Notes under the pieces: generated by a model
Databases searched by the model: none
What the model saw: only the letters and a program-made list of their open reading frames with translations
What the model was told of the DNA's origin: nothing
Shown here: positions 1 to 64,000 of the stretch, one piece after another
How the letters are laid out: every line of letters begins with the position of its first letter
Numbering within the stretch: position 1 is the stretch's first letter
Translations under genes and position numbers: made by a program
Assembly (NCBI RefSeq): GCF_002307355.1
Contig: NZ_CP017481.1
Location: 186,001-250,000 of the forward strand
Source: Pectobacterium polaris
Lineage (GTDB): Bacteria; Pseudomonadota; Gammaproteobacteria; Enterobacterales; Enterobacteriaceae
Direction: 5' to 3'
DNA length: 64,000 nucleotides

Positions 1-432
1 CGCCACAGGCAAGGCTTTGGTATCCACAACCACATCAATGCGGTTTGCCGAGAGATCGTTAATGCACAGCTGACTTTTACGCAGACACGCGAGCGCGAGC
101 GACAGATGAAACTCCTCGCTCTTTACCGTCACGCCCGGCATCTCATAGCTGACATTTTTCAGCGTTAAATCACGCCAGCCGCCGCTCACGCTGGCAATAT
201 CCAACCCCGGCACCACCCGTGCTGCGGTATTCAGCAACAGATGCAGGCCCGGCGTGGTGCCTACCAACAATCCCAGCCCAACCACGAGCAGCAGTAAGAA
301 GGCAACAAACCCAATGCCGACTCTTTTCCACCAGCGCCCTTTTCGTGCTGGCGTCGTCGTCGCGTTATCCTGTGCGACGTGTTCTTCTGTCACCGGATCC
401 TGGGCTTTTTTTTCGTTTTTCTCATCCATCAT
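1..432 (-). CDS. tamB: TamB, translocation and assembly module inner-membrane subunit (5' part only)
   Basis: Only the first 144 codons are in the window; the gene continues past base 1. The start is the ATG at 432-430, which overlaps the tamA stop as ATGA, so the two genes are translationally coupled. The product begins with a charged cytoplasmic tail (MMDEKNEKK...), then a single hydrophobic segment at about residues 35-55 ([20 protein letters not shown]), as expected for an AsmA-like protein anchored in the inner membrane and spanning the periplasm. In the family, TamB works with the outer-membrane protein TamA in assembling some outer-membrane proteins and in phospholipid transport. The tamA-tamB order and the N-terminal anchor make the call firm. 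Confidence 0.93.
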
Positions 433-2270
433 AATTCAGGCCCCAGCGCGATATAGAACTGAACATCGTTCTTCTTCTCTGCATCGCCGATCGGCATAGC
501 AACATCGAGTTTCACTGGGCCAATCGGCGAGGCCCAGCGTACGCCGACGCCCGTGCCGGTCTTGAAGTTACTGCGTTTGATGTCATTCACTGCTTCACCT
601 GAATCAACAAAAACTGCGCCCCACCATTTTCCCGTGACGTTGTATTGGTATTCGAGCGAGCCGGTCGCCAGCTTGGACGCACCGGTCAGTTTGCCGTCGC
701 TGTCGCGCGGCGAAATCGATTTGTACTTATAGCCACGGATGCTGCGATCGCCACCGGCAAAGAAACGCAGTGAAGGCGGAACGCGGGAGAAATTATTGGT
801 TTCAATCCAGCCCAGATTACCGCGCGCGACAAAACGGTGTTTATCCGCCAGCGTACGAATCCAGACGTTTTGCGCCTGAACCACGGCAAAGTCGATATCC
901 GATCCCCAAATGGTGTCAGAAATATCGATAGAATAGCGCTGCGTATCGCCCCACACCGGCATTAGCCCGCCGCGTTGGCGAGTTCGGTTAATGCTGACGC
1001 CCGGATAGATCAGCATCGTGGTATCCGTCACGCTTGCCTGCGTAAAGTGATCGAGGCTCCAGCGCAGGTTAATCGCCCGTTGCCAGTCGCTGGAGAGATC
1101 CCAGTAGCGCGCCACGTTCAGCGTGGTGCCATCGGATTTGGTATCGTTGAGATCTTCGCGCTTGAAACCGCCTTGCAGCAGGTAATACTGTTCAAGCGGG
1201 TTCTTCAGTAAGGGGATTTTGTAGCTAAAATCGAGCGATTGCTCCGGCGCGGACACGCTCAGGCTGCTTTCCAGACTGTGGCCCCGTGAATTCACCCAAG
1301 GTTTATTCCAGGTCGTTTTAAAGCGTGGGCCAACATCCGTGGCATAGCCGACCCCGGTTTCAATACGGTTACGGGTTCGTGGCGTCACCACGGCTTCCAG
1401 CGGTAGTACCTTGGAGCTTTTTGACCGTTCGAAATCAGGCGAGACCACGACAGAGTTAAACCACCCCGTTGCAGAAAGACGGCGGTTTAACTCACCGAGA
1501 TCTTCACTGGTGTAAGCGTCACCTTCGTGAAACGGCACCAGATTTTGCAGATAGTCATCGCGGATTTGTGCGCCCTGAAAATGTACGGCACCAAAGCGAT
1601 AGCGCTCACCGCTGTCAAAGTCGATATCCCAAAACGCCTCTCTCTCTTCCCGCATCACGCCAAGCTGGCTTTGCTGGAAGCGCGCATCGAAATAGCCTTT
1701 GCGTAATGACAAACCGTTCAGCCCGCTTTTAAAACGATCGAAATCACCGTGGTTCAGCACCGAACCGATTTCAGGGCGATCGTCTTTAACCAGCTGTTGG
1801 TAGTCTTTATCGTCATGCGCACCGCCGCGCAGGGTGATATTCACCCCGGCAATTTTTACCGGTTCACCGGGAGTCACGGTGGCAATCAATACGGGTCGTC
1901 CGCCATTAACGGCAGGCCGGAATTCGAAACCAATCTGTGGATCGTAGTAGCCGAGCGCGCGCAATCCTTGACGGATCGCTTCATCGACGCGTGAGCGGAA
2001 ACGCCCATCGGCATTAATCTCATCGACCGAAATGGTCGATAAGCGTGCCCGTACATTCTTTTGTAACTGCCCTTCCAGCCCCATGACTTGCAGACGCACA
2101 TTCGCCGCCTGGCTCTCTGGGGCCAGCATCAGCAGCGCACACATCAGGCCAAGAACCCGGTATCGTGGCGCACCGCAGCCAGCAAAGCTATTTTTTTGTC
2201 CTGCTATGCCTTTTTGCCCGGTAACGCTTTTTTTTCCAATGAAACTTTTCGTTGAGATGAAAATAGTCAC
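429..2270 (-). CDS. tamA: TamA, Omp85-family outer-membrane assembly factor
   Basis: A 613-residue protein with three N-terminal POTRA domains (roughly residues 55-300) and a C-terminal 16-strand Omp85 barrel ending in the motif region [17 protein letters not shown] and the terminal strand FYIALGPEL. It matches E. coli TamA closely over its whole length. It differs at the N terminus, where about 37 extra residues rich in Gly, Lys and Ser precede the hydrophobic signal core [17 protein letters not shown]. The chosen GTG start has a good ribosome site (AGGGAG, 5-6 nt upstream). No ATG directly precedes the signal core, so the long n-region may be real. TamA partners TamB, encoded immediately downstream with a 4-base overlap. 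Confidence 0.95.
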
Positions 2271-2602
2271 TGAGCTCCCTGATAAATCGGTCTGTCGCCT
2301 AAAACCTATAGCATGGCTTTTATCACTTCGCCCGCCGCATTGACGGCCGTCGCTTTACGCTTACCTGACAATCCGCCACGCAGCGCCGAAATCTCCTACC
2401 AACTTTGCATGATATTAGTGATAAATACTAATTTTCTATCTTAAGAATAGATTTTCACCTACAAACATCAATATGCGGCATTACAGATAAACATTACCTT
2501 AACATTAAACACCATGAAGATATAAAGACAGCACCTTGCTTCTTGGTTATGCTTTCCATGAAAGCGGGTTATTTACCCAGTCTAGCTGGAGTTAACAACG
2601 TG
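2271..2602. other. tamA/msrA divergent intergenic region
   Basis: This 332-base gap separates two divergent genes and must hold both promoters. The middle part (about 2400-2520) is clearly AT-rich, with a short palindrome CTATCTTAAGAATAG. No convincing coding sequence is visible. A reading frame that extends msrA upstream to 2543 lacks similarity to MsrA and is not accepted as coding. Confidence 0.6.
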
Positions 2603-3241
2603 ATGAATTCAATTGATAAAACGCAGCGGATTACGCAATCCGATGCTTTACCGGGGCGTTCCACCCCTATGCCCGTCGCCAGGCTGCATGTCGTGCATGA
2701 ACATTCCATGACGCATGTGCCGGACTCGATGTCTGTCGCGATTTTTGCGATGGGCTGCTTCTGGGGCGCGGAGCGTTTGTTCTGGCAACAGCCGGGGATC
2801 CACAGCACGGCGGCGGGTTACATCGGCGGTTATACCCCCAACCCGACCTACCGTGAAGTGTGCAGCGGGCAGACCGACCACGCCGAAGCGGTGCGTGTCG
2901 TTTTCGATCCTACGGTGATCGGCTACGAACAGTTGCTGCAACTGTTCTGGGAAAATCACGACCCCGCGCAGGGTATGCGTCAGGGCGGGGATATCGGCAG
3001 TCAGTACCGTTCCGCTATCTATACGCTCACGCCTGAGCAAGAACAGGCGGCACAGGAAAGCCTTCAACGCTTTCAGCAGGCGATGAGGGAAAACGGTGAC
3101 GGCCGCGCCATCAGCACAGAAATCGAGCCTGCGGGTCCGTTCTATTACGCGGAAGACGATCACCAGCAATACCTGTACAAGAACCCGAACGGCTACTGTG
3201 GATTAGGCGGCATCGGCGTCTGTCTTCCGCCTCAGCGTTGA
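2603..3241 (+). CDS. msrA: Peptide methionine sulfoxide reductase MsrA
   Basis: A 212-residue cytoplasmic enzyme that reduces methionine-S-sulfoxide in proteins and free form, using thioredoxin. The catalytic cysteine is C52 in the signature GCFWG. The downstream segment [15 protein letters not shown] and the C-terminal tail [13 protein letters not shown], which carries the resolving cysteines, are typical. The frame is open from 2543, but the ATG at 2603 gives exactly the E. coli length (212) and an N terminus alignable with it, and GGAG lies 11-12 bases upstream. It is divergent from tamA, as in E. coli. Confidence 0.96.
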
Positions 3242-3282
3242 CCACTGGCGGTAATTTCACCGCTCCTGCTATACTGCGTCCG

Positions 3283-3306
3283 AACCGGGCGGATCGTTGC
3301 CCGGTT
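3283..3306 (+). terminator. Probable msrA terminator hairpin
   Basis: An 8-bp perfect inverted repeat AACCGGGC ... GCCCGGTT with an 8-base loop starts 42 bases after the msrA stop. The following bases (ATAGTCCTTC) contain only a weak T tract, so termination efficiency is uncertain. Confidence 0.5.
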
Positions 3307-3333
3307 ATAGTCCTTCAATTATTGCTATTAATT

Positions 3334-3460
3334 TATACTCTAAATAATTCGAGTTGCGTGAAGGCGGCAAGGGAAGGAGTCCCGATGAGCTTACTCAGGT
3401 AAGTGATTCGGGTGACTGAGTGTAGCCAACGCACAAGCAGCTTGAAGTATGACGAGTATA
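3334..3460 (+). repeat. ERIC (intergenic repeat unit), diverged copy
   Basis: A 127-base element bounded by TATACTC and GAGTATA, starting with the ERIC-typical TAAATAATTCGAGTTGC and ending CAGCTTGAAGTATGACGAG. The central part (GAAGGAGTCCCGATGAGC ... GGTAAGTGATTCGGG) is a diverged form of the ERIC core with compensating changes in both arms of the palindrome. It lies between msrA and paeA, upstream of the latter, so it may be transcribed into the paeA leader. A second, more canonical copy is at 9417-9541. Confidence 0.85.
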
Positions 3461-3514
3461 TTCACCTTTCTGAGGATCGCTGCGCTAACTTAGGCTCATG
3501 CGAAAACTTTAAAA

Positions 3515-4843
3515 ATGATGTTAAACAGTCTATTACTGATTCTTTTTCTTATTGCCATCAGTGCGTTTTTCTCGATTTCCGAGATCTCGCTGGCGGCATC
3601 CCGTAAAATTAAACTCAAACTGATGGCCGATGAGGGAAACCTCAATGCCGATCTGGTGCTCAAGTTTCAAGAAACGCCGGGCATCTTCTTTACCGTAATT
3701 CAAATTGGTGTCAACGCCGTCGCGATTCTGGCCGGTATCATCGGTGATGCGGCATTTTCCCCGACGTTTTCCATGTTGTTTGAACGCTTCATGTCACCCG
3801 AAGCCGCAGATAAAGTCAGTTTCATCTGCTCATTCGTCCTCGTCACCAGCCTGTTTATCCTGTTTGGCGATCTCACCCCGAAACGCATTGGTATGATTGC
3901 GCCGGAAACCGTCGCGGTTCGCATAATCAACCCCATGCGCTTCTGCCTGTTTCTCTTCCGTCCGCTGGTTTGGGTATTTAACGGCTTGGCTAACGTCATT
4001 TTCCGCCTGCTCAAGCTGCCAATGGTGCGCAAAGATGACATTACGTCCGATGATATTTATGCCGTAGTGGAAGCGGGTGCGCTGGCTGGCGTACTGCGTA
4101 AACAGGAACATGAGCTTATTGAGAACGTGTTCGAGCTGGAATCCCGTACGGTGCCGTCTTCGATGACCTCGCGCGAAAGCGTGGTCTATTTCGATCTGCG
4201 CGAGCAGGAAGACAGTATTAAGGAAAAGATCGCCCAGCAGCCACATTCCAAGTTTCTGGTTTGCGATGGCACGATCGATCAGATCATCGGCTACGTGGAT
4301 TCTAAAGACCTGCTGATTCGGGTGCTGGGAAATCAGAGCCTGACGCTGAGTAGCGGCGTACAGATTCGTCCGGCGCTGATCGTGCCGGATACGCTGACAC
4401 TGTCCGAAGCGTTAGAAAGCTTTAAAACCGCGGGCGAAGATTTCGCCGTTATTCTGAACGAATACGCGCTGATCGTCGGCATCATCACCCTTAACGACGT
4501 GATGACGACGCTGATGGGCGATCTCGTCGGTCAGGGAATGGAAGAACAGATTGTCGCACGCGACGAGAATTCATGGCTGGTTGAAGGCGGCACGCCAATA
4601 GAAGACGTGATGCGCGCGCTGAACATTGATGATTTCCCGCATTCCGGCAACTACGAAACCATCGGCGGCTTCATGATGTATACGCTGCGGAAAATCCCGA
4701 AACGTACCGATGCGGTGCGCTTCTCAGGCTATAAGTTTGAAGTGGTAGATATCGATAGCTACAAGATCGATCAGCTGCTGGTAACACGTCTGGAAGACCG
4801 CCCGATTGTCTCATCAAGCGCGAAGATTGATAGCGACGATTAA
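3515..4843 (+). CDS. paeA: PaeA/YtfL, CNNM-domain membrane protein (polyamine exporter family)
   Basis: A 442-residue inner-membrane protein nearly collinear with E. coli YtfL. The N-terminal half is a DUF21/CNNM transmembrane domain with helices at about 1-20, 60-85, 105-125 and 140-165. It is followed by two CBS domains (about 205-330) and a C-terminal CorC/HlyC-type transporter-associated domain (about 350-430). In enteric bacteria the family member YtfL (PaeA) was linked to cadaverine and putrescine efflux; that role is carried over by homology only. Two ATGs (3515 and 3518) are equally possible starts; the E. coli protein aligns from the second. Confidence 0.92.
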   Translation: MMLNSLLLILFLIAISAFFSISEISLAASRKIKLKLMADEGNLNADLVLKFQETPGIFFTVIQIGVNAVAILAGIIGDAAFSPTFSMLFERFMSPEAADKVSFICSFVLVTSLFILFGDLTPKRIGMIAPETVAVRIINPMRFCLFLFRPLVWVFNGLANVIFRLLKLPMVRKDDITSDDIYAVVEAGALAGVLRKQEHELIENVFELESRTVPSSMTSRESVVYFDLREQEDSIKEKIAQQPHSKFLVCDGTIDQIIGYVDSKDLLIRVLGNQSLTLSSGVQIRPALIVPDTLTLSEALESFKTAGEDFAVILNEYALIVGIITLNDVMTTLMGDLVGQGMEEQIVARDENSWLVEGGTPIEDVMRALNIDDFPHSGNYETIGGFMMYTLRKIPKRTDAVRFSGYKFEVVDIDSYKIDQLLVTRLEDRPIVSSSAKIDSDD

Positions 4844-4875
4844 CCGCTAACAGACATGCATATCATAAAAACCAG

Positions 4876-4900
4876 AACGGCCCGCTACGGGCCGTTTCTT
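4876..4900 (+). terminator. paeA/ytfK convergent terminator
   Basis: A strong 9-bp hairpin AACGGCCCG-CTA-CGGGCCGTT followed by TCTTTAT sits between the convergent genes paeA and ytfK. The T-rich tail favours the plus strand (paeA). The minus side has weaker A/T flanks, but it could act both ways. Confidence 0.8.
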
Positions 4901-4906
4901 TATCAC

Positions 4907-5113
4907 TTATCCCATCTCGGCCTGAAGCCGGATGACCTGGCGATTGACTTCTGACATCACCAGAAGATGCTGCTTATCCTGTTTCTTTGGCAATAGAATT
5001 TTGCCGTAGTCGAACTCAAAAGCACCAACCCCTTTTATGTACAGCCGCCCACGAAACAGGGTTTTCACATACTTGGCGACTTTCAAAGGATTGTAACGTT
5101 CGAAGATCCTCAT
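4907..5113 (-). CDS. ytfK: YtfK, DUF1107 stringent-response modulator
   Basis: A 68-residue protein with the same length as E. coli YtfK and near-identical segments ([41 protein letters not shown]). In E. coli, YtfK binds SpoT and favours (p)ppGpp accumulation under phosphate or fatty-acid starvation, and its expression responds to PhoB. It is convergent with paeA and divergent from ytfJ. A possible Pho-type direct repeat lies upstream at 5257-5277. Confidence 0.95.
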
Positions 5114-5461
5114 CGTTTTACTCTCCCGTTTTATTTTTCTACGCTCTCCCTTTCGCCAACATGGCTGAGGTTCTGGAGCGCTAATGAGATAACGGATACT
5201 GCTAATTAGTACCGTAAAACAGTATTTAGTTCCCCACTATTCAGTATTCTTAACTGCTTTTACAGATTTTTACAGAGTAGTGTTTAAGGAAACCCCTAGT
5301 CATCAGTATAAACCTTCAAAAATAAGGGTTTTGTGCACTCGGGCACAAAGCGTTTTATCGCGGAGCAGGACAGACCAGTTTCCTGAATCTACGCTTATTC
5401 CATAGCCCGATATTTCCCATCATTGACATCGCATCGGGCCACCCACACTGAAGGACATACC
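5114..5461. other. ytfK/ytfJ divergent intergenic region
   Basis: A 348-base gap without a supported gene. It holds a direct repeat of CTGTAAAA facing ytfK (5257-5277) and an inverted repeat TTTGTGC-ACTCG-GGCACAAA near 5330-5348 on the ytfJ side. Both strands need promoters here. Confidence 0.55.
5257..5277 (-). promoter_or_regulatory. Possible Pho-box-like repeat upstream of ytfK
   Basis: Read on the minus strand the site is CTGTAAAAATCTGTAAAA, two CTGTNA half-sites in tandem. PhoB boxes have 11-bp periodicity; here the CTGT units are 10 bp apart, so the match is imperfect. The idea rests on the known PhoB dependence of E. coli ytfK. Confidence 0.35.
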
Positions 5462-6040
5462 ATGATAAAAATACGCCACCTGCTCCTCGCGCTCTCTATC
5501 ACGCCTCTGTTGGGGCTGCTCTCACTCCCAGCTTCGGCCCATACGCTGGTACTTAACCAATTGGTTCCTCCCGTCGGCGTCGCAGACCGGGGAGAACTTC
5601 AGTACCTTAATAATCAGTTTAGTTATAAAAACTGGAACAGCGCGCAGTTACCCGGAAAAGTACGGGTGATACAACATATCGCTGGCCGCACCTCTGCCAA
5701 AGAGATGAACGATCCACTCATCTCCGCACTGAAGGCCGCTAACCTACCGCATGATTATTACCAAACGACGACAATCGTGAATACCGACGATGCCATCATT
5801 GGCACCAGCATGTTTGTGCGCAGTAGCCTTGAGGACAACAAGAAAGCCTTCCCGTGGTCGCAATTTATTGTCGATAGCAACGGTAACGTGCGGAAGAGTT
5901 GGCAGCTCCAGCCACAAAGCTCGGCTATCGCGGTGCTGGATAAACAGGGGAAAATCCGTTTCGTGAAGGATGGCGCGTTGAGCGGACAGGAAGTGCAGCA
6001 GGTGATGTCCCTGCTGCGCCAGTTACTGGAAGAGAAATAA
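5462..6040 (+). CDS. ytfJ: YtfJ family periplasmic protein
   Basis: A 192-residue secreted protein. The N terminus (MIKIRHLLLALSITPLLGLLSLPASAHT) is a classic Sec signal peptide with cleavage after ASA. The mature part shows the YtfJ pattern, including FSYKNWNSAQLPGKVRVIQHIAGRTSAKE, a thioredoxin-like fold region without a CXXC pair. Its biochemical role is unknown. The ATG at 5462 was chosen over an in-frame upstream ATG (5423) because it begins the signal peptide and matches the E. coli N terminus. Confidence 0.88.
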   Translation: MIKIRHLLLALSITPLLGLLSLPASAHTLVLNQLVPPVGVADRGELQYLNNQFSYKNWNSAQLPGKVRVIQHIAGRTSAKEMNDPLISALKAANLPHDYYQTTTIVNTDDAIIGTSMFVRSSLEDNKKAFPWSQFIVDSNGNVRKSWQLQPQSSAIAVLDKQGKIRFVKDGALSGQEVQQVMSLLRQLLEEK

Positions 6041-6060
6041 CGAATCTAGACTCTAGCTGA

Positions 6061-6801
6061 TTAAAATAAAGAGACGCGAAAGCCGGGGTTGAGGAACGAT
6101 TCACGTGGCGTGTAGGACAGCGGACGCCCTTGCCAATCGTTAACCTGCGCCCCGGCGGCGACTGCCACCGCATGACCTGCCGCGGTATCCCAGATGTTAG
6201 TCGCCCCGAAGCGTGGGTAAAGTTGCGCTTCGCCTTCCGCCACCAAACAAAATTTTAGCGATGACCCAATCGCCACCGTCTGGTGTTCGCCCAGTTGGCT
6301 GAGATAGTCCTTTAATTCCCGATCGGCATGAGAGCGGCTGACCACAACCAGCGGCAGACTAGCCTGCTTCACCGTAATCTGCCGACGCTGGCCGCTCTCT
6401 TCTTTCCAAGCTTTGCCGTCCGCCGCAGAATACATCACGCCCGTAACCGGCACATACACCACGCCCAGCACGGCTTCACCGTTCTCGATCAGCGCAATAT
6501 TCACCGTAAATTCGCCATTGCGGCTGAGGAACTCTTTGGTGCCGTCCAGCGGATCGACCAACCAATAGCGCTGCCAGTGCCGACGGATTTCCCATTCAGG
6601 CGGATCTTCTTCTGACAGCAAAGGAATATCGGGATACGCCGCAGCCAGCCCGTCCTTAATCACTCGATGCGCCGCAAGGTCAGCAGCAGTCACCGGTGAA
6701 TCGTCTTTCTTGTGCGCGACATCCACAGGATGTTGCCCTTCGTAAACCTGCATAATGGCGGCACCGGCGTCACGGGCCAGTTGGCAAATAGTTTCTAGCA
6801 T
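6061..6801 (-). CDS. cysQ: 3'(2'),5'-bisphosphate nucleotidase CysQ
   Basis: A 246-residue inositol-monophosphatase-superfamily enzyme that hydrolyses PAP, the by-product of PAPS use in sulfate assimilation, to AMP. Metal-binding motifs are visible: [11 protein letters not shown] near residue 65 and [12 protein letters not shown] near residue 80. The superfamily C-terminal motif [18 protein letters not shown] is near residue 205. Size and sequence match E. coli CysQ. It is divergent from cpdB, an arrangement conserved in enterobacteria. Confidence 0.95.
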
Positions 6802-7005
6802 GATCGACCTCGTCGTTATGGGTTGCGCGTAACGCAGACTTCATCTCTGTCATTCATTATACATCTGTGAGGCAATCTACGATTATTGCCATTATTGATG
6901 TCATCCTCAGCATTTAGAGACGATAATCACTTTAACTTCATCATGATATGAAAAACACCCCCGATCGCCTCACGCGTCGACAATTACCTCACAAGGAGTT
7001 ACGCA

Positions 7006-8958
7006 ATGAAGCATTCACTGGCACTCAGCCTGCTTGCTACGCTGGTCGCCACGACCGTTCATGCCGCTACTGTTGATCTGCGGGTATTGGAAACCACCGA
7101 TCTACACAGCAATATGATGGATTTCGATTACTACAAGGATACGCCAACCGATAAATTTGGTCTGGTGCGTACCGCCAGCCTGATTCACGCCGCACGCGAA
7201 CAAGCCACCAACAGCGTGCTGGTGGATAACGGCGATCTGATCCAAGGCAGCCCGTTAGGCGATTACATGGCCTCGAAGGGGCTGAAAGCGGGCGACGTGC
7301 ACCCGGTTTATCAGGCGATGAACACGCTGGATTATTCTGTCGGCAACATCGGTAACCACGAATTCAACTATGGTCTGGACTATCTGCACAAGGCGCTGTC
7401 CGGCGCGAAATTCCCTTATGTGAATGCCAATGTGCTGGATGCGAAAACGGGTAAACCGCTGTTTACGCCTTACCACATTGAAAACAAGTCAGTTACGGAT
7501 CGCGATGGCAAACAGCATACCCTGCGTATCGGCTATATTGGTTTCGTCCCGCCGCAGGTCATGGTGTGGGATAAAGCTAATCTGACAGGAAAAGTCACCG
7601 TCGAAGACATCACGGAGAGTGCCAAAAAGTGGGTGCCGGAAATGCGTAAGCAAGGTGCCGATCTAGTGATCGTTATCCCTCACTCCGGCCTTTCTGCCGA
7701 GCCGTATAAGGCGATGGCGGAAAACTCGGTTTACTACCTCAGCCAAATTCCTGGGGTCGACGCGATCATGTTCGGCCATGCTCACGCCGTTTTCCCTAGC
7801 AATGACTTTGCGAACATCAAGGGTGCCGACATCAAACAGGGAACGCTCAACGGCGTGCCTGCGGTGATGCCGGGGCAATGGGGTGACCACCTCGGCGTCG
7901 TCGATTTCACGCTGAATAACGACAGCGGCACATGGAAGGTGGAACAGGCGAAAGCGGAAGCCAGACCGATCTATGACAAAGCGCAGAAGAAATCACTGGC
8001 GGCGGAAGACGACAAACTGGTGAAAGTGCTGTCCGATGCGCACCAGAATACGCGCGAGTTTGTCAGCAAGCCTATCGGCAAATCCGCCGACAACATGTAT
8101 AGCTACCTGTCGCTGATTCAGGACGATCCTACCGTGCAGATCGTCAACAATGCGCAGCGCGCCTATGTCGAACACTTTATTCAGGGCGATCCCGATCTGG
8201 CCGATCTGCCGGTACTTTCCGCCGCCGCACCGTTTAAAGCCGGTGGACGTAAAAACGATCCGGCCAGCTATGTCGAAGTAGAAAAAGGCCAGCTCACCTT
8301 CCGTAACGCTGCCGATCTGTATCTCTACCCGAATACGCTGGTGGTGGTGAAAGTCAACGGACAGCAGGTGCAGGAGTGGCTGGAATGCTCTGCGGGTCAG
8401 TTCAAACAAATCGATCCAAGCAAGCGCGAACCACAATCCTTACTCAACTGGGACGGCTTCCGCACCTATAACTTCGACGTGATCGATGGTGTTAATTATC
8501 AGATTGATGTGACGCAGCCTGCCCGCTATGACAGCGAGTGCGCATTGATCAATGATAAATCGCACCGTATCAAAGGGCTGACGTTTAACGGCAAACCGAT
8601 CGATCCCAAAGCGACCTTCCTGATCGCCACCAATAACTATCGCGCCTACGGTGAGAAATTTGCCGGTACGGGTGAGAAGTACGTGGCCTTCGCCTCGCCG
8701 GATGAAAACCGCTCTGTTCTGGCGGCTTACATCAGCGCGGAAACGCAAAAATCGGGAGAAGTGAAGCCGCAGGCGGATAACAACTGGCGTCTGGCCCCTA
8801 TCGTCAGCGATACGCCGCTGGATATCCGTTTTGAAACCTCACCGTCTGAGAAAGCCACGGCGTTTATCAAAGAGAAAGCACAGTACCCGATGACGTCCGT
8901 CGGCAATGACGAAACGGGCTTTGCGGTTTATCGCCTTGACCTGCAACACGCGAAATAA
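7006..8958 (+). CDS. cpdB: Periplasmic 2',3'-cyclic-nucleotide 2'-phosphodiesterase/3'-nucleotidase
   Basis: A 650-residue exported bifunctional enzyme (E. coli 647) that opens 2',3'-cyclic nucleotides and removes 3'-phosphates, letting the cell scavenge extracellular nucleotides. A signal peptide ends at VHAAT. The calcineurin-like metallophosphatase domain follows with motifs [10 protein letters not shown] (about residue 29), [27 protein letters not shown] and [10 protein letters not shown]. The 5'-nucleotidase C-terminal domain covers about 360-560. A strong ribosome site (AAGGAG) precedes the ATG. Confidence 0.96.
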
Positions 8959-8980
8959 AGACTGACAGCGATGTCATCCA

Positions 8981-9006
8981 CAGGCTCCTGTTTCGGCAGG
9001 AGCCTG
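8981..9006. terminator. cpdB/ytfH convergent terminator
   Basis: A perfect 10-bp inverted repeat CAGGCTCCTG-TTTCGG-CAGGAGCCTG lies between the convergent genes cpdB and ytfH. There is no long T tract on either side, but the position and stem strength support a bidirectional terminator. Confidence 0.65.
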
Positions 9007-9016
9007 AATAGTGGTC

Positions 9017-9400
9017 TTATAGCGGCTCAACCGCACTATTTGCTGACGCATCAAACTTCTGTTGGGACAACAGCACGTTATCCATATTCTGCTCGGCCCA
9101 ATAGGTAAGTTCAGCAATCGGCTTGGCCAGCGTTTTTCCCATCGCTGTTGAGGCATATTCCACCGTCACCGGAATGGTTGGGAAGACGGTTCGTTCGACA
9201 AAACCGTCGCGCACCAGATTCTTCAGCGTTTGTGACAGCACCTTTTGTGAAATCCCTTCCACGTCGCGTTTTAACTGATTAAAGCGCATCGGTCGTTCAA
9301 CCAGAATATTCAGAATCAGCAACGTCCATTTATCCCCCACGCGATCCAAAATCATACGGGTCGGGCAGTTTTGCGCATAAACATCATAGCGTTTGCTCAT
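9017..9400 (-). CDS. ytfH: HxlR/DUF24-family transcriptional regulator YtfH
   Basis: A 127-residue winged-helix regulator of the HxlR family (MarR-like fold). The signature NCPTRMILDRVGDKWTLLIL near residues 10-30, with a conserved N-terminal cysteine (C14), and the wing segment GISQKVLSQTLKNL are clear. In E. coli, ytfH is divergent from the quinone reductase gene qorB (ytfG). Here the divergent neighbour is a flavodoxin-type oxidoreductase gene, with an ERIC element in between, so the regulator may respond to electrophilic or quinone stress. That role is inference from context. Confidence 0.88.
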   Translation of the reverse strand: MSKRYDVYAQNCPTRMILDRVGDKWTLLILNILVERPMRFNQLKRDVEGISQKVLSQTLKNLVRDGFVERTVFPTIPVTVEYASTAMGKTLAKPIAELTYWAEQNMDNVLLSQQKFDASANSAVEPL

Positions 9401-9416
9401 TATCGAGTTTCCATCT

Positions 9417-9541
9417 GTACCCTAAATAATTCGAGTTGCGTGAAGGCGGCAACCGCACGAATCCCCAGGAGCTTACATAAGTAAGTGACTGGGGTGAGTA
9501 AGGGCGGCCAACGTACAAGCAGCTTGAAGTATGACGGGTAT
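9417..9541 (+). repeat. ERIC (intergenic repeat unit), near-canonical copy
   Basis: The element reads GTACCCTAAATAATTCGAGTTGC, then the canonical ERIC core (AATCCCCAGGAGCTTACATA and AAGTAAGTGACTGGGGTGAG, the regions used by standard ERIC primers), and ends GCTTGAAGTATGACGGGTA. It starts 17 bases upstream of the ytfH start codon and therefore sits inside the divergent ytfH/flavodoxin promoter region. The rest of the 313-base gap (9542-9713) shows no gene. Confidence 0.95.
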
Positions 9542-9713
9542 GGTTACCTTGAAGATACCAACTCACTTAAAAGTGCTGTCTTAACAGAACCATGAGGCTC
9601 CGATATAGTCCTCACATTATAGAGTTAGTATCCATTAGAAAGCACGTATCACTCGCAGGCTACATAACGGCCACGGCGTATCGTTGATAAACACAGAGAA
9701 ATGAGGATAGGTT

Positions 9714-10268
9714 ATGTCAAAAGCAGTCGTTATTTATCATTCAGGCTACGGCCACACCCAGCGTTTGGCGACTGCCGTTGCCGAAGGCGCTAATGCCGAG
9801 CTGATTGCCATCGATGCGGAAGGGAATATCAGCGATGCCGAGTGGGAGCAACTCGCCGCGGCTGACGCCATTATTTTCGGTACACCGACCTACATGGGCG
9901 GCCCGACCTGGCAGTTCAAGAAATTCGCAGATGCCAGCTCTAAAGCCTGGTTCTCCCGCAGTTGGAGCAACAAAGTGTTTGGCGGCTTTACTAACAGCGC
10001 CAGCCTGAACGGCGACAAGCAGGTCACCCTGATTTATCTGCAAACGCTGGCTTCACAGCACGGCGGAATTTGGGTCAGCCTGAACCAACTGCCTTCCAAT
10101 GCCAAAGCGGCAAAACGCGATGATTTGAATAACCTCGGTGGTTCTGTCGGTCTGCTGGCGCAGACGCCGTCCGACGCCAGCGTAGATGAAGTGGTCGCGG
10201 GAGATCTGGCGACCGGTAAGCTGTATGGTCAGCGCATCGCTGACATCGCCGCAAAACTGGCTAACTAG
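9714..10268 (+). CDS. Flavodoxin-fold NAD(P)H:quinone oxidoreductase (WrbA-like)
   Basis: A 184-residue FMN-binding protein. The N-terminal flavodoxin signature VIYHSGYGHTQRLATAVAEG (residues 6-25) is the phosphate-binding loop. The segments IIFGTPTYMGGPTWQFKKF and VFGGFTNSAS contact the flavin in this fold. It is probably a soluble quinone or nitro-compound reductase. It occupies the place where E. coli has qorB, divergent from ytfH, suggesting a functional replacement. WrbA proper is about 198 residues, so the gene name is not assigned. Confidence 0.82.
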   Translation: MSKAVVIYHSGYGHTQRLATAVAEGANAELIAIDAEGNISDAEWEQLAAADAIIFGTPTYMGGPTWQFKKFADASSKAWFSRSWSNKVFGGFTNSASLNGDKQVTLIYLQTLASQHGGIWVSLNQLPSNAKAAKRDDLNNLGGSVGLLAQTPSDASVDEVVAGDLATGKLYGQRIADIAAKLAN

Positions 10269-10304
10269 TCAGCGATACAATCTAAATACCCTTATCCAAC
10301 GCAC

Positions 10305-10335
10305 AAGCGCCGCTCTTTCGCGGCGCTTTTTTTAT
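10305..10335 (+). terminator. Rho-independent terminator after the flavodoxin gene
   Basis: AAGCGCCG-CTCTTTCG-CGGCGCTT followed by an unbroken T tract (TTTTTTTAT). It lies between this gene and the convergent DUF2502 gene. Confidence 0.88.
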
Positions 10336-10338
10336 CCA

Positions 10339-10761
10339 CTAATCGCGAAACGATCCCCGGCCATTGCGATAGTAACCCTTACCCCGCTCATGCCCGCGTC
10401 TGTCCCAATCACCGCGACGCGGACCGCGATCGTCAACGTAGCGAGGGGGATCAAAACGGCGCTTATCATAATCACGTCTGTCTCGCTGACTCTCACGCCA
10501 CTCGCGGGCATCGCGCCAGCGCCAACCATCCCAATAGTAACCGTGCCGATTACGTTCACCACGCTGGTAACCCCGGTGCTCCTGCCACCAGCGCTCGCTG
10601 CGCCAGTCATAGCCATCCCAGTAATTACCTCGTCTGTCACGCTCGCCGATATTCAACGTGACGCCGGGCATCAGATCGATGCTGGCACCCTTAGCCTCTG
10701 GCGCTGGCATGACCGCAAACATTCCCACAAACAGGGCACTGATGACGAGTGGCTTAAACAT
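10339..10761 (-). CDS. DUF2502 secreted basic protein (YpeC-like)
   Basis: A 140-residue protein with a Sec signal peptide (MFKPLVISALFVGMFAVMPAPEAKG) and a mature part dominated by Arg, Asp, Trp, Tyr and Gly, with repeated units such as NYWDGYDWRSERWW and HGYYWDGWRWRD. This composition and the LMPGVTLNIGERDRRGNYWDG start of the mature region fit the DUF2502 family of enterobacterial periplasmic proteins (E. coli YpeC). The function is unknown. A 264-codon frame on the opposite strand overlaps it but has no recognisable product. Confidence 0.8.
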   Translation of the reverse strand: MFKPLVISALFVGMFAVMPAPEAKGASIDLMPGVTLNIGERDRRGNYWDGYDWRSERWWQEHRGYQRGERNRHGYYWDGWRWRDAREWRESQRDRRDYDKRRFDPPRYVDDRGPRRGDWDRRGHERGKGYYRNGRGSFRD

Positions 10762-11060
10762 AGGGTAACTCCTTGCTCACCGCGACTGCGGCCTGACAGA
10801 GATATACGGGGAAATCCTCTGCGCCACTATCAGATAAATACTTATTTTCCTGATTTTACCTTTCTTAACGTTTCGCTAACGCCAATGCACGCTATTCATC
10901 AGCACCCTATTAATTCATTAATAAATTTAATGCTAAAAATCCGCTCAAGCACGAATAAATGCCGACTTAAGGATTAACCATAGGGAATAAATATTAGAAA
11001 TATTCACCTTAGCGCTAATACTTAATTTCAGAATATCCGTCATTCATAGAGGAAGCAGCG

Positions 11061-12728
11061 ATGGGCGAAAACTATACGGTAGGCGACTATTTACTGGATC
11101 GTCTGACACAGATTGGTATTCAGCATCTCTTCGGGGTGCCGGGCGATTACAACCTGCATTTTCTCGATCATGTCATCAGGCACTCGGAAATCACTTGGGT
11201 GGGCTGCGCGAACGAATTAAACGCCGCTTACGCCGCCGATGGCTATGCACGATGCCGTCCGGCAGCAGCCCTGCTCACCACCTTCGGCGTGGGCGAGCTC
11301 AGTGCGATTAACGGTATCGCAGGCAGCTATGCGGAATGCCTGCCCGTCATTCACATTGCCGCTGCGCCCAGTCTCGCGTCACAACACAACGGTGAATTAC
11401 TCCATCACACATTAGGCGACGGCGACTTTAGCCACTTTTCCCGCATGGCGGCAGAAGTCACCGTTGCGCAAGCCAGCCTCACCGTCGAGAACGCCACCAC
11501 GGAGATCGACAGGGTCATTGGAGAAGCGCTTGCTCAACACAAGCCGGTCTACCTGTTTCTGCCCTTGGACGTGGCTGCGGCACCCGCTGGTACACGACCG
11601 TATTCGCTCGTTATCCCTGAACCATTACGCTCTGATGAGTCGCTGCAAGCCTTTGTTACCGCCGCCACAGCGATGCTGAGCGAGGCAAAGTCAGTCTCAT
11701 TACTGGCTGATTTTCTGGCTCAGCGTGTTGGCGTTGCAGAGCAAATCCAACGCTGGCTCGATAAAACGCCACTCCCCCACGCCACCTTGCTGATGGGAAA
11801 AGGCACGCTAAACGAACAGCACCATAGCTTTACCGGCACCTACGCGGGTGGCGGCAGTCACGAAGCGATCCGGGCACACATCGAAGATGCGGATACCATC
11901 ATCAGCATTGGCGTACGTTACACCGATACGATTACCGCTGGCTTCAGCCACCAGATTCCCAGCGAAAAAAACATCGATATCCAGCCCACGCTGGCGCGCG
12001 TCGGAGGTCAGGTTTTCCCAGCTATTCCAATGCCAGACGCTATCGCCGCGCTGGAAAACATCACCGCGACACTCGCGCCCCTTTGGGATCACCGCACCAT
12101 TACGCCTCCGGCTTTACCGCCATCAGAGCACACAGACACACTCAATCAGCGGGAGTTGTGGCAACAGATGCAGCGCTTCCTCCGCTCTGGCGATATTCTC
12201 GTGACCGACCAGGGCACCTCCTGTTTTGGGGCCGCGGCACTCCGGCTGCCGAATAACTGCCACTTCATCGTCCAGCCGCTGTGGGGATCGATAGGCTATT
12301 CTCTACCAGCCGCATTTGGCGCACAAATTGCTGAACCAGAACGGCGTGTGGTGCTGTTGATCGGCGACGGCTCGCTACAACTCACCGTACAAGAGCTTGG
12401 CTCTATCATTCGGGATCGCTTGAACATGGTCATTGTGGTGCTGAATAACGGAGGCTACACGGTCGAACGCGCCATTCACGGCCCAGAACAGCGTTACAAC
12501 GATATTGCCGCCTGGAACTGGACACAGCTTCCCGCTGCACTAGGAGCAGATGAAAACGAGATACTCTGTAAACAGGTGTGTTCACCAGCGGCACTCGCGC
12601 AGGTGCTTGAACAGGTGAATGCCGCATCTCGCTTCTCGCTCATTGAGGTGGTATTACCGAAAATGGATATTCCCGCGCTCTTACACACCATCACGCAATC
12701 GCTTGAGACCCGCAATACCGTGCAGTAG
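11061..12728 (+). CDS. ipdC: Indolepyruvate decarboxylase
   Basis: A 555-residue thiamine-diphosphate enzyme that decarboxylates indole-3-pyruvate (or phenylpyruvate) to the aldehyde, the key step of the plant-hormone-producing indole-3-pyruvate route in plant-associated enterobacteria. The PYR domain starts with YLLDRLTQIGIQHLFGVPGDYN and carries the catalytic Glu in WVGCANELNAAYAADGYAR. The PP domain has the ThDP/Mg motif GDGSLQLT (about residue 434) and NNGGYTVE. A GAGGAAG ribosome site precedes the ATG. Pyruvate decarboxylases share this layout, so substrate preference is inferred. Confidence 0.88.
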   Translation: MGENYTVGDYLLDRLTQIGIQHLFGVPGDYNLHFLDHVIRHSEITWVGCANELNAAYAADGYARCRPAAALLTTFGVGELSAINGIAGSYAECLPVIHIAAAPSLASQHNGELLHHTLGDGDFSHFSRMAAEVTVAQASLTVENATTEIDRVIGEALAQHKPVYLFLPLDVAAAPAGTRPYSLVIPEPLRSDESLQAFVTAATAMLSEAKSVSLLADFLAQRVGVAEQIQRWLDKTPLPHATLLMGKGTLNEQHHSFTGTYAGGGSHEAIRAHIEDADTIISIGVRYTDTITAGFSHQIPSEKNIDIQPTLARVGGQVFPAIPMPDAIAALENITATLAPLWDHRTITPPALPPSEHTDTLNQRELWQQMQRFLRSGDILVTDQGTSCFGAAALRLPNNCHFIVQPLWGSIGYSLPAAFGAQIAEPERRVVLLIGDGSLQLTVQELGSIIRDRLNMVIVVLNNGGYTVERAIHGPEQRYNDIAAWNWTQLPAALGADENEILCKQVCSPAALAQVLEQVNAASRFSLIEVVLPKMDIPALLHTITQSLETRNTVQ

Positions 12729-12945
12729 AACGGTCAGACTGTTAACGAACCTATTTATTGAACGAGAACGGGAGTAACGGAATAGAAGAGTAAAGCGTTT
12801 GCGCCAGGGATGGCGCAATCCGAGCGTACAGGGATGTATTTACAGCGTCTTTACGATCTATCCGTTACTACCGCCATACGGATTTTGTCAGCAACCTCGG
12901 CATACTTTTTACCGCCTACCTCGTAAGCGGTATATTCAACGATTA

Positions 12946-12968
12946 AAGATGCATTTAAAATGCAATTT
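12946..12968 (+). promoter_or_regulatory. NsrR operator upstream of ytfE
   Basis: The site reads AAGATGCATTT then AAAATGCAATTT, a near-perfect inverted repeat equal to the NsrR consensus half-site AAGATGCATTT. It lies 30 bases before the ytfE start. NsrR represses ytfE in E. coli and relieves repression on exposure to nitric oxide. The regulator itself is encoded at 28777-29202. Confidence 0.88.
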
Positions 12969-12997
12969 ATAAACTGCATTCGTTGAGAGGCATCATC

Positions 12998-13663
12998 ATG
13001 GCATACCGCGATCAATCCCTGGGTGAGTTGGCTATCGCTATTCCGCGCGCGACCAAACTCTTTCGTGAACTCAATCTGGACTTCTGCTGCGGCGGAAAGC
13101 AAACGCTCAGCCGCGCCGCTGGCAAAAAAGATCTCAATCTTGACGATCTGGAAGCACAGCTAGAAAAACTGGCCGCGCAGCCTTCTGACGCACGGGACTG
13201 GCGTGAAGCGCCGCTGGCTGACATTATCGCGTACATCATCCCTCGCTTTCACGATCGTCACCGCGAACAACTGCCAGAGCTGATTCTGATGGCAGAAAAA
13301 GTCGAGCGTGTGCATCACGATAAAGCCGACTGCCCGCACGGACTCGCAAACCAGCTGACCGCCATTTATAACGAGCTGTCTCAGCATATGATGAAAGAAG
13401 AACGCATCCTCTTCCCAATGATTAGTCAGGGAATGGGCGCGAATGCTGCTGCACCGATTTCAATGATGGAGCATGAGCACGATGACGCTGGGCGTGATGT
13501 GGAAGTGGTCAAAGAACTGACCAACGGTGTCGTACCACCGGAAGGGGCCTGCAATACCTGGCGTGCGCTGTACTCCGGTATCAACGAGTTCATTACCGAC
13601 CTGATGGAACACATCCATCTGGAAAACAATTTGCTGTTCCCACGCGCGCTGCGCGGTGAGTAA
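12998..13663 (+). CDS. ytfE: Di-iron protein YtfE/RIC, repair of iron centres
   Basis: A 221-residue cytoplasmic protein with the N-terminal ScdA-type segment carrying the cysteine pair C30-C31 ([11 protein letters not shown]). The hemerythrin-like four-helix bundle has iron-ligand His/Glu motifs in [34 protein letters not shown] and [15 protein letters not shown]. The family repairs iron-sulfur clusters damaged by nitric oxide. The start at 12998 (MAYRDQ) matches E. coli; an in-frame ATG five codons earlier is less likely. It is controlled by the NsrR box just upstream. Confidence 0.95.
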
Positions 13664-13716
13664 TGTCGTTTCAATAAAAAAAGAAAGTCAGTAGAAACCA
13701 TTCAGTAAAAACAAGA

Positions 13717-13743
13717 AAGGCGCTCAGTGAGCGCCTTTCTTGT
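13717..13743. terminator. Bidirectional terminator between ytfE and fklB
   Basis: AGAAAGGCGCTCA-GTGAGCGCCTTTCT is a strong GC-rich palindrome with A-rich and T-rich flanks on each side, placed between the convergent genes ytfE and fklB. Confidence 0.88.
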
Positions 13744-13753
13744 TGTCTGGAGA

Positions 13754-14374
13754 TTACAGAATTTCCAGCAGTTCCACTTCAAAAATCAGCGCGCTGAACG
13801 GCGGAATGGAAGCACCCGCGCCACGTTCGCCATACGCCAGATTGTGCGGAATATAGAGTTCCCACTTGGAACCGACTGGCATCAGCGTCAACGCCTCAAT
13901 CCAGCCTGGAATCACGCCGCTTACTGGGAATTCAGCAGGTTGACCACGCTGAACAGAGCTGTCGAACACGCTGCCGTCAGTCAGGCGACCCGTGTAATGC
14001 ACACGTACGCGATCCTGACGAGCCGGGATCGCACCTTCACCCTGAGTCAACACGCGGAATTGCAGACCAGATTCCGTGCTGTTCACGCCTTCTTTCTGCG
14101 CGTTTTCGGCCAGGAACTGCTGACCTTCTACCGCCAGCACCTGTTGGCGATCGCGACGTACCGCATCAGCACGTTCATGAACTTCACGCAGCGCACGATG
14201 AACCACATCCACAGGCACAGCTGGCGCATTACCTTCCAGCGCATCGCGTAGACCAGCAAGCAGGGCTTCTGGGATCAGGCCTTCAAGACCTGATTCCTGT
14301 AACTGTTGACCAACCTGTAAGCCGATGCCGTAACTTGCCTGCGCTTCGACGCTATCAAAAGAAGGAGTTGTCAT
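13754..14374 (-). CDS. fklB: FKBP22-type peptidyl-prolyl cis-trans isomerase
   Basis: A 206-residue protein (E. coli FklB 206) with an N-terminal dimerisation arm of helices (residues 1-85) and a C-terminal FKBP domain. Catalytic-pocket segments include [45 protein letters not shown] and [25 protein letters not shown]. It catalyses proline isomerisation as a folding helper in the cytoplasm. No signal peptide is present. Confidence 0.95.
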
Positions 14375-14765
14375 GGATGTTCCTTTTAATCTGTAAAAAA
14401 CTGAAAGCGCAGCATAACAGCGACGGGGATTGGGGTAAAATCCTGTGTGCAGGTAATCACGTTAACCGCACGCCAGCCAAGCCATTCCGGGAAGCTGGCC
14501 TATACTGGTAGTTCTGATGTTTCTATCGCACCGGTTGCCTTAATCATCAACGCGTTAACTGGTCAGCTAATACGGATTATCGGTATACTGGATTGCGTTA
14601 TTATCCCGATACTGTTTTTATGCCGACGCCGTCTGGCTAGTGATGTAGCCTAGTTACTGGCATAGTTTTAGTGACTGGCATAGCGTTGTTAATGGCATCA
14701 TTTTTATATGATGCTGTTTTTATACTGAACTGTTTTTATATTAAACCGTAGTAAGAGAGGTCACC
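14375..14765. other. fklB/ytfB divergent region with tandem short repeats
   Basis: A 391-base gap with no supported gene. Close to ytfB it contains three copies of CTGTTTTTAT, two of CTGGCATAG and a hairpin with a T-rich tail (14695-14723). The repeats are irregular and AT-rich. A weak reading frame at 14447-14653 has no recognisable product. Confidence 0.6.
14695..14723 (+). terminator. Terminator-like hairpin in the ytfB leader
   Basis: GCATCAT-TTTTAT-ATGATGC, a perfect 7-bp stem, is followed immediately by TGTTTTTAT. It lies 43 bases before the ytfB start on the same strand, so it could act as an attenuator if transcription begins further upstream. The stem is AT-rich, and strength is uncertain. 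Confidence 0.4.
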
Positions 14766-15479
14766 ATGGGCAGAATTGCGCCCAGGAAGCGGAAAACCAC
14801 CTGGGATTATCAAACGCTAGTACGCTTCTGCCAGCGAATCATCCAGCGGCAGCCCTCACATGCTGTAGCCGTAGAAAACGACGGGGAACGCGAAGAGCAG
14901 GAACAGTTACCTTCTCCTTCCCTGCGCGAGCGTCTTGGTGCCATACTGCAAAAAATCTGGCATCTGCCCGATGGCTATCACTGGATGGAACCGTTGCCGT
15001 TCCTCCATCGTCGCTGGATTTTAATCGCTATCGCACTGCTGCTCGTCGTGTTGCTCTGGCCTTACAGTGCCCAACATCCGCAGCCTGCCCGTACCACGCC
15101 CGTCCCTCTTACGCAGGCAGATAATCAGGCGGCGATGCAGGCCGTGATTATTGAAAACCAGCCTTCCATACCCCAGCAGCAACCTGCGGCTACCGAGCCT
15201 CCAGCACAATCATCAGCACCGTGGCGACAGTATGAGATCGCCTCGGGGCAAACGCTGGCCCAGCTCTTTCGCGATAACAATCTGCCCGTCAGCGATGTGT
15301 TCGCGATGGCTCAGGTGGAAGGCAGGGATAAGCCGCTCAGCAATTTACGGGCGGGTCAGGCAGTCAAATTACAGCTGAATGCACAAGGTATGGTCGCCGA
15401 GTTGGAGATCGAAACCACGGCGAACCAGACGATTCGGTTCACCCGCGGTGCGGACGGTGCTTTTACTCGTACTCGCTAA
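14766..15479 (+). CDS. ytfB: OapA/YtfB family cell-division-associated membrane protein
   Basis: A 237-residue bitopic inner-membrane protein. It has a basic cytoplasmic N terminus and one membrane segment at about residues 83-100 (RWILIAIALLLVVLLWPYSA). A Pro/Gln-rich periplasmic linker follows, then a C-terminal OapA/LysM-like glycan-binding domain (about 155-237: YEIASGQTLAQLFRDNNLPVSD...). E. coli YtfB localises to the septum and affects cell division; Haemophilus OapA relates to colonisation. Slightly longer than E. coli YtfB (212). The last four bases overlap the convergent DUF488 gene. Confidence 0.87.
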   Translation: MGRIAPRKRKTTWDYQTLVRFCQRIIQRQPSHAVAVENDGEREEQEQLPSPSLRERLGAILQKIWHLPDGYHWMEPLPFLHRRWILIAIALLLVVLLWPYSAQHPQPARTTPVPLTQADNQAAMQAVIIENQPSIPQQQPAATEPPAQSSAPWRQYEIASGQTLAQLFRDNNLPVSDVFAMAQVEGRDKPLSNLRAGQAVKLQLNAQGMVAELEIETTANQTIRFTRGADGAFTRTR

Positions 15480-15838
15480 CGAGCCAGCCGTTCCAATAGA
15501 AAATCGCGCAGGACAATAGCATGGTTGTGCTGCGCGTCTTTACTGCCATAAAGCAGCGTGATTGCCTGCTTCTGCTCAAGTAACGCCAGCAGCCTGTCGC
15601 ACGCCGAGCCCTGCACTAACTCATTACGATAATAATCCACAAATTCCGCCCAGCGTTCAGGATCGGCGTGAAACCATTTCCGCAACTCGCTGCTCGGCGC
15701 GATATCTTTAAACCACTCAACACCCTCCAGACGCGCTTTGCTGATGCCGCGCGGCCACAGACGGTCAATCAGAAAAGTGGGGGAAGAGAAAGGCGCGTGC
15801 GCGTCATAAACGCGGGTGAGATGAATCAAGTCAGACAT
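15476..15838 (-). CDS. DUF488 family protein (YeaO-like)
   Basis: A 120-residue cytoplasmic protein with the DUF488 landmarks YDAHAP, LIDRLWPRGISKARLEG, WFKDIAPSSELRKWFHADPERWAEF and ITLLYGSKDAQHNHAIVLRDFL. The biochemical role of the family is not established. Length matches E. coli YeaO (115). It overlaps the 3' end of ytfB by four bases (convergent) and lies downstream of, and codirectional with, the rpsF-rplI operon, separated by that operon's terminator. Confidence 0.85.
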   Translation of the reverse strand: MSDLIHLTRVYDAHAPFSSPTFLIDRLWPRGISKARLEGVEWFKDIAPSSELRKWFHADPERWAEFVDYYRNELVQGSACDRLLALLEQKQAITLLYGSKDAQHNHAIVLRDFLLERLAR

Positions 15839-15901
15839 GCGGCCTCCGGCCTGCTTTTAGGTATAGGTAATGATAGGTCATTTCCCGATCCCTAAAATGC
15901 A

Positions 15902-15926
15902 AAACGCTGGCACTAGGCCAGCGTTT
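15902..15926 (-). terminator. Terminator of the rpsF-priB-rpsR-rplI operon
   Basis: On the minus strand the element is AAACGCTGG-CCTAGTG-CCAGCGTTT followed by TGCATTTTAGG, 41 bases after the rplI stop. Confidence 0.8.
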
Positions 15927-15966
15927 CACATGTTAACTAAAGTGTTAATTCAACGATAAACGTGAA

Positions 15967-16419
15967 TTACGCTCCAGCAACAACAACTACATTCAGTTCA
16001 GCAAAGACATCGCTGTGTACCTGGAAGCTCACTTCGTGCTCACCCACAGTACGCAGAACGCCGTTCGGCAGGCGAACTTCGCTCTTAGCAATGTCAACAC
16101 CGGCAGCCGTTACCGCATCAGCGATATCGCGAGTACCGATGGAACCGAACAGTTTACCTTCGTCGCCTGCTTTAGACGCGATGGTAACGCTACCCAGTTC
16201 TTTGATCTTAGCAGCGCGAGCTTCAGCAGCAGCCAGAACGTCAGCCAATTTGGCTTCCAGTTCAGCACGGCGTGCTTCGAAGAACTCAACGTTTTTCTTG
16301 GTTGCCGGGACAGCTTTGCCCTGTGGAACCAAGAAGTTACGAGCATAGCCCGCTTTAACGTTTACCTGATCACCCAGGCTGCCCAGGTTTGCTACTTTAT
16401 CAAGCAGAATAACTTGCAT
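15967..16419 (-). CDS. rplI: Large ribosomal subunit protein bL9
   Basis: A 150-residue protein (E. coli 149) with the L9 N-terminal domain [36 protein letters not shown], the long connecting helix (about 41-75) and the C-terminal domain ending in [14 protein letters not shown]. It binds 23S rRNA and reaches toward the neighbouring ribosome, helping frame maintenance. It is the last gene of the rpsF operon. Confidence 0.98.
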
Positions 16420-16460
16420 TACTTTATCCTCTCAAAGTCTCGTTAATGGACAGTGGCCGA

Positions 16461-17013
<553 letters not shown>

Positions 17014-17018
17014 AACAA

Positions 17019-17429
<411 letters not shown>

Positions 17430-17437
17430 TTATTCAG

Positions 17438-17470
17438 CCTCCTGTCTGGGTCAACCGCGGCCCGTGGAGG
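17438..17470 (-). promoter_or_regulatory. Possible S6:S18-binding leader element of the rpsF operon
   Basis: In the transcript the leader has an outer stem CCUCC/GGAGG enclosing ACGGGCCGCGGUUGACCC, with an unpaired CCG next to a GC-rich inner stem. In many bacteria an S6:S18-binding RNA with a bulged CCG lies before rpsF and mimics the 16S binding site. Position and shape fit; the exact fold was judged by eye. Confidence 0.5.
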
Positions 17471-17592
17471 CAAGGAACGTGTGTATGTGCGGCTGAAAAA
17501 ATGACGCGTAAGTATAGTGCCCGACATTAAAGAACACAAGGAGGAAACACAGGAGTTTTCTGCGTGGCAATATTTAAGCCATCGGGGCAGGA

Positions 17593-18345
17593 TTACAGCG
17601 TCCGCCGGAAGAAATCAGCGCCCGCCTGCAGCGCCGTTGGCGTAATGCGATGCCCCACGCCCGGCTCGGTCAAATACGTCAGATTAGCCAGCTTATCGCG
17701 CGCCTGTAATGCCTGATAGAGACGGACGCTTTCTGCCGCCGGCACAACATCATCCGCTTCACCGTGCCACACCAGCAACGGACGTTCGGACAACGCGTCC
17801 AGACGTGTGGTGACATCATAATCAGCCAGTTTGCTCGCTAACGTCTGCAACACCGCTTGATTTTCCTCACTATCGGCCGGAACCGGAGGAAACAGCGCGG
17901 ACGATAGCGTAGAGAAATAGCCCGATCCCATAAACGCTGCCACTACGGTAATCCACGGATAACGCGCCATACACCCAAGCGCACTCATTCCACCAAGCGA
18001 CGCGCCGCAAACGCCAATCCGCTCGCCATCAATCAGGCCACGCTGCCGATATTCCGCTACATAGCCGGGGAGTTCTTCAATATTCGTTTGCAGAATATCC
18101 CAGAAGTGACGCAATCGCCGTGCGTCATCTCCGTCATAGCGCGCACCGTGCATGGCCGCATCGGCCAAAATCACCCGAAACCCGGCCTGAGCCAACGCAT
18201 AGCCAAAATACGAGTACACCTCTTTTGATGAAGTGTAACCGTGGAAGAAAAAAATCGTCGGAAGGGGCTGCTCTCTCCTTCCCGCAGGTGCCGCGTGAAT
18301 CGTTTCAATACCGCTACCGAGTTTATCCAGTGACATTTCGACCAT
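17593..18345 (-). CDS. yjfP: Alpha/beta-hydrolase esterase YjfP
   Basis: A 250-residue cytoplasmic esterase (E. coli YjfP 249) of the alpha/beta-hydrolase fold. The oxyanion-loop segment FFFHGYTSSKEVY (about residues 33-45), the nucleophile elbow GASLGG (serine near residue 115), the acid in LLVWHGEADDVVP and the catalytic His in GVGHRITP are all present. E. coli YjfP has carboxylesterase activity on short acyl esters. An ATG three codons in (MSLDKLG) is an alternative start. Confidence 0.88.
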   Translation of the reverse strand: MVEMSLDKLGSGIETIHAAPAGRREQPLPTIFFFHGYTSSKEVYSYFGYALAQAGFRVILADAAMHGARYDGDDARRLRHFWDILQTNIEELPGYVAEYRQRGLIDGERIGVCGASLGGMSALGCMARYPWITVVAAFMGSGYFSTLSSALFPPVPADSEENQAVLQTLASKLADYDVTTRLDALSERPLLVWHGEADDVVPAAESVRLYQALQARDKLANLTYLTEPGVGHRITPTALQAGADFFRRTL

Positions 18346-18515
18346 ATTTCCCTCGTTTTCTGTTCTGTCAGCCTATGCTTATGTAGCGAAATCGTATTTA
18401 GCAGAAAGGGGATGACCTTCTACGATAACCCACTCACAGCCATTTTCTTATCTCCGTGTCGTCACTGATTCCGTGCTGGTTTAATCGGCGTATTTATGTA
18501 AATAAAAAAATCACA

Positions 18516-18529
18516 TTGATCTAGATCAA
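18516..18529 (+). promoter_or_regulatory. Perfect FNR box upstream of the first chemoreceptor
   Basis: TTGATCTAGATCAA is a perfect palindrome equal to the FNR consensus TTGAT-N4-ATCAA, 110 bases before the start of the chemoreceptor at 18640. CRP prefers a TGTGA core, so FNR is the better match. No -10/-35 pair was assigned, so activation versus repression cannot be told. Confidence 0.7.
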
Positions 18530-18639
18530 TAACTGAAATGAATGTTTACACTCCGTGATTAATTTTTTTTCACTTACTGCCGTTAACGCATGTGAAGCAA
18601 GACTAAAAAATAACCTTTTTTATTATAAGAGACACACAT

Positions 18640-20580
18640 ATGTTGGGACTTTCTTTTAAACACTGGGGCCTGGGTATCAAGCTATCAGTCATCGCTTCAC
18701 TGAGCGTGGCGATACTTTTCATTGCATTCACCCTATCCCTCACCCGATCAGCAGGCAATCAGCTCAAGACCCTGACCCTTAACGACATGCAGAGCCAGGT
18801 GAATGGCGTCACCGACATGATCAACATGTACGATACCAGCCTACAAGCCGAGGTCAGCAACTATACGCGGCTGCTGGCGAGCTTTCTGCCGACGCGGTTT
18901 TCGCTGGATACCGTTAACCGCACGCCTTTTGGTAACACCTCTCACCCAACGCTTAAAGCTGGCGATACGGTATTGAACCTCAATACTGAAGTCCCGGACG
19001 ACTTTCTGAGCCGTACTCACGCGATTTCAACGATTTTTGTCCGCGATGGAGAGGATTTTACGCGCGTTACCACGTCGCTGAAAAAAGAAGATGGATCGCG
19101 TGCGATGGGCACCAAGCTCGATCGTGAAAGCCCAGCCTATGCGCCCGTGATGAAAGGTGACACCTACAGCGGGTTAGCCACGCTATTCGGCAAACAGTAC
19201 ATCACCCAGTATCAACCGATACGCGATAGTGAAAACAAGGTGATCGGTATTCTGTTCGTCGGCGTCGACATCACGAAGCAATTTACCGAGATGCAGCAAA
19301 CGATTCTGAACAAGAAAATGGGTGAAACCGGCCATTTCTTTGTACTTAGCACGAAAAAAGGAAAGGATGCGGGCAACTATCTTTACCACCAAAGCAATGC
19401 TAACCAGCGCCCTGACTGGTCAGAAGGTGCGTTAGAGAACGTGCTGGCAACCGGTAATGGTACGATCGAATACGACAACAACACGATGACGGGCGAAGAA
19501 AAAACCCGAATCATGGTGTACCGCAGTATTCCGCAGTGGAACTGGATTGTTGCAGGCACGGTGAGCAAAGAAAGCCTAATGGCAGAAATTAATCACACCC
19601 GTAACTTGTTTTTGGGCGGCGGCATTATTCTGGTTCTGCTCTTCGCTGGATTCTTTGTCGTCCTGACGCGCAAATGGTTGAGCCAGCCGCTGGTTGAAAT
19701 CGTCAAAGTGGCGGAACAGTTCTCTGCTGGTAACCTGACCGCGACGCTTTCCAGCAACCGTTACGATGAAGTTGGCCGCCTGATCGATGCCATTAACGGC
19801 ATCGGGCAAGGGCTAACGACCATCGTGTCGCAGGTGAGAAATTCGTCCGAAGAAATCAGTGCCAGCACCGATGCGCTGGCTGCCGATAGCGAAAACATCA
19901 GCGAGCAGATTGCCCGTCAGGCCAGCAGCGTCGAAGAGACGTCTGCCAGCATGGAGCAACTCTCCGCCAGCGTGAAGCAGAATGCCGATAACGTCTCCGC
20001 CGCCAAAGATTTGGCAGAGCAGAGCGCAGCCGCAGCACGAAACGGCAGCCAGACCGTTACCGACTCCGTTTCGACGATGAGCGACATCAAGAACTCATCG
20101 CAGCGGATTGCTGATATCACGACAGTCATCGAATCTATCGCTTTCCAGACCAATATTCTGGCGCTGAATGCCGCAGTCGAAGCCGCTCGTGCGGGTGAGC
20201 ACGGTAGAGGCTTCGCCGTGGTTGCCGCTGAAGTGCGGGCGCTGGCACAGCGCAGTTCTACTGCGGTGAAAGAGATTGAAACCCTGATTGATGAATCACT
20301 GGAGAAAATCGAAGCGGGTTATCATTTCTCAGAAAAAACGCAGGCGGTAATGGACGACTTGCGTAACCGCATCTTGCAAGTCAGCACCATCGTGAACGAT
20401 ATCGATATCGCTTCACGCGAGCAGTCCGCCGGTATCAGTCAGGTGAACATCGCGATTGTACAGATTGGTCAGGCAACGCAGGAAAACGCCATTCTGGTCA
20501 ACAATTCGGAAGACACCGCGCATAACCTGCGCCAGAAGGGCCACCACCTCAGCGAGCTGGTCAGCGTCTTCCGTATTTAA
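18640..20580 (+). CDS. Methyl-accepting chemotaxis protein with periplasmic Cache domain
   Basis: A 646-residue chemoreceptor. TM1 is at about residues 13-33. A large periplasmic Cache-type sensor follows (about 34-315; segments [30 protein letters not shown] and [21 protein letters not shown] are typical of Cache_3/Cache_2). TM2 is at about 320-340. HAMP covers 341-395 and the signalling domain 400-646, with the conserved hairpin tip [30 protein letters not shown]. No NWETF-type CheR tether is present at the C terminus (ends VSVFRI). The ligand is unknown. A perfect FNR box upstream suggests oxygen-linked expression. Confidence 0.93.
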
Positions 20581-20591
20581 CCGTCCGTCAT

Positions 20592-20623
20592 GGCCATCGT
20601 GTCATAGGTATTGCACGATGGCC
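20592..20623 (+). terminator. Hairpin after the chemoreceptor gene
   Basis: GGCCATCGTG and CACGATGGCC form a perfect 10-bp stem with a 12-base loop 12 bases after the stop codon. The following bases (GCCATTTACG) give only a short T run, so it is a probable rather than certain terminator. Confidence 0.55.
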
Positions 20624-20687
20624 GCCATTTACGTATTATGCCGACGTTTTTTCACCTATCCCCCACACTGACAAAGGAGACGACATC

Positions 20688-20732
20688 ATGACAACACTTA
20701 CTCTGATTCTTTGCAGGACATCTCGGGACTAA
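20688..20732 (+). CDS. Candidate 14-codon leader peptide before rtcB
   Basis: ATG at 20688 opens a 14-residue frame, MTTLTLILCRTSRD, ending in TAA. It has an excellent ribosome site (AAAGGAGACGAC, GGAG about 9 bases upstream), better than that of rtcB itself. It lies 84 bases before rtcB on the same strand. It may be a translated regulatory leader or a vestige of a longer gene. No similarity is recognised, and the frame is too short for statistics. Confidence 0.35.
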   Translation: MTTLTLILCRTSRD

Positions 20733-20816
20733 TTCCGCATTCTTTTCCGCTTTGCGTTATCCCCCCCAGCTGTAGCCTGCCTTACCCTATTTTTAAATTG
20801 ATCAGCAGGATGATCT

Positions 20817-21938
20817 ATGGGCAATGCTATTCGCTCTATTTCGGCGCGCGTCAGTGTGATCGCGACGGAAAATACCTGGATTGAAGATAAAGCAATCCAA
20901 CAGCTTCAAATTACATCACAACTTCCCGATATGGTTCGCGTGGCCGGCATGCCAGATTTGCATCCAGGCCGGGGTTACCCTATCGGTGCCGCCTTTTTTT
21001 CACAGCAGCGTTTCTATCCGGCGCTGGTCGGAAACGACATCGGCTGCGGCATGGCGCTCTGGCGCACAAGCCTGAACGCCAACAAAATTTCGCTGGATAA
21101 GCTGGAGAAACGGCTGGGTAATATCGATGGGCCACTGGAAGACGATATCGAGATTCCCGCATCGCTGGCGGATTTCCGCTATTCGCTGGGCACCATCGGC
21201 GGCGGTAATCACTTTGCGGAATTGCAGCAGCTTGATGAGATCTATCAGCCAGATACGCTGCACGCTCTGCACCTTGATCCTAAACAGCTGCTGTTGCTCG
21301 TCCACAGCGGCTCGCGCGGATTAGGGCAAACCATACTGGAAGCTCACGTGCGGGAATTCGGCCATCAGGGGCTTGAAGCCAACACGCCTGCCGCAGAGTC
21401 CTATCTGGAACAGCACCAGTTCGCACTGACGTTTGCCACCCACAATCGGCGACTGATCGCGCAACGGATGCTGGAACGTTGGCATACGGAAGGCGATGCC
21501 GCACTGGATGTGAACCACAATCTGGTGACATCAGCAACAATTGAGGGTATTTCCGGCTGGCTGCACCGCAAAGGCGCGACACCCGCCGACTGTGGTCCGG
21601 TCATCATTCCCGGCTCACGCGGCGACTACAGTTATATCGTGCAGCCTATTCCTCACGCCGACAGCCTGTATTCGCTGGCACATGGCGCGGGCAGGAAGTG
21701 GATGCGCACGGAGTGTAAAGATCGGCTGTCTTCACGTTACAGCGTCCAACAACTCGCGCGTACCCGCTTCGGCAGCCGCGTGATTTGTCAGGACAGGCAG
21801 TTGATTTTTCAGGAAGCACCGGAAGCCTACAAGCCAATAGACAGTGTGATCGGTGCGATGCAGCAGGCGGGATTAATCACGCTGATTGCCCGCCTGAAAC
21901 CGGTACTCACCTACAAAACGCGCGGGGAGGATAAATGA
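20817..21938 (+). CDS. RtcB-family RNA ligase of the PrfH-coupled type
   Basis: A 373-residue GTP-dependent RNA 3'-phosphate ligase of the short RtcB2 type; classical RtcB is about 408. Metal and nucleotide-binding motifs are present: [13 protein letters not shown] (45-57), [11 protein letters not shown] with D74 and C77, GGGNHFAEL (128-136), HSGSRGLG with H163, and the guanylylation region [12 protein letters not shown]. The next gene, prfH, overlaps by four bases. Paired RtcB2-PrfH systems are reported to rescue ribosomes whose decoding-centre RNA has been cut. No rtcA or rtcR homologue is next to it. Confidence 0.9.
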
Positions 21939-22558
21939 TATTACTTCAACTCTCCGCCGCGCAGGGGCCGGACGAATGCATGTTGGCAACCGCAAAGGCT
22001 TTGCAGGCTCTGACGCGAGATGCCGCACGGCAAGGCATCGAATGTGAAGTTATCGAAACCGAAGCGGGGAAACGCGCTGGCACACTACGTTCCGCATTGG
22101 TTCTGTTAAACGGTGAACTGGCGGAAACGCTGGCTGCCAGCTGGTGCGGTACACTCCAGTGGACGTGCAATAGCCCTTGGCGTAAGGGTGGCGGACGTAA
22201 GAACTGGTTTATCGGCGTCGCACGCTTTCATCAGGAACAGGCATTTGCCGATAACGAGATTCGCTTTGAAGCCACCAAATCCTCTGGTCCCGGTGGGCAG
22301 CATGTGAATAAAACCGAGTCTGCCGTCCGCGCCACCCATGTCGCCAGCGGCATCACGGTGAAGGTGCAGAGTGAACGCAGCCAGCATGCTAACAAGCGTC
22401 TGGCCTGTTATCTCATCGCCTATCGTCTGGAAGCGTTACAGCAACAGCAGCATGCTGAACTACGGGCACAGCGGCGTCTGTTCCACCACCAGATCGAACG
22501 CGGCAATCCAGTAAAAGTCTTCAAAGGCGAAGACTTTACGCTGGTCACGTCGCGCTAA
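21935..22558 (+). CDS. prfH: Peptide chain release factor homologue PrfH
   Basis: A 207-residue release-factor-like protein that contains the peptidyl-tRNA hydrolysis loop [20 protein letters not shown] (GGQ at 120-122) but lacks the stop-codon-reading domain of RF1/RF2. The C terminus is basic and helical ([28 protein letters not shown]). It is translationally coupled to the RtcB ligase gene by an ATGA overlap. PrfH is thought to release nascent chains from ribosomes with damaged decoding-centre RNA so that the ligase can repair them; this is family knowledge, not visible in the sequence. Confidence 0.93.
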
Positions 22559-22567
22559 CCTCAACTC

Positions 22568-22594
22568 ACAGGCGGGCACTCGTTGCCCGCCTGT
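22568..22594 (+). terminator. Rho-independent terminator of rtcB-prfH
   Basis: ACAGGCGGGCA-CTCGT-TGCCCGCCTGT is an 11-bp perfect stem followed by CATTTTCCC, ten bases after the prfH stop. Confidence 0.88.
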
Positions 22595-22674
22595 CATTTT
22601 CCCGCTTAAAGAGAATACCATCGACCCGATGATGGCGCTACACTCCCGCTATCTACCCCTGTCAGGCTGAAACG

Positions 22675-22983
22675 ATGAACATCGTGCGGATACTTTTCTT
22701 ACCCTTAATACTGATGCTGTCCGGCTGCCAGATCATCCAAGGGAAGCCTGTCGCGCCACCACCGCCTGCGGAGAACGCGCTCGAAATTCGCTATGCACAA
22801 ACCAGCCAGTTGGAAAAAATGGGGACGATTTCGGTTAGCATGCGCGGAAATGCTGATGATGTGGATCGCGCCCTTCAACAAAAAGCCGATGCCTCCGGCG
22901 CGCATTATTATGTGATTGTACTGAAATCCGAGGCCACAACGCTCCCCGGCATGTGGTTCGCGCGCGCCGTGCTATACCGCTGA
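22675..22983 (+). CDS. bsmA: BsmA/YjfO family lipoprotein
   Basis: A 102-residue lipoprotein. The signal peptide ends in the lipobox LMLSGC with the lipidated cysteine at residue 18, then a proline-rich linker (VAPPPPAE). The compact YhcN/BhsA-like domain has EIRYAQTSQLEKMGTISVSMRGNADDVDRAL and the terminal WFARAVLYR. In E. coli, BsmA influences biofilm formation and peroxide tolerance. It is anchored in the outer membrane by the usual sorting rule (Q at +2). Confidence 0.85.
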   Translation: MNIVRILFLPLILMLSGCQIIQGKPVAPPPPAENALEIRYAQTSQLEKMGTISVSMRGNADDVDRALQQKADASGAHYYVIVLKSEATTLPGMWFARAVLYR

Positions 22984-23045
22984 ATATACGGGCAGGTTGT
23001 CAAAACGTGGTAAACAAGGCTGGCAGGCAAAGGTGTCCGCCAAAC

Positions 23046-23069
23046 AATACCGGGCAGATTCCCGGTATT
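23046..23069. terminator. bsmA/yjfL convergent terminator
   Basis: AATACCGGG-CAGATT-CCCGGTATT, a perfect 9-bp stem between the convergent genes bsmA and yjfL. There is little T tract on the plus strand, so the call rests on position and symmetry. Confidence 0.6.
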
Positions 23070-23085
23070 GTCATGCAACAGCAAA

Positions 23086-23484
23086 TTAATACGACATACA
23101 CGCCGCATTCAGAATCCCGCCGCTAAGCGAGGCGGCACAGAGAAAGGTACCGGTGGCGATATCGTTATTCTGGATATGTTGGCTGAGGCGCGGCATATAC
23201 AGGCGCACCGCGAAATAAATCAGTAATTGCACCACCAGCGCAACCGCACCCCAGGTGATGTAATCCACCAGACTCACCGAATTAATCGCCGCACTGGAAA
23301 GCGGGATCACATAGCCAATTAACGCCCCACCGAACCCAATAGCAGCCGTACCGTTGTTTTCTTTAATCAGCGCCCACTCATCATGCGACGTGATGCGGGT
23401 GTAGATAAACAGAAAGGCCAGCACCATGGCAAACCCGATAAAGAAATAGGAGGCGAAAGCGAGTAGCGACGTAACAATAGGCAT
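23086..23484 (-). CDS. yjfL: YjfL, DUF350 inner-membrane protein
   Basis: A 132-residue membrane protein with about four hydrophobic helices (VTSLLAFASYFFIGFAMVLAFLFIY; FGGALIGYVIPLSSAAINSVSLVD; WGAVALVVQLLIYFAVRLYM; and a C-terminal one), typical of DUF350. The function is unknown. The start at 23484 (MPIVTSLL) is chosen over an in-frame ATG 14 codons upstream because the family begins with the first helix and GGAATA lies just upstream. Confidence 0.87.
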   Translation of the reverse strand: MPIVTSLLAFASYFFIGFAMVLAFLFIYTRITSHDEWALIKENNGTAAIGFGGALIGYVIPLSSAAINSVSLVDYITWGAVALVVQLLIYFAVRLYMPRLSQHIQNNDIATGTFLCAASLSGGILNAACMSY

Positions 23485-23849
23485 AGCGATATTCCTTTTA
23501 AATGAGCCCCGTTGGCGCATCAGCAATAAATAAGAGGAAGCATGAAGAATATAGATGATTATTGCATAGCAAAGCGTTTATACATGACTTTACGTGATAA
23601 ACAACGCAGGAATCCCCAGCGCAACACTTTACCCCCAGCCTTCATACCCGCACGAGTCTCCTCACATTTTTTAAGAAAACGGATAAGCATTGCGCCTGAA
23701 ATGCCGATAACAGATAAGGCATTTTTTATCAGTTAGATAGTGCCTGTTTCACCTTCATCACCTGCTTTTTATGCAAACACACAACAACAACTAATCCGTT
23801 ATTGACCTGCGATGACGGTAAATAATTAATGAACGAAAGGAAGAGGTTT
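23485..23849. other. yjfL/chemoreceptor divergent intergenic region
   Basis: A 365-base gap. A 64-codon frame at 23542-23736 has no ribosome site or recognisable product and is not accepted. AT content rises toward the chemoreceptor gene, where the strong ribosome site AAAGGAAGAGG sits before the ATG at 23850. No clear operator seen. Confidence 0.5.
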
Positions 23850-25385
23850 ATGCTGCGCTGGATGTCATTTCAAAACCTGTCTGTAACGCGAAAGTTATTG
23901 GTAGGGTTTGGTTTATTGCTCATCATGGGAGTCATCCTCTCAATGGTCGGCTTTTACGGATTACACAATAGCGACCAATCGTTAAAACGCATCAGCCGTC
24001 TTGGTGCCATGTATGACAAGACAGTGGTCGCGCGGGAAGGCAACTTTGGTTATGCGCTGGAGCGTAAAGCACAATATCTGGAACAGCACGACAGTGCGAT
24101 CGGTAACATTAAGGAAGAGCTGTCCGCGTTGCTGAAAGCGATCGACACGGGCCATTGGCCAGCGGAAGACAAAAGTGCCATTCAGGATATCAATGCGTCA
24201 CTCAGCGCTTATATTTCACAGCGTCAGCAGGTGATGAGCCCGGAAGTGAGCCAACAGCGGCTCAGTGAATTGAACGAGCAGATGGCGGTGTTGCAGGAAA
24301 ACATCAACAAACTTTACTTCACGGAAGAGAACCGCGCGGGCCGTAACGTCATTAGCAGCGACATACAGCTGGGCGTGATTACGCTGATTGCCATCATACT
24401 CGGCCTGACCACAGCCATTGTTATCTCACGGCAGATCGTACGCCCGCTGCATCAGGCATTACACGCCACCCGTGCGATTGCGGAAGGCGATCTCACCGTG
24501 CAGCTTCACAACGATCGTCATGATGAATTAGGCCAGTTGATTTCAGCCATGGGGCAGATGAACAGCAATCTGCACAGCATGATTGATAAAATTCGCCTCA
24601 GCGCGAACCAGATTTCCTATGCCGCAGGGGAAATTTCTGCCGGTAATACCGACCTCTCTTCTCGCACAACGCAACAAGCTGCTGCGCTTGAAGAAACCGC
24701 CGCCAGTATGGAGCAGTTGACGTCAACGGTGAAACAGAATGCTGATAACGCCCATCAGGCTAATCGACTGGTTATGGATGCTTCTGACACTGCGAATCAA
24801 GGGGGAGAACAGGTTTCTAAAGCCGTCAACACCATGCACGATATCGCGCAAAGCTCCCACCGCATCGCTGAAATTACCTCAATGATCAACAGTATCGCGT
24901 TTCAAACCAATATCCTGGCGCTGAATGCCGCGGTAGAGGCAGCGCGAGCCGGTGAACAAGGTCGTGGCTTCGCCGTCGTCGCCAGCGAAGTGCGTAGTCT
25001 GGCACAACGCAGTGCACAGGCAGCCAAAGAGATCGATACACTGATTGCCGAGTCGGTTTCGCAGATTAATAACGGTGCAGCACTCGTTAACGGCGCGGGG
25101 AAAACGATGGAAGGGATTGTCCAGTCAGTGACACAGGTCCACGACATCATGAAAGACATTACTACCGCTTCTGACGAACAGCATCGCGGCATTTCTCAGG
25201 TCGGTCAGGCCATTATAGAAATGGATCAGAACACACAGCAAAACACCGTGCTGGTGGAGCAATCCTCATCTGCCGCTCAGTCGCTGGAGCAGCAGGCGAT
25301 CGTGCTGTCTGATGCGGTGTCTGTTTTCCGGCTTTTACAGCCTTCGCAGCAAGACGTTCGCAGACTGGCGAGCCCAGCAGCATAA
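23850..25385 (+). CDS. Methyl-accepting chemotaxis protein with four-helix-bundle sensor
   Basis: A 511-residue receptor of classical Tsr/Tar-like size. TM1 (about 15-37), a short periplasmic helical sensor of about 140 residues, and TM2 (about 178-200) lead to HAMP (200-255) and a long cytoplasmic hairpin with the tip [32 protein letters not shown]. Methylation-type helices flank it ([29 protein letters not shown]). The C terminus lacks the NWETF CheR-binding tail. The ATG at 23850 has the ribosome site AAAGGAAGAGG; an in-frame ATG seven codons earlier lacks one. Confidence 0.93.
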
Positions 25386-25416
25386 GCACTATTTAGAACA
25401 CCAACCAAAAAAATCA

Positions 25417-25440
25417 ACGAGGTGCCTGATGGCACCTCGT
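25417..25440. terminator. Chemoreceptor/rlmB convergent terminator
   Basis: ACGAGGTGCC-TGAT-GGCACCTCGT, a perfect 10-bp stem. The upstream side has an A-rich stretch (CAAAAAAATCA), which gives T residues on the minus strand, so it best serves rlmB and probably both directions. Confidence 0.82.
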
Positions 25441-25461
25441 TATGATTGATAACTACAGCAA

Positions 25462-26193
25462 CTATGCGCGCTGGCGAACGGCTTCAAACAGACACACGCC
25501 AGTCGCAACCGACACATTCAGTGAAGACACGCTGCCCGCCATCGGAATACTGATCAATTCATCGCAGTGTTCACGGGTCAAACGACGCATACCTTCCCCT
25601 TCCGCGCCCATGACCAGCGCCAGCGGCCCAGTCAGCTTGCTTTGGTACAGCGTATGATCCGCTTCACCCGCTGTGCCAACGATCCAGATATTACGTTCCT
25701 GCAACAGGCGCATCGTACGGGCCAGATTGGTCACGCTGATAACCGGTACGGTTTCCGCCGCACCACAGGCCACCTTCTTCACCGTCGCATTGAGCTGCGC
25801 GGAACGATCGCGTGGCACAATCACCGCATGCACGCCCGCCCCATCCGCATTACGCAGGCAAGCGCCCAAGTTATGTGGATCGGTCACGCCGTCCAATATC
25901 AGCAGGAAAGGCGTTTCCAGATTGTCTAACATCGCAGGCAGATCGTTTTCCTGATATTTCCGCCCTTCTTTGACTTTCGCTACGATCCCCTGATGCACCG
26001 CGTCTTCAGCCTGCTTATCCAGCCATTGGCGATTCGCCACTTGAATGACGATGCCCTGCGCTTCCAGCTCCGCAATCACGGACTGAAGGCGACGATCGTC
26101 GCGTCCTTTCAGAACAAAAACTTCCAGAAAACGCTGTGGATCGCGCTCAAGCAGTGCCTTAACCGCGTGGATACCGTAAATAATTTCGCTCAT
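25462..26193 (-). CDS. rlmB: 23S rRNA (guanosine-2251-2'-O)-methyltransferase
   Basis: A 243-residue SpoU-family (knotted SPOUT) methyltransferase modifying G2251 in the peptidyl-transferase P loop. The N-terminal substrate-binding domain (1-75) has [15 protein letters not shown]. The catalytic domain has motif 1 [21 protein letters not shown], motif 2 [15 protein letters not shown] and motif 3 [24 protein letters not shown]. Same length as in E. coli. It is the last gene of nsrR-rnr-rlmB. Confidence 0.97.
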
Positions 26194-26239
26194 TGATACT
26201 CTTCAAATTGTGTAAAGCGAGATAACATGCGTCTTGCGG

Positions 26240-26265
26240 GTTGTAGAGACCGAAGTCTCTACAAC
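26240..26265 (-). other. Very stable UUCG-loop hairpin between rnr and rlmB
   Basis: In the transcript this is an 11-bp perfect stem GUUGUAGAGAC/GUCUCUACAAC closed by a C(UUCG)G tetraloop, between the rnr stop (26279) and the rlmB start (26193). It has no following T tract, so it is probably an mRNA stability or processing element rather than a terminator. Confidence 0.7.
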
Positions 26266-26278
26266 GTCAAGCCGTTCG

Positions 26279-28735
26279 TTATTCCTCAGATTTCTTCTTT
26301 GCTCGTTTAGCCTTCGTCGCGGCGGCGATTTTACGCGTTTTTTCCGCGTTCTTTTTCGCTTTATCGCGGTTCTTTTTCGGCTTGGCTTTTGGCTTATCCG
26401 ATTTCGCGTTGCTATCGCCTTCTTTGCGGAATGCGGCATCCGGCTCAAAGTTGGCCGGCGCTTTGCTCGCGCTGCGACGACGTCGAGCTGGCTTGGCCTC
26501 ACGCGACTCCGGTTTCTTCACACGATCGCGTGCGGTTTTCCCTTCGCCACGCACCTTGCGCGTGCTGGAGATCAACGCGAAATCAATGTTGCGCTCATCC
26601 ATATGAACCGCTTCAACACGAATTTCGACTTCATCACCCAGACGATAAACCTGCCCGCGCGATTCGCCGATCAGCCGCTGGCCGATATTATCGTAGCGGT
26701 AGTAATCATTATCCAGCGTGGAAACGTGCACCAGCCCATCGATAAACAGATCTTTCAGGCGCACGAAGAAACCGAAACCAGTCACACTGGCGATAATCCC
26801 CGTAAAGACCTCACCCACGTGATCCTGCATAAAGTCGCATTTCAGCCAGTCAGCCACATCACGCGTAGCTTCATCCGCACGGCGCTCCGTCATCGAGCAA
26901 TGCATGCCCAGTTGCAGCATTTCATTCATGTCGCTATGCCAGCCGCCCGTTGACGTCCAGCGCTCATGACGATCGCTCAGCAGATACTTAATGGCGCGGT
27001 GCAGTGACAGGTCTGGATAACGACGAATCGGTGACGTGAAATGGCCGTAAGACGTTAATGCCAGACCGAAGTGGCCTCGGTTCTCTGGGTCATAAATCGC
27101 CTGTTTCATTGAACGCAGCAGCATCGTTTGCAGCATTTCCCGATCGGGACGGTCAGCCAGCTCATTCATCAATTCTGCGTAATCTTTCGGCTGTGGCTTC
27201 ATGCCGCCTTTCAGCGTTAGCCCCAGTTCGCCCAACACGCTACGCAGGGCTAAGACATGGTCTTCACTCGGCTGATCGTGCACGCGGAACAACGCAGGTT
27301 CTTCGTTTTTCTCCACAAATTTCGCGGCGGAGATATTCGCCAGAATCATGCACTCTTCGATCAGTTTGTGCGCATCGTTACGCACCACCGCTTCCACACG
27401 ATCGATACGGCGTTCGGCGTTGAAAATGAACTTCGCCTCTTCCGTTTCAAACGCGATGCCGCCACGCACTTCACGCGCATGCTCAAGCGCCTTGTACATG
27501 CGGTGCAGCTCTTCCAACCCACCGACCAGCGGCTTGTAGTGCTCGCGCAGTTCGGCGTCGCCTTGCAGAATATTCCACACTTTGGTGTAGGTCAGGCGCG
27601 CATGTGAACTCATCACTGCTTCATAGAACTTATAGGACGACAGCTTACCCTGCGCCGAGACGGTCATTTCACAGACCATACACAGGCGATCGACCTGCGG
27701 GTTAAGCGAACAGAGTCCGTTCGACAGCACTTCCGGCAGCATCGGTACCACCTGCGACGGGAAGTACACCGAGGTGCCACGCGCCCGCGCTTCATGGTCG
27801 AGCGGCGTATTCGGCCGAACGTAATAGCTCACGTCCGCAATCGCAACCCATAAGCGCCAGCCACCACCGCGTTTCGGCTCACAGTGCACCGCGTCATCGA
27901 AATCGCGAGCATCTTCGCCATCAATCGTGACCAGCGGCAGCTTACGCAGATCCACACGGCCTTTTTTCGCGGCTTCTGGCACTTCTTCGGACAGATCCTT
28001 TACCTGCTCTTCCACTTTAGGCGGCCAGGTGTGCGGAATATCATGGGTACGCAGGGCGATATCTACCGCCAGCCCGGTGCCCATGTTGTCACCGAGGATC
28101 TCGACGATCTTACCCACGGCTTTCGTGCGGCGCGTGGCGCGTTGCGTCAGTTCGACCACTACCACGAAGCCCATACGAGCGCCGTTAATTTCTTCTTTCG
28201 GGATCAGAATATCGAAGCTCAGGCGGCTATCATCCGGCACCACGAACCCGACACCGGCATCGACAAAATAGCGGCCGACAATTTGCCCGGTACGCGGTTC
28301 CAGCACGCGCACAATACGCCCTTCACGGCGTCCTTTACGATCCGCACCCAGCGGCTGTGCCAACGCAACATCGCCGTGAATCGTCCGTTTCATCTCTTCA
28401 GCCGACAGATAAAGATCGTCTTTACGGCCTTCCACGCGCAGGAAGCCAAAACCATCGCGGTGACCAATGACCGTACCGCGCAGCAGATCGAGCTTTTCCG
28501 GCAACGCATAGCACTGACGGCGGGTAAAGATAAGCTGACCATCACGCTCCATCGCACGCAGGCGACGGCGCAGCGCTTCGAGCGCTTCTTCTCCGGTTAA
28601 TTGCAGGTCGGTGGCTAATTCTTCCCGGCTAATCGGGGTATCGCGCTTGGCGATGTGCGCCAAAATATATTCACGACTGGGGATGGGGGATTCGTATTTT
28701 TCTGCTTCTCGTTCCAGGAATGGATCTTGTGACAT
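26279..28735 (-). CDS. rnr: Ribonuclease R
   Basis: An 818-residue 3'-5' exoribonuclease of the RNB family that degrades structured RNA and defective mRNA. The order is an N-terminal winged helix (about 20-85), two cold-shock domains, and the RNB catalytic core with [16 protein letters not shown] (magnesium-binding Asp cluster). An S1 domain follows ([29 protein letters not shown]), then a Lys/Arg-rich tail (about 730-818). The frame is open to 28780, overlapping nsrR, but ATG 28735 has an ideal ribosome site (GGAGGAA, 6-base spacing) and matches the E. coli start MSQDPF. Confidence 0.96.
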
Positions 28736-28776
28736 TGCGGTTCCTCCGTTGTCATCAGCAGGAGGCTGAACAAAAC

Positions 28777-29202
28777 TCATTCAACCAACAATAATTTATA
28801 AAGCGGCGGGTTTTCTTTGACCATATCAGCCAGCGTGTATTGATCCAGCTCATGCAGGAAATTTTGTACCGCTTGTTGAAGCACCTGCTTTAAGCGACAG
28901 GCTGGCGTAATGTGGCAAAATTCATGGCTACAGTTAACCAGCGTCAGTGGTTCCAATTCGCGCACGACATCGCCAATTCGGATGGTTTCTGCCGGTTTTC
29001 CAAGACGGATACCGCCATTCTTGCCGCGCACGGCCATCACCAACCCAGCACGACTAAGTTGATTGATAATTTTGACCATATGATTACGGGATACGCCATA
29101 CACTTCCGTTACTTCCGAAATGCTGGTCATTTTCCCGCTCGGCAGCGATGCCATGTAAATCAGCGCCCGCAAACCATAATCCGTAAAACTTGTTAACTGC
29201 AC
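28777..29202 (-). CDS. nsrR: Nitric-oxide-sensing repressor NsrR
   Basis: A 141-residue Rrf2-family regulator with an N-terminal winged helix ([18 protein letters not shown] ... [19 protein letters not shown]). The three cysteines C91, C96 and C102 bind the iron-sulfur cluster that nitric oxide attacks. Length and cysteine positions equal those of E. coli NsrR. It is the first gene of nsrR-rnr-rlmB. One very probable target, ytfE, lies 16 kb away in this window with a near-consensus operator at 12946-12968. Confidence 0.96.
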
Positions 29203-29529
29203 ATAAACCTCGGATACCTCTGGGTATCATTAACTGGCGTATTGAGTACGCCCCTGAAAAACCAACGCTATTAACAGATAATAAACCAGGCGTAAACGCT
29301 ACGGCTAATTATTTATACCCTTTGCGTTGTGAGAAACCCGTGTGAAGAGAAGCCTGTGTTGTGGGAAGCTCTCGCTTATGCCCTTCTTGCCCGCCCCTTT
29401 TTACGCCTGCCATAGCTTTTTAATTTTATCTCACCGCAACACAGATAACGTATTCTCTTCCGTTGCACACACCACATCCAATGATGACTGGGTTATCACC
29501 CACGAAGGCGGCGTAAGGAAAAGGACACC
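29203..29529. other. nsrR/chemoreceptor divergent intergenic region
   Basis: A 327-base gap with promoters for both neighbours. A ribosome site (AAGGAAAAGGA) precedes the chemoreceptor at 29530. A 65-codon frame at 29342-29539 overlaps that start and is not credible. No operator-like repeat stands out. Confidence 0.5.
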
Positions 29530-31101
29530 ATGGGGTTGAAAAATATTTCTATTCGTACCGGCTTATTAACGTTATTGCTGCTAACGACCCTGTTGCTGCT
29601 TATCGTCAGCAGCATGGGCGTGGTTGCCATTAAGAAAGACAGGGAAACGCTGACAGCACAAAACCAGATTCAGGGCATTGAGCTGGGTAACCTGATGAGC
29701 GGCTATAACCAGACGCTCAGCGCGAGAGCCTCGGCAACGCTCGCCGTCAGGAAAATCGAGATCGGCCTGCTGGACGATGGAGCCAAGGAAACCGGAGTCG
29801 TGGAGAAACATCTTCACCAATCGCAGGAAGACATTGAACGCGTGATCAAATCGGCCAATGCCGATCCCAAACAGCAGGCGCTGGCGCAGGACGTGTTGAA
29901 AACCTATCAGGCTTATTTTCAGCAGGGTATGACCCCGATGCTGAGTGCACTGCAAAAACAGTATACCGACGAATATTATGAAGTTCTGGAAAAACAGCTC
30001 GGCCCGCTGAGTGAAGCCTTTGATTTGTCGATCCAGAATTTCCGTCAGTATGCTCAGCAACTTTCCGAACAGGGTCTGGCACAGTCCGAGAGCAATGAAC
30101 GCATCATGCTGCTGCTCATTGCCATTGCCAGCCTGTTGTCTATCACGCTGGTGGCATTAGCCTGGGTCGCACTACGGCACATGCTGCTCAAACCGCTGGA
30201 CTATGCGATTGAGCAGTTGGAGCAGGTTGCTGGCGGTAATCTGACGCGCCGCCTGATTCAAGGCGGAGATAACGAACTGGGTCGGCTCAATGATGCTATC
30301 GGCCGCATGCAAGGGGCTCTGCTGGAGTCGGTCAGTCAGGTGCGCGATGCCAGCACGCAAATCGATCTCGGTAGCCGCGAACTGTTTGAAGAAAACGCTC
30401 AGCTGTCCCAACGTACTGAGGAATCCGTTGCTGCACTGGAACAGACGGCAGCGAGCATGGAGCAACTGAGCGCAACGGTGAAACTCAATGCCGATCACGC
30501 GGAACTCGCGCATCAGCTCGCCAATAACGTCTCGAACACCAGCAGCCGCAGCAACGAGTCCGTCTGTTACGTCATTGAAAAAATGCAGGAGATTGCCACC
30601 AGCGCCAAACGCATCAATGACATTCTCAGCGTCATTGACGGCATCGCGTTCCAGACCAACATTCTGGCGCTGAACGCCTCCGTCGAGTCCGCTCGTGCAG
30701 GCGAACAAGGCAGAGGCTTTGCCGTCGTCGCCGGAGAAGTGCGTAATCTTGCGCAGCATAGTGCACAGGCGGCGAAAGAGATCCGCGCATTGATTTTGGA
30801 TTCCCAGACACGCGTGTCCGAAGGGCTTGAATTAGCCTCTAAAGCGGGTGAAACCATGGATGAAGTGACCGACGAAATCATCCGTATTACACAGCTGATG
30901 CGAGACATTTCCACCGCCACGCAAGAACAGCATCGCGGTATAGAGCAGGTTAACGTCGCCTTCACACAGATCGACAAGGTCGCTCAGCACAACGCACAGC
31001 TCGTCAAAGCCTCATCGGCAACGACGCAGTCGCTGGAGCAGCAGTCTCAGCAGTTGATGCGGTCCATGGCGCTGTTTCAGGTCGATCCTCGCCTTTCCTA
31101 A
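29530..31101 (+). CDS. Methyl-accepting chemotaxis protein with TarH-like sensor
   Basis: A 523-residue chemoreceptor. TM1 is at about 10-32 (LLTLLLLTTLLLLIVSSMGVVAI), a helical periplasmic ligand domain of Tar/Tsr type at about 33-185, and TM2 at about 188-212. HAMP and a signalling hairpin follow with tip [32 protein letters not shown]; note Ser-Val-Glu-Ser in place of the usual Ala-Val-Glu-Ala. There is no NWETF tail. Gene order places it divergent from nsrR. The ligand is unknown. Confidence 0.93.
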   Translation: MGLKNISIRTGLLTLLLLTTLLLLIVSSMGVVAIKKDRETLTAQNQIQGIELGNLMSGYNQTLSARASATLAVRKIEIGLLDDGAKETGVVEKHLHQSQEDIERVIKSANADPKQQALAQDVLKTYQAYFQQGMTPMLSALQKQYTDEYYEVLEKQLGPLSEAFDLSIQNFRQYAQQLSEQGLAQSESNERIMLLLIAIASLLSITLVALAWVALRHMLLKPLDYAIEQLEQVAGGNLTRRLIQGGDNELGRLNDAIGRMQGALLESVSQVRDASTQIDLGSRELFEENAQLSQRTEESVAALEQTAASMEQLSATVKLNADHAELAHQLANNVSNTSSRSNESVCYVIEKMQEIATSAKRINDILSVIDGIAFQTNILALNASVESARAGEQGRGFAVVAGEVRNLAQHSAQAAKEIRALILDSQTRVSEGLELASKAGETMDEVTDEIIRITQLMRDISTATQEQHRGIEQVNVAFTQIDKVAQHNAQLVKASSATTQSLEQQSQQLMRSMALFQVDPRLS

Positions 31102-31628
31102 TCTACGGGTATATTGCACCGCCTGTAGTCAGCCCAGCGTTGACTACAGGTATCCCCCGAAGATAGCTCCGCTTTCGCCTATTCCCTAAAAAATCGAATA
31201 AATAATGGGAGAAGGCAGGAACCCTTTTCCCTCCTGACACACCTATTTCATAGATATACTTTCAGATAATTTGAGTATTATTTTTTTACCGCTATTCTCT
31301 GTTTTTACACATGAGCGTATAAATAGAGTTTCTGCGTAAAAGCGGCAAAATCAATTACGGCAATACATTGAATAAAAAGACAATGAGAGACGTCTCTTAT
31401 TGGTAATATTCATCATGCGTTTTAGTCTATTAATTATATCTCGATATAATATTTATTAATTTAATTAATAGCGCGCTATTTTATTAATTCGACCCATTGG
31501 TTTTCGCGTACAAAAAAAGGGGACAGCCAATCACCCGATAACATCACAGATGGCATCATGATAAAACGGATGCCTCTGACAACAGCGAATCAAGGGTAAA
31601 GACAGAAAGAATATAGGCAAATATAAAC
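31102..31628. other. Long AT-rich intergenic region before the diguanylate cyclase
   Basis: 527 bases without a convincing gene. The first half is of mixed composition. The part from about 31250 to 31480 is strongly AT-rich with nested palindromic AT tracts (around ATATCTCGATATAAT and TTTATTAATTTAATTAATAG), a composition expected for an H-NS-bound or complex promoter region. No T-tailed hairpin after the preceding chemoreceptor is obvious. Confidence 0.5.
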
Positions 31629-33461
31629 ATGAATAATCAGTCAGTTGATGTTGATTTGATTACCAGGTTTGACAATGAAGCCAAACTGCACGCATTCAAT
31701 TCCGTTTATGCCATAGCCGAATTCGACCTGGCAGGGAAACTGATTGAAGCCAATCCTCTTTTTTGCAAAATGCTGGGCTACAAAAAAGAAGACATTATTC
31801 AGAAGAACCACACGCTTTTTATGCCAGAAGCGCAGCGCCAAAAACACGATCATTTCTGGCACGATGTGATTAAAGGGAATATTAATGCAGGGGAATTCCA
31901 ACGGAAAACCCAAAAAGGAGACATCATTTGGCTCCACGCCGCCTATACCCCGATTATTGATCATTCCGGTCGCCGCGTTGGCGTCATAAAATTGGCGCTT
32001 GATATTACGCAGGAAAAGCGTCTGATGTCGGATCATCGGGCACAGCTAGACGCGATTGAAAATTCGCAAGGCGTGATCGAGTTTGATAAAGACGGCTATA
32101 TCACCCACGCCAATAAACACTACCTGATGCTGACGGGCTACGAAGAGAAAGAAATTCTCGGCTTGCACCACAAATCGCTTTGCGATCCCATCTATACCGA
32201 ACAAGCCGACTACCAAACATTCTGGGAAACCTTGCATCGCGGTCATCCCATCAGCGGCCGCTTCCACCGACTGGGCAAAGACAACCACTCATTCTGGATA
32301 CAGGCGACTTACAGCCCAGTTATGGATAGCGACGGTAATGTGAGAAAAATCATTAAATATGCTCACAACATCACGCAAAACGTCGAAACCGAAAAGAAAG
32401 CCCATCAGCAAGGCATCATTCTCGATATTCTGCTGTCAGTCCACGACAGCTTTCTGCTCGACCACAATCTGCCTTCCGCCTGCGATAAAGTCTTTGAGCG
32501 GCTGCTGAGCGTCACCAACAGCACCTTCGGCTTTATCGCCACATTGCAGGAAGATGAAAACGGCCAGTCGCTCTATCTTCCCGCGATCTCCAACCTTGCC
32601 TGGGATGACGAAACCCTGAACTGGTACAGGCACCAGCGCAGAACCCACGGCGGCCTGAGGCTCCGTAAGTTGGATAATCTGTTTGGCCACGTGGTGACCC
32701 ACAATACGGTGGTGTGCACCAACAACCTGCTGAGGCAAAAAGCTGGCCGAGATCTCCCGCCTATCCATCCCGCGCTGTATTCGCTGCTTGGGATTCCAAT
32801 CACCCACAACGGCAAAGCGATCGGGATGATCGCGCTGGCGAATCGCCGAGAAGGTTACGATCAAACGATGATCGAGCTCTTGGCACCGCTGGTGAAAACG
32901 CTCGGCATCATTATTCACGCGCGTTCGCTTGAGGATGAACGCACACAGATAGAAGCGTCTCTGCGCTTTAACGCGGGACATGATTTTCTTACCGGACTGC
33001 CGAATCGCAGCAGTTTCTTCGAGCAGGCCAGCGCTTTCTTTCTCCTCAAACAGCAAAACCAGCACACGGACAAAAGCTGTCTGGCGATTATCGATATCGA
33101 TTTATTCAAAAACATTAACGATCAATATGGCCACCTGGCTGGCGATGCCGTCCTCAAAGAGCTGGCGATGCTCATGCGCATGTCGCTACGTCAGGAAGAT
33201 CTGGTCGCCCGCCTCGGCGGAGAAGAATTCATCATTCTGTTAAAAGATGTCTCTTACCAAACAGCAGTGGTAACGATTGAGCGTATTCGTCAAGCGATTG
33301 AGCAACATACGCTGGAATACGATCGTCAAAATCTGCATTTCACGATTAGCGCGGGCATTGCCGCCTACTGTTCCGATCTTGCCTCCGTTGAAGACTGGAT
33401 TCAGTTAGCCGATGAAAACCTCTATGCGGCTAAACGGCAAGGTCGCAACTGTGTGAAATAA
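31629..33461 (+). CDS. PAS-PAS-GAF-GGDEF diguanylate cyclase
   Basis: A 610-residue soluble sensor enzyme making cyclic di-GMP. PAS1 is at about 20-130 (ANPLFCKMLGYKKEDIIQKNH, IIWLHAAYTPI), PAS2 at about 140-252 (ANKHYLMLTGYEEKEILG), GAF at about 265-430 and GGDEF at 445-610. The active site is intact as GGEEF (530-534), with DIDLFKNIND binding metal. The inhibitory I-site RQED (521-524) lies exactly five residues before it. No membrane segment is present. The PAS-PAS pattern resembles Aer-like redox sensors, but cofactor ligands cannot be judged. The 3' end overlaps the convergent PilT-like gene by 32 bases. Confidence 0.92.
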   Translation: MNNQSVDVDLITRFDNEAKLHAFNSVYAIAEFDLAGKLIEANPLFCKMLGYKKEDIIQKNHTLFMPEAQRQKHDHFWHDVIKGNINAGEFQRKTQKGDIIWLHAAYTPIIDHSGRRVGVIKLALDITQEKRLMSDHRAQLDAIENSQGVIEFDKDGYITHANKHYLMLTGYEEKEILGLHHKSLCDPIYTEQADYQTFWETLHRGHPISGRFHRLGKDNHSFWIQATYSPVMDSDGNVRKIIKYAHNITQNVETEKKAHQQGIILDILLSVHDSFLLDHNLPSACDKVFERLLSVTNSTFGFIATLQEDENGQSLYLPAISNLAWDDETLNWYRHQRRTHGGLRLRKLDNLFGHVVTHNTVVCTNNLLRQKAGRDLPPIHPALYSLLGIPITHNGKAIGMIALANRREGYDQTMIELLAPLVKTLGIIIHARSLEDERTQIEASLRFNAGHDFLTGLPNRSSFFEQASAFFLLKQQNQHTDKSCLAIIDIDLFKNINDQYGHLAGDAVLKELAMLMRMSLRQEDLVARLGGEEFIILLKDVSYQTAVVTIERIRQAIEQHTLEYDRQNLHFTISAGIAAYCSDLASVEDWIQLADENLYAAKRQGRNCVK

Positions 33462-34446
33462 GCCCATCCCGACAGCGCTGCTGGTAGCTTTGCTCGAACG
33501 TTTGCATTCCCGCAGCGGCTCCGGTTTGAATCAGGCCGGGAAGCTGGTGCGTTTTCCCTTCCCGAATCAGGTTACTGACTGCCGCAGTCGCAGTCAGCAC
33601 TTCATACAGTGCGATTCGCCCACCTTGCACGGCGGGTAATAATTTTTGCGTCACCACCGCCTGCAAACAGGTGGCTAACTGGCTGCGAACATAGGCTTTC
33701 TCTTCACCGGGAAAGACATCAATCAAACGGTCGACCGCCTGCGATGCACTACGTGTATGCAGCGTCGACAACACCAGATGACCGGTTTCCGCCGCCGTCA
33801 GCGCCAGCCGAATCGTCTCCGTATCGCGCAATTCTCCCAGCAGAATGACATCGGGATCCTCCCGCAATGCGGCTCGTAGCGCCTGTGCAAACGATGAACT
33901 GTGCGCACCAATCTCCCGCTGTTGAATCAGGCAGCGCCGGCTGGCATGGATAAACTCGATCGGGTCTTCCAGCGTAATCACATGGCGATCACTGCTGTCG
34001 TTTAACGCCCCAAGCATGGCCGCCAGCGTCGTGGATTTGCCGCTCCCCGTCGCCCCGGTAATCAGGATCAGTCCGTTCGGTTTCTCCAGCAGCGTCGATA
34101 GAACGGGTGGCGCCTGTAGCGCTTCCAATGAAGGCTGAGCGGACGGGATAATGCGCAGCGCCGCAGACAACCCTTCCCGCTGGCGAAACACATTCACCCG
34201 CAGGCGTTGCCCATCGGGCAGCATTAACGCGCCGTCCACCTGCCCAGCCTGCCGCAGTTGCTCGCGCTGAGCCGGTTCGAGCCAGGCATCGCACCATTGT
34301 GCCACCTGCTCCGGCGTTAAACGTGGTAAGGTATTTTCAGGCTGTAGCCGCCCGTCCACACGCAACACCGGCGGGTGACCGCTACAAAGGTGCAGATCCG
34401 AGGCATTATGTTTTACACTACGCGCCATCCACTCATCCAACTCCAT
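33430..34446 (-). CDS. yggR: PilT-like type IV pilus retraction ATPase homologue YggR
   Basis: A 338-residue cytoplasmic secretion ATPase of the PilT group (E. coli YggR 326). It has an N-terminal PAS-like domain (1-100), Walker A GATGSGKST (131-139), the Asp box EDPIEF, Walker B in DPDVILLGELRD (about 199-208) and the His box TGHLVLSTLH (221-230). No other pilus gene is nearby. The start at 34446 has the ribosome site AGGAGG; the frame is open 32 codons further but without one. It is divergent from yggS, as in E. coli. Confidence 0.88.
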   Translation of the reverse strand: MELDEWMARSVKHNASDLHLCSGHPPVLRVDGRLQPENTLPRLTPEQVAQWCDAWLEPAQREQLRQAGQVDGALMLPDGQRLRVNVFRQREGLSAALRIIPSAQPSLEALQAPPVLSTLLEKPNGLILITGATGSGKSTTLAAMLGALNDSSDRHVITLEDPIEFIHASRRCLIQQREIGAHSSSFAQALRAALREDPDVILLGELRDTETIRLALTAAETGHLVLSTLHTRSASQAVDRLIDVFPGEEKAYVRSQLATCLQAVVTQKLLPAVQGGRIALYEVLTATAAVSNLIREGKTHQLPGLIQTGAAAGMQTFEQSYQQRCRDGLISHSCDLAV

Positions 34447-34466
34447 AGATAACCTCCTGAATAACC

Positions 34467-35180
34467 ATGACGACAATCCAGCAGAATCTACAGGACATCC
34501 GGCAGCAAATCGCCACCGCCGCTGCGCATTGCGCGCGGGCACCAGAAGAAATTACGCTACTTGCAGTCAGTAAAACCAAACCTGTGAGCGCGATCGAAGA
34601 AGCCATCGCGGCAGGGCAACGAGCGTTTGGCGAGAACTATGTTCAGGAAGGCGTGGAGAAGATCCATTATTTCCAGAAAAACCACCCGGACACGCCGTTA
34701 GAGTGGCACTTTATCGGCCCGCTACAGTCAAACAAAAGTCGACTGGTGGCCGAGAATTTTGATTGGTTTCACACCGTGGATCGCCTGCGTATCGCACAGC
34801 GTTTGAGTGAACAACGCCCAGCTACCTTGCCACCGCTAAACGTTCTGTTGCAGATTAATATCAGCAGCGAACCGAGCAAATCAGGCATTATGGTCGCTGA
34901 ATTGGCAGAGCTTGCCGCCAGCGTCGCTGCACTGCCCAACCTGCGTCTGCGTGGCCTGATGGCGATTCCGGCACCGGAAACCGATTACGAGCAGCAATTG
35001 GCTGTTTTCAAACAAATGGCCGCGCTGTTGCAAACGCTGTCCGCAAATTATCCGCATATTGATACACTTTCTATGGGGATGACGGACGACATGCGCGCGG
35101 CGATTACCGCGGGCAGCACGCTGGTACGCATTGGTACGGCAATCTTTGGCGCGCGCGACTATTCAGCAAAAGGCGCCTAA
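34467..35180 (+). CDS. yggS: PLP homeostasis protein YggS
   Basis: A 237-residue fold-type III pyridoxal-phosphate protein (COG0325). The PLP lysine sits in ITLLAVSKTKP near residue 36. The phosphate-binding region MGMTDDMRAAITAGSTLVRIGTAIFG is at the C terminus. It has no known catalytic activity and helps balance cellular PLP and amino-acid pools. It starts the yggS-proC-yggT-yggU-rdgB-hemW run and is 110 bases before proC. Confidence 0.95.
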   Translation: MTTIQQNLQDIRQQIATAAAHCARAPEEITLLAVSKTKPVSAIEEAIAAGQRAFGENYVQEGVEKIHYFQKNHPDTPLEWHFIGPLQSNKSRLVAENFDWFHTVDRLRIAQRLSEQRPATLPPLNVLLQINISSEPSKSGIMVAELAELAASVAALPNLRLRGLMAIPAPETDYEQQLAVFKQMAALLQTLSANYPHIDTLSMGMTDDMRAAITAGSTLVRIGTAIFGARDYSAKGA

Positions 35181-35290
35181 ACAGTCAGTCAAGCGTGTAG
35201 CTGTCAGTAAAAGGTCCATAAACAGCAGAGTACGCGCTGAACGACACGTCATCTTTGACAGAATACAAACGGAACAGGTGATTAGCGATA

Positions 35291-36118
35291 ATGCAGATGC
35301 AGCAACGTAAAATAGCGTTTATTGGTGCCGGAAACATGGCGCAGGCCATTATCGCCGGATTGGTCAATGGCGGTTATCCCGCTCAACACATCAGCGTCTG
35401 CGCGCCTTCGGGTAAGAACCGCGATGCGCTGGCGGCACAGTATGGCGTCATCAGCAGCGCGGACAATGTCAGTTGCGCTCAGGAAGCGGACGTCATTGTG
35501 CTGGCCGTCAAACCGCAGATGATGGCAACAGTTTGCGAACCGCTGCGTGAGCAGGTCAACTTCGGCGGTAAGCTGGTGCTCTCGATTGCGGCAGGCATCA
35601 ACATCGCCCGTTTTCAGGCGCTGCTGGGTGAACCGCTGAATATCGTGCGGATTATGCCCAACACGCCGTCTCTGGTCGGTAAAGGCATGAGCGGAATGTA
35701 TGCCCCCGCCTCCGTCAATCAGGCTGATAAAGACTTCACGGCACAGCTGATGCAGAGCGTCGGTAAAATTTGCTGGGTGGATAGCGAGCAAGGCATTAAC
35801 GGCGTGATCGCCGCGGCGGGCAGCGCACCAGCCTACTTCTTCCTGTTTATGGAAGCGATGCAGCAGGAAGCCATCCGTCAGGGATTCAGCCAGGACACAG
35901 CTCGCCTGCTGGTGCAGCAGGCTGCGTCCGGCGCTGCCGCGCTGGTTGAAGCCAACCCGGATACGCCGCTGTCGACCCTGCGGGAGAATGTCACCTCCAA
36001 GGGCGGCACCACGGCAGAAGCCCTGCGGGTATTTAACGAACAGCAGTTGACGCAAACCGTGGCTGAAGCCATGCAGGCGGCAATTGCTCGCGCACAGGAA
36101 ATGGAAACGCTTTTTTAA
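35291..36118 (+). CDS. proC: Pyrroline-5-carboxylate reductase
   Basis: A 275-residue enzyme for the last step of proline synthesis (P5C to proline with NADPH). The N-terminal Rossmann loop IAFIGAGNMAQAI and the C-terminal P5CR signature LRENVTSKGGTTAEALRVF are clear. The segment IMPNTPSLVGKGMSGMYAP is also typical. In E. coli proC lies elsewhere; the yggS-proC-yggT order seen here is found in Yersinia-like and soft-rot enterobacteria. An ATG two codons downstream (35297) is an equally good start. Confidence 0.95.
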   Translation: MQMQQRKIAFIGAGNMAQAIIAGLVNGGYPAQHISVCAPSGKNRDALAAQYGVISSADNVSCAQEADVIVLAVKPQMMATVCEPLREQVNFGGKLVLSIAAGINIARFQALLGEPLNIVRIMPNTPSLVGKGMSGMYAPASVNQADKDFTAQLMQSVGKICWVDSEQGINGVIAAAGSAPAYFFLFMEAMQQEAIRQGFSQDTARLLVQQAASGAAALVEANPDTPLSTLRENVTSKGGTTAEALRVFNEQQLTQTVAEAMQAAIARAQEMETLF

Positions 36119-36167
36119 CCAAAGCGGGTTCCCCGATTCTTTATCTTATTAAGGAAAAGACGTACTT

Positions 36168-36722
36168 ATGCTCACCCTGACTTTTCTGGTCAAAACGCTG
36201 GTCGACCTCTATGTAATGGTCCTGCTGCTGCGCATCTGGATGCAGTGGTCACGCAGCGATTTTTATAACCCGCTGTCGCAGTTTGTCGTCAAAATCACCC
36301 AGCCGATTGTCGGGCCGCTGCGCCGCATTCTGCCGTCGTTAGGGCCGATTGACAGCGCCTCGCTGCTGCTGGCCTTTATTCTCACGACGATCAAATACCC
36401 GTTACTGCTGTTGATTCAGGTTGGCGCGATTTCCCTCAGCCCAATGAACCTGCTGGTCGGGCTCATCTCGCTGATTAAATCCGCGGGATATCTGGTCTTC
36501 TGGGTCATCATCATCCGTTCTATCATGAGCTGGGTCAGTCAGGGCCGTAGCCCAATCGAGTTCCTGCTGCACCAGTTGACCGAGCCGCTAATGGCACCGC
36601 TCCGCCGCGTTATTCCGGTTATGGGCGGCATTGATTTCTCTGCGATGGCCGTGATTCTGATTCTGTATATGCTCAACTATCTGGGCATGGACCTGTTCCC
36701 GGGGCTGTGGTTCCTGCTGTGA
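36168..36722 (+). CDS. yggT: YggT family inner-membrane protein
   Basis: A 184-residue protein with two YGGT repeats, each a pair of membrane helices joined by a [22 protein letters not shown] loop (the first around residues 45-65, the second [18 protein letters not shown] around 145-165). The family is linked to osmotic or potassium tolerance without a defined mechanism. Its stop overlaps the GTG start of yggU. Confidence 0.92.
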
Positions 36723-37009
36723 GTGCCATTACCCGCCACGGCGATGCGCTGGTGATTCGGCTGTATATTCAGCCGAAAGCCAGCCGGGATCAGATCGTGG
36801 GTTTGCATGGCGACGAACTGAAAGTCGCCATCACTGCACCACCGGTTGATGGGCAGGCCAATGCCCATCTGACCAAATTTCTCGCCAAACAGTTTCGGGT
36901 CGCCAAGAGTCTGGTCGTGATTGAAAAAGGCGAACTCGGGCGGCATAAACAGATTAGAATTACCCATCCGCAACACATCCCGGCTGACGTCGCGGACTTC
37001 ATTGAATAA
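36719..37009 (+). CDS. yggU: YggU, DUF167 family protein
   Basis: A 96-residue small protein with the DUF167 signature [65 protein letters not shown], almost identical to E. coli. The function is unknown. The start is GTG at 36719, overlapping the yggT stop as GTGA; another in-frame GTG at 36707 would add four residues. Confidence 0.93.
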
Positions 37010-37026
37010 ATACGCAGGACAAGACG

Positions 37027-37620
37027 ATGCAAAAAGTGGTTTTGGCTACCGGAAACCCCGGTAAAGTGCGCGAGCTCGCCAGCTTGCTGGCCGATTTCGG
37101 TCTGGATATTGTGGCTCAAACCGAGCTGGGCGTGGATTCCGCCGACGAAACCGGCCTGACCTTTATCGAAAACGCCATCCTGAAAGCACGTCACGCAGCA
37201 CAAATTACGGGACTGCCGGCGATTGCCGATGATTCTGGGCTGGCTGTCGATGCGCTGGGCGGCGCACCGGGCATTTACTCGGCACGCTACGCGGGCGTGG
37301 ATGCCAGCGACCAGCAAAATCTGGACAAGCTGCTGCTAACACTAAAAGACATACCGGACGAACAGCGCCGCGCCAGCTTCCACTGCGTGCTGGTGTATCT
37401 GCGGCACGCGGAAGACCCGACGCCGATTGTCTGCCACGGTAGCTGGCAAGGTGTACTGACGCACGAAGAGGCAGGCAACGGCGGCTTCGGCTATGATCCG
37501 ATCTTCTTCGTGCCGGAGCTGGGTAAAACAGCGGCGGAACTGACGCGTGAAGAGAAGAACGCACAGTCTCATCGCGGTCAGGCGCTGCGCCTGCTGCTGG
37601 ATGCGCTACGCAATGCTTAA
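37027..37620 (+). CDS. rdgB: XTP/dITP diphosphatase
   Basis: A 197-residue house-cleaning NTPase of the HAM1 family that removes deaminated purine nucleotides (dITP, XTP) before they reach DNA. It starts [18 protein letters not shown] and contains [24 protein letters not shown] and [21 protein letters not shown], as expected. It lies 17 bases after yggU and overlaps hemW by eight bases. Confidence 0.96.
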
Positions 37621-38755
37621 GCTTCCCCCGCTCAGCCTGTACATCCATATTCCGTGGTGCGTACAAAAATGTCCGTACTGCGATTTCAACTCTCACGCGC
37701 TGAAAGGCGACGTGCCGCATCAGGAATATGTCGATCACCTGCTGGCGGATCTGGACGCCGATTTGCCGCTGGCGAGTGGCCGTGAACTGCACTCGATCTT
37801 TATCGGCGGCGGCACGCCCAGCCTGCTGAGTGCGGAAGCGATGCAGGCGCTGCTCGACGGCGTTCGGGCAAGAATTCCGCTAACGCCGGATGCCGAAATT
37901 ACGATGGAAGCCAACCCCGGTACGGTTGAAGCCGACCGTTTCAGCGGCTATCAGCGCGCGGGTATTAACCGTATCTCCATCGGCGTGCAGAGTTTCGATC
38001 CGCAAAAGCTGACGCGCCTCGGGCGTATTCACGGCCCGGACGAAGCCAAGCGCGCAGCGCACCTGGCGACAGGTCTGGGATTACGCAGCTTTAATCTGGA
38101 TCTGATGCACGGCTTGCCGGATCAATCGCTGGACGAAGCGCTGGACGACCTGCGTCAGGCCATTGCGCTCAATCCACCGCATTTATCGTGGTATCAGCTG
38201 ACTATCGAGCCCAATACGCTGTTTAGCTCGCGCCCGCCGACGCTACCGGACGACGATGCGCTGTGGGACATCTACGAGCAGGGTCACGCGCTACTGAGTG
38301 CAGCGGGTTACCAGCAATATGAAACCTCCGCCTATGCCAAACCGGGCTATCAGTGTCAGCACAACCTGAACTACTGGCGTTTCGGTGACTATTTGGGGAT
38401 TGGCTGTGGCGCACACGGCAAGCTGACCTTCAGCGACGGCCGCATTCTGCGCACGGTAAAAGTCCGCCATCCTCGTGGCTATATGCAGGGCACGTATCTG
38501 GATAAGCAACACGACGTCGCCAACGACGATCGGCCTTTTGAGTTTTTCATGAACCGCTTTCGCCTGCTGGAAGCCGCTCCGCGCGAAGATTTCACGGCAT
38601 ACACCGGTCTGGAAGAGCACAGCATCCGCCCGCAGTTGGATCAGGCAGTGGCACAAGGCTATCTGACGGAAACCGCCACACACTGGCAAATCACCGAACA
38701 CGGTAAACTGTTCCTGAATTCCCTGCTGGAGCTGTTTCTGGCGGAAGAAGAGTAA
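37613..38755 (+). CDS. hemW: Radical SAM heme chaperone HemW
   Basis: A 380-residue radical-SAM protein (E. coli 378). The cluster cysteines are C16, C20 and C23 in [12 protein letters not shown]. The glycine-rich SAM motif [11 protein letters not shown] and the [12 protein letters not shown] and [19 protein letters not shown] segments follow. HemN-family proteins have an extra catalytic N terminus that is absent here, so this is the heme chaperone and not coproporphyrinogen dehydrogenase. The start at 37613 lies inside the end of rdgB; the longer frame from 37547 is rejected because it adds a non-homologous cysteine-rich head. Confidence 0.95.
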
Positions 38756-38764
38756 TCATTCCGT

Positions 38765-38792
38765 GGGCAGGTTTTCTCTGGTAAACCTGCCC
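38765..38792 (+). terminator. Hairpin after hemW
   Basis: GGGCAGGTTT-TCTCTGGT-AAACCTGCCC is a perfect 10-bp stem nine bases after the hemW stop, with ATTACTTCTC following. It probably ends the yggS-hemW transcript. Confidence 0.75.
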
Positions 38793-38946
38793 ATTACTTC
38801 TCACCCGATTTCTCCTTTTGCAATGCTTACAGCGCTTATGTCGAGCCGTCTCCCTTTTCCATCACACTCCGCTTGCCCGTAGCGCGGAAATCCTTTTTCC
38901 TTGTACTGGACGACGATTTCGTCTTTAAGTACGCTACGTGCTTCTA

Positions 38947-38963
38947 GTAAGAATAAATCTTAC
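38947..38963 (+). promoter_or_regulatory. Palindrome upstream of parDE, probable autoregulatory operator
   Basis: GTAAGA-ATAAA-TCTTAC is a perfect 6-bp inverted repeat ending 18 bases before the parD start. ParD-type antitoxins bind such palindromes to repress their own operon. No direct evidence beyond symmetry and position. Confidence 0.5.
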
Positions 38964-38981
38964 ATCTGAGAATCGGGAGGC

Positions 38982-39245
38982 ATGATGGCCAGAACCATGA
39001 CAATTGACCTTGGAGATGAACTTCGCCATTACGTGGAATCGCTGGTGGCATCTGGTGATTACCGCACACAAAGTGAAGTCATTCGGGAAGCGCTGAGAAT
39101 GCTACGGGAAAAACAGGCGGAGTCAGATCTGCAAACGCTGCGTCATTTACTCGCTGAAGGGATAAACAGCGGAGAGCCACAGGAGTGGAATAAAGATGAG
39201 TTCTTGCAAAAAATCAGAAACAGGACGCGAACAGCCGCCCGATAA
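38982..39245 (+). CDS. parD: Antitoxin of the ParD/CopG ribbon-helix-helix family
   Basis: An 87-residue protein with the ribbon-helix-helix pattern MTIDLGDELRHYVESLVASGDYRTQSEVIREALRMLREKQ (residues 6-45) typical of ParD, and a flexible acidic C-terminal part that wraps the toxin. The ribosome site GGGAGG precedes tandem ATGs at 38982 and 38985. It overlaps the following toxin gene by 50 bases. Confidence 0.9.
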   Translation: MMARTMTIDLGDELRHYVESLVASGDYRTQSEVIREALRMLREKQAESDLQTLRHLLAEGINSGEPQEWNKDEFLQKIRNRTRTAAR

Positions 39246-39534
39246 AATCAAGCTAACACCGCTGGCGCAACGCGATCTGGAAGCAATTTACCTCTACGGT
39301 TTACAGCATTTTAATGAGGAAAGCGCCAACACCTATCTGGAAACCATCGAACACGCGTTTACCGCTATCAGGCACAACAAGATAGGCATCGAACGCAAGG
39401 AACTTGGGCCGGGCTTGTACTCATTTCCCGTCGTCAGACATACGCTATTTTTTCTGTACGAAACAGATAGCATCATTGTTGTTCGAATACTTCATCAGTC
39501 GCAGGACATTGTGCGGCATCTTAAGTGGCTATGA
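39196..39534 (+). CDS. parE: Toxin of the ParE/RelE superfamily
   Basis: A 112-residue toxin. The core KIKLTPLAQRDLEAIYLYGLQHFNEESANTYLETIEHAFTAI...ERKELGPGLYSFPVVRHTLFFLYE...IIVVRILHQSQDIVRHL has the ParE layout. ParE proteins inhibit DNA gyrase. The ATG at 39196 gives a 50-base overlap with parD; the first 17 residues are not part of the conserved fold, so a later alternative start codon is possible. The pair borders the AT-rich island and may stabilise it. Confidence 0.9.
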   Translation: MSSCKKSETGREQPPDKIKLTPLAQRDLEAIYLYGLQHFNEESANTYLETIEHAFTAIRHNKIGIERKELGPGLYSFPVVRHTLFFLYETDSIIVVRILHQSQDIVRHLKWL

Positions 39535-40024
39535 GCCCTTTTCAGCGGCCATAAATAGCATTAGCTAAGACTTGAGCTGACAGTTTTCGCGGACAGAACA
39601 CAATCAAATCTGACAGGCTGTAATGAGCAGGAACGGAAGTTCACAATTGTTCTAACAACCGATTCAGGAATTACTAAAAGTGGAGTATGTTAATCAATAG
39701 AGAACAGGTCAAAATGGTTAATCGTACTCGACAAACTATATTTTTATTAATAAAAATCCCATTTAAAATAGACAAATACATTTACGATAAAAATATAAAT
39801 CCATATATATTTCGATGAAAATTGATTGCAATAAAAGGCACAATAAAGTAATAACTTAATTTCCTCATGTATAAAATTACAATTAAAGTAAATATTATTT
39901 TGACTCGTCAATCTGTATTTTTGAAGAGTTGGCGTTGGATTTTTTTTGTGGTATGGTATTTATTACCATCAATTAAATGAGTTCATTCTAATGAATGATC
40001 TATCTTTATCACAGGATGTTAACT
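39535..40024. other. AT-rich left flank of the accessory island
   Basis: 490 bases without a credible gene. Composition changes from balanced to strongly AT-rich at about 39690. Just before the next gene are two short inverted repeats, ATGGTA-TTTAT-TACCAT (39953-39969) and TTCATT-CTA-AATGAA-like (around 39982-39996), which may be operators. No tRNA end or obvious attachment site was found. Confidence 0.5.
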
Positions 40025-41296
40025 ATGGAAATGAATAATAGTGGTGAAAAATACGATTTAATTACAACCCTACAATATGTTGGTTCCTCCATTAATCGAA
40101 CTGAGGCTTTGCGTCGATATACTGAAAAAAAGGATTTTTTAAATAAATGGAGATTCATTTATGCTGACGAATCCCAAAATGGTCCTTTCAAATTAAGAAG
40201 AATGACATTCGATGAAAAATGTTTTATTTCTACTATTTTTCGTGGAAACTCCCTTTGGATTATTGATGATGATGTAGTTTCCAATACTGAAACCTTAACA
40301 TTTAAAATTGGAATGGGAACTTTTTTGGATTCAAATGCTGCAAGCTATATCCGTTCACTAGCATATGAGGAAAAACCTACGAATGACGTAGTTAGTAATT
40401 GTATTACTATGGCTAAAAATATCGATTTTGATGAAATCAAAAATTTTAACCCTTACTTATACTTATTTGAAAATCAGCATAATAAGTCAGAAAAAAGCAT
40501 TGAGAAAGTAAGAGAGACAATTAGTGCAGTTATTGCTATTGAAATGATGAATAAAAATTTGAGTCTAGGTCTAGTATGGGGTGAAGAATTTAGGAGTAAA
40601 TATTCACAGGACGCCAAGAGAAAAGCAGATATTTTATTAAGTAAATTCTATACTGATCTAGAGATTGGCAGCATTTCAAAAATTGATTATTTAACCGATG
40701 TCATGGAGTTGATGCTAATTAAAACAAAACTAATTGAGTATGGTTCCAATCGCTCACCGGAGAATAAGTTTGAGGAACTAATGAGTGTGGCAAACAGTGA
40801 TTTATCTATGTTTATGTTTCGAGAGTTAATTATTTGTGCAGACATTCTTTTTCGAAGCAATAAAACACAACTTTCTCAAAAACTACACAGTTTGCAAAAC
40901 AATAAAGATCCATTAAGTTTAATCAGGAATTGTGCAGGAGATCTCAGCATGGTAAGAATGATGGACTTCCTTACAAATTCAATTCCAGATTGTAATGGTT
41001 CTGCCTTTTATGTCGCTAATATTGTTACATTTGACAAAGACGTAATGGATATTCTCAAAGTTACTGAAGTGAATGCTATTGCACTGCATAAAGAGTCTCA
41101 TATTATTCATGTAATTTTCAATACTGAAATTCAAAATTGGTTGACTGAAAAACTGGGAGAAAAACGACTTCAGAGGTTAGCGCCCTTACAGACATTTAAT
41201 GCTTTTGACTCAAGATATAAAAATAGAGGTTATTCACATATTAAGCAGCAACTTATTAATGACCGTAAGAAGTTGACTCAGCTATTGAAAAAATGA
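40025..41296 (+). CDS. Unrecognised 423-residue protein with a possible PIN-like nuclease fold
   Basis: I do not recognise the family. The protein is soluble, mostly helical by appearance and Asn/Lys/Ile-rich because of its AT-rich codon use. Segments resemble the acidic motifs of PIN-domain RNases: FLDSNAASYI (D102), RELIICADIL (about 267-275), GDLSMVRMMD (D306, D314) and IVTFDKDVMDIL (D337, D339). This is a by-eye suggestion. It is convergent with the nuclease/reverse-transcriptase unit and shares its composition, so it probably arrived with it. The ATG at 40025 follows AGGATG; the frame is open ten codons earlier. Confidence 0.6.
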   Translation: MEMNNSGEKYDLITTLQYVGSSINRTEALRRYTEKKDFLNKWRFIYADESQNGPFKLRRMTFDEKCFISTIFRGNSLWIIDDDVVSNTETLTFKIGMGTFLDSNAASYIRSLAYEEKPTNDVVSNCITMAKNIDFDEIKNFNPYLYLFENQHNKSEKSIEKVRETISAVIAIEMMNKNLSLGLVWGEEFRSKYSQDAKRKADILLSKFYTDLEIGSISKIDYLTDVMELMLIKTKLIEYGSNRSPENKFEELMSVANSDLSMFMFRELIICADILFRSNKTQLSQKLHSLQNNKDPLSLIRNCAGDLSMVRMMDFLTNSIPDCNGSAFYVANIVTFDKDVMDILKVTEVNAIALHKESHIIHVIFNTEIQNWLTEKLGEKRLQRLAPLQTFNAFDSRYKNRGYSHIKQQLINDRKKLTQLLKK

Positions 41297-41515
41297 TGAT
41301 TTTAGCACCAGATAATAACCGAACTATTTAGACTTATGGAATACGGCTTTAATTTTTATTGTATAACACTCACTCTTGGCTTGTAGCGGTCAACCAAAGT
41401 GACCTCTGGTCAGCTAAGAGCGAGAAGCGGAAATTAACATATCTGTTAAAGCGGCCAAATTTAGCCATCCACTACAGGCTGCGAAGGCATAGCACTCATA
41501 CTCATTTCGTAGAAT

Positions 41516-42271
41516 TTACTCTCCTAATTTGTATGCATAATCACCCACAATTGACGAAAACAACTCCAACAACTCTAACTTAGTTCTTCCAGAAGCTGCT
41601 ATGCTAACTAATTCATTGAAATCAATTTCAATGTATTTGTTTGCTCTAGGGTTCAATAGAAGACCTGTCTTCCATTCATCCGCACCACCCTCAATTGAGG
41701 ATGAGAAACTCAATAGCCAGTAAATTAAAATCTGCCGGTAATCAGAAGACGAAAAATTTCTATTTGTGCATTTTACTTCGATCAGCCGCTGGCCGATTGA
41801 GAAATCTCCTTGACCTTGTGCTATCCATTGAAATCCAGGAATGATTGGAGACCTAACTACATTACCATCACTCCATCCTTCACTCAGGTATCTTATTGAT
41901 TTTATTATATTAGTTGCAGTTTGGTTAGCTATTTCAATCTCAATATCTGATAAATTATCGGGTAAAACTGCATCAAAATACCTTGATTGCCGCCTCAGGG
42001 CGATAGACAAACACTCATTCCAATCTTCATTTTTTTCTTCAAGCATTTGCTCTGCTCTTACATAGGCAACTTCAAATAGCATAGCTGCATTTGTATCTAT
42101 TCCTGCCAACATACTTTCATCAATAATCGTACAGCCGGGTATAGGTTGTGCCTCACGATTGAGATGTGCAACGATTGCCGGTAGCAATTGTGGAAATAAC
42201 AAATCACAGATACCGGGAATATCTCGCGCTACAGTTCTGGGATCTTTGACAGGTAACCTTAAAAATCTCAT
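41516..42271 (-). CDS. PD-(D/E)XK-type nuclease candidate coupled to the reverse transcriptase
   Basis: A 251-residue protein of no named family that I can recognise. The middle shows the restriction-endonuclease-like core: GDFSIGQRLIEVKC gives D156, E165 and K167 (D-x8-ExK), and DYRQILIYWLL adds the helix with Q180 and Y184 often seen in PD-(D/E)XK enzymes. The following KTGLLLNPRANKYIEID strand is also common there. The N-terminal 120 residues are helical. The gene starts inside the reverse-transcriptase stop (ATGA overlap), so the two are translated together. As effector of a defence system it could cleave DNA or RNA; that is inference. Confidence 0.72.
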   Translation of the reverse strand: MRFLRLPVKDPRTVARDIPGICDLLFPQLLPAIVAHLNREAQPIPGCTIIDESMLAGIDTNAAMLFEVAYVRAEQMLEEKNEDWNECLSIALRRQSRYFDAVLPDNLSDIEIEIANQTATNIIKSIRYLSEGWSDGNVVRSPIIPGFQWIAQGQGDFSIGQRLIEVKCTNRNFSSSDYRQILIYWLLSFSSSIEGGADEWKTGLLLNPRANKYIEIDFNELVSIAASGRTKLELLELFSSIVGDYAYKLGE

Positions 42272-43914
42272 TTATTCTCAGCCCCTTGGCACCAATTAAT
42301 AAATATTTCACAAAATGATGTTTTTCCTTTTTGTTCAATTCCTAATGACCAAGAGTTAGGTATTGATTTTTTTACTTGATCCCTAAAATGCTTTCCGTCA
42401 TCACCAAATTTATAGGATGCGAGCCAAAGTATTCTTTGTACTTCCGGTGTCAATTTTGACCACTTATTTCTCTCAGAAACGAATGAAGGTCTATCTTTCC
42501 AATTTCTTATACAATCAAGACACGCTCTTTTAATTGTTTCAGATGAGCTTTCATTTAATAAACTATGAACGTAAGCAGCTCGATTATTTGTTCGAATTAC
42601 TCTTAGAGAACGTAAATAATGCAAACAGTTCGCTTCTGGTAGCAGTAGATGCTCAGAGTGCACAACAATATCATCTACCATCCTATCAAGCATTTGATAG
42701 ATAGAAGAATACCGCTCATCATTCCTAATAGAAATCACACCTTTAATAATTGTAGAAAATGAACTTCTAAAGGAATGTAAATTTTCTGGAGAGAGTAATG
42801 TCCTACATAACTGTAATGCTAAAGCTGGCTCATGAAGTTTTAATGTTCTACTTATTTGATTAACTAAGAAAGTGTCTGGCTGACTTTTATGGATCTCTAA
42901 ATCAAGTAAGGCTTGTACATTTAGTTTCTCGACAGTTTCAACTAGTTCATCATAATCAGAAACAGGATTGTCTGAATAGGGGTCAAAATGTAAGTCAATT
43001 TTTTTTAGTTTACTAGATTTATCATCATCAACAAACAATTGTGTATAAACAAAGTTTTTATAGTGTTGGGCTTTTAAAATTGTTGTTTTAGTTCTGTTTA
43101 ATGACAATCCATAATCTGCCAAAGCGTTCGAAAGAATTGAAATAGCACGATACGCTTCAGCTTGATCATTGGCAATAATAGTAAAATCATCCACATACCT
43201 ATGCCACTTAAGTTTTGATGATGTCAAAAGTTGGTCAACTGAGGTCATTAGCAACTCGGCTAAAACTCTTGAGCATTGCCCTCCGACCGGCAAGCCAAAT
43301 GATCTACCAGCTGACAACTGACTTAATAACCTATCTATTTGAGTTGCAACTGTAGAACCTTCACCAAATAAATCATTAATACAATTCTCGATACGATGAT
43401 GATAAATGTGCTCGTAAAAGCTTGATATATCCGTTTGGATAACAACAGCCCCGTCATTAATTAATGCTGCATCATTAATTGTTGCTTCTTTATATGCCCT
43501 CCATGACTTGTCTCTATCAAATAAGTTCTCACCAGTTTCTACGTAACGATATGAGTGTGCATTTGGACTTCTTTTTGATTCATTTATTTCTGCAATCGCG
43601 ATAGCCAGACCATTAAGATATATATTCCAAAATGGATGTATCTTTGTAGAAATTCTAAAGCCGCTTGCACCAGTTGGCGAAAGCAATCTCTCCGAGTAAA
43701 CCTGAATTCCATTCAAAGAATTTCTTGCATTCGTTTTGCCATCTTTTTCAAGCCTTTCAAAGAAGTCAAAAGCCATATTTGCTATCTGCGTTTTTGAATC
43801 TGAAATGAAAACTGTATCGATATCAAAAGGCAACATGTCATTGTCGCCGTGAGCGCCAACATCTTCAATAGCTCTTATAAAGTGTTCAAGTTTCACTGTA
43901 TTCATCATCCCCAC
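42268..43914 (-). CDS. Reverse transcriptase of the defence-associated (UG/Abi-like) kind
   Basis: A 548-residue protein. RT motif A is VVIQTDISSFYEHI (D162), motif B GLPVGGQCSRVLAELL (about 208-222) and motif C YVDDF (240-244, D242/D243); motif D/E-like LSLNRTKTTIL follows near 271. All catalytic aspartates are present, so it should be active. The region after about residue 320 is a helical repeat-like domain with no maturase or endonuclease domain, unlike group II introns. Retron RTs are shorter (about 300-400), and no msr/msd-like RNA was seen. It is coupled to a nuclease gene by a 4-base overlap and is AT-rich against its surroundings. ATG codons at 43914, 43908 and 43905 compete as the start. 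Confidence 0.87.
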   Translation of the reverse strand: MGMMNTVKLEHFIRAIEDVGAHGDNDMLPFDIDTVFISDSKTQIANMAFDFFERLEKDGKTNARNSLNGIQVYSERLLSPTGASGFRISTKIHPFWNIYLNGLAIAIAEINESKRSPNAHSYRYVETGENLFDRDKSWRAYKEATINDAALINDGAVVIQTDISSFYEHIYHHRIENCINDLFGEGSTVATQIDRLLSQLSAGRSFGLPVGGQCSRVLAELLMTSVDQLLTSSKLKWHRYVDDFTIIANDQAEAYRAISILSNALADYGLSLNRTKTTILKAQHYKNFVYTQLFVDDDKSSKLKKIDLHFDPYSDNPVSDYDELVETVEKLNVQALLDLEIHKSQPDTFLVNQISRTLKLHEPALALQLCRTLLSPENLHSFRSSFSTIIKGVISIRNDERYSSIYQMLDRMVDDIVVHSEHLLLPEANCLHYLRSLRVIRTNNRAAYVHSLLNESSSETIKRACLDCIRNWKDRPSFVSERNKWSKLTPEVQRILWLASYKFGDDGKHFRDQVKKSIPNSWSLGIEQKGKTSFCEIFINWCQGAENK

Positions 43915-44501
43915 CGACTCATTAATTGCATTTATATTCAGATATAAAAAGTTAACTTATGACAAGATTCATAACTAGGCAAGTTCCTTATTCTCCTTGA
44001 AACTAAAAACTCCTTTTCCTGACTAAAATCCAATACCACTTCAGATATTTTAATTGTTTCAATGATAATAATTTATCTTGTATATTATTTTAAAATATAT
44101 TTTCTAAAGGGAATCATTTTAAAATTCAAGTATGGTAGCCCACTTAATGAAGCAACTGTATCTTAGAACGCGTACAGTCAAGAATCCTCGCTAGCGGTGA
44201 TGGCGGGCAACAACTTCTGACAACTCACTCCCATCACCTACTGACTAACATGTTCCCAGTTGATCAACACATTTTGATGTCAGCAATGTCCGTCCGCTGT
44301 TGGCACAAAACTGCCCGTCAGATTAGATTTATCTCTATGCCGTAACCGTACCGGATCAGGCCAGAGCTAACACACATCAGCCGCAACATAATCTCAAACA
44401 ATATCAGCTGGTTCAGTGCTATCGAGGATTGAATTTTTACCTGCGGTTATGACACAGTAGAAACCTGTCACGCTCTGTTTATCAACAACCTGCGGGTAAC
44501 G
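43915..44501. other. Upstream region of the reverse transcriptase and right edge of the island
   Basis: 587 bases. From 43915 to about 44150 the DNA is AT-rich like the island. After that it returns to the composition of the chromosome, so the island border is near 44150. The AT-rich part precedes the reverse-transcriptase gene and would be the place for its promoter and for a template non-coding RNA, if one exists. I could not identify a convincing structured RNA by eye. 44150-44500 shows no gene; the entericidin promoter must be there. Confidence 0.5.
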
Positions 44502-44504
44502 ATG

Positions 44505-44633
44505 ATGAAACGTATAACAACGATCGTAGTAGCGTTGCTGGTCACAGCAACATTGAGCGGCTGTAACACCACGCGCGGCTTTGGTCAGGATGTGCAGAAG
44601 TTGGGTAGTAAAATCTCCCACGCCGCCAGCTAA
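44505..44633 (+). CDS. ecnB: Entericidin A/B family lipoprotein
   Basis: A 42-residue lipoprotein, MKRITTIVVALLVTATLSGC followed by NTTRGFGQDVQKLGSKISHAAS. The lipobox LSGC and the entericidin pattern NTxRGFGxDxxxxGxxI are clear. Entericidins are small outer-membrane-associated lipoproteins linked to programmed lysis in stationary phase. An ATG one codon upstream (44502) is an alternative start. A strong terminator follows. Whether it is the A or B type cannot be fixed, since no second copy is present. Confidence 0.87.
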   Translation: MKRITTIVVALLVTATLSGCNTTRGFGQDVQKLGSKISHAAS

Positions 44634-44649
44634 CCCTCCGTCAGACAAC

Positions 44650-44680
44650 AAAAAACCGGCCATACGTTAGCCGGTTTTTT
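44650..44680. terminator. Bidirectional terminator after the entericidin gene
   Basis: AAAAAACCGGC-CATACGTTA-GCCGGTTTTTT has a GC stem flanked by A6 and T6, ideal on both strands for the convergent entericidin and elaA genes. Confidence 0.92.
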
Positions 44681-44726
44681 GTTTACGCCGCGATCTCTAC
44701 TCTTTCCGCAGCTGGCTCGGTATCCC

Positions 44727-45182
44727 TCAGAACGCCGACAGCATATCAATATGCGGAATGCCGTCTTCGTCGTATTCCTCACCGGTCGCCACAAAGCCAA
44801 ACGCACCGTAGAACGATTGCAGGTGAGCCTGCGCGGACAGGAAAAGATGCTTTTGCGGCCAGTGGCGTGCGCAGGCAATCAACGTGTGTTCCATCAACTG
44901 GTGCCCCAAGTGTTGCCCGCGGGCATGCGGCGCGACAATCACGCGCCCAATCGTTACCACATCGTTGTTCGGATGGGGCGCAAGCAGCCGGGCGCAGGCG
45001 GCCAGCTTGCCGTCACGGTATGCCGTAATATGGCGATTGCCGTCCACCAGATCGCGACCATCAATATCCAGATAGGGGCAGGTTTGCTCGACCACGAATA
45101 CCTGATTGCGCAGCGCCAATATGTCATGCAGTGAATACACGTTAAGGTCTGCCACATCCCAGTCATGCCATATCAAACTCAT
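44727..45182 (-). CDS. elaA: GNAT-family acetyltransferase ElaA
   Basis: A 151-residue acetyltransferase matching E. coli ElaA (153): LRNQVFVVEQTCPYLDIDGRDL near the N terminus, the acetyl-CoA-binding motif IGRVIVAPHARGQHLGHQLM (about 80-100) and FLSAQAHLQSFYGAFGFVATGEEYDEDGIPHIDM at the C terminus. The substrate is not established. The start MSLIWHDW is preferred over an in-frame ATG four codons upstream by comparison with E. coli. Confidence 0.92.
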   Translation of the reverse strand: MSLIWHDWDVADLNVYSLHDILALRNQVFVVEQTCPYLDIDGRDLVDGNRHITAYRDGKLAACARLLAPHPNNDVVTIGRVIVAPHARGQHLGHQLMEHTLIACARHWPQKHLFLSAQAHLQSFYGAFGFVATGEEYDEDGIPHIDMLSAF

Positions 45183-45222
45183 ACCTTTCCCCATTACACA
45201 ATGTGTTCATTACACGAGACGT

Positions 45223-46452
45223 TTATTCTTTACCTGCGCCGACGGAACGATCGCGGCGCTTAGCCAGAATCAGCCATGCCCACAGCAGCGCAATTGACAG
45301 CGCAAACAAGACGCCAAAACCAATCCCGATGGTGATAACCGACACACCCAGTTTCACCACCAAAGAATAGAGCCCCAGCATTAACAGCATAGCGCCGTTC
45401 TCACCCAAATTCTGTACGGCGATCGCATTCCCCGCACCGACGCTGGCCTTCCCACGTTCCTGCAACAGCGCATTCAGCGGGACGATAAAGAACCCACCGA
45501 GCGCCCCCAGCAGAATCAGCAGCGAATAGGCGCTCATGAGGTTGTGTTGAAGCGTGAAAATCACCACCACCACGCCGATCAGGAACCCCGCAGGCAGACA
45601 GCGCCGTACATTATCGAGCGTCACCAGCTTCGCGGCCGCACCCGCACCCGCTACGATGCCCACGGCGACCATCGCGTTAAGCAGCGTTGGCGTTGCATTG
45701 TCGGTGATGCCGAGCGCATGCGGCACCCACAGCACCAGCAGAAAGCGCAGCGTCACACCCGCGCCCCAGAACATACTGGTGCCGATCAGCGAGAGTCGGG
45801 CGTCGCCATCGCGCCACAGCACACGACAGGCGGAAAAGAAGCTGCTCGCCATCTGCACCGGATGCCACGGCTGCCCCGGTCGTGCCGCATTGAGACGAGG
45901 AATCAGCATATTCGCCCCCAGCGCTATGCCGTAAGCCACCGCGCAAACCGACAGCGCCCCGTAAATGTTCCAGTCCGCCAGCACGCCGCCTGCGACTGAA
46001 CCGGTCAGGATCGCCGCAATCGTCGAAGCTTCCATCAGACCATTCGCTTTGACCAACTGGCCACCACGCGTGATCTCACCCAAAATGCCGTATTTCGCTG
46101 GGGAATACGCGGCGGCGCCAATGCCCACCAGCGTGTACCCCAGAAACGGATTCCCGCCCACGCAAATCAGCAGCGCGCCCGCCAGCTTCAGGGTATTGGC
46201 GAACATCATCACCTGCCCTTTGGAGAAGCTGTCCGCAATTTGCCCGACAAACGGTGCCAGAATGATGTACGCAGCGACAAACCCCATCTGCAAAAACGGC
46301 TGGCTCCAGTCGGGATACACCAGCTGTTTGATCAGCGCTAACGTGGCAAACAGCAGCGCGTTATCACCAAACGCGGAGAAGAACTGCGCGATAATCACCG
46401 CGCTCATACTACGCGACAGCAAAGGCGTCGCGGGTTCAGTCTGTTGACTCAT
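45223..46452 (-). CDS. lplT: Lysophospholipid transporter LplT
   Basis: A 409-residue major-facilitator protein with about 12 hydrophobic segments ([29 protein letters not shown] at the start). It flips lysophospholipids, notably lysophosphatidylethanolamine, across the inner membrane to the acyltransferase Aas. The E. coli protein is 397 residues. Its ATG overlaps the aas stop by four bases (ATGA), so transporter and enzyme are co-translated, as in other enterobacteria. Confidence 0.96.
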
Positions 46453-48620
46453 GCATTCGGCTCCGACGCGTTAGTTGCAGGTTCTTCGGCCATCTGGCGC
46501 AGCGTGACAAAGTCAGGCTTGCCGCTGCCGAGTAGTGGTAAGGCTTTCACATAGCGAATATCGCGCGGCACCGCCAGTTCCGGTACGCCACTGCTGCGTG
46601 CCTGTGCAAGCAATGCGTCACGGGTTATCTGGTTGTCCGTCGTAAACAGCACCAGCGCCTCGCCTTTGCTGCTGTCACTTTTCGCACTGGCCGCATGCTG
46701 CGCTTCCGGCGATATCTTCACTGCCAGCTGTTCTACGCTTTCCAGCGAGACCATCTCCCCCGCCAGCTTGGCAAAGCGCTTCACGCGGCCAATGATGGTG
46801 CAGAAGCCTCTTTCATCCAGTTCGACAATATCACCGGTGTCATACCAGCCCGGCTGCAACTCGCCCTGGGCATTTTCTGCCGCCGGCGCTTCGAGCACGC
46901 CGGGGTTTTCCACCCGCAGATAGCCTTTCATGATATTCGGCCCGCGCAGCTGTAGACGGCCACCGCGCGTGATGCCCGGCACCGTAATCAAACGCGATTC
47001 GATTTCCGGCAACAGCTTGCCGACGGAATGAATTTTCGTCGCCATCGGCACGTTGATCGCCACCACCGGCGCGCACTCAGTCACGCCGTAGCCTTCCAGA
47101 ATGCGGATACCAAATTTGTCCTGCCAGACCTGACGCGTGGTTTCAGACAGCTTTTCTGCCCCGGCAACCACGTAGCGCAGACGAGCGAAATCATACGGAT
47201 GGGCAAAACGCGCATAGTTGCCTAAGAACGTTGACGTCCCGAACAGCACGGTGCAGTTCTGGTCATAAACCAGCTCCGGCACGATGCGATAGTGCAGCGG
47301 GCTGGGGTAGAGGAACACACGAGCGCCCGTCATCAGCGGCGTTAACAGCCCCACCGTCAGGCCAAACGCATGGAACAGCGGCAGCGCGGACATAAAGCGG
47401 TCGCGCGGCGTGAAATCCGCCACCGTGCGAATCTGCTCAACGTTCGCCAGCAGGCTGTCATGGGAATGCACGACACCTTTCGGATTCCCCTCGGAACCCG
47501 AGGTAAACAGCACGATAGCCGCATCGTCAGGCTTCTGCGGCAGCATCGCGCGGGCAGGAAACAGCAGATGAAACAGGATCCACAGCTTATCCGTCAGCGT
47601 CACGGTGTCTTTCAAATCTTCCAGATAGACCCAGTTGGCCTCGCTAACCTGCTTCGGCAGATCTGTCAGCTTGCCCTTTTCAAGAAACTGGCGAGACGTG
47701 ACGATGGTTTTGATCCCCGCCGCTTTCATCGCACTTTGTAGCCCTTTCGCGCCAGCGGTGTAGTTCAGCATGGCAGGAATACGGTTACGCAGCGATGCGC
47801 CCAGGATAGATGCTGCGGTAATGGTCGCGTTGGGCAACAGCATGCCGACATGTTCATCGGCACGGGTGAAGCGCTGCAAAATGCGCGACACGCCCAGTGA
47901 TTTTTTCAGTAAGCCCTGATAGCTGTCTTCATTGAATGAGATATCCGCAATGCTGGGAGAGTGCCGTCCGTAACGGGTTCTCGCGGCCAGAAAGGCCTGA
48001 TACAGCGTGTGCTGCGGGCGCGTATCCATCCGCGCCTTCATCATAATCTGGTGCAAATGCTCACCAGCCAACGCACGGCGTTCTCTGGCACTGCTGGCTT
48101 CCGGCATCGGCAACGTGGTGGGGGGCAAATAGGTGATCGTAATCTGCGGCAGGCAGCGGCGTTTAAAGACGCCCGCCAGCCGACCAAACGGCGTCAGTTC
48201 TGCGCCATCAATGCGCACGGGGATGATCGTTGCACCCGATTTCGCCGCGACAAACGCCGCGCCGCTGTAAATCTTCATCAGCGATCCGGTTACGCTGATC
48301 CGCCCTTCCGGGAAAACCACGACGGGTTGGCCGCGTTCGATCACCTTGATCAGCCCTTTGATTGCCAGAGGCTTAGTGGGATCTAACGGCACGAAATCGA
48401 TATAAGGCTTCAGCCAGCGCATAAACCAGCGATCGGAAATGGAGGAGTACACGGCAAAGACGGGCTTTATCGGTAAGAATAATGCCAGCAAAACGCCATC
48501 AAGGAACGAGACGTGATTAGGGGTAATGAGCAATTTGGATTGCTGAAACTGGCTGCTGTCGCCCTCGATCCGGATGCGGTACAGACGCTGGAACACCCAA
48601 CGTAACAGGGTATGAATCAT
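46449..48620 (-). CDS. aas: Bifunctional 2-acylglycerophosphoethanolamine acyltransferase/acyl-ACP synthetase
   Basis: A 723-residue fusion (E. coli 719). The N-terminal PlsC-like acyltransferase carries NHVSFLD (H36, D41) and FPEGRIS. The C-terminal AMP-binding acyl-ACP synthetase carries [17 protein letters not shown] and [16 protein letters not shown] and ends with a substrate-binding [11 protein letters not shown] segment. It re-acylates lysophospholipids imported by LplT. ATG 48620 ([10 protein letters not shown]) with ribosome site GGAGAAGG is chosen over an in-frame ATG four codons earlier. Confidence 0.95.
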
Positions 48621-48809
48621 GCCTTCTCCCAATAGACAGATAAACGGGCAGCTTGCTGAAGCGCAAAAACCACCAAGCGATACGTCAAAATACTACATAT
48701 GCACCATACTTCAAGCGACGGGTACGCGGCTAAACGCGAAGATTGCCGACGGCACAGTATTCACATCGCATTAAAATGGCTAGAAATAACGAAAGCGGGA
48801 AATTCAGGC

Positions 48810-48901
48810 AAAAAAAAACCTACGCATCCGCGTAGGTTGGTGTAATCAAATGATTCCAATGTACAGAGTACATCGGCATATCACCAATCAATACCTCTGG
48901 G
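48810..48901 (-). ncRNA. omrA: OmrA/OmrB-type small regulatory RNA
   Basis: On the minus strand the RNA would start CCCAGAGGUAUUGAUUGGUG, exactly the conserved seed at the 5' end of E. coli OmrA and OmrB. It ends with the terminator AACCUACG-CGGAUG-CGUAGGUU followed by eight or more U residues, also like OmrA. The middle is variable. The position just downstream of aas is that of omrA/omrB in E. coli. OmrA/B are OmpR-activated, Hfq-dependent repressors of outer-membrane receptors and curli regulators. Only one copy is found, so A or B cannot be told; a -10-like TAGAGT lies upstream. Confidence 0.92.
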
Positions 48902-49013
48902 ACTTGTAACTCTAAAGATCGTCACCTCTCATAACCAGCGATGAATCGAAAGAGTTATTCTATAAGTGCAACCAACTGTAAGATTCTGGTGAATCATGTA
49001 AGGCAGCCGCCTT

Positions 49014-49499
49014 TTAGCGCGTTTTCTCGCTTGATAACGACTGGTGATACAGGCGCACGGTTTTGTCCGGGTAGTCCAGCCCGTCGCCGATGTAACGCCA
49101 GCCGTGTTTTTCGTAATAGCCGCTAAACGTGGCGAACAAATAGAGATCGTCAAAACCCTGACGGCGGCAGAAATCCAGTACGTGCTGTTGCAGCGCGATG
49201 CCCAGCCCTTTGTCACGTTGACTTTCTTCCACGTACAGCGATGCCAGCCAGGGCGTCAGATCTTGTCGACTGATTAAATCGCAGCGCCATAAGCCCACCG
49301 TCCCGACTAAACGCTCCCCCTCCAGCGCGATAAACGTCAGCGGCAGCGCCTCTGGGTTCAGGCTATTGCGCACCACGCTGGCAAAGAATTCACGGCTGTT
49401 CTGGCTGCCGAACGCCTGCCATATCCAGTCGATCACCTGCTCTTGATGCTGGGGGTGATCCGCCAGATAAACAATTTTTACGCTAGAAATGTCCGCCAT
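49014..49499 (-). CDS. GNAT-family N-acetyltransferase
   Basis: A 161-residue acetyltransferase with motif A region SLYVEESQRDKGLGIALQQHVLDFCRRQGFDDLYLFA (about 88-125, the acetyl-CoA loop being QRDKGLG) and a C-terminal FSGYYEKHGWRYIGDG. The substrate is unknown. It is three bases downstream of the GntR regulator stop and probably cotranscribed with it. The small-RNA promoter follows on the same strand. Confidence 0.87.
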   Translation of the reverse strand: MADISSVKIVYLADHPQHQEQVIDWIWQAFGSQNSREFFASVVRNSLNPEALPLTFIALEGERLVGTVGLWRCDLISRQDLTPWLASLYVEESQRDKGLGIALQQHVLDFCRRQGFDDLYLFATFSGYYEKHGWRYIGDGLDYPDKTVRLYHQSLSSEKTR

Positions 49500-49501
49500 G
49501 A

Positions 49502-50269
49502 TTACACCAATTTCCCCTGGAAGATCGGCACAGACTCAAACAAATAGCCGTCAAATTCCGGCGCATCGGCGTCAGAGATTTCCATCAGCGTATTTTTGAC
49601 GTTTTCGAGGTGCTGCCACATCGCCTGATAAGAACCAGACACATCGCGACGCCGCAGCGCCGCCAGAATAGCCTGATGATCCGCCAGCCATTTCAGGCGA
49701 TAGCCTTGCGTCCCGACGTGCGTATAAAGCTGCTGCCAGAGCGCGTTATCGTCACGGCACGCCCAGATATTGCTGACCGTTTCCAGCAGCATCTGGTTTT
49801 GCGTCGCACCGGCAATTTGCAGATGGAACAGGCGATCGAAATCGCCACGGTAATCTTTTACGGCAATCGCGGCCTGCTCTTGTTCCAGCGTCTTACGCAG
49901 GTTTTCGATATCTGCACGCGTTGCCATACGTGCTGCAAACGCCGCAATGTTGCTTTCCAGCAGTTGGCGAGCCTGTAGCATTTCAAACGCGCCGATATGA
50001 TTTTTGCCACCGTCTGCCGCGTCGTCTTCATCAGGAATACGCAAGACATAAACCCCGGAGCCCTGACGAATATCGACTGTGCCTTCCAGCTCAAGCATCA
50101 GTAGCGCTTCGCGCACTATCGTCCGGCTAACGCCATAGGTTTCCGCAATATTTCGTTCAGGAGGAAGGCGCGATCCGACGGGGTAATCCCCTGACTGAAT
50201 CTTCTGGCGTAAATCACAGCCGATTTCCTGATATTGCTTCTTCTCTTGCAGAACCACATCCTTCGCCAC
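49502..50269 (-). CDS. GntR/FadR-family regulator (UxuR/ExuR-like)
   Basis: A 255-residue regulator with an N-terminal winged helix (YQEIGCDLRQKIQSGDYPVGSRLPPERNIAETYGVSRTIVREALLMLELEGTVDIRQGSGVYVL) and an all-helical FCD sensor domain (about 95-225) with metal/ligand-type Asp and His residues. The C-terminal FDGYLFESVPIF resembles ExuR/UxuR. This subgroup binds TTGGT-N2-ACCAA-like operators. Three TTGG-N4-CCA sites lie in the divergent PTS promoter region of this cluster (53644-53751), so it is probably the local regulator of beta-glucoside use. The specificity is inference. Confidence 0.87.
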   Translation of the reverse strand: MAKDVVLQEKKQYQEIGCDLRQKIQSGDYPVGSRLPPERNIAETYGVSRTIVREALLMLELEGTVDIRQGSGVYVLRIPDEDDAADGGKNHIGAFEMLQARQLLESNIAAFAARMATRADIENLRKTLEQEQAAIAVKDYRGDFDRLFHLQIAGATQNQMLLETVSNIWACRDDNALWQQLYTHVGTQGYRLKWLADHQAILAALRRRDVSGSYQAMWQHLENVKNTLMEISDADAPEFDGYLFESVPIFQGKLV

Positions 50270-50301
50270 GCTTTCACCCTACATGCACTTTCGCCCTGAG
50301 T

Positions 50302-50394
50302 GCGGGCGTCAGGCCCGCTCTGATTTTGCCCGTCATACTTCAAGCTGCAATTTGAATGATGACGGGCACGTCTCCAGCCACGTACTGACGTGGC
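50302..50394 (-). other. Three tandem stem-loops between PTS IIB and the GntR gene
   Basis: Inverted repeats GCCACGT-ACTG-ACGTGGC (50377-50394), GCCCGTCAT...ATGACGGGC (50328-50367) and GCGGGC-GTCAG-GCCCGC (50302-50318) follow one another after the IIB stop. The middle one contains CCCGTCATACTTCAAGCTGC, the terminal end of an ERIC-type repeat. There is no U tract, so they are more likely mRNA-stabilising than terminating. Confidence 0.6.
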
Positions 50395-50403
50395 GGTGGG
50401 GCA

Positions 50404-50721
50404 TTAGTTTACCAAACTCAGAGCCTGATCCAGTACTTTTGCGCCATTTAATGTGCCGTAGGCGACGGGGTCGATCACCGCGATAGGAATCTGGTAGCTG
50501 TCCGTCAGCTTTTTATTTTCGTTAAGCTTGAAGCGCACCTGCGGCCCCAGCAGAACCGCAATAATGTCGCCGCCAAACTCCTGCAACTCATCACGCAAGT
50601 TTTGCTCTGGGATCGCGTAGATCTTCAGTTCCATTCCCCGCGTTTCCGCTTCCTTCTCCATCTTGGTGACCACCAGTGAGGTCGACATTCCTGCTGAGCA
50701 GGCCAGTACGATTCTTTTCAT
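50404..50721 (-). CDS. PTS cellobiose/beta-glucoside-type IIB component
   Basis: A 105-residue IIB of the lactose/cellobiose family. The phosphorylated cysteine is C8 in MKRIVLACSAGMSTSLVV, followed by the P-loop-like turn; IIAVLLGPQVRFKL is typical of ChbB/CelA. It passes phosphate from IIA (53820-54164) to the sugar carried by IIC (52212-53549). It lies 29 bases downstream of the 6-phospho-beta-glucosidase gene in the same operon. Confidence 0.92.
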   Translation of the reverse strand: MKRIVLACSAGMSTSLVVTKMEKEAETRGMELKIYAIPEQNLRDELQEFGGDIIAVLLGPQVRFKLNENKKLTDSYQIPIAVIDPVAYGTLNGAKVLDQALSLVN

Positions 50722-50750
50722 ATTCCGTTCCTCATTTTGGTTATCTGCAC

Positions 50751-52187
50751 CTATTTCTCTTCATCATCCAGCGTCAATTCAAGCCGACGCGTGTCGTGTA
50801 GCTGACGAAACCAGGCGGCGGATTTTTTCGGCCGCCGTTGCCGATCCTGCTCCAGATCGATTTCGATCAATCCGTAGCGGTTTTTAAACGCGTTCATCGG
50901 CGAGACGTTGTCGGTAAAGGCCCACAGCATGTAGCCACGGCAGTTTGCGCCCTCTTCCTTCGCCTTCAGCGTCCAGTAAAGGTGCTCAGCAATAAACGCG
51001 ATGCGGTAATCGTCCTGAATCACGCCCGCATCGTCTTTAAAGCGCGCCTCATTCTCGATACCAATGCCGTTTTCCGCCACAAACCACGGCGCATTGCCGT
51101 AGTCGTGCTCTATGCGTTTCGCCATGTCGTAAATGATTTTGGGATTGATCTCCCAGCCACGCGAGGTGTTCATCCGACGCCCCGGCAGCTCAAAATGCTC
51201 GTAATAATAGGCCGGATGGAACGGTGTCTCTTTGTTCCACTCACGACTGGGCGCTTTGACCCGATGTGGGTAATACAGGTTGATCCCCACCTCATCGACC
51301 GTATTGTCCCGAATGATCGCCAGCTCTTCTTCCGTGTAATCCCACTTCACCTGATGCTGCGTCAGCAGCGCCACCAGCTCAGCCGGATATTCGCCCTTTA
51401 ACGCCGGATCGAGAAAAACCCGGTTATAGAACAGATCGTAAAGGTGCGCGGCTTTCACATCGTGCGCCGCACGGGATCGCGGATAGGTGACTTCGGGATT
51501 GAGGATCACGCCGATCGAGCCGCCATCCCGGTGATAACCCTGCTGACGAAACCGCTGCACCACTTTTGCCGTCGCCAGATTCTTATGGTGATTCCACTGC
51601 ATCCACGTGTGCGTGTTCTGCTCATAAGGGTAGCGTAGCGCGTCCAGATAAACGCGCGTCTGCACCACAATCGGCTCATTGAAGGTAAACCAGCGCTTCA
51701 CTTTCCCGGCATAGCGGGAAAAAACCGCGTCGGCGTACAGCACAAACCACTCCACCACCTGCTTGGATGACCAGCCCTGATACTTCTCCAGCAAGCAAGC
51801 GGGCAGCTCGTAATGTTCAAGGCAGATCATCGGTTCGATCCCCTGCCGGTGCATTTCATCCAGCAGGTTATCGATATAGGCTGCGTACTCCTCATCGACG
51901 ATGCCTTTCTCATAGTCCAGCATAAAGCGTGACCAGTTGATCGACGTACGATAGTGCGTCAGCCCTGCCAGCTTCATCAACGCCACGTCTTCCCGATAGC
52001 GATTAAAGAAATCCGTCGCTTTCGCCGGGCCGTAGCCGTTGTGCCAGACCTGACGATCCTGCTTGTACCAGAGATCCAGATAGGAATCCTGCCCGGCTTT
52101 CTTGCCGCTCCATCCTTCCGTTTGCCATGCCGATGCCGCCGCGCCCAGAATAAAATCCGGTGGAATAGTCAGTGCAACCTTACTCAT
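50751..52187 (-). CDS. 6-phospho-beta-glucosidase, glycoside hydrolase family 1
   Basis: A 478-residue cytoplasmic GH1 enzyme that hydrolyses the 6-phosphorylated beta-glucosides delivered by the PTS. The acid/base Glu is E171 in WFTFNEPIV and the nucleophile E372 in WFVAENGIG. The N-terminal FILGAAASAWQTEGW and the C-terminal GYMLWAFTDNVSPMNAFKNRYGLIEID are family hallmarks. The phospho-sugar specificity is inferred from the PTS genes on both sides. Confidence 0.92.
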   Translation of the reverse strand: MSKVALTIPPDFILGAAASAWQTEGWSGKKAGQDSYLDLWYKQDRQVWHNGYGPAKATDFFNRYREDVALMKLAGLTHYRTSINWSRFMLDYEKGIVDEEYAAYIDNLLDEMHRQGIEPMICLEHYELPACLLEKYQGWSSKQVVEWFVLYADAVFSRYAGKVKRWFTFNEPIVVQTRVYLDALRYPYEQNTHTWMQWNHHKNLATAKVVQRFRQQGYHRDGGSIGVILNPEVTYPRSRAAHDVKAAHLYDLFYNRVFLDPALKGEYPAELVALLTQHQVKWDYTEEELAIIRDNTVDEVGINLYYPHRVKAPSREWNKETPFHPAYYYEHFELPGRRMNTSRGWEINPKIIYDMAKRIEHDYGNAPWFVAENGIGIENEARFKDDAGVIQDDYRIAFIAEHLYWTLKAKEEGANCRGYMLWAFTDNVSPMNAFKNRYGLIEIDLEQDRQRRPKKSAAWFRQLHDTRRLELTLDDEEK

Positions 52188-52211
52188 GCATTACCTCTCT
52201 TCTCATCCATT

Positions 52212-53549
52212 TCAGGCTTTTTCCGCTGCGGCCTGCTTTTCTGCTTCCAACTGCGCCAGCTCGGCACGACGGGACGCCACTTTGACAAACGGCAGATAGA
52301 TCAGCATCGCGACGATGATGCATACGATCTGTGTCGCGACGGCCCCCATCGATCCTGCCGTCGACAGCCAGGCGTTAATGATCGGCGGTGTCGTCCACGG
52401 CACCATCACCACGGCTTTGCCCGCGAATCCCATGCTAGTGGCGAAATAGCCAATCGTGCCCGTCACTAACGGTGTGATAATGAAGGGAATAGCCAGAATT
52501 GGGTTGAGCATAATCGGCATACCAAAAATCACCGGCTCATTAATATTGAACACGCTGGGGCCGAAAGAAATTTTGGCGATCTCTTTCATCTCTTTGCGCT
52601 TGGAAGCAATCATCACCGCCAGCAGTAGGCCAATGGTCAGGCCGGAACCGCCGATGCTCATGTACACATCCCAGAACGGCATGGTGATAATGTTCGGTAT
52701 CTCATGCCCCTGTTCGAACGCGGTCATGTTGACGGCAATCGCCCCCAGCAGCAGCGGTTCACGAATCGGTTTAATCATCTGGTTGCCGTGAATCCCGATC
52801 ACCCAGAACAGCTGAGCGACAAACATCAGCACCAGTAAACCAGGCAGGCTTTGCACCACGGATTCCAGCGGCTGCTGTACGACTTTATAAACCGCGTCAT
52901 ACAGGTACATGCCCGTCACGCGGTGAAACACAAACCCAAAGGTGGCGATAGCAACCACCGTGATGATGGAAGGGAACAGCGCCGAAAAAGAGGCCGCGAC
53001 GTTGGGCGGCACGCTGTCTGGCATTTTAATCTGTAGCCGATCGACATTTTGCAGCTTGGTATACATCTCGACAGACAGGATGGCGATGAACATCCCTAGA
53101 AACAGGCTTTTGGTATCGGAGAACTGTTTCGCCAGCACATCTTTCACCACCATCATCTGCCCGTTGACGGCCATTTCGATCGTGGTTGGCGTGACGGCAA
53201 TAAAGCAGATCACCGCCAGCAGGCCAGGAAACAACCCGCGTGAACCGTTAATCTTCCCGAGTTCAATACCAATCAGGAAGACGGCACCGATAGTCAGAAA
53301 GCTGAGCGTGGCGTAGTTAATGCCGCTCATAATCGGTTTCAGTTCCGCCAGAAACGAAAACATAGAAAAACTGGCCAGACCATTTTTCGGGTCCATCACC
53401 ATGTTGGAAATCAGAACGGAGAACGCCCCGACGATAATGACAGGCATCAGCGTAATAAAGGATGCCTTAATCGCCATAATGTAACGCAGACTGTTAAATT
53501 TATTGGCAAAGGAGCCCAATGAATCAATCAGTTGGTCCTTAAATGACAT
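52212..53549 (-). CDS. PTS cellobiose/beta-glucoside-type IIC permease
   Basis: A 445-residue membrane transporter of the lactose/cellobiose family with about ten hydrophobic segments. The conserved stretch FNINEPVIFGMPIMLNPILAIPFIITPL near residue 335 is the sugar-binding signature (NEPVIFG). It starts MSFKDQLIDSLGSFANKFNSLRYIMAIKASFITLMPVIIVGAF. First gene of a minus-strand operon IIC-glucosidase-IIB, continuing through the GntR regulator and GNAT gene. It is divergent from IIA. Confidence 0.93.
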   Translation of the reverse strand: MSFKDQLIDSLGSFANKFNSLRYIMAIKASFITLMPVIIVGAFSVLISNMVMDPKNGLASFSMFSFLAELKPIMSGINYATLSFLTIGAVFLIGIELGKINGSRGLFPGLLAVICFIAVTPTTIEMAVNGQMMVVKDVLAKQFSDTKSLFLGMFIAILSVEMYTKLQNVDRLQIKMPDSVPPNVAASFSALFPSIITVVAIATFGFVFHRVTGMYLYDAVYKVVQQPLESVVQSLPGLLVLMFVAQLFWVIGIHGNQMIKPIREPLLLGAIAVNMTAFEQGHEIPNIITMPFWDVYMSIGGSGLTIGLLLAVMIASKRKEMKEIAKISFGPSVFNINEPVIFGMPIMLNPILAIPFIITPLVTGTIGYFATSMGFAGKAVVMVPWTTPPIINAWLSTAGSMGAVATQIVCIIVAMLIYLPFVKVASRRAELAQLEAEKQAAAEKA

Positions 53550-53643
53550 AACACCACCTCTTTCATCATCATATTGTTATATCGCGTGTGACACGCGGGA
53601 TGGCCGTTACGCGCAGGGTAAATGCAGGTACCGCGCTTTCGCG

Positions 53644-53751
53644 TTTGGCATACCAAAAATCAACCATAATGAATTATTTTTCTGTGACATGATTCTCACA
53701 AGACGATATTGGAATTCCAATATGATGAAAATGTGATTTTTGGCATACCAT
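53644..53751. promoter_or_regulatory. Three TTGG-N4-CCA palindromes in the PTS divergent promoter region
   Basis: Sites are TTTGGCATACCAAA (53644-53657), ATATTGGAATTCCAATAT (53706-53723, a perfect palindrome) and TTTGGCATACCATA (53738-53751). The half-site TTGG...CCAA is that of FadR/UxuR-type GntR regulators (for example TTGGTATACCAA). They lie between divergent IIC and IIA genes, well placed to control both. A CRP-like pair TGTGA...TCACA at 53683-53700 has the wrong spacing (8 bp). Confidence 0.65.
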
Positions 53752-53819
53752 AAACTCTCTACTATATAAATTCTCAGCCGGCTGAGGCTGCTTTCCTGAC
53801 TGCGATAAGGAAACCTACG

Positions 53820-54164
53820 ATGAAAGACACAGAAAACGTTCCTGCATTCGATATGGAACAAACCGTGATGGAACTGCTGATTAATGCGGGTGAAGCGCGC
53901 TCAAACGCCATGATGGCCATTCAGGCGGCGCGCCAACGGGAGTGGCAACAGGCTGACGATCTGCTCGCGGCGTCACAAGAAGCGGCTCGTGCGGCTCACC
54001 GCGTTCAAACACGGCTGATCGGCCTGGACGAAGGGGAAGGCAAGGTGCCCGTCAACCTGATCATGGTACATGCGCAGGATCATTTGATGACCGCCATGCT
54101 ATGCCGGGATTTGGCGGAAGAGATTGTCTTGTTACGCCGTGAAATGGCTGCATCACAAAATTGA
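53820..54164 (+). CDS. PTS lactose/cellobiose-type IIA component
   Basis: A 114-residue IIA of the all-helical lactose/cellobiose family, forming a trimer in relatives. The phosphorylated histidine is most likely H84 in LIMVHAQDHLMTAML. The N-terminal MELLINAGEARSNAMMAIQAAR helix is conserved. It is transcribed away from its IIB and IIC partners, sharing the promoter region with IIC, and precedes the LacI-type regulator by 133 bases. Confidence 0.92.
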   Translation: MKDTENVPAFDMEQTVMELLINAGEARSNAMMAIQAARQREWQQADDLLAASQEAARAAHRVQTRLIGLDEGEGKVPVNLIMVHAQDHLMTAMLCRDLAEEIVLLRREMAASQN

Positions 54165-54183
54165 CAAAAATCTGGTTGAGAAA

Positions 54184-54241
54184 CGAACATCAGGCGTTAA
54201 ATCCAACAATATGCCTGTGGTAACATGGCGCATGATGTTCG
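54184..54241 (+). promoter_or_regulatory. Spaced inverted repeat upstream of the LacI-family gene
   Basis: CGAACATCA (54184-54192) and TGATGTTCG (54233-54241) are perfect 9-bp arms 40 bases apart, in the gap before the LacI-type regulator. They could be two operator halves for looping or a weak hairpin. Confidence 0.35.
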
Positions 54242-54297
54242 TAACAGGGATGAATAGGCGTTTTTAGCCCGTCATCATACTCAATTAAGGTGCAGCG

Positions 54298-55311
54298 ATG
54301 AAAACCATGCTTGAGGTGGCAAGACGTGCAGGAGTGTCTAAAGCGACCGTCTCCAGAGTGCTCAACGGCACAGGTCAGGTCAAACAGGCAACACGCGATG
54401 CCGTATATCAGGCAATGGAGGAGTTAGGCTACCGTCCTAACTTTCTGGCGCGTTCGCTGGCTCGTCGTACTTCAAACAGTATTGGTCTCGTTATTTCCAA
54501 TTTTGACGGCCCCTACTTTGGACGCCTGCTGCGTCGTGCGGCGGATATCGCGGAAAGCAACGGTAAGCACCTCATCGTTACCGACGGGCACGATACGCCG
54601 GAAGATGAGCATCGTGCGGTACAGCTTCTGTCTGACAGACAATGCGACGCCATTATCCTCTATACCCGCTATATGTCCGAATCGGACCTCATGACGCTGC
54701 TCGACACGCTGACCATTCCGATGATCGTGATGAATCGCGATCTGCCGCAGGCACGGGAACGCTGTATTTTCTTCCGTCAGCAGCAGGCCGCGTTTGACGT
54801 GGTCAATTACCTGATTGAGCAGGGCCACCGTGAGATCGCTTTTATCACCGCACCGATGAAAACGCCGACGGCGCAAGCGCGGCTCGCGGGCTATCAGCAG
54901 GCATTAACCGCCCATCAGATCGAGGTTGATCCGCGTCGGGTGGCGCACGGAACCAGCATGGTCGCCAGCGGCTATCAGGCCGCACGCCAGCTGCTGGACA
55001 GCGGCGTCAGCTTTAGCGCGCTGTTTGTCAGCAACGATCACATGGCGATTGGCGCAATGAAAGCGCTGTACGAGGCAGGGAAAAAATTACCGCAGGATGT
55101 CTCCGTCTTCGGCTTTGACGATGAACCCTGCGCGACCTATCTGCACCCTTCTCTTTCCACCGTCTACATGCCGATTGAAGAAATGGCCGCCACTGCAATT
55201 ACGCAAGTGCTGGATCTGCTCGCAGGCAAAGACGTCAATCCGCTACAGCCCTTCACTGGCGAACTCAAGCTGCGCGAGTCAGTACAGAAAGGGCCGTATT
55301 ACGCTAAGTAA
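54298..55311 (+). CDS. LacI-family transcriptional regulator (AscG-like)
   Basis: A 337-residue repressor. The N-terminal HTH MLEVARRAGVSKATVSRVLNGTGQVKQATRDAV and hinge helix YRPNFLARSLARR lead into a periplasmic-binding-protein-like sensor (about 60-330) with typical VSNDHMAIGAMKALYEAG and DVSVFGFDDEP segments. The closest E. coli relative by eye is AscG, the regulator of beta-glucoside genes. It therefore fits the PTS cluster, giving that cluster two different regulators. In E. coli the aas-lysA interval carries galR instead. Confidence 0.9.
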   Translation: MKTMLEVARRAGVSKATVSRVLNGTGQVKQATRDAVYQAMEELGYRPNFLARSLARRTSNSIGLVISNFDGPYFGRLLRRAADIAESNGKHLIVTDGHDTPEDEHRAVQLLSDRQCDAIILYTRYMSESDLMTLLDTLTIPMIVMNRDLPQARERCIFFRQQQAAFDVVNYLIEQGHREIAFITAPMKTPTAQARLAGYQQALTAHQIEVDPRRVAHGTSMVASGYQAARQLLDSGVSFSALFVSNDHMAIGAMKALYEAGKKLPQDVSVFGFDDEPCATYLHPSLSTVYMPIEEMAATAITQVLDLLAGKDVNPLQPFTGELKLRESVQKGPYYAK

Positions 55312-55364
55312 AACTCACCGTAAAATTACGCCCCGCGCAAACAGCCTGCACGGGGTTTGCCTCT

Positions 55365-55958
55365 TTAGCCATGCTCAATCAGCATCACCGCGCTCGTATC
55401 CGCTTCCAGCGCGTCAAACAGGTGCGGGACATCGGCGGAGTAGCTGATGTAATCCCCCGCGCTCAGTTCAACGGGCTGTGCGACAGGCCCAATTCTGGCG
55501 CGACCGCTGCTCAGAATCACGTGTTCGATCGTCCCCGGTTTATGCGGTTGGGAGACTCTGGCTTCCCCCGGCTGTACCTTCAGCCGATAGATATCACGAT
55601 GCACACCTGCTGGACACGCCGCCAGCAGCGTTGCGGCATAGTTTGCCTGCTCCGAATAAGTTGCTGCGCCTTCGTTAGCCCGAATCACCTGCACATGCTG
55701 GCGAGACTGACCAATCAACTGGCTGACCTGCACGTCAAGCGCCATCGCCAGCGCCCAGAGCGTTTCCAGACTTGGATTGCCGACCCCGGTTTCCAGCTGC
55801 GAAAGCGTTGATTTTGCCAGCCCTGCGCGCTTTGCCAGCTCGGTGACTGACAGGTTTAACCGCTCACGTTCACGCCGAATAGCAACGGCCAGCCGTGCAA
55901 TAGGCGTGATTTCCTGCGCGCCATTTTCCTGATTATCGATCGTCATAGTGTTCACCAT
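55365..55958 (-). CDS. XRE-family regulator with C-terminal cupin domain
   Basis: A 197-residue regulator. The HTH_3 domain (about 18-75) has LNLSVTELAKRAGLAKSTLSQLETGVGNPSLETLWALAMAL. The cupin sensor (about 105-197) has QPHKPGTIEHVILSSGRARIG and LSAGDYISYSADVPHLFDAL. Such proteins usually repress an adjacent transporter or amino-acid gene; here an EamA exporter is divergent. The start ATG 55958 is chosen because a GTG at 55967 lies inside a large palindrome; ATG 55946 is another option. Confidence 0.88.
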   Translation of the reverse strand: MVNTMTIDNQENGAQEITPIARLAVAIRRERERLNLSVTELAKRAGLAKSTLSQLETGVGNPSLETLWALAMALDVQVSQLIGQSRQHVQVIRANEGAATYSEQANYAATLLAACPAGVHRDIYRLKVQPGEARVSQPHKPGTIEHVILSSGRARIGPVAQPVELSAGDYISYSADVPHLFDALEADTSAVMLIEHG

Positions 55959-55963
55959 AATGT

Positions 55964-56025
55964 CCACTTGTTCGACTTGACGAACAAGTGGTTTGTGTTC
56001 ATTATTTTGTCCTGTTGTTCATTAT
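55964..56025. promoter_or_regulatory. Large palindrome and repeats between the XRE-cupin gene and its exporter
   Basis: CCACTTGTTCG-ACTTGA-CGAACAAGTGG (55964-55991) is an 11-bp perfect inverted repeat directly before the regulator start. It is followed by a direct repeat TGTTCATTAT at 55996-56005 and 56016-56025, 20 bp (two helical turns) apart. TTGTTC is common to all. This is a likely operator set for the regulator acting on both genes. Confidence 0.72.
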
Positions 56026-56080
56026 AAAAAATTTTGTTCGCTATAGCAGCACACTTTTCACACTGACAGGCAGGAAAAAG

Positions 56081-57037
56081 ATGACACCACAGACTCGCGG
56101 CACGATAGAAATGACTCTCGCGATGATCATTTCCGGTACGGTTGGCTGGTTCGTTTTAACAGCAGGGCAACCCGCGATGACAGCCGTCTTCTGGCGCTGC
56201 GCGTTAGGCGCATTGACGATGTTAATCGTCTGCGGGCTATTGGGCTTGCTGCGGCGAGGCATCATTAGCAGAAAGCAGGCGGGCATTGCCGTACTCGGCG
56301 GCCTGGCACTGGTGCTCAACTGGACGCTGCTATTTGGCGCTTATGCACACGCCTCTATCGCCGTCGCCACAGTGGTTTATCACACGCAGCCCTTTATGCT
56401 CGTGGGGCTAGGCGCGATCTTTTTCAGGGAAGCGCTGACCCTCAACAAAACCAGCTGGTTACTGTGCGCCTTTGGCGGCATCGTCCTGATCGTCAGCGCC
56501 CAAACGGGAGCCGACAGCGATGGCAAAGGCTATCTGTCCGGCGTGCTGATGGCATTGGGTGCGGCATTCTTCTACGCCGTGGCAGCTGCGATAACGAAAA
56601 AGTTGTCAGGGATCCCGCCGCACCTGCTGGTGCTGATACAGTTGCTCGTTGGCGTCGTGGTTCTTGTACCCTTCGCGGCAGTGCCTACTTCTCCTACGAC
56701 TTCGCAGTGGGGAATGCTTGTGGCGATTGGCGTGATCCATACCGGGCTGATGTCGACGCTGTTATACAGCGCGATCCAGAAGATCCCGACCGCGCTGGTT
56801 GGCGCACTGTCGTTTATCTATCCCGTTATCGCGGCGCTGGTCGACTGGGTGGCTTTTGGGCATCGACTTGACGCGATGCAACTTGCCGGGGCGGTCGCCA
56901 TTCTGCTGTCCGCCGCCGGAATGACGTTCGACTGGCGTATCACCTTCAACAGGAAAAGGGATCGCCTGCGTCAGGCTGCACATTCGGGGGAAAAGCAGAA
57001 GGCTTCTCCCCCGATCCAGTCGAATAATCTCGATTAA
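56081..57037 (+). CDS. EamA/DMT-family transporter
   Basis: A 318-residue inner-membrane protein with two EamA repeats, about ten helices (for example MTLAMIISGTVGWFVLTAG, AGIAVLGGLALVLNWTLLFGAYAHASIAVATVVYHTQPFMLVGLGAIFF, and LIQLLVGVVVLVPFAAV). DMT proteins export amino acids or metabolites; the substrate is unknown. ATG 56081 is preceded by AGGAAAA; a frame 31 codons longer has no homology. The divergent XRE-cupin regulator probably controls it. The stop overlaps the convergent lysA stop. Confidence 0.88.
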   Translation: MTPQTRGTIEMTLAMIISGTVGWFVLTAGQPAMTAVFWRCALGALTMLIVCGLLGLLRRGIISRKQAGIAVLGGLALVLNWTLLFGAYAHASIAVATVVYHTQPFMLVGLGAIFFREALTLNKTSWLLCAFGGIVLIVSAQTGADSDGKGYLSGVLMALGAAFFYAVAAAITKKLSGIPPHLLVLIQLLVGVVVLVPFAAVPTSPTTSQWGMLVAIGVIHTGLMSTLLYSAIQKIPTALVGALSFIYPVIAALVDWVAFGHRLDAMQLAGAVAILLSAAGMTFDWRITFNRKRDRLRQAAHSGEKQKASPPIQSNNLD

Positions 57038-58296
57038 AGTGCTTCCAGCGTCAGCAGCTCGTCCAGCGTCTGGCGACGGCGAATCAGGCGCGGTTCACCG
57101 TTTTCAAACAGCACCTCTGGCAACAGCGGACGGCTGTTGTAGTTCGAGGACATGGATGCACCGTACGCGCCGGTGTCATGGAAGACCAGATAGTCGCCAA
57201 CCTGCGCATCCGGCAGCGCGAACGTTTCCACGCCGCCACCCGCCTGCTGGGTAAACACATCGCCAGACTCACACAGCGGCCCGGCAATCACGCTGTCGCG
57301 CAGCGTGGACTGACTAATATCGCGGCCATCGCCCGGCAGCAGAGAAACGTGGTGATAGCTGCCGTACATCGCCGGACGCATCAGATCGTTAAACCCGGCA
57401 TCAACCAGCACGAAGTGGCGACTTCCCATGGATTTTATCGCCCGTACTTCCGCCACCAGCACGCCGGATTCCGCGACCAGAAAACGTCCCGGCTCGATTT
57501 CCAGCGTCACCGGATGACCGAGATGCGCGGCAATTTTCTCACGCGCCGCGTTCCACAGCCCGTAATAGTGTTCGGTATCAATCGCTTCTTCGCCGTGACG
57601 ATAGGGAATCGACAGCCCGCCGCCCGCTGAAATCGCCTCGATATCCTGACCCAGTTCAACGACCTGCTGCACCATCGCCTCGCACACCTGTTCCAGATGG
57701 CCGTAATCGACGCCGGAACCAATGTGCATGTGGATTCCCACCAGCTTCAGTTGATAACGCTGAATGTGCGCCAGCGCCAGCGGCAAATCGCCGTACCAGA
57801 TACCGTGCTTGCTGTTCTCACCGCCGGTATTGGTTTTCTGACTGTGACCATGACCAAAGCCCGGATTCACGCGCAGCCACACCGGATGCCCCGGCGACTG
57901 CTGACCCAGCTGTTCCAGCATATCGACCGAGCCGGCGTTCACCGGAATGTTCAGTTCAGAAACACGTTGCAGCGTCGGACGATCCAGCAGATCGGCAGTA
58001 AACACGATCTCATGCGCGTCGGTGCCCGGTACAAATCCTGCAATCAGCGCACGCTCGATCTCACCCAGCGATACCGAATCCACTTTCACACCCTGCTCAC
58101 GCATCAGGCGCAAAATGTGCGTGTTGGAACACGCCTTTTGCGCGAAGCGGATGGTGTCGAACTGGCGCAGTTGGGCGATGCGGTTAACGATAGTCTGCGC
58201 GTCATAGGCCCAAACCGGGCAACCAAAGCGGGCAGGCAGTTCACGCAGGCTTTGCGCGTTCAGAGCATGGGTTACGTCATTCAGATCGTGTGGCAT
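57034..58296 (-). CDS. lysA: Diaminopimelate decarboxylase
   Basis: A 420-residue PLP enzyme making lysine from meso-diaminopimelate (E. coli 420). The PLP lysine is in IRFAQKACSNTHIL near residue 54. HMHIGSGVDYGHLEQV, AISAGGGLSIPY, LEIEPGRFLVAESG and the C-terminal GPLCESGDVF follow the fold-type III decarboxylase pattern. It is divergent from lysR, whose product activates it in response to diaminopimelate. Confidence 0.96.
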   Translation of the reverse strand: MPHDLNDVTHALNAQSLRELPARFGCPVWAYDAQTIVNRIAQLRQFDTIRFAQKACSNTHILRLMREQGVKVDSVSLGEIERALIAGFVPGTDAHEIVFTADLLDRPTLQRVSELNIPVNAGSVDMLEQLGQQSPGHPVWLRVNPGFGHGHSQKTNTGGENSKHGIWYGDLPLALAHIQRYQLKLVGIHMHIGSGVDYGHLEQVCEAMVQQVVELGQDIEAISAGGGLSIPYRHGEEAIDTEHYYGLWNAAREKIAAHLGHPVTLEIEPGRFLVAESGVLVAEVRAIKSMGSRHFVLVDAGFNDLMRPAMYGSYHHVSLLPGDGRDISQSTLRDSVIAGPLCESGDVFTQQAGGGVETFALPDAQVGDYLVFHDTGAYGASMSSNYNSRPLLPEVLFENGEPRLIRRRQTLDELLTLEAL

Positions 58297-58362
58297 AAAT
58301 AATTACCAATTATCCATAAATGCATTAAAAGTTACCAAAAGTGGTTGAATTAACTATACGGC

Positions 58363-58380
58363 GTTACCATTCTGGTAAAC
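58363..58380. promoter_or_regulatory. Likely LysR-binding palindrome between lysA and lysR
   Basis: GTTACCATTCTGGTAAAC contains the inverted repeat TTACCA-TTC-TGGTAA, centred in the 140-base lysA/lysR gap. A related half ACCAAAAGTGGT lies at 58333-58344. LysR-type boxes are interrupted dyads like this; the assignment is positional. Confidence 0.55.
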
Positions 58381-58436
58381 AAATATCGTTTTACGCAGAC
58401 TCTATTCATTTTTGATATGGGTAGAGGGAAAACATC

Positions 58437-59357
58437 ATGACAATATCCTTACGGCACATCGAAATTTTCCACGCAGTCATGACGACCGGGAATCTGACGG
58501 AAGCAGCGGACCTGCTGAACACGTCGCAGCCGACCGTCAGCCGCGAACTGGCACGCTTTGAGAAGCTAATTCAGATGACGCTGTTCGAACGACTGCGCGG
58601 CAGGCTTTACCCCACCGCGCAGGGGCTACAGCTGTTTGAAGAAGTGCAGCGCTCGTATTATGGGCTGGATCGGATCATCAACGCCGCCAGCGATATTCGC
58701 CGTTTTCAGCAGGCACAGCTTTCGATTGCCTGCCTTCCCGTGTTCTCGCAGTCGCTGCTGCCCGATGCCTGCAAAACGCTGCTGGCGCGTTACCCACTGC
58801 TTAATCTGCACATCATTCCGCAAGAGTCGCCGCTGCTGGAAGAGTGGCTGTCTGCCCAGCGCCACGATTTGGGCTTAACGGAAAACAGCCTCACGCCCGC
58901 GGGTACAGAACGGCAAACGCTGATGTTACTCAATGAAGTGTGCGTGTTACCTGCCGGGCATCCGCTGGCGCAAAAAGCGGTACTCACGCCGCAGGATTTT
59001 GCCGATGAACCCTTTATCAGCCTGTCGAGCGCCGACAGCTATCGCCAGTTGCTGGATAAGCTGTTTCAGGAACAGGGCGTGTCGCGCAGGATGGTACTGG
59101 AAACTCACAGCGCGGCGTCCGTGTGTGCGATGGTGCGGGCGGGCATCGGGCTGTCGATCGTTAACCCACTCACCGCGTTGGATTATGCCGCCTCCGGCGT
59201 GGTCGTGCGGCCTTTCAGCATCGACGTGCCCTTTACGGTCAGCCTGATTCGTCCGCTGCATCGCCCTGCTTCGGCGTTGGTCGATACCGTGATTGCTCAA
59301 CTCAAGCAGTATGCCGCCGATGTGCCTTCCCGTCTGGAGCAGGTCTTGCAGCGCTAA
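58437..59357 (+). CDS. lysR: LysR, transcriptional activator of lysA
   Basis: A 306-residue LysR-type regulator. The HTH LRHIEIFHAVMTTGNLTEAADLLNTSQPTVSRELARFEK lies at residues 5-43, and the effector domain at about 95-300. It is divergent from lysA, the classical arrangement, and similar to E. coli LysR (311). It activates lysA when diaminopimelate accumulates and is silenced by lysine. Confidence 0.94.
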   Translation: MTISLRHIEIFHAVMTTGNLTEAADLLNTSQPTVSRELARFEKLIQMTLFERLRGRLYPTAQGLQLFEEVQRSYYGLDRIINAASDIRRFQQAQLSIACLPVFSQSLLPDACKTLLARYPLLNLHIIPQESPLLEEWLSAQRHDLGLTENSLTPAGTERQTLMLLNEVCVLPAGHPLAQKAVLTPQDFADEPFISLSSADSYRQLLDKLFQEQGVSRRMVLETHSAASVCAMVRAGIGLSIVNPLTALDYAASGVVVRPFSIDVPFTVSLIRPLHRPASALVDTVIAQLKQYAADVPSRLEQVLQR

Positions 59358-59385
59358 TAACGTAATTCGCTTGCGATTAGCGCCG

Positions 59386-60306
59386 TCACATCGTAGATGG
59401 CTGTGCCAGCGCCCGCCAGCGAGGATCGTGAGCAAACCATTCCACCAGAAAATCCAACAGGGTACGCAGCGCAGCAGGCATCTGGCGGCGCGAGGTGTAA
59501 ATACCGTAAATCCCCATCGCCTGCGGGCGGTATTCCGGCAACAGCGCCACCAACTGTCCGCTAGCGAGATAAGGTGCAACAGAATAGCGCGGTTGCAGCG
59601 CGATGCCGGCCCCTTCCAGCGCGCCCGCCAGCAGCACCAGCGACTCGTTGCCGCTCAGGTTACCGCTAACGGGAATCGTAAATTTTTCATCACCACGGGA
59701 AAAATGCCACAGGCTTTTGCCGAAATAGGTGTAGGTCAGGCAGTTATGAATCGAGAGGTCGGTCAGCTGTCGCGGAATCCCGTGCTCATTCAGATAAGAA
59801 GGCGATGCACACAGCACCGACTCACAGCTTGAAAGCGGTCGGGCAATCAGATTGGGATCCAGCTCGTTGGTGATGCGCAGCGCTAGATCGATACGTTCCT
59901 CGACCAGATTCACCGTTCGGTTATTCATTTGCAGATCGATAGCGACTCGAGGATGCCGTCGCAGGAAAGCCGTTATCGCCATACCGAGCGCCCCCTGTGC
60001 CAGCGACTGCGAACAGCTGACGCGCAGCAAACCACTTAACGTGGCATCGTCGGTATCGGCCTCGACGCGCATATCCTCCGTCAGCGCCAGCATTTCCCGA
60101 CAGCGCACCAGCGTTTTTTCACCCGCATCCGTGAGGCTCAGCTTGCGCGTGGTGCGGTGCAATAGCCGCGCTCCCGCCCATGCTTCCATCTCCGCCAGAT
60201 AGCGCGTCACCATCGCCCGAGACATATCCAGCGTCTCTGCCGCCGCAATCATGCTACCGCGGTCTATAATCGTTACAAACACTTCAGCAGCTGTAATACG
60301 ATCCAT
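59386..60306 (-). CDS. LysR-type transcriptional regulator
   Basis: A 306-residue regulator of the subgroup starting MDRITAAEVFVTIIDRGSMIAAAETLDMSRAMVTRYLAEMEAWAGARLLHRTTRKLSLTDAG. The effector domain (about 90-295) has LLRVSCSQSLAQGALGMAITAFLRRHPRVAIDL and the CLTYTYFGKSLWHFSRGDEKF segment. It is divergent (107 bases) from the beta-lactamase-fold/CGWC pair, which it probably controls. The inducer is unknown. Confidence 0.9.
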   Translation of the reverse strand: MDRITAAEVFVTIIDRGSMIAAAETLDMSRAMVTRYLAEMEAWAGARLLHRTTRKLSLTDAGEKTLVRCREMLALTEDMRVEADTDDATLSGLLRVSCSQSLAQGALGMAITAFLRRHPRVAIDLQMNNRTVNLVEERIDLALRITNELDPNLIARPLSSCESVLCASPSYLNEHGIPRQLTDLSIHNCLTYTYFGKSLWHFSRGDEKFTIPVSGNLSGNESLVLLAGALEGAGIALQPRYSVAPYLASGQLVALLPEYRPQAMGIYGIYTSRRQMPAALRTLLDFLVEWFAHDPRWRALAQPSTM

Positions 60307-60413
60307 AAATTAGTCCGTTTTATGCAACAAACAATTGCCCGTTTTGCGGTTTTTCGTACGATTAATGCAACATAACATGAACCCACTTTCTGTCATACCT
60401 GTGGAGTATCACC

Positions 60414-61295
60414 ATGTCTAAATCTGTCGCTTTTACCGTATCTTTACTCGCTGCATCGCTGGGTCTGGCTTCTGCGGCTAACGCCGCCGAGTTAAAAATC
60501 GACGTGTTTAATCCAGGTGAAGCCAGCATATTCCCGGTTTCTTCTGAAATTATCAGCGGCGATAAAGAAGTTGCGCTGATCGATGCACAGTTCCAGCGTA
60601 ACGATGCTCAAACGCTGGTTGATCGCATCAAAGCCACCGGAAAAAAACTGACTACCGTCTATATCAGCCATTCCGACCCTGACTACTATTTCGGTCTGGA
60701 CGTGATTAAAGCCGCTTTCCCAGACGCGAAAATTATTGCGACTCAGGCGACTATCGACGCGATCAACGCCAGCAAAGACGGCAAGGTTGCGCATTGGGGC
60801 CCGGTCCTGAAAGAAAACGCGCCGAAGGAGATCGTGGTTCCTCAAGCACTGGAAGGCGATAGCTTTACCGTTGACGGCAAAAAACTGGAAGTGAAAGGAC
60901 TGAAAGGGCCAACGCCGGATCGCACTTATGTTTGGATCCCTTCGCTGAAAGCCGTAGTCGGCGGTATTCCGGTGTCTGCCAATATCCACGTCTGGCTTGC
61001 CGATACCCAAACGCCAGAATCTCGCGTTCACTGGCGTGACACGCTGAAATCCATTGAAGCGCTGAAGCCAACAACCGTCGCGCCGGGTCACTTTATCGCG
61101 CCAACGGATTACACCTTGAAAAACGTGACGTTTACGCTGCAATATCTGGATACGGTGGAAAAAGAGCTGGCAAAAAGCAAAGATTCTGCCGAGCTGATCG
61201 CAGCAATGAAAAAACACTACCCGACGCTGAAAGAAGAGTCGGGTCTTGAACTGAGCGCCAAAGTCCTGAAAGGTGAAATGAAGTGGCCACAGTAA
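60414..61295 (+). CDS. Exported metallo-beta-lactamase-fold protein with altered metal motif
   Basis: A 293-residue protein with a signal peptide (MSKSVAFTVSLLAASLGLASAANA). The beta-lactamase fold is clear (ISGDKEVALIDAQFQRNDAQTLVDRI; TTVAPGHFIAP near residue 222). The usual HxHxDH metal motif is replaced by HSDPDYYFG (about residues 87-95), changing two of the three histidine-type ligands to Asp and Tyr. It may bind different metals or be non-hydrolytic; some relatives share this pattern. The gene overlaps the next by 13 bases. Confidence 0.85.
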   Translation: MSKSVAFTVSLLAASLGLASAANAAELKIDVFNPGEASIFPVSSEIISGDKEVALIDAQFQRNDAQTLVDRIKATGKKLTTVYISHSDPDYYFGLDVIKAAFPDAKIIATQATIDAINASKDGKVAHWGPVLKENAPKEIVVPQALEGDSFTVDGKKLEVKGLKGPTPDRTYVWIPSLKAVVGGIPVSANIHVWLADTQTPESRVHWRDTLKSIEALKPTTVAPGHFIAPTDYTLKNVTFTLQYLDTVEKELAKSKDSAELIAAMKKHYPTLKEESGLELSAKVLKGEMKWPQ

Positions 61296-61939
61296 GACTG
61301 CATTACATTTACGATCCGCTGTGTGGCTGGTGCTACGGTGCCGCCCCACTCGCGCTGGCAGCGCTGGAGATTGACGGGCTGGATCTGATCCTCCACGGCG
61401 GCGGTATGATGACGGGCAGCAATAGCCGCACCATCACCCCGGAGTGGCACGATTACGTGATCCCCCACGATCGCCGCATTGCACAAATGACCGGGCAAAC
61501 CTTCGGGGAAGCGTATTACGAAGGGCTGCTACGCGACACCAGCGTCGTGCTGGATTCCGCGCCGCCGACTGCTGCCGTACTCGCTGCGGAAGCGATGGAT
61601 GATAAAGGCATGGTGATGCTGCACGAGATCGAGCGTGCGCACTACGTTTCCGGGCTAAAAATCGTCGACGCCGCCGTGCTGCGTCAGTGTGCGGAAGCAA
61701 TCGGTCTGGATGGCGAGGCTTTCAGCACCGAGTTCGCTTTTATTCAGGCAGAAACGCTGTCAAAACACATCAACGCTAGCCGGGAATTACTGGCGAAAGT
61801 ACGTGGACAAGGCTTCCCTACTTTTGCGCTGGAAGACGCCAACGGGAATTTCCAGCAAATCCCAGCCTCAAACTATCTGGGTCAGGTAGACGCATGGCGC
61901 AAGGTGCTGACACAGATGGTCAGCCACGCCACCGCATAA
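61283..61939 (+). CDS. DsbA-family (FrnE-like) oxidoreductase with CGWC motif
   Basis: A 218-residue thioredoxin-fold protein with the active site YDPLCGWCYGAAP at residues 10-22, a helical insertion (about 60-150) and the cis-proline segment GFPTFALED. It has no signal peptide, so it should be cytoplasmic, like FrnE-type proteins. It starts at GTG 61283 inside the preceding gene, so the two are coupled. The partner substrate is unknown. Confidence 0.87.
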   Translation: MATVRLHYIYDPLCGWCYGAAPLALAALEIDGLDLILHGGGMMTGSNSRTITPEWHDYVIPHDRRIAQMTGQTFGEAYYEGLLRDTSVVLDSAPPTAAVLAAEAMDDKGMVMLHEIERAHYVSGLKIVDAAVLRQCAEAIGLDGEAFSTEFAFIQAETLSKHINASRELLAKVRGQGFPTFALEDANGNFQQIPASNYLGQVDAWRKVLTQMVSHATA

Positions 61940-61960
61940 TCGTCCGCATCAACCTTCATT

Positions 61961-61996
61961 AAGGGAGTACGCCAACGGCCTGCTCCCTTTTCTTTT
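61961..61996 (+). terminator. Terminator after the CGWC oxidoreductase gene
   Basis: AAGGGAG and CTCCCTT form a 7-bp stem with a 15-base loop and the tail TTCTTTTAATA, 22 bases after the stop codon. Confidence 0.7.
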
Positions 61997-62291
61997 AATA
62001 ACCGCCAAGACGTGAATCTGTAGCTCTCAAACCACACCTAGAACCATCAATTGCAATATCGTACTCATAGCGACACCTTCCTGGGTAGTCATTCTTTGAA
62101 TCCTCATCATCGGATTCAGCAGCGACTACTACGCTCAAAATGAATAGCGGTACACCAACAATGAGCCCTGTTGTTCTCCAAAAACTAATTTTTTCACTCC
62201 CATCGGCATTATGGATAATCTGACCTTGATCGTCACGCGCAGCACAACCTGTCATTAATAGGCATAAGGCTATTATCAGTATTTTTTTCAT
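61995..62291 (-). CDS. Hypothetical lipoprotein with one membrane segment
   Basis: A 98-residue protein with a lipoprotein signal MKKILIIALCLLMTGC (lipidated C16), then DDQGQIIHNADGSEKISFW, a hydrophobic stretch at about 42-60 (TGLIVGVPLFILSVVVAAES) and a tail with two cysteines (C73, C86). The family is not recognised. The codon use is somewhat more AT-rich than upstream genes, in line with the accessory character of this end. Confidence 0.75.
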   Translation of the reverse strand: MKKILIIALCLLMTGCAARDDQGQIIHNADGSEKISFWRTTGLIVGVPLFILSVVVAAESDDEDSKNDYPGRCRYEYDIAIDGSRCGLRATDSRLGGY

Positions 62292-62385
62292 GATTTTTAG
62301 TTAGAGAAGAACCTCGTGGCAGAGTAAAGAAGACTCAAAAAAATACTATTGATAACGATCATGCTTTTTTGAAAAAAGTTTTTAA

Positions 62386-62619
62386 ATACCAGCATTTATC
62401 ACAACGACCCTCTCGCCGAACCTTCAGAAATTTGTTAGCGCTTTTAGGGTTGAATCAAGCAATCTAACCTACCTGAAAACCTTCCAATGTTGTAACGATG
62501 AATCCTGCCTAAAGCAAAACTCTGCACGTAAACCGGCGACAGACTATTTACGACAATACTGCGACCCCAGTTTCACCGTCGAACCGCCTTATGAAGACTG
62601 GGAAGTTGAACTGCATTGA
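62386..62619 (+). pseudogene. Headless coding remnant, cysteine-rich C-terminal fragment
   Basis: A frame of 77 codons ending at TGA (62617-62619) but with no ATG, GTG or TTG start in frame. It encodes ...SSNLTYLKTFQCCNDESCLKQ, then NSARKPATDYLRQYCDPSFT and VEPPYEDWEVELH. The composition (ordered Tyr, Trp, Cys, Pro) looks like true protein, so it is probably the 3' end of a gene that lost its start by deletion. The family is not recognised. Confidence 0.5.
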
Positions 62620-62642
62620 TTTTCCCTAGGGATTACTTGATC

Positions 62643-62675
62643 AAAAAAGCCTCGACGAAATGGTCGAGGCTTAGC
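62643..62675. terminator. Hairpin downstream of the 126-residue orphan gene
   Basis: AAGCCTCGAC-GAAATG-GTCGAGGCTT is a 10-bp perfect stem with an A-rich 5' side (CAAAAAAG), which gives U residues on the minus strand. It is positioned 40 bases after the stop of the minus-strand gene at 62713-63093. Confidence 0.85.
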
Positions 62676-62712
62676 AGAAACCCGAATTAATGATAGGCTA
62701 TGACGAATGTAA

Positions 62713-63093
62713 TCAGTCTGGCTGGCGGGTAAAAACAACGTCTTCAAACGAGAAGCGCTGTTGGCCACCACTAATCGTGGTATATGAACGGCTGCCGCTT
62801 AACGTAATTTGTTGAGGGGTATCCGTTGATGTTCCAACCCAATAGTCACGAATGACATAGTTATAACCGCCAATATTATTACGATAGGTACATGCAACAC
62901 CTAAATTAATCGTGGCCCGTCCAGCAGTATAGAGCCATGACCCAGAGAAAGACTCGCCTTGATAAATGTATTCACCTACAGGTGTATCTTTTGCGGTGAA
63001 TGTCCCAGTAAATGTTGCTCCTGCAAAATCAGGATCGGTAATGACTAGTGTATGTTTACCATCTTCACTAGAATACGTTCCGGCTTCTAACAT
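62713..63093 (-). CDS. Orphan 126-residue beta-rich protein
   Basis: I do not recognise the family. The protein has no signal peptide or membrane segment and alternates short beta-prone stretches with Gly/Thr/Ser turns (GTYSSEDGKHTLVITD, GATFTGTFTAKD, GEYIYQGESFSGSWLY, YVIRDYWVGTST, QQRFSFEDVVFTRQ). This pattern resembles a small beta-barrel or lectin-like fold. It has its own terminator and an AT-rich upstream region, so it is a single-gene unit. Confidence 0.7.
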   Translation of the reverse strand: MLEAGTYSSEDGKHTLVITDPDFAGATFTGTFTAKDTPVGEYIYQGESFSGSWLYTAGRATINLGVACTYRNNIGGYNYVIRDYWVGTSTDTPQQITLSGSRSYTTISGGQQRFSFEDVVFTRQPD

Positions 63094-63410
63094 AATTAAC
63101 CTCTCTATATTAATTTATTTAGGGAATGGAATTAACGTTCTGTCACATCCATAATAAAAAGACCCTGAGGCATTAATTATAGCCAACAGCATTCTAAATA
63201 TAATATGAGATATGCAGTACTTAGTTAGTGTATAAAAAACACCGGAGATGTTTTATTAATCTGATTTATAACTTCAGCGTAGAACACCAGTAATTAACCA
63301 ACTCCTGCACTGACGAAAGAGATATCTTTCATGCTGGAGATAAGCTGTTTACTTTTAAGAAGTGTGATAAATTATGTGATATTAATACTATCCATTTTGA
63401 GATAATTTAC
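63094..63410. other. AT-rich divergent intergenic region
   Basis: 317 bases between the orphan gene and the ATP-grasp gene. It is AT-rich, with no clear hairpin or operator. It should contain promoters for both. Confidence 0.5.
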
Positions 63411-64000
63411 ATGAATATAATTTACCCTAGTGATTACTTTGATGGTTCCAAAGCAGATGAGATTTTTGAGGCGGAATATCATTCTGCAAAAGAAAGTGGT
63501 TTATCCTGCCTATTATTATCAACACAGCATGTATCAAACGGAAAATACAAATTTTCAAAGGGCTTTGAACCGAATACGCCCGCCATTTGGCGAGGCTGGA
63601 TGCTCAAATCTGATGAATATAGAGGATTGAGCGACGCTGTAAATCAGAATGGCGGTAACATGCTCGTTTCCTTAGAGGACTATCTCTCAAGCCATCATAT
63701 TACAGGATGGTATAAATCATGTGGGAAATACACACCTGACACGGTTTTCGTAAAAGAAGATGATGACTTCGACCAGATTATTAACCAGCTAAAATGGTCC
63801 ACCTATTTCGTTAAAGACTATGTTAAGTCACTAACCACATCCAGAGGTTCTATCGCTAAAAATGCTGAAGAGATCCGAGAAATAATAGCCTCTATTAAGA
63901 AATTCCGTGGCGACATCGAAGGTGGAATTAGTCTAAGAAAAGTTGAAGATATTATAAAAACCAGTGAAAGGCGCTATTTTTCCTTTAGAAATAACGTGTA
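63411..64000 (+). CDS. ATP-grasp (R2K-type) protein, 3' part outside the window
   Basis: An ATG at 63411 opens a frame that stays open for 196 codons to the window edge. It begins MNIIYPSDYFDGSKADEIFE and contains TPAIWRGWMLKSDEYRGL, ITGWYKSCGKYTPDTVFVKE and WSTYFVKDYVKSLTTSRGS, where lysines and the FVKDYVKS strand match the nucleotide-binding part of the R2K-clade ATP-grasp family. Such enzymes join carboxylates to amines and often sit in phage or conflict-related loci. The substrate is unknown. The C-terminal catalytic half is not visible. Confidence 0.7.
   Translation, partial: MNIIYPSDYFDGSKADEIFEAEYHSAKESGLSCLLLSTQHVSNGKYKFSKGFEPNTPAIWRGWMLKSDEYRGLSDAVNQNGGNMLVSLEDYLSSHHITGWYKSCGKYTPDTVFVKEDDDFDQIINQLKWSTYFVKDYVKSLTTSRGSIAKNAEEIREIIASIKKFRGDIEGGISLRKVEDIIKTSERRYFSFRNNV

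Follow-up and report, generated by a model that had tools for sequence, protein, structure and literature searches.

The two-gene locus examined here is almost certainly a complete DRT8 antiphage module, as judged from profile matches of both gene products, and the predicted structures make it look like an untemplated DNA polymerase combined with a DNA-end nuclease. It lies within a 64,000-nucleotide stretch of Pectobacterium polaris DNA (NZ_CP017481.1, positions 186,001 to 250,000), hereafter the window; all coordinates refer to this stretch (Table 1). A preliminary description of the window had recognized a defence-associated reverse transcriptase (RT) with a PD-(D/E)XK partner, suggesting that it could be either a known subtype or a new one. 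PADLOC matched the two genes decisively to its Drt8 and RTasPDDEXK models, which bears out the pairing and settles the alternative, by these profiles, in favor of the already known DRT8; nothing was found that sets the window's copy apart from it. DRT8 presumably corresponds to RT group UG7. In a 2014 survey, UG7 falls into the Abi-related lineage by one method, with the relationship being unclear by another (PMC4244168), and DRT8 has been described with a PD-(D/E)XK domain (PMC12596737). Two 2026 reviews state that DRT8 as a type has antiphage activity and refer to its mechanism as "not established" or unresolved (PMC13213688, PMC13314766); our full-text searches of an open-access library listed no mechanistic study of DRT8.

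Table 1. Features of the DRT8 module and its integration site (window coordinates)
Feature	Coordinates	Strand	Basis or remarks
DRT8 reverse transcriptase	42268..43905	minus	545 aa from ATG; PADLOC Drt8 1.3e-151
RT-associated PD-(D/E)XK-fold nuclease	41516..42271	minus	251 aa; PADLOC RTasPDDEXK 2.2e-73
ATGA overlap, nuclease start / RT stop	42268..42271	minus	sequence
Module leader, non-coding as far as seen	43906..44314	minus	aligned in four close modules
Transferable module, 2.9 kb	41406..44314	minus	BLAST blocks common with L001, L003 and L093
Variable site between hemW and entericidin-like gene	38756..44555		carries ParDE, 433-aa ORF and DRT8 module
ParD/ParE toxin-antitoxin pair	38982-39534	plus	Pfam; left edge of variable site
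433-aa ORF, 31.7% GC	39995-41296	plus	convergent to DRT8 pair

The RT frame is intact and open, and can be read from an ATG or from a GTG at 43914 (548 aa); the ATG is the more likely start, since most relatives among the matches listed (best 120 of 1083 found at E <= 0.001 among 7997 scored candidates) are 540-550 aa long. The catalytic core reported previously (D162, YVDDF 240-244) holds in the numbering from the GTG and corresponds to D159 and YVDDF 237-241 in the 545-aa protein; each of the 51 RTs in the alignment has D159, D239 and D240. Besides the Pfam RVT_1 domain (1.8e-16), the protein matched the PADLOC Drt8 profile at 504 bits, compared with 110 bits for the next-best family and scores far below that of Drt8 for Drt4 and Drt6; the NCBIfam Drt4 model was likewise not reached (83.3 bits, cut-off 450). 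The claimed lack of intron and retron features is consistent with scores of 67.5 bits against the NCBIfam group II maturase (cut-off 300) and 50.3 bits against the best retron model, St85 (cut-off 235), which place the RT in neither group. In the AlphaFold2 model (pLDDT 89.6), the RT core leads into a C-terminal domain made of helices (279-544), the architecture that characterizes Class 1 UG/Abi RTs (RT core plus helical-repeat C-terminal domain). It matched DRT6, DRT4/UG15, AbiK and Abi-P2 over nearly the full length, helical domain included, and ncRNA-dependent DRTs, retron and group II RTs mainly in the core. The modeled enzyme is thus very probably of the AbiK/DRT4/DRT6 kind, whose helical domain occupies the place of the template strand, so that it would most likely synthesize single-stranded DNA with neither template nor ncRNA, perhaps in a protein-primed reaction.

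The nuclease frame is also intact, and its structural model (pLDDT 88.1) shows a restriction-like PD-(D/E)XK fold, the catalytic residues being D and E-x-K. The residues singled out in the preliminary description, D156, E165 and K167, are present as stated and, along with Q180 and Y184, invariant in 42 of 42 aligned nucleases; given this invariance in both alignments, the motifs of the two proteins are not due to chance. The earlier label of a restriction-like nuclease is appropriate for the fold but not for the affinity, since the closest folds (ranks 1-37) belong to the AdnA/MGME1/Cas4/lambda-exonuclease branch and not to restriction enzymes. A Q-x3-Y motif, represented here by Q180 and Y184, is linked to this branch. 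Fe-S nucleases, such as Cas4, AddB, Dna2 and Exo5, possess a conserved cysteine quartet; among the 43 family sequences compared, no cysteine is invariant or nearly so, and such a quartet is absent. Pfam recognized no family in the window's nuclease and no credible one in the 43 members (best E 0.017, an unrelated AAA domain), and there was no match at E <= 1 to sequences of solved structures; a protein search yielded 517 relatives at E <= 0.001 among 1073 scored candidates (120 listed). As modeled, the protein looks like a nuclease of the kind that degrades DNA from its ends.

The two genes are tightly coupled. In all 37 testable loci out of 40 identified in a scan of genome contigs, the nuclease gene follows that of the RT (the contigs of L037, L039 and L040 end inside or just past a partial RT). 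The ATGA overlap pointed out previously comprises four shared bases, and when the window, four further genomes and three plasmid records are taken together with the genome-contig loci, 44 of the 45 loci have a projected nuclease start that falls inside the RT frame; the single exception, L009, carries a frameshift in both genes. Identities of the RT and the nuclease correlate across 820 pairs from 41 loci (r 0.97), which indicates co-inheritance only. Even RTs that are merely 26-30% identical to that of the window (L081, L085, L086 and L094) adjoin a nuclease gene, and the three nucleases tested (L081, L085, L094) match RTasPDDEXK at 8e-67 or better.

In seven further distant relatives of Drt8 (L066, L067, L068, L083, L084, L087 and L088), BLAST at 1e-5 revealed no nuclease. 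In a tree of 51 RTs, presence or absence of the nuclease (43 vs 7, one row ungrouped) maps to one change with support of 90, although a single gain or loss is provisional because the tree carries a long-branch warning. The RT set omitted L037, L039, L009, L061 and the duplicate L089, the nuclease set omitted L009, L028, L034 and L089, and L094, found later, is absent from both sets and from the tree. The nuclease-less branch is possibly a single-gene system, perhaps deserving a type of its own; the PADLOC Drt8 profile still captures it (E 1e-123 to 1e-156). A fixed alternative partner was rejected, since the downstream neighbors in four of the seven loci share nothing: an Argonaute-system REase protein follows the RT in L087 (3505-4809), AbiEii in L067 and a TrwB-like ATPase in L083, while a NOV_C/PDDEXK protein is located 1.2 kb from the RT in L066. 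Several copies are broken. L028 (Rhizobium) and L034 (a MAG) combine an open RT frame with a nuclease that is cut short by an in-frame stop, near residue 59 and residue 95, respectively; in L023, a stop lies near residue 220. Conversely, on a Comamonas plasmid (L061), the RT match begins only at residue 247, past YVDD and just behind an annotated IS3 transposase, and the nuclease is uninterrupted. Loss of one partner, whichever it is, need not be accompanied by visible loss of the second, which, in a small sample where assembly errors are possible, weakly disfavors an obligatory antitoxin role for the RT or the nuclease.

The module is mobile. The reported AT shift is evident (36.2% GC in the module vs 53.2% in the rest of the window), and the recent transfer deduced from it is corroborated, beyond base composition, by BLAST identities at the DNA level to modules from Tatumella saanichensis (L001; 96.1% over 41406-44314), Morganella morganii (L003; 95.0% over 41418-44308) and another enterobacterial genome (L093; 96.5% over 41409-44292). 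Homology stops at nearly identical places in all three, their surrounding contexts differ, and both frames are open in the first two; the module has evidently been transferred recently among Enterobacterales. It occupies a variable site flanked by hemW and an entericidin-like gene (named by eye). The same flanks are ~370 bp apart in L069, and four same-genus genomes lack the module, three of them reaching both flanks with other sequence in between and the fourth (L100) ending short of the right flank. The 433-aa ORF is not part of DRT8, as none of the 40 genome-contig loci matches it. Of its 41 database relatives, 40 lack a Pfam domain. A 44%-identical relative immediately precedes avs3a on a plasmid of Klebsiella variicola, and one relative is named api58 in Yersinia pseudotuberculosis; the ORF is possibly a defence-island gene. 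Elsewhere, besides the Argonaute-system protein of L087, the defence-like genes that adjoin DRT8 loci include a second RT-like gene (L060, 10467-14159), an ABC-three-component set (L059, 4166-6935) and a second RT match (L023, 3783-4448). The idea that the module ends in a recombination site of a repeated type was also considered; the motif at 44292-44309 does not form a repeat family, since it occurs once exactly and at two one-mismatch places in its own genome. The outer end of the module (44252-44314) recurs briefly in E. coli, with short matches in 6 of 5426 genomes (among three of these places, icd at a prophage end is the neighbor in two and a dynamin/patatin gene cluster the setting of the third), and related sequence is also present at the junction in same-genus genomes without DRT8.

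The module is rare in the order. It was detected in 1 of 394 genomes of the order, the window's own (protein, E 1e-80), a lower bound because a diverged Drt8 is present in a same-order genome (G015, L066). Corresponding counts, which take in the window's own genome where drawn, were 4 of 392 in the family (protein, E 1e-60), 4 of 398 in the phylum (Drt8 profile, E 1e-60), and 6 of 297 and 6 of 292 in two other orders. Four plasmid records matched at 1e-40. Viral contigs gave no pattern match, phage proteins no match at 1e-20, and E. coli genomes no DNA match by megablast.

For the mechanism we favor the following course of events, which as a whole we consider a tentative reading, somewhat short of an even chance. 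The RT and nuclease would be co-produced and act as one machine; upon infection, the RT would make or extend untemplated DNA; this DNA, or the RT-DNA complex, would license the nuclease, which might then degrade DNA from its ends, so that the infection is aborted. The two genes, their intact and conserved catalytic residues, their coupling, the predicted folds and the mobility were observed here, and from these we infer the untemplated synthesis, its trigger, the substrate of the nuclease and the outcome. The licensed effector draws support from DRT1, in which DNA synthesis activates a nitrilase (PMC13275509), and from the Cap17 PNP effector listed for DRT8 in a review table (PMC10952713).

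Three models fit the data: a licensed effector, a guard nuclease and product trimming. The guard nuclease is a close rival, if a rather unlikely one by our estimate: the RT would constantly make toxic untemplated DNA, with the co-translated end nuclease clearing it in the manner of a built-in RecBCD/ExoI. If a phage then blocked the nuclease, diverted it or covered the DNA, the product would accumulate and growth would stop. The pair would perhaps amount to a toxin-antitoxin system with DNA as the toxin, triggered by phage interference with DNA-end nucleases. The predicted fold, that of DNA-end exonucleases, and the strict coupling of the nuclease to this RT branch agree with such a role, and there is strong precedent in host nucleases restraining other DRTs: DRT3 could not be maintained in strains without RecBCD components, DRT9 is synthetically lethal with loss of ExoI (PMC13174585), and host exonucleases remove what DRT4 makes except where it is shielded by phage ORF55 (PMC13314766). 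However, in L028 and L034 the RT frame stays open despite early stops in the nuclease, and the seven loci of the nuclease-less branch dispense with it entirely; because of the broken copies, the licensed effector is narrowly preferred. The same coupling and fold would also suit a processing nuclease, which would cut the DNA made by the RT down to a working size or release it from the primer; in that case the DNA would be the effector. Short protein-bound DNA adducts are important in DRT1 (PMC13275509); with broken nuclease copies next to intact RTs, we regard this as improbable.

Two further explanations are less probable still. A system templated by an ncRNA that the leader encodes seems quite improbable. 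The leader travels with the module, with mean column identity of 92% across four close modules. Nevertheless, it shows no excess folding over shuffles (z -0.43 over 235 nt, -0.06 over 409 nt), the region has no Rfam match, and BLAST gave no alignment to the leaders of L002 (Marinobacter salexigens) and L004 (Shewanella hanedai), whose RTs are ~76% identical. The leader also contains promoter-like hexamers near 44065-44123 (13 sites in the region, not higher than the 11.0 +/- 3.7 in shuffles). Of the leaders of other loci, only those of L001 and L003 aligned, in a comparison that predates L093. The 70% identity over 210 nt upstream of L022 and L035 was not used, because one 85% alignment continues through their genes. 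Moreover, the RT's predicted fold groups with RNA-independent RTs. That the locus is a decayed or inert mobile-element remnant, as its rarity in the order might suggest, is highly improbable in view of open frames and conserved catalytic residues in both genes and of the near-identical open copies in L001 and L003.

What this analysis may contribute beyond a known subtype is the mechanistic reading of DRT8, based on the structural models, as an untemplated polymerase resembling Abi and DRT4 enzymes and equipped with a DNA-end nuclease of its own. It would narrow the question of mechanism to the target of the nuclease, be it the phage, the host cell or what the RT itself has made. If the guard nuclease proved true, the host control exerted by RecBCD and ExoI over DRT3 and DRT9 would become a self-contained mobile module. 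Being intact, 2.9 kb long and recently mobile, the window's copy or a close relative should be tractable in E. coli.

With respect to known systems, the locus resembles DRT8 itself in its Drt8 RT and RTasPDDEXK nuclease, each identified by profile. DRT4 and DRT6 resemble the window's RT nearly throughout, including the helical domain, but are described as single-gene systems (PMC13213688), whereas the locus has a nuclease gene. AbiK has Tyr44, for which the window's RT, without a tyrosine before residue 70, has no equivalent by position, and the partner nuclease distinguishes the window's RT from AbiK, Abi-P2 and AbiA. The nuclease has the fold and the D, E-x-K and Q-x3-Y residues in common with AdnA/MGME1/AddA/Cas4/lambda-exonuclease domains but, unlike these, is a standalone 251-aa protein tied to an RT and without conserved cysteines. 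Finally, DRT1 couples an RT that makes DNA without a template to an enzymatic effector (PMC13275509), as proposed for the window's locus; however, it is a class 3 system with the nitrilase domain fused in one protein, whereas here the RT is a separate chain and its partner is a nuclease.
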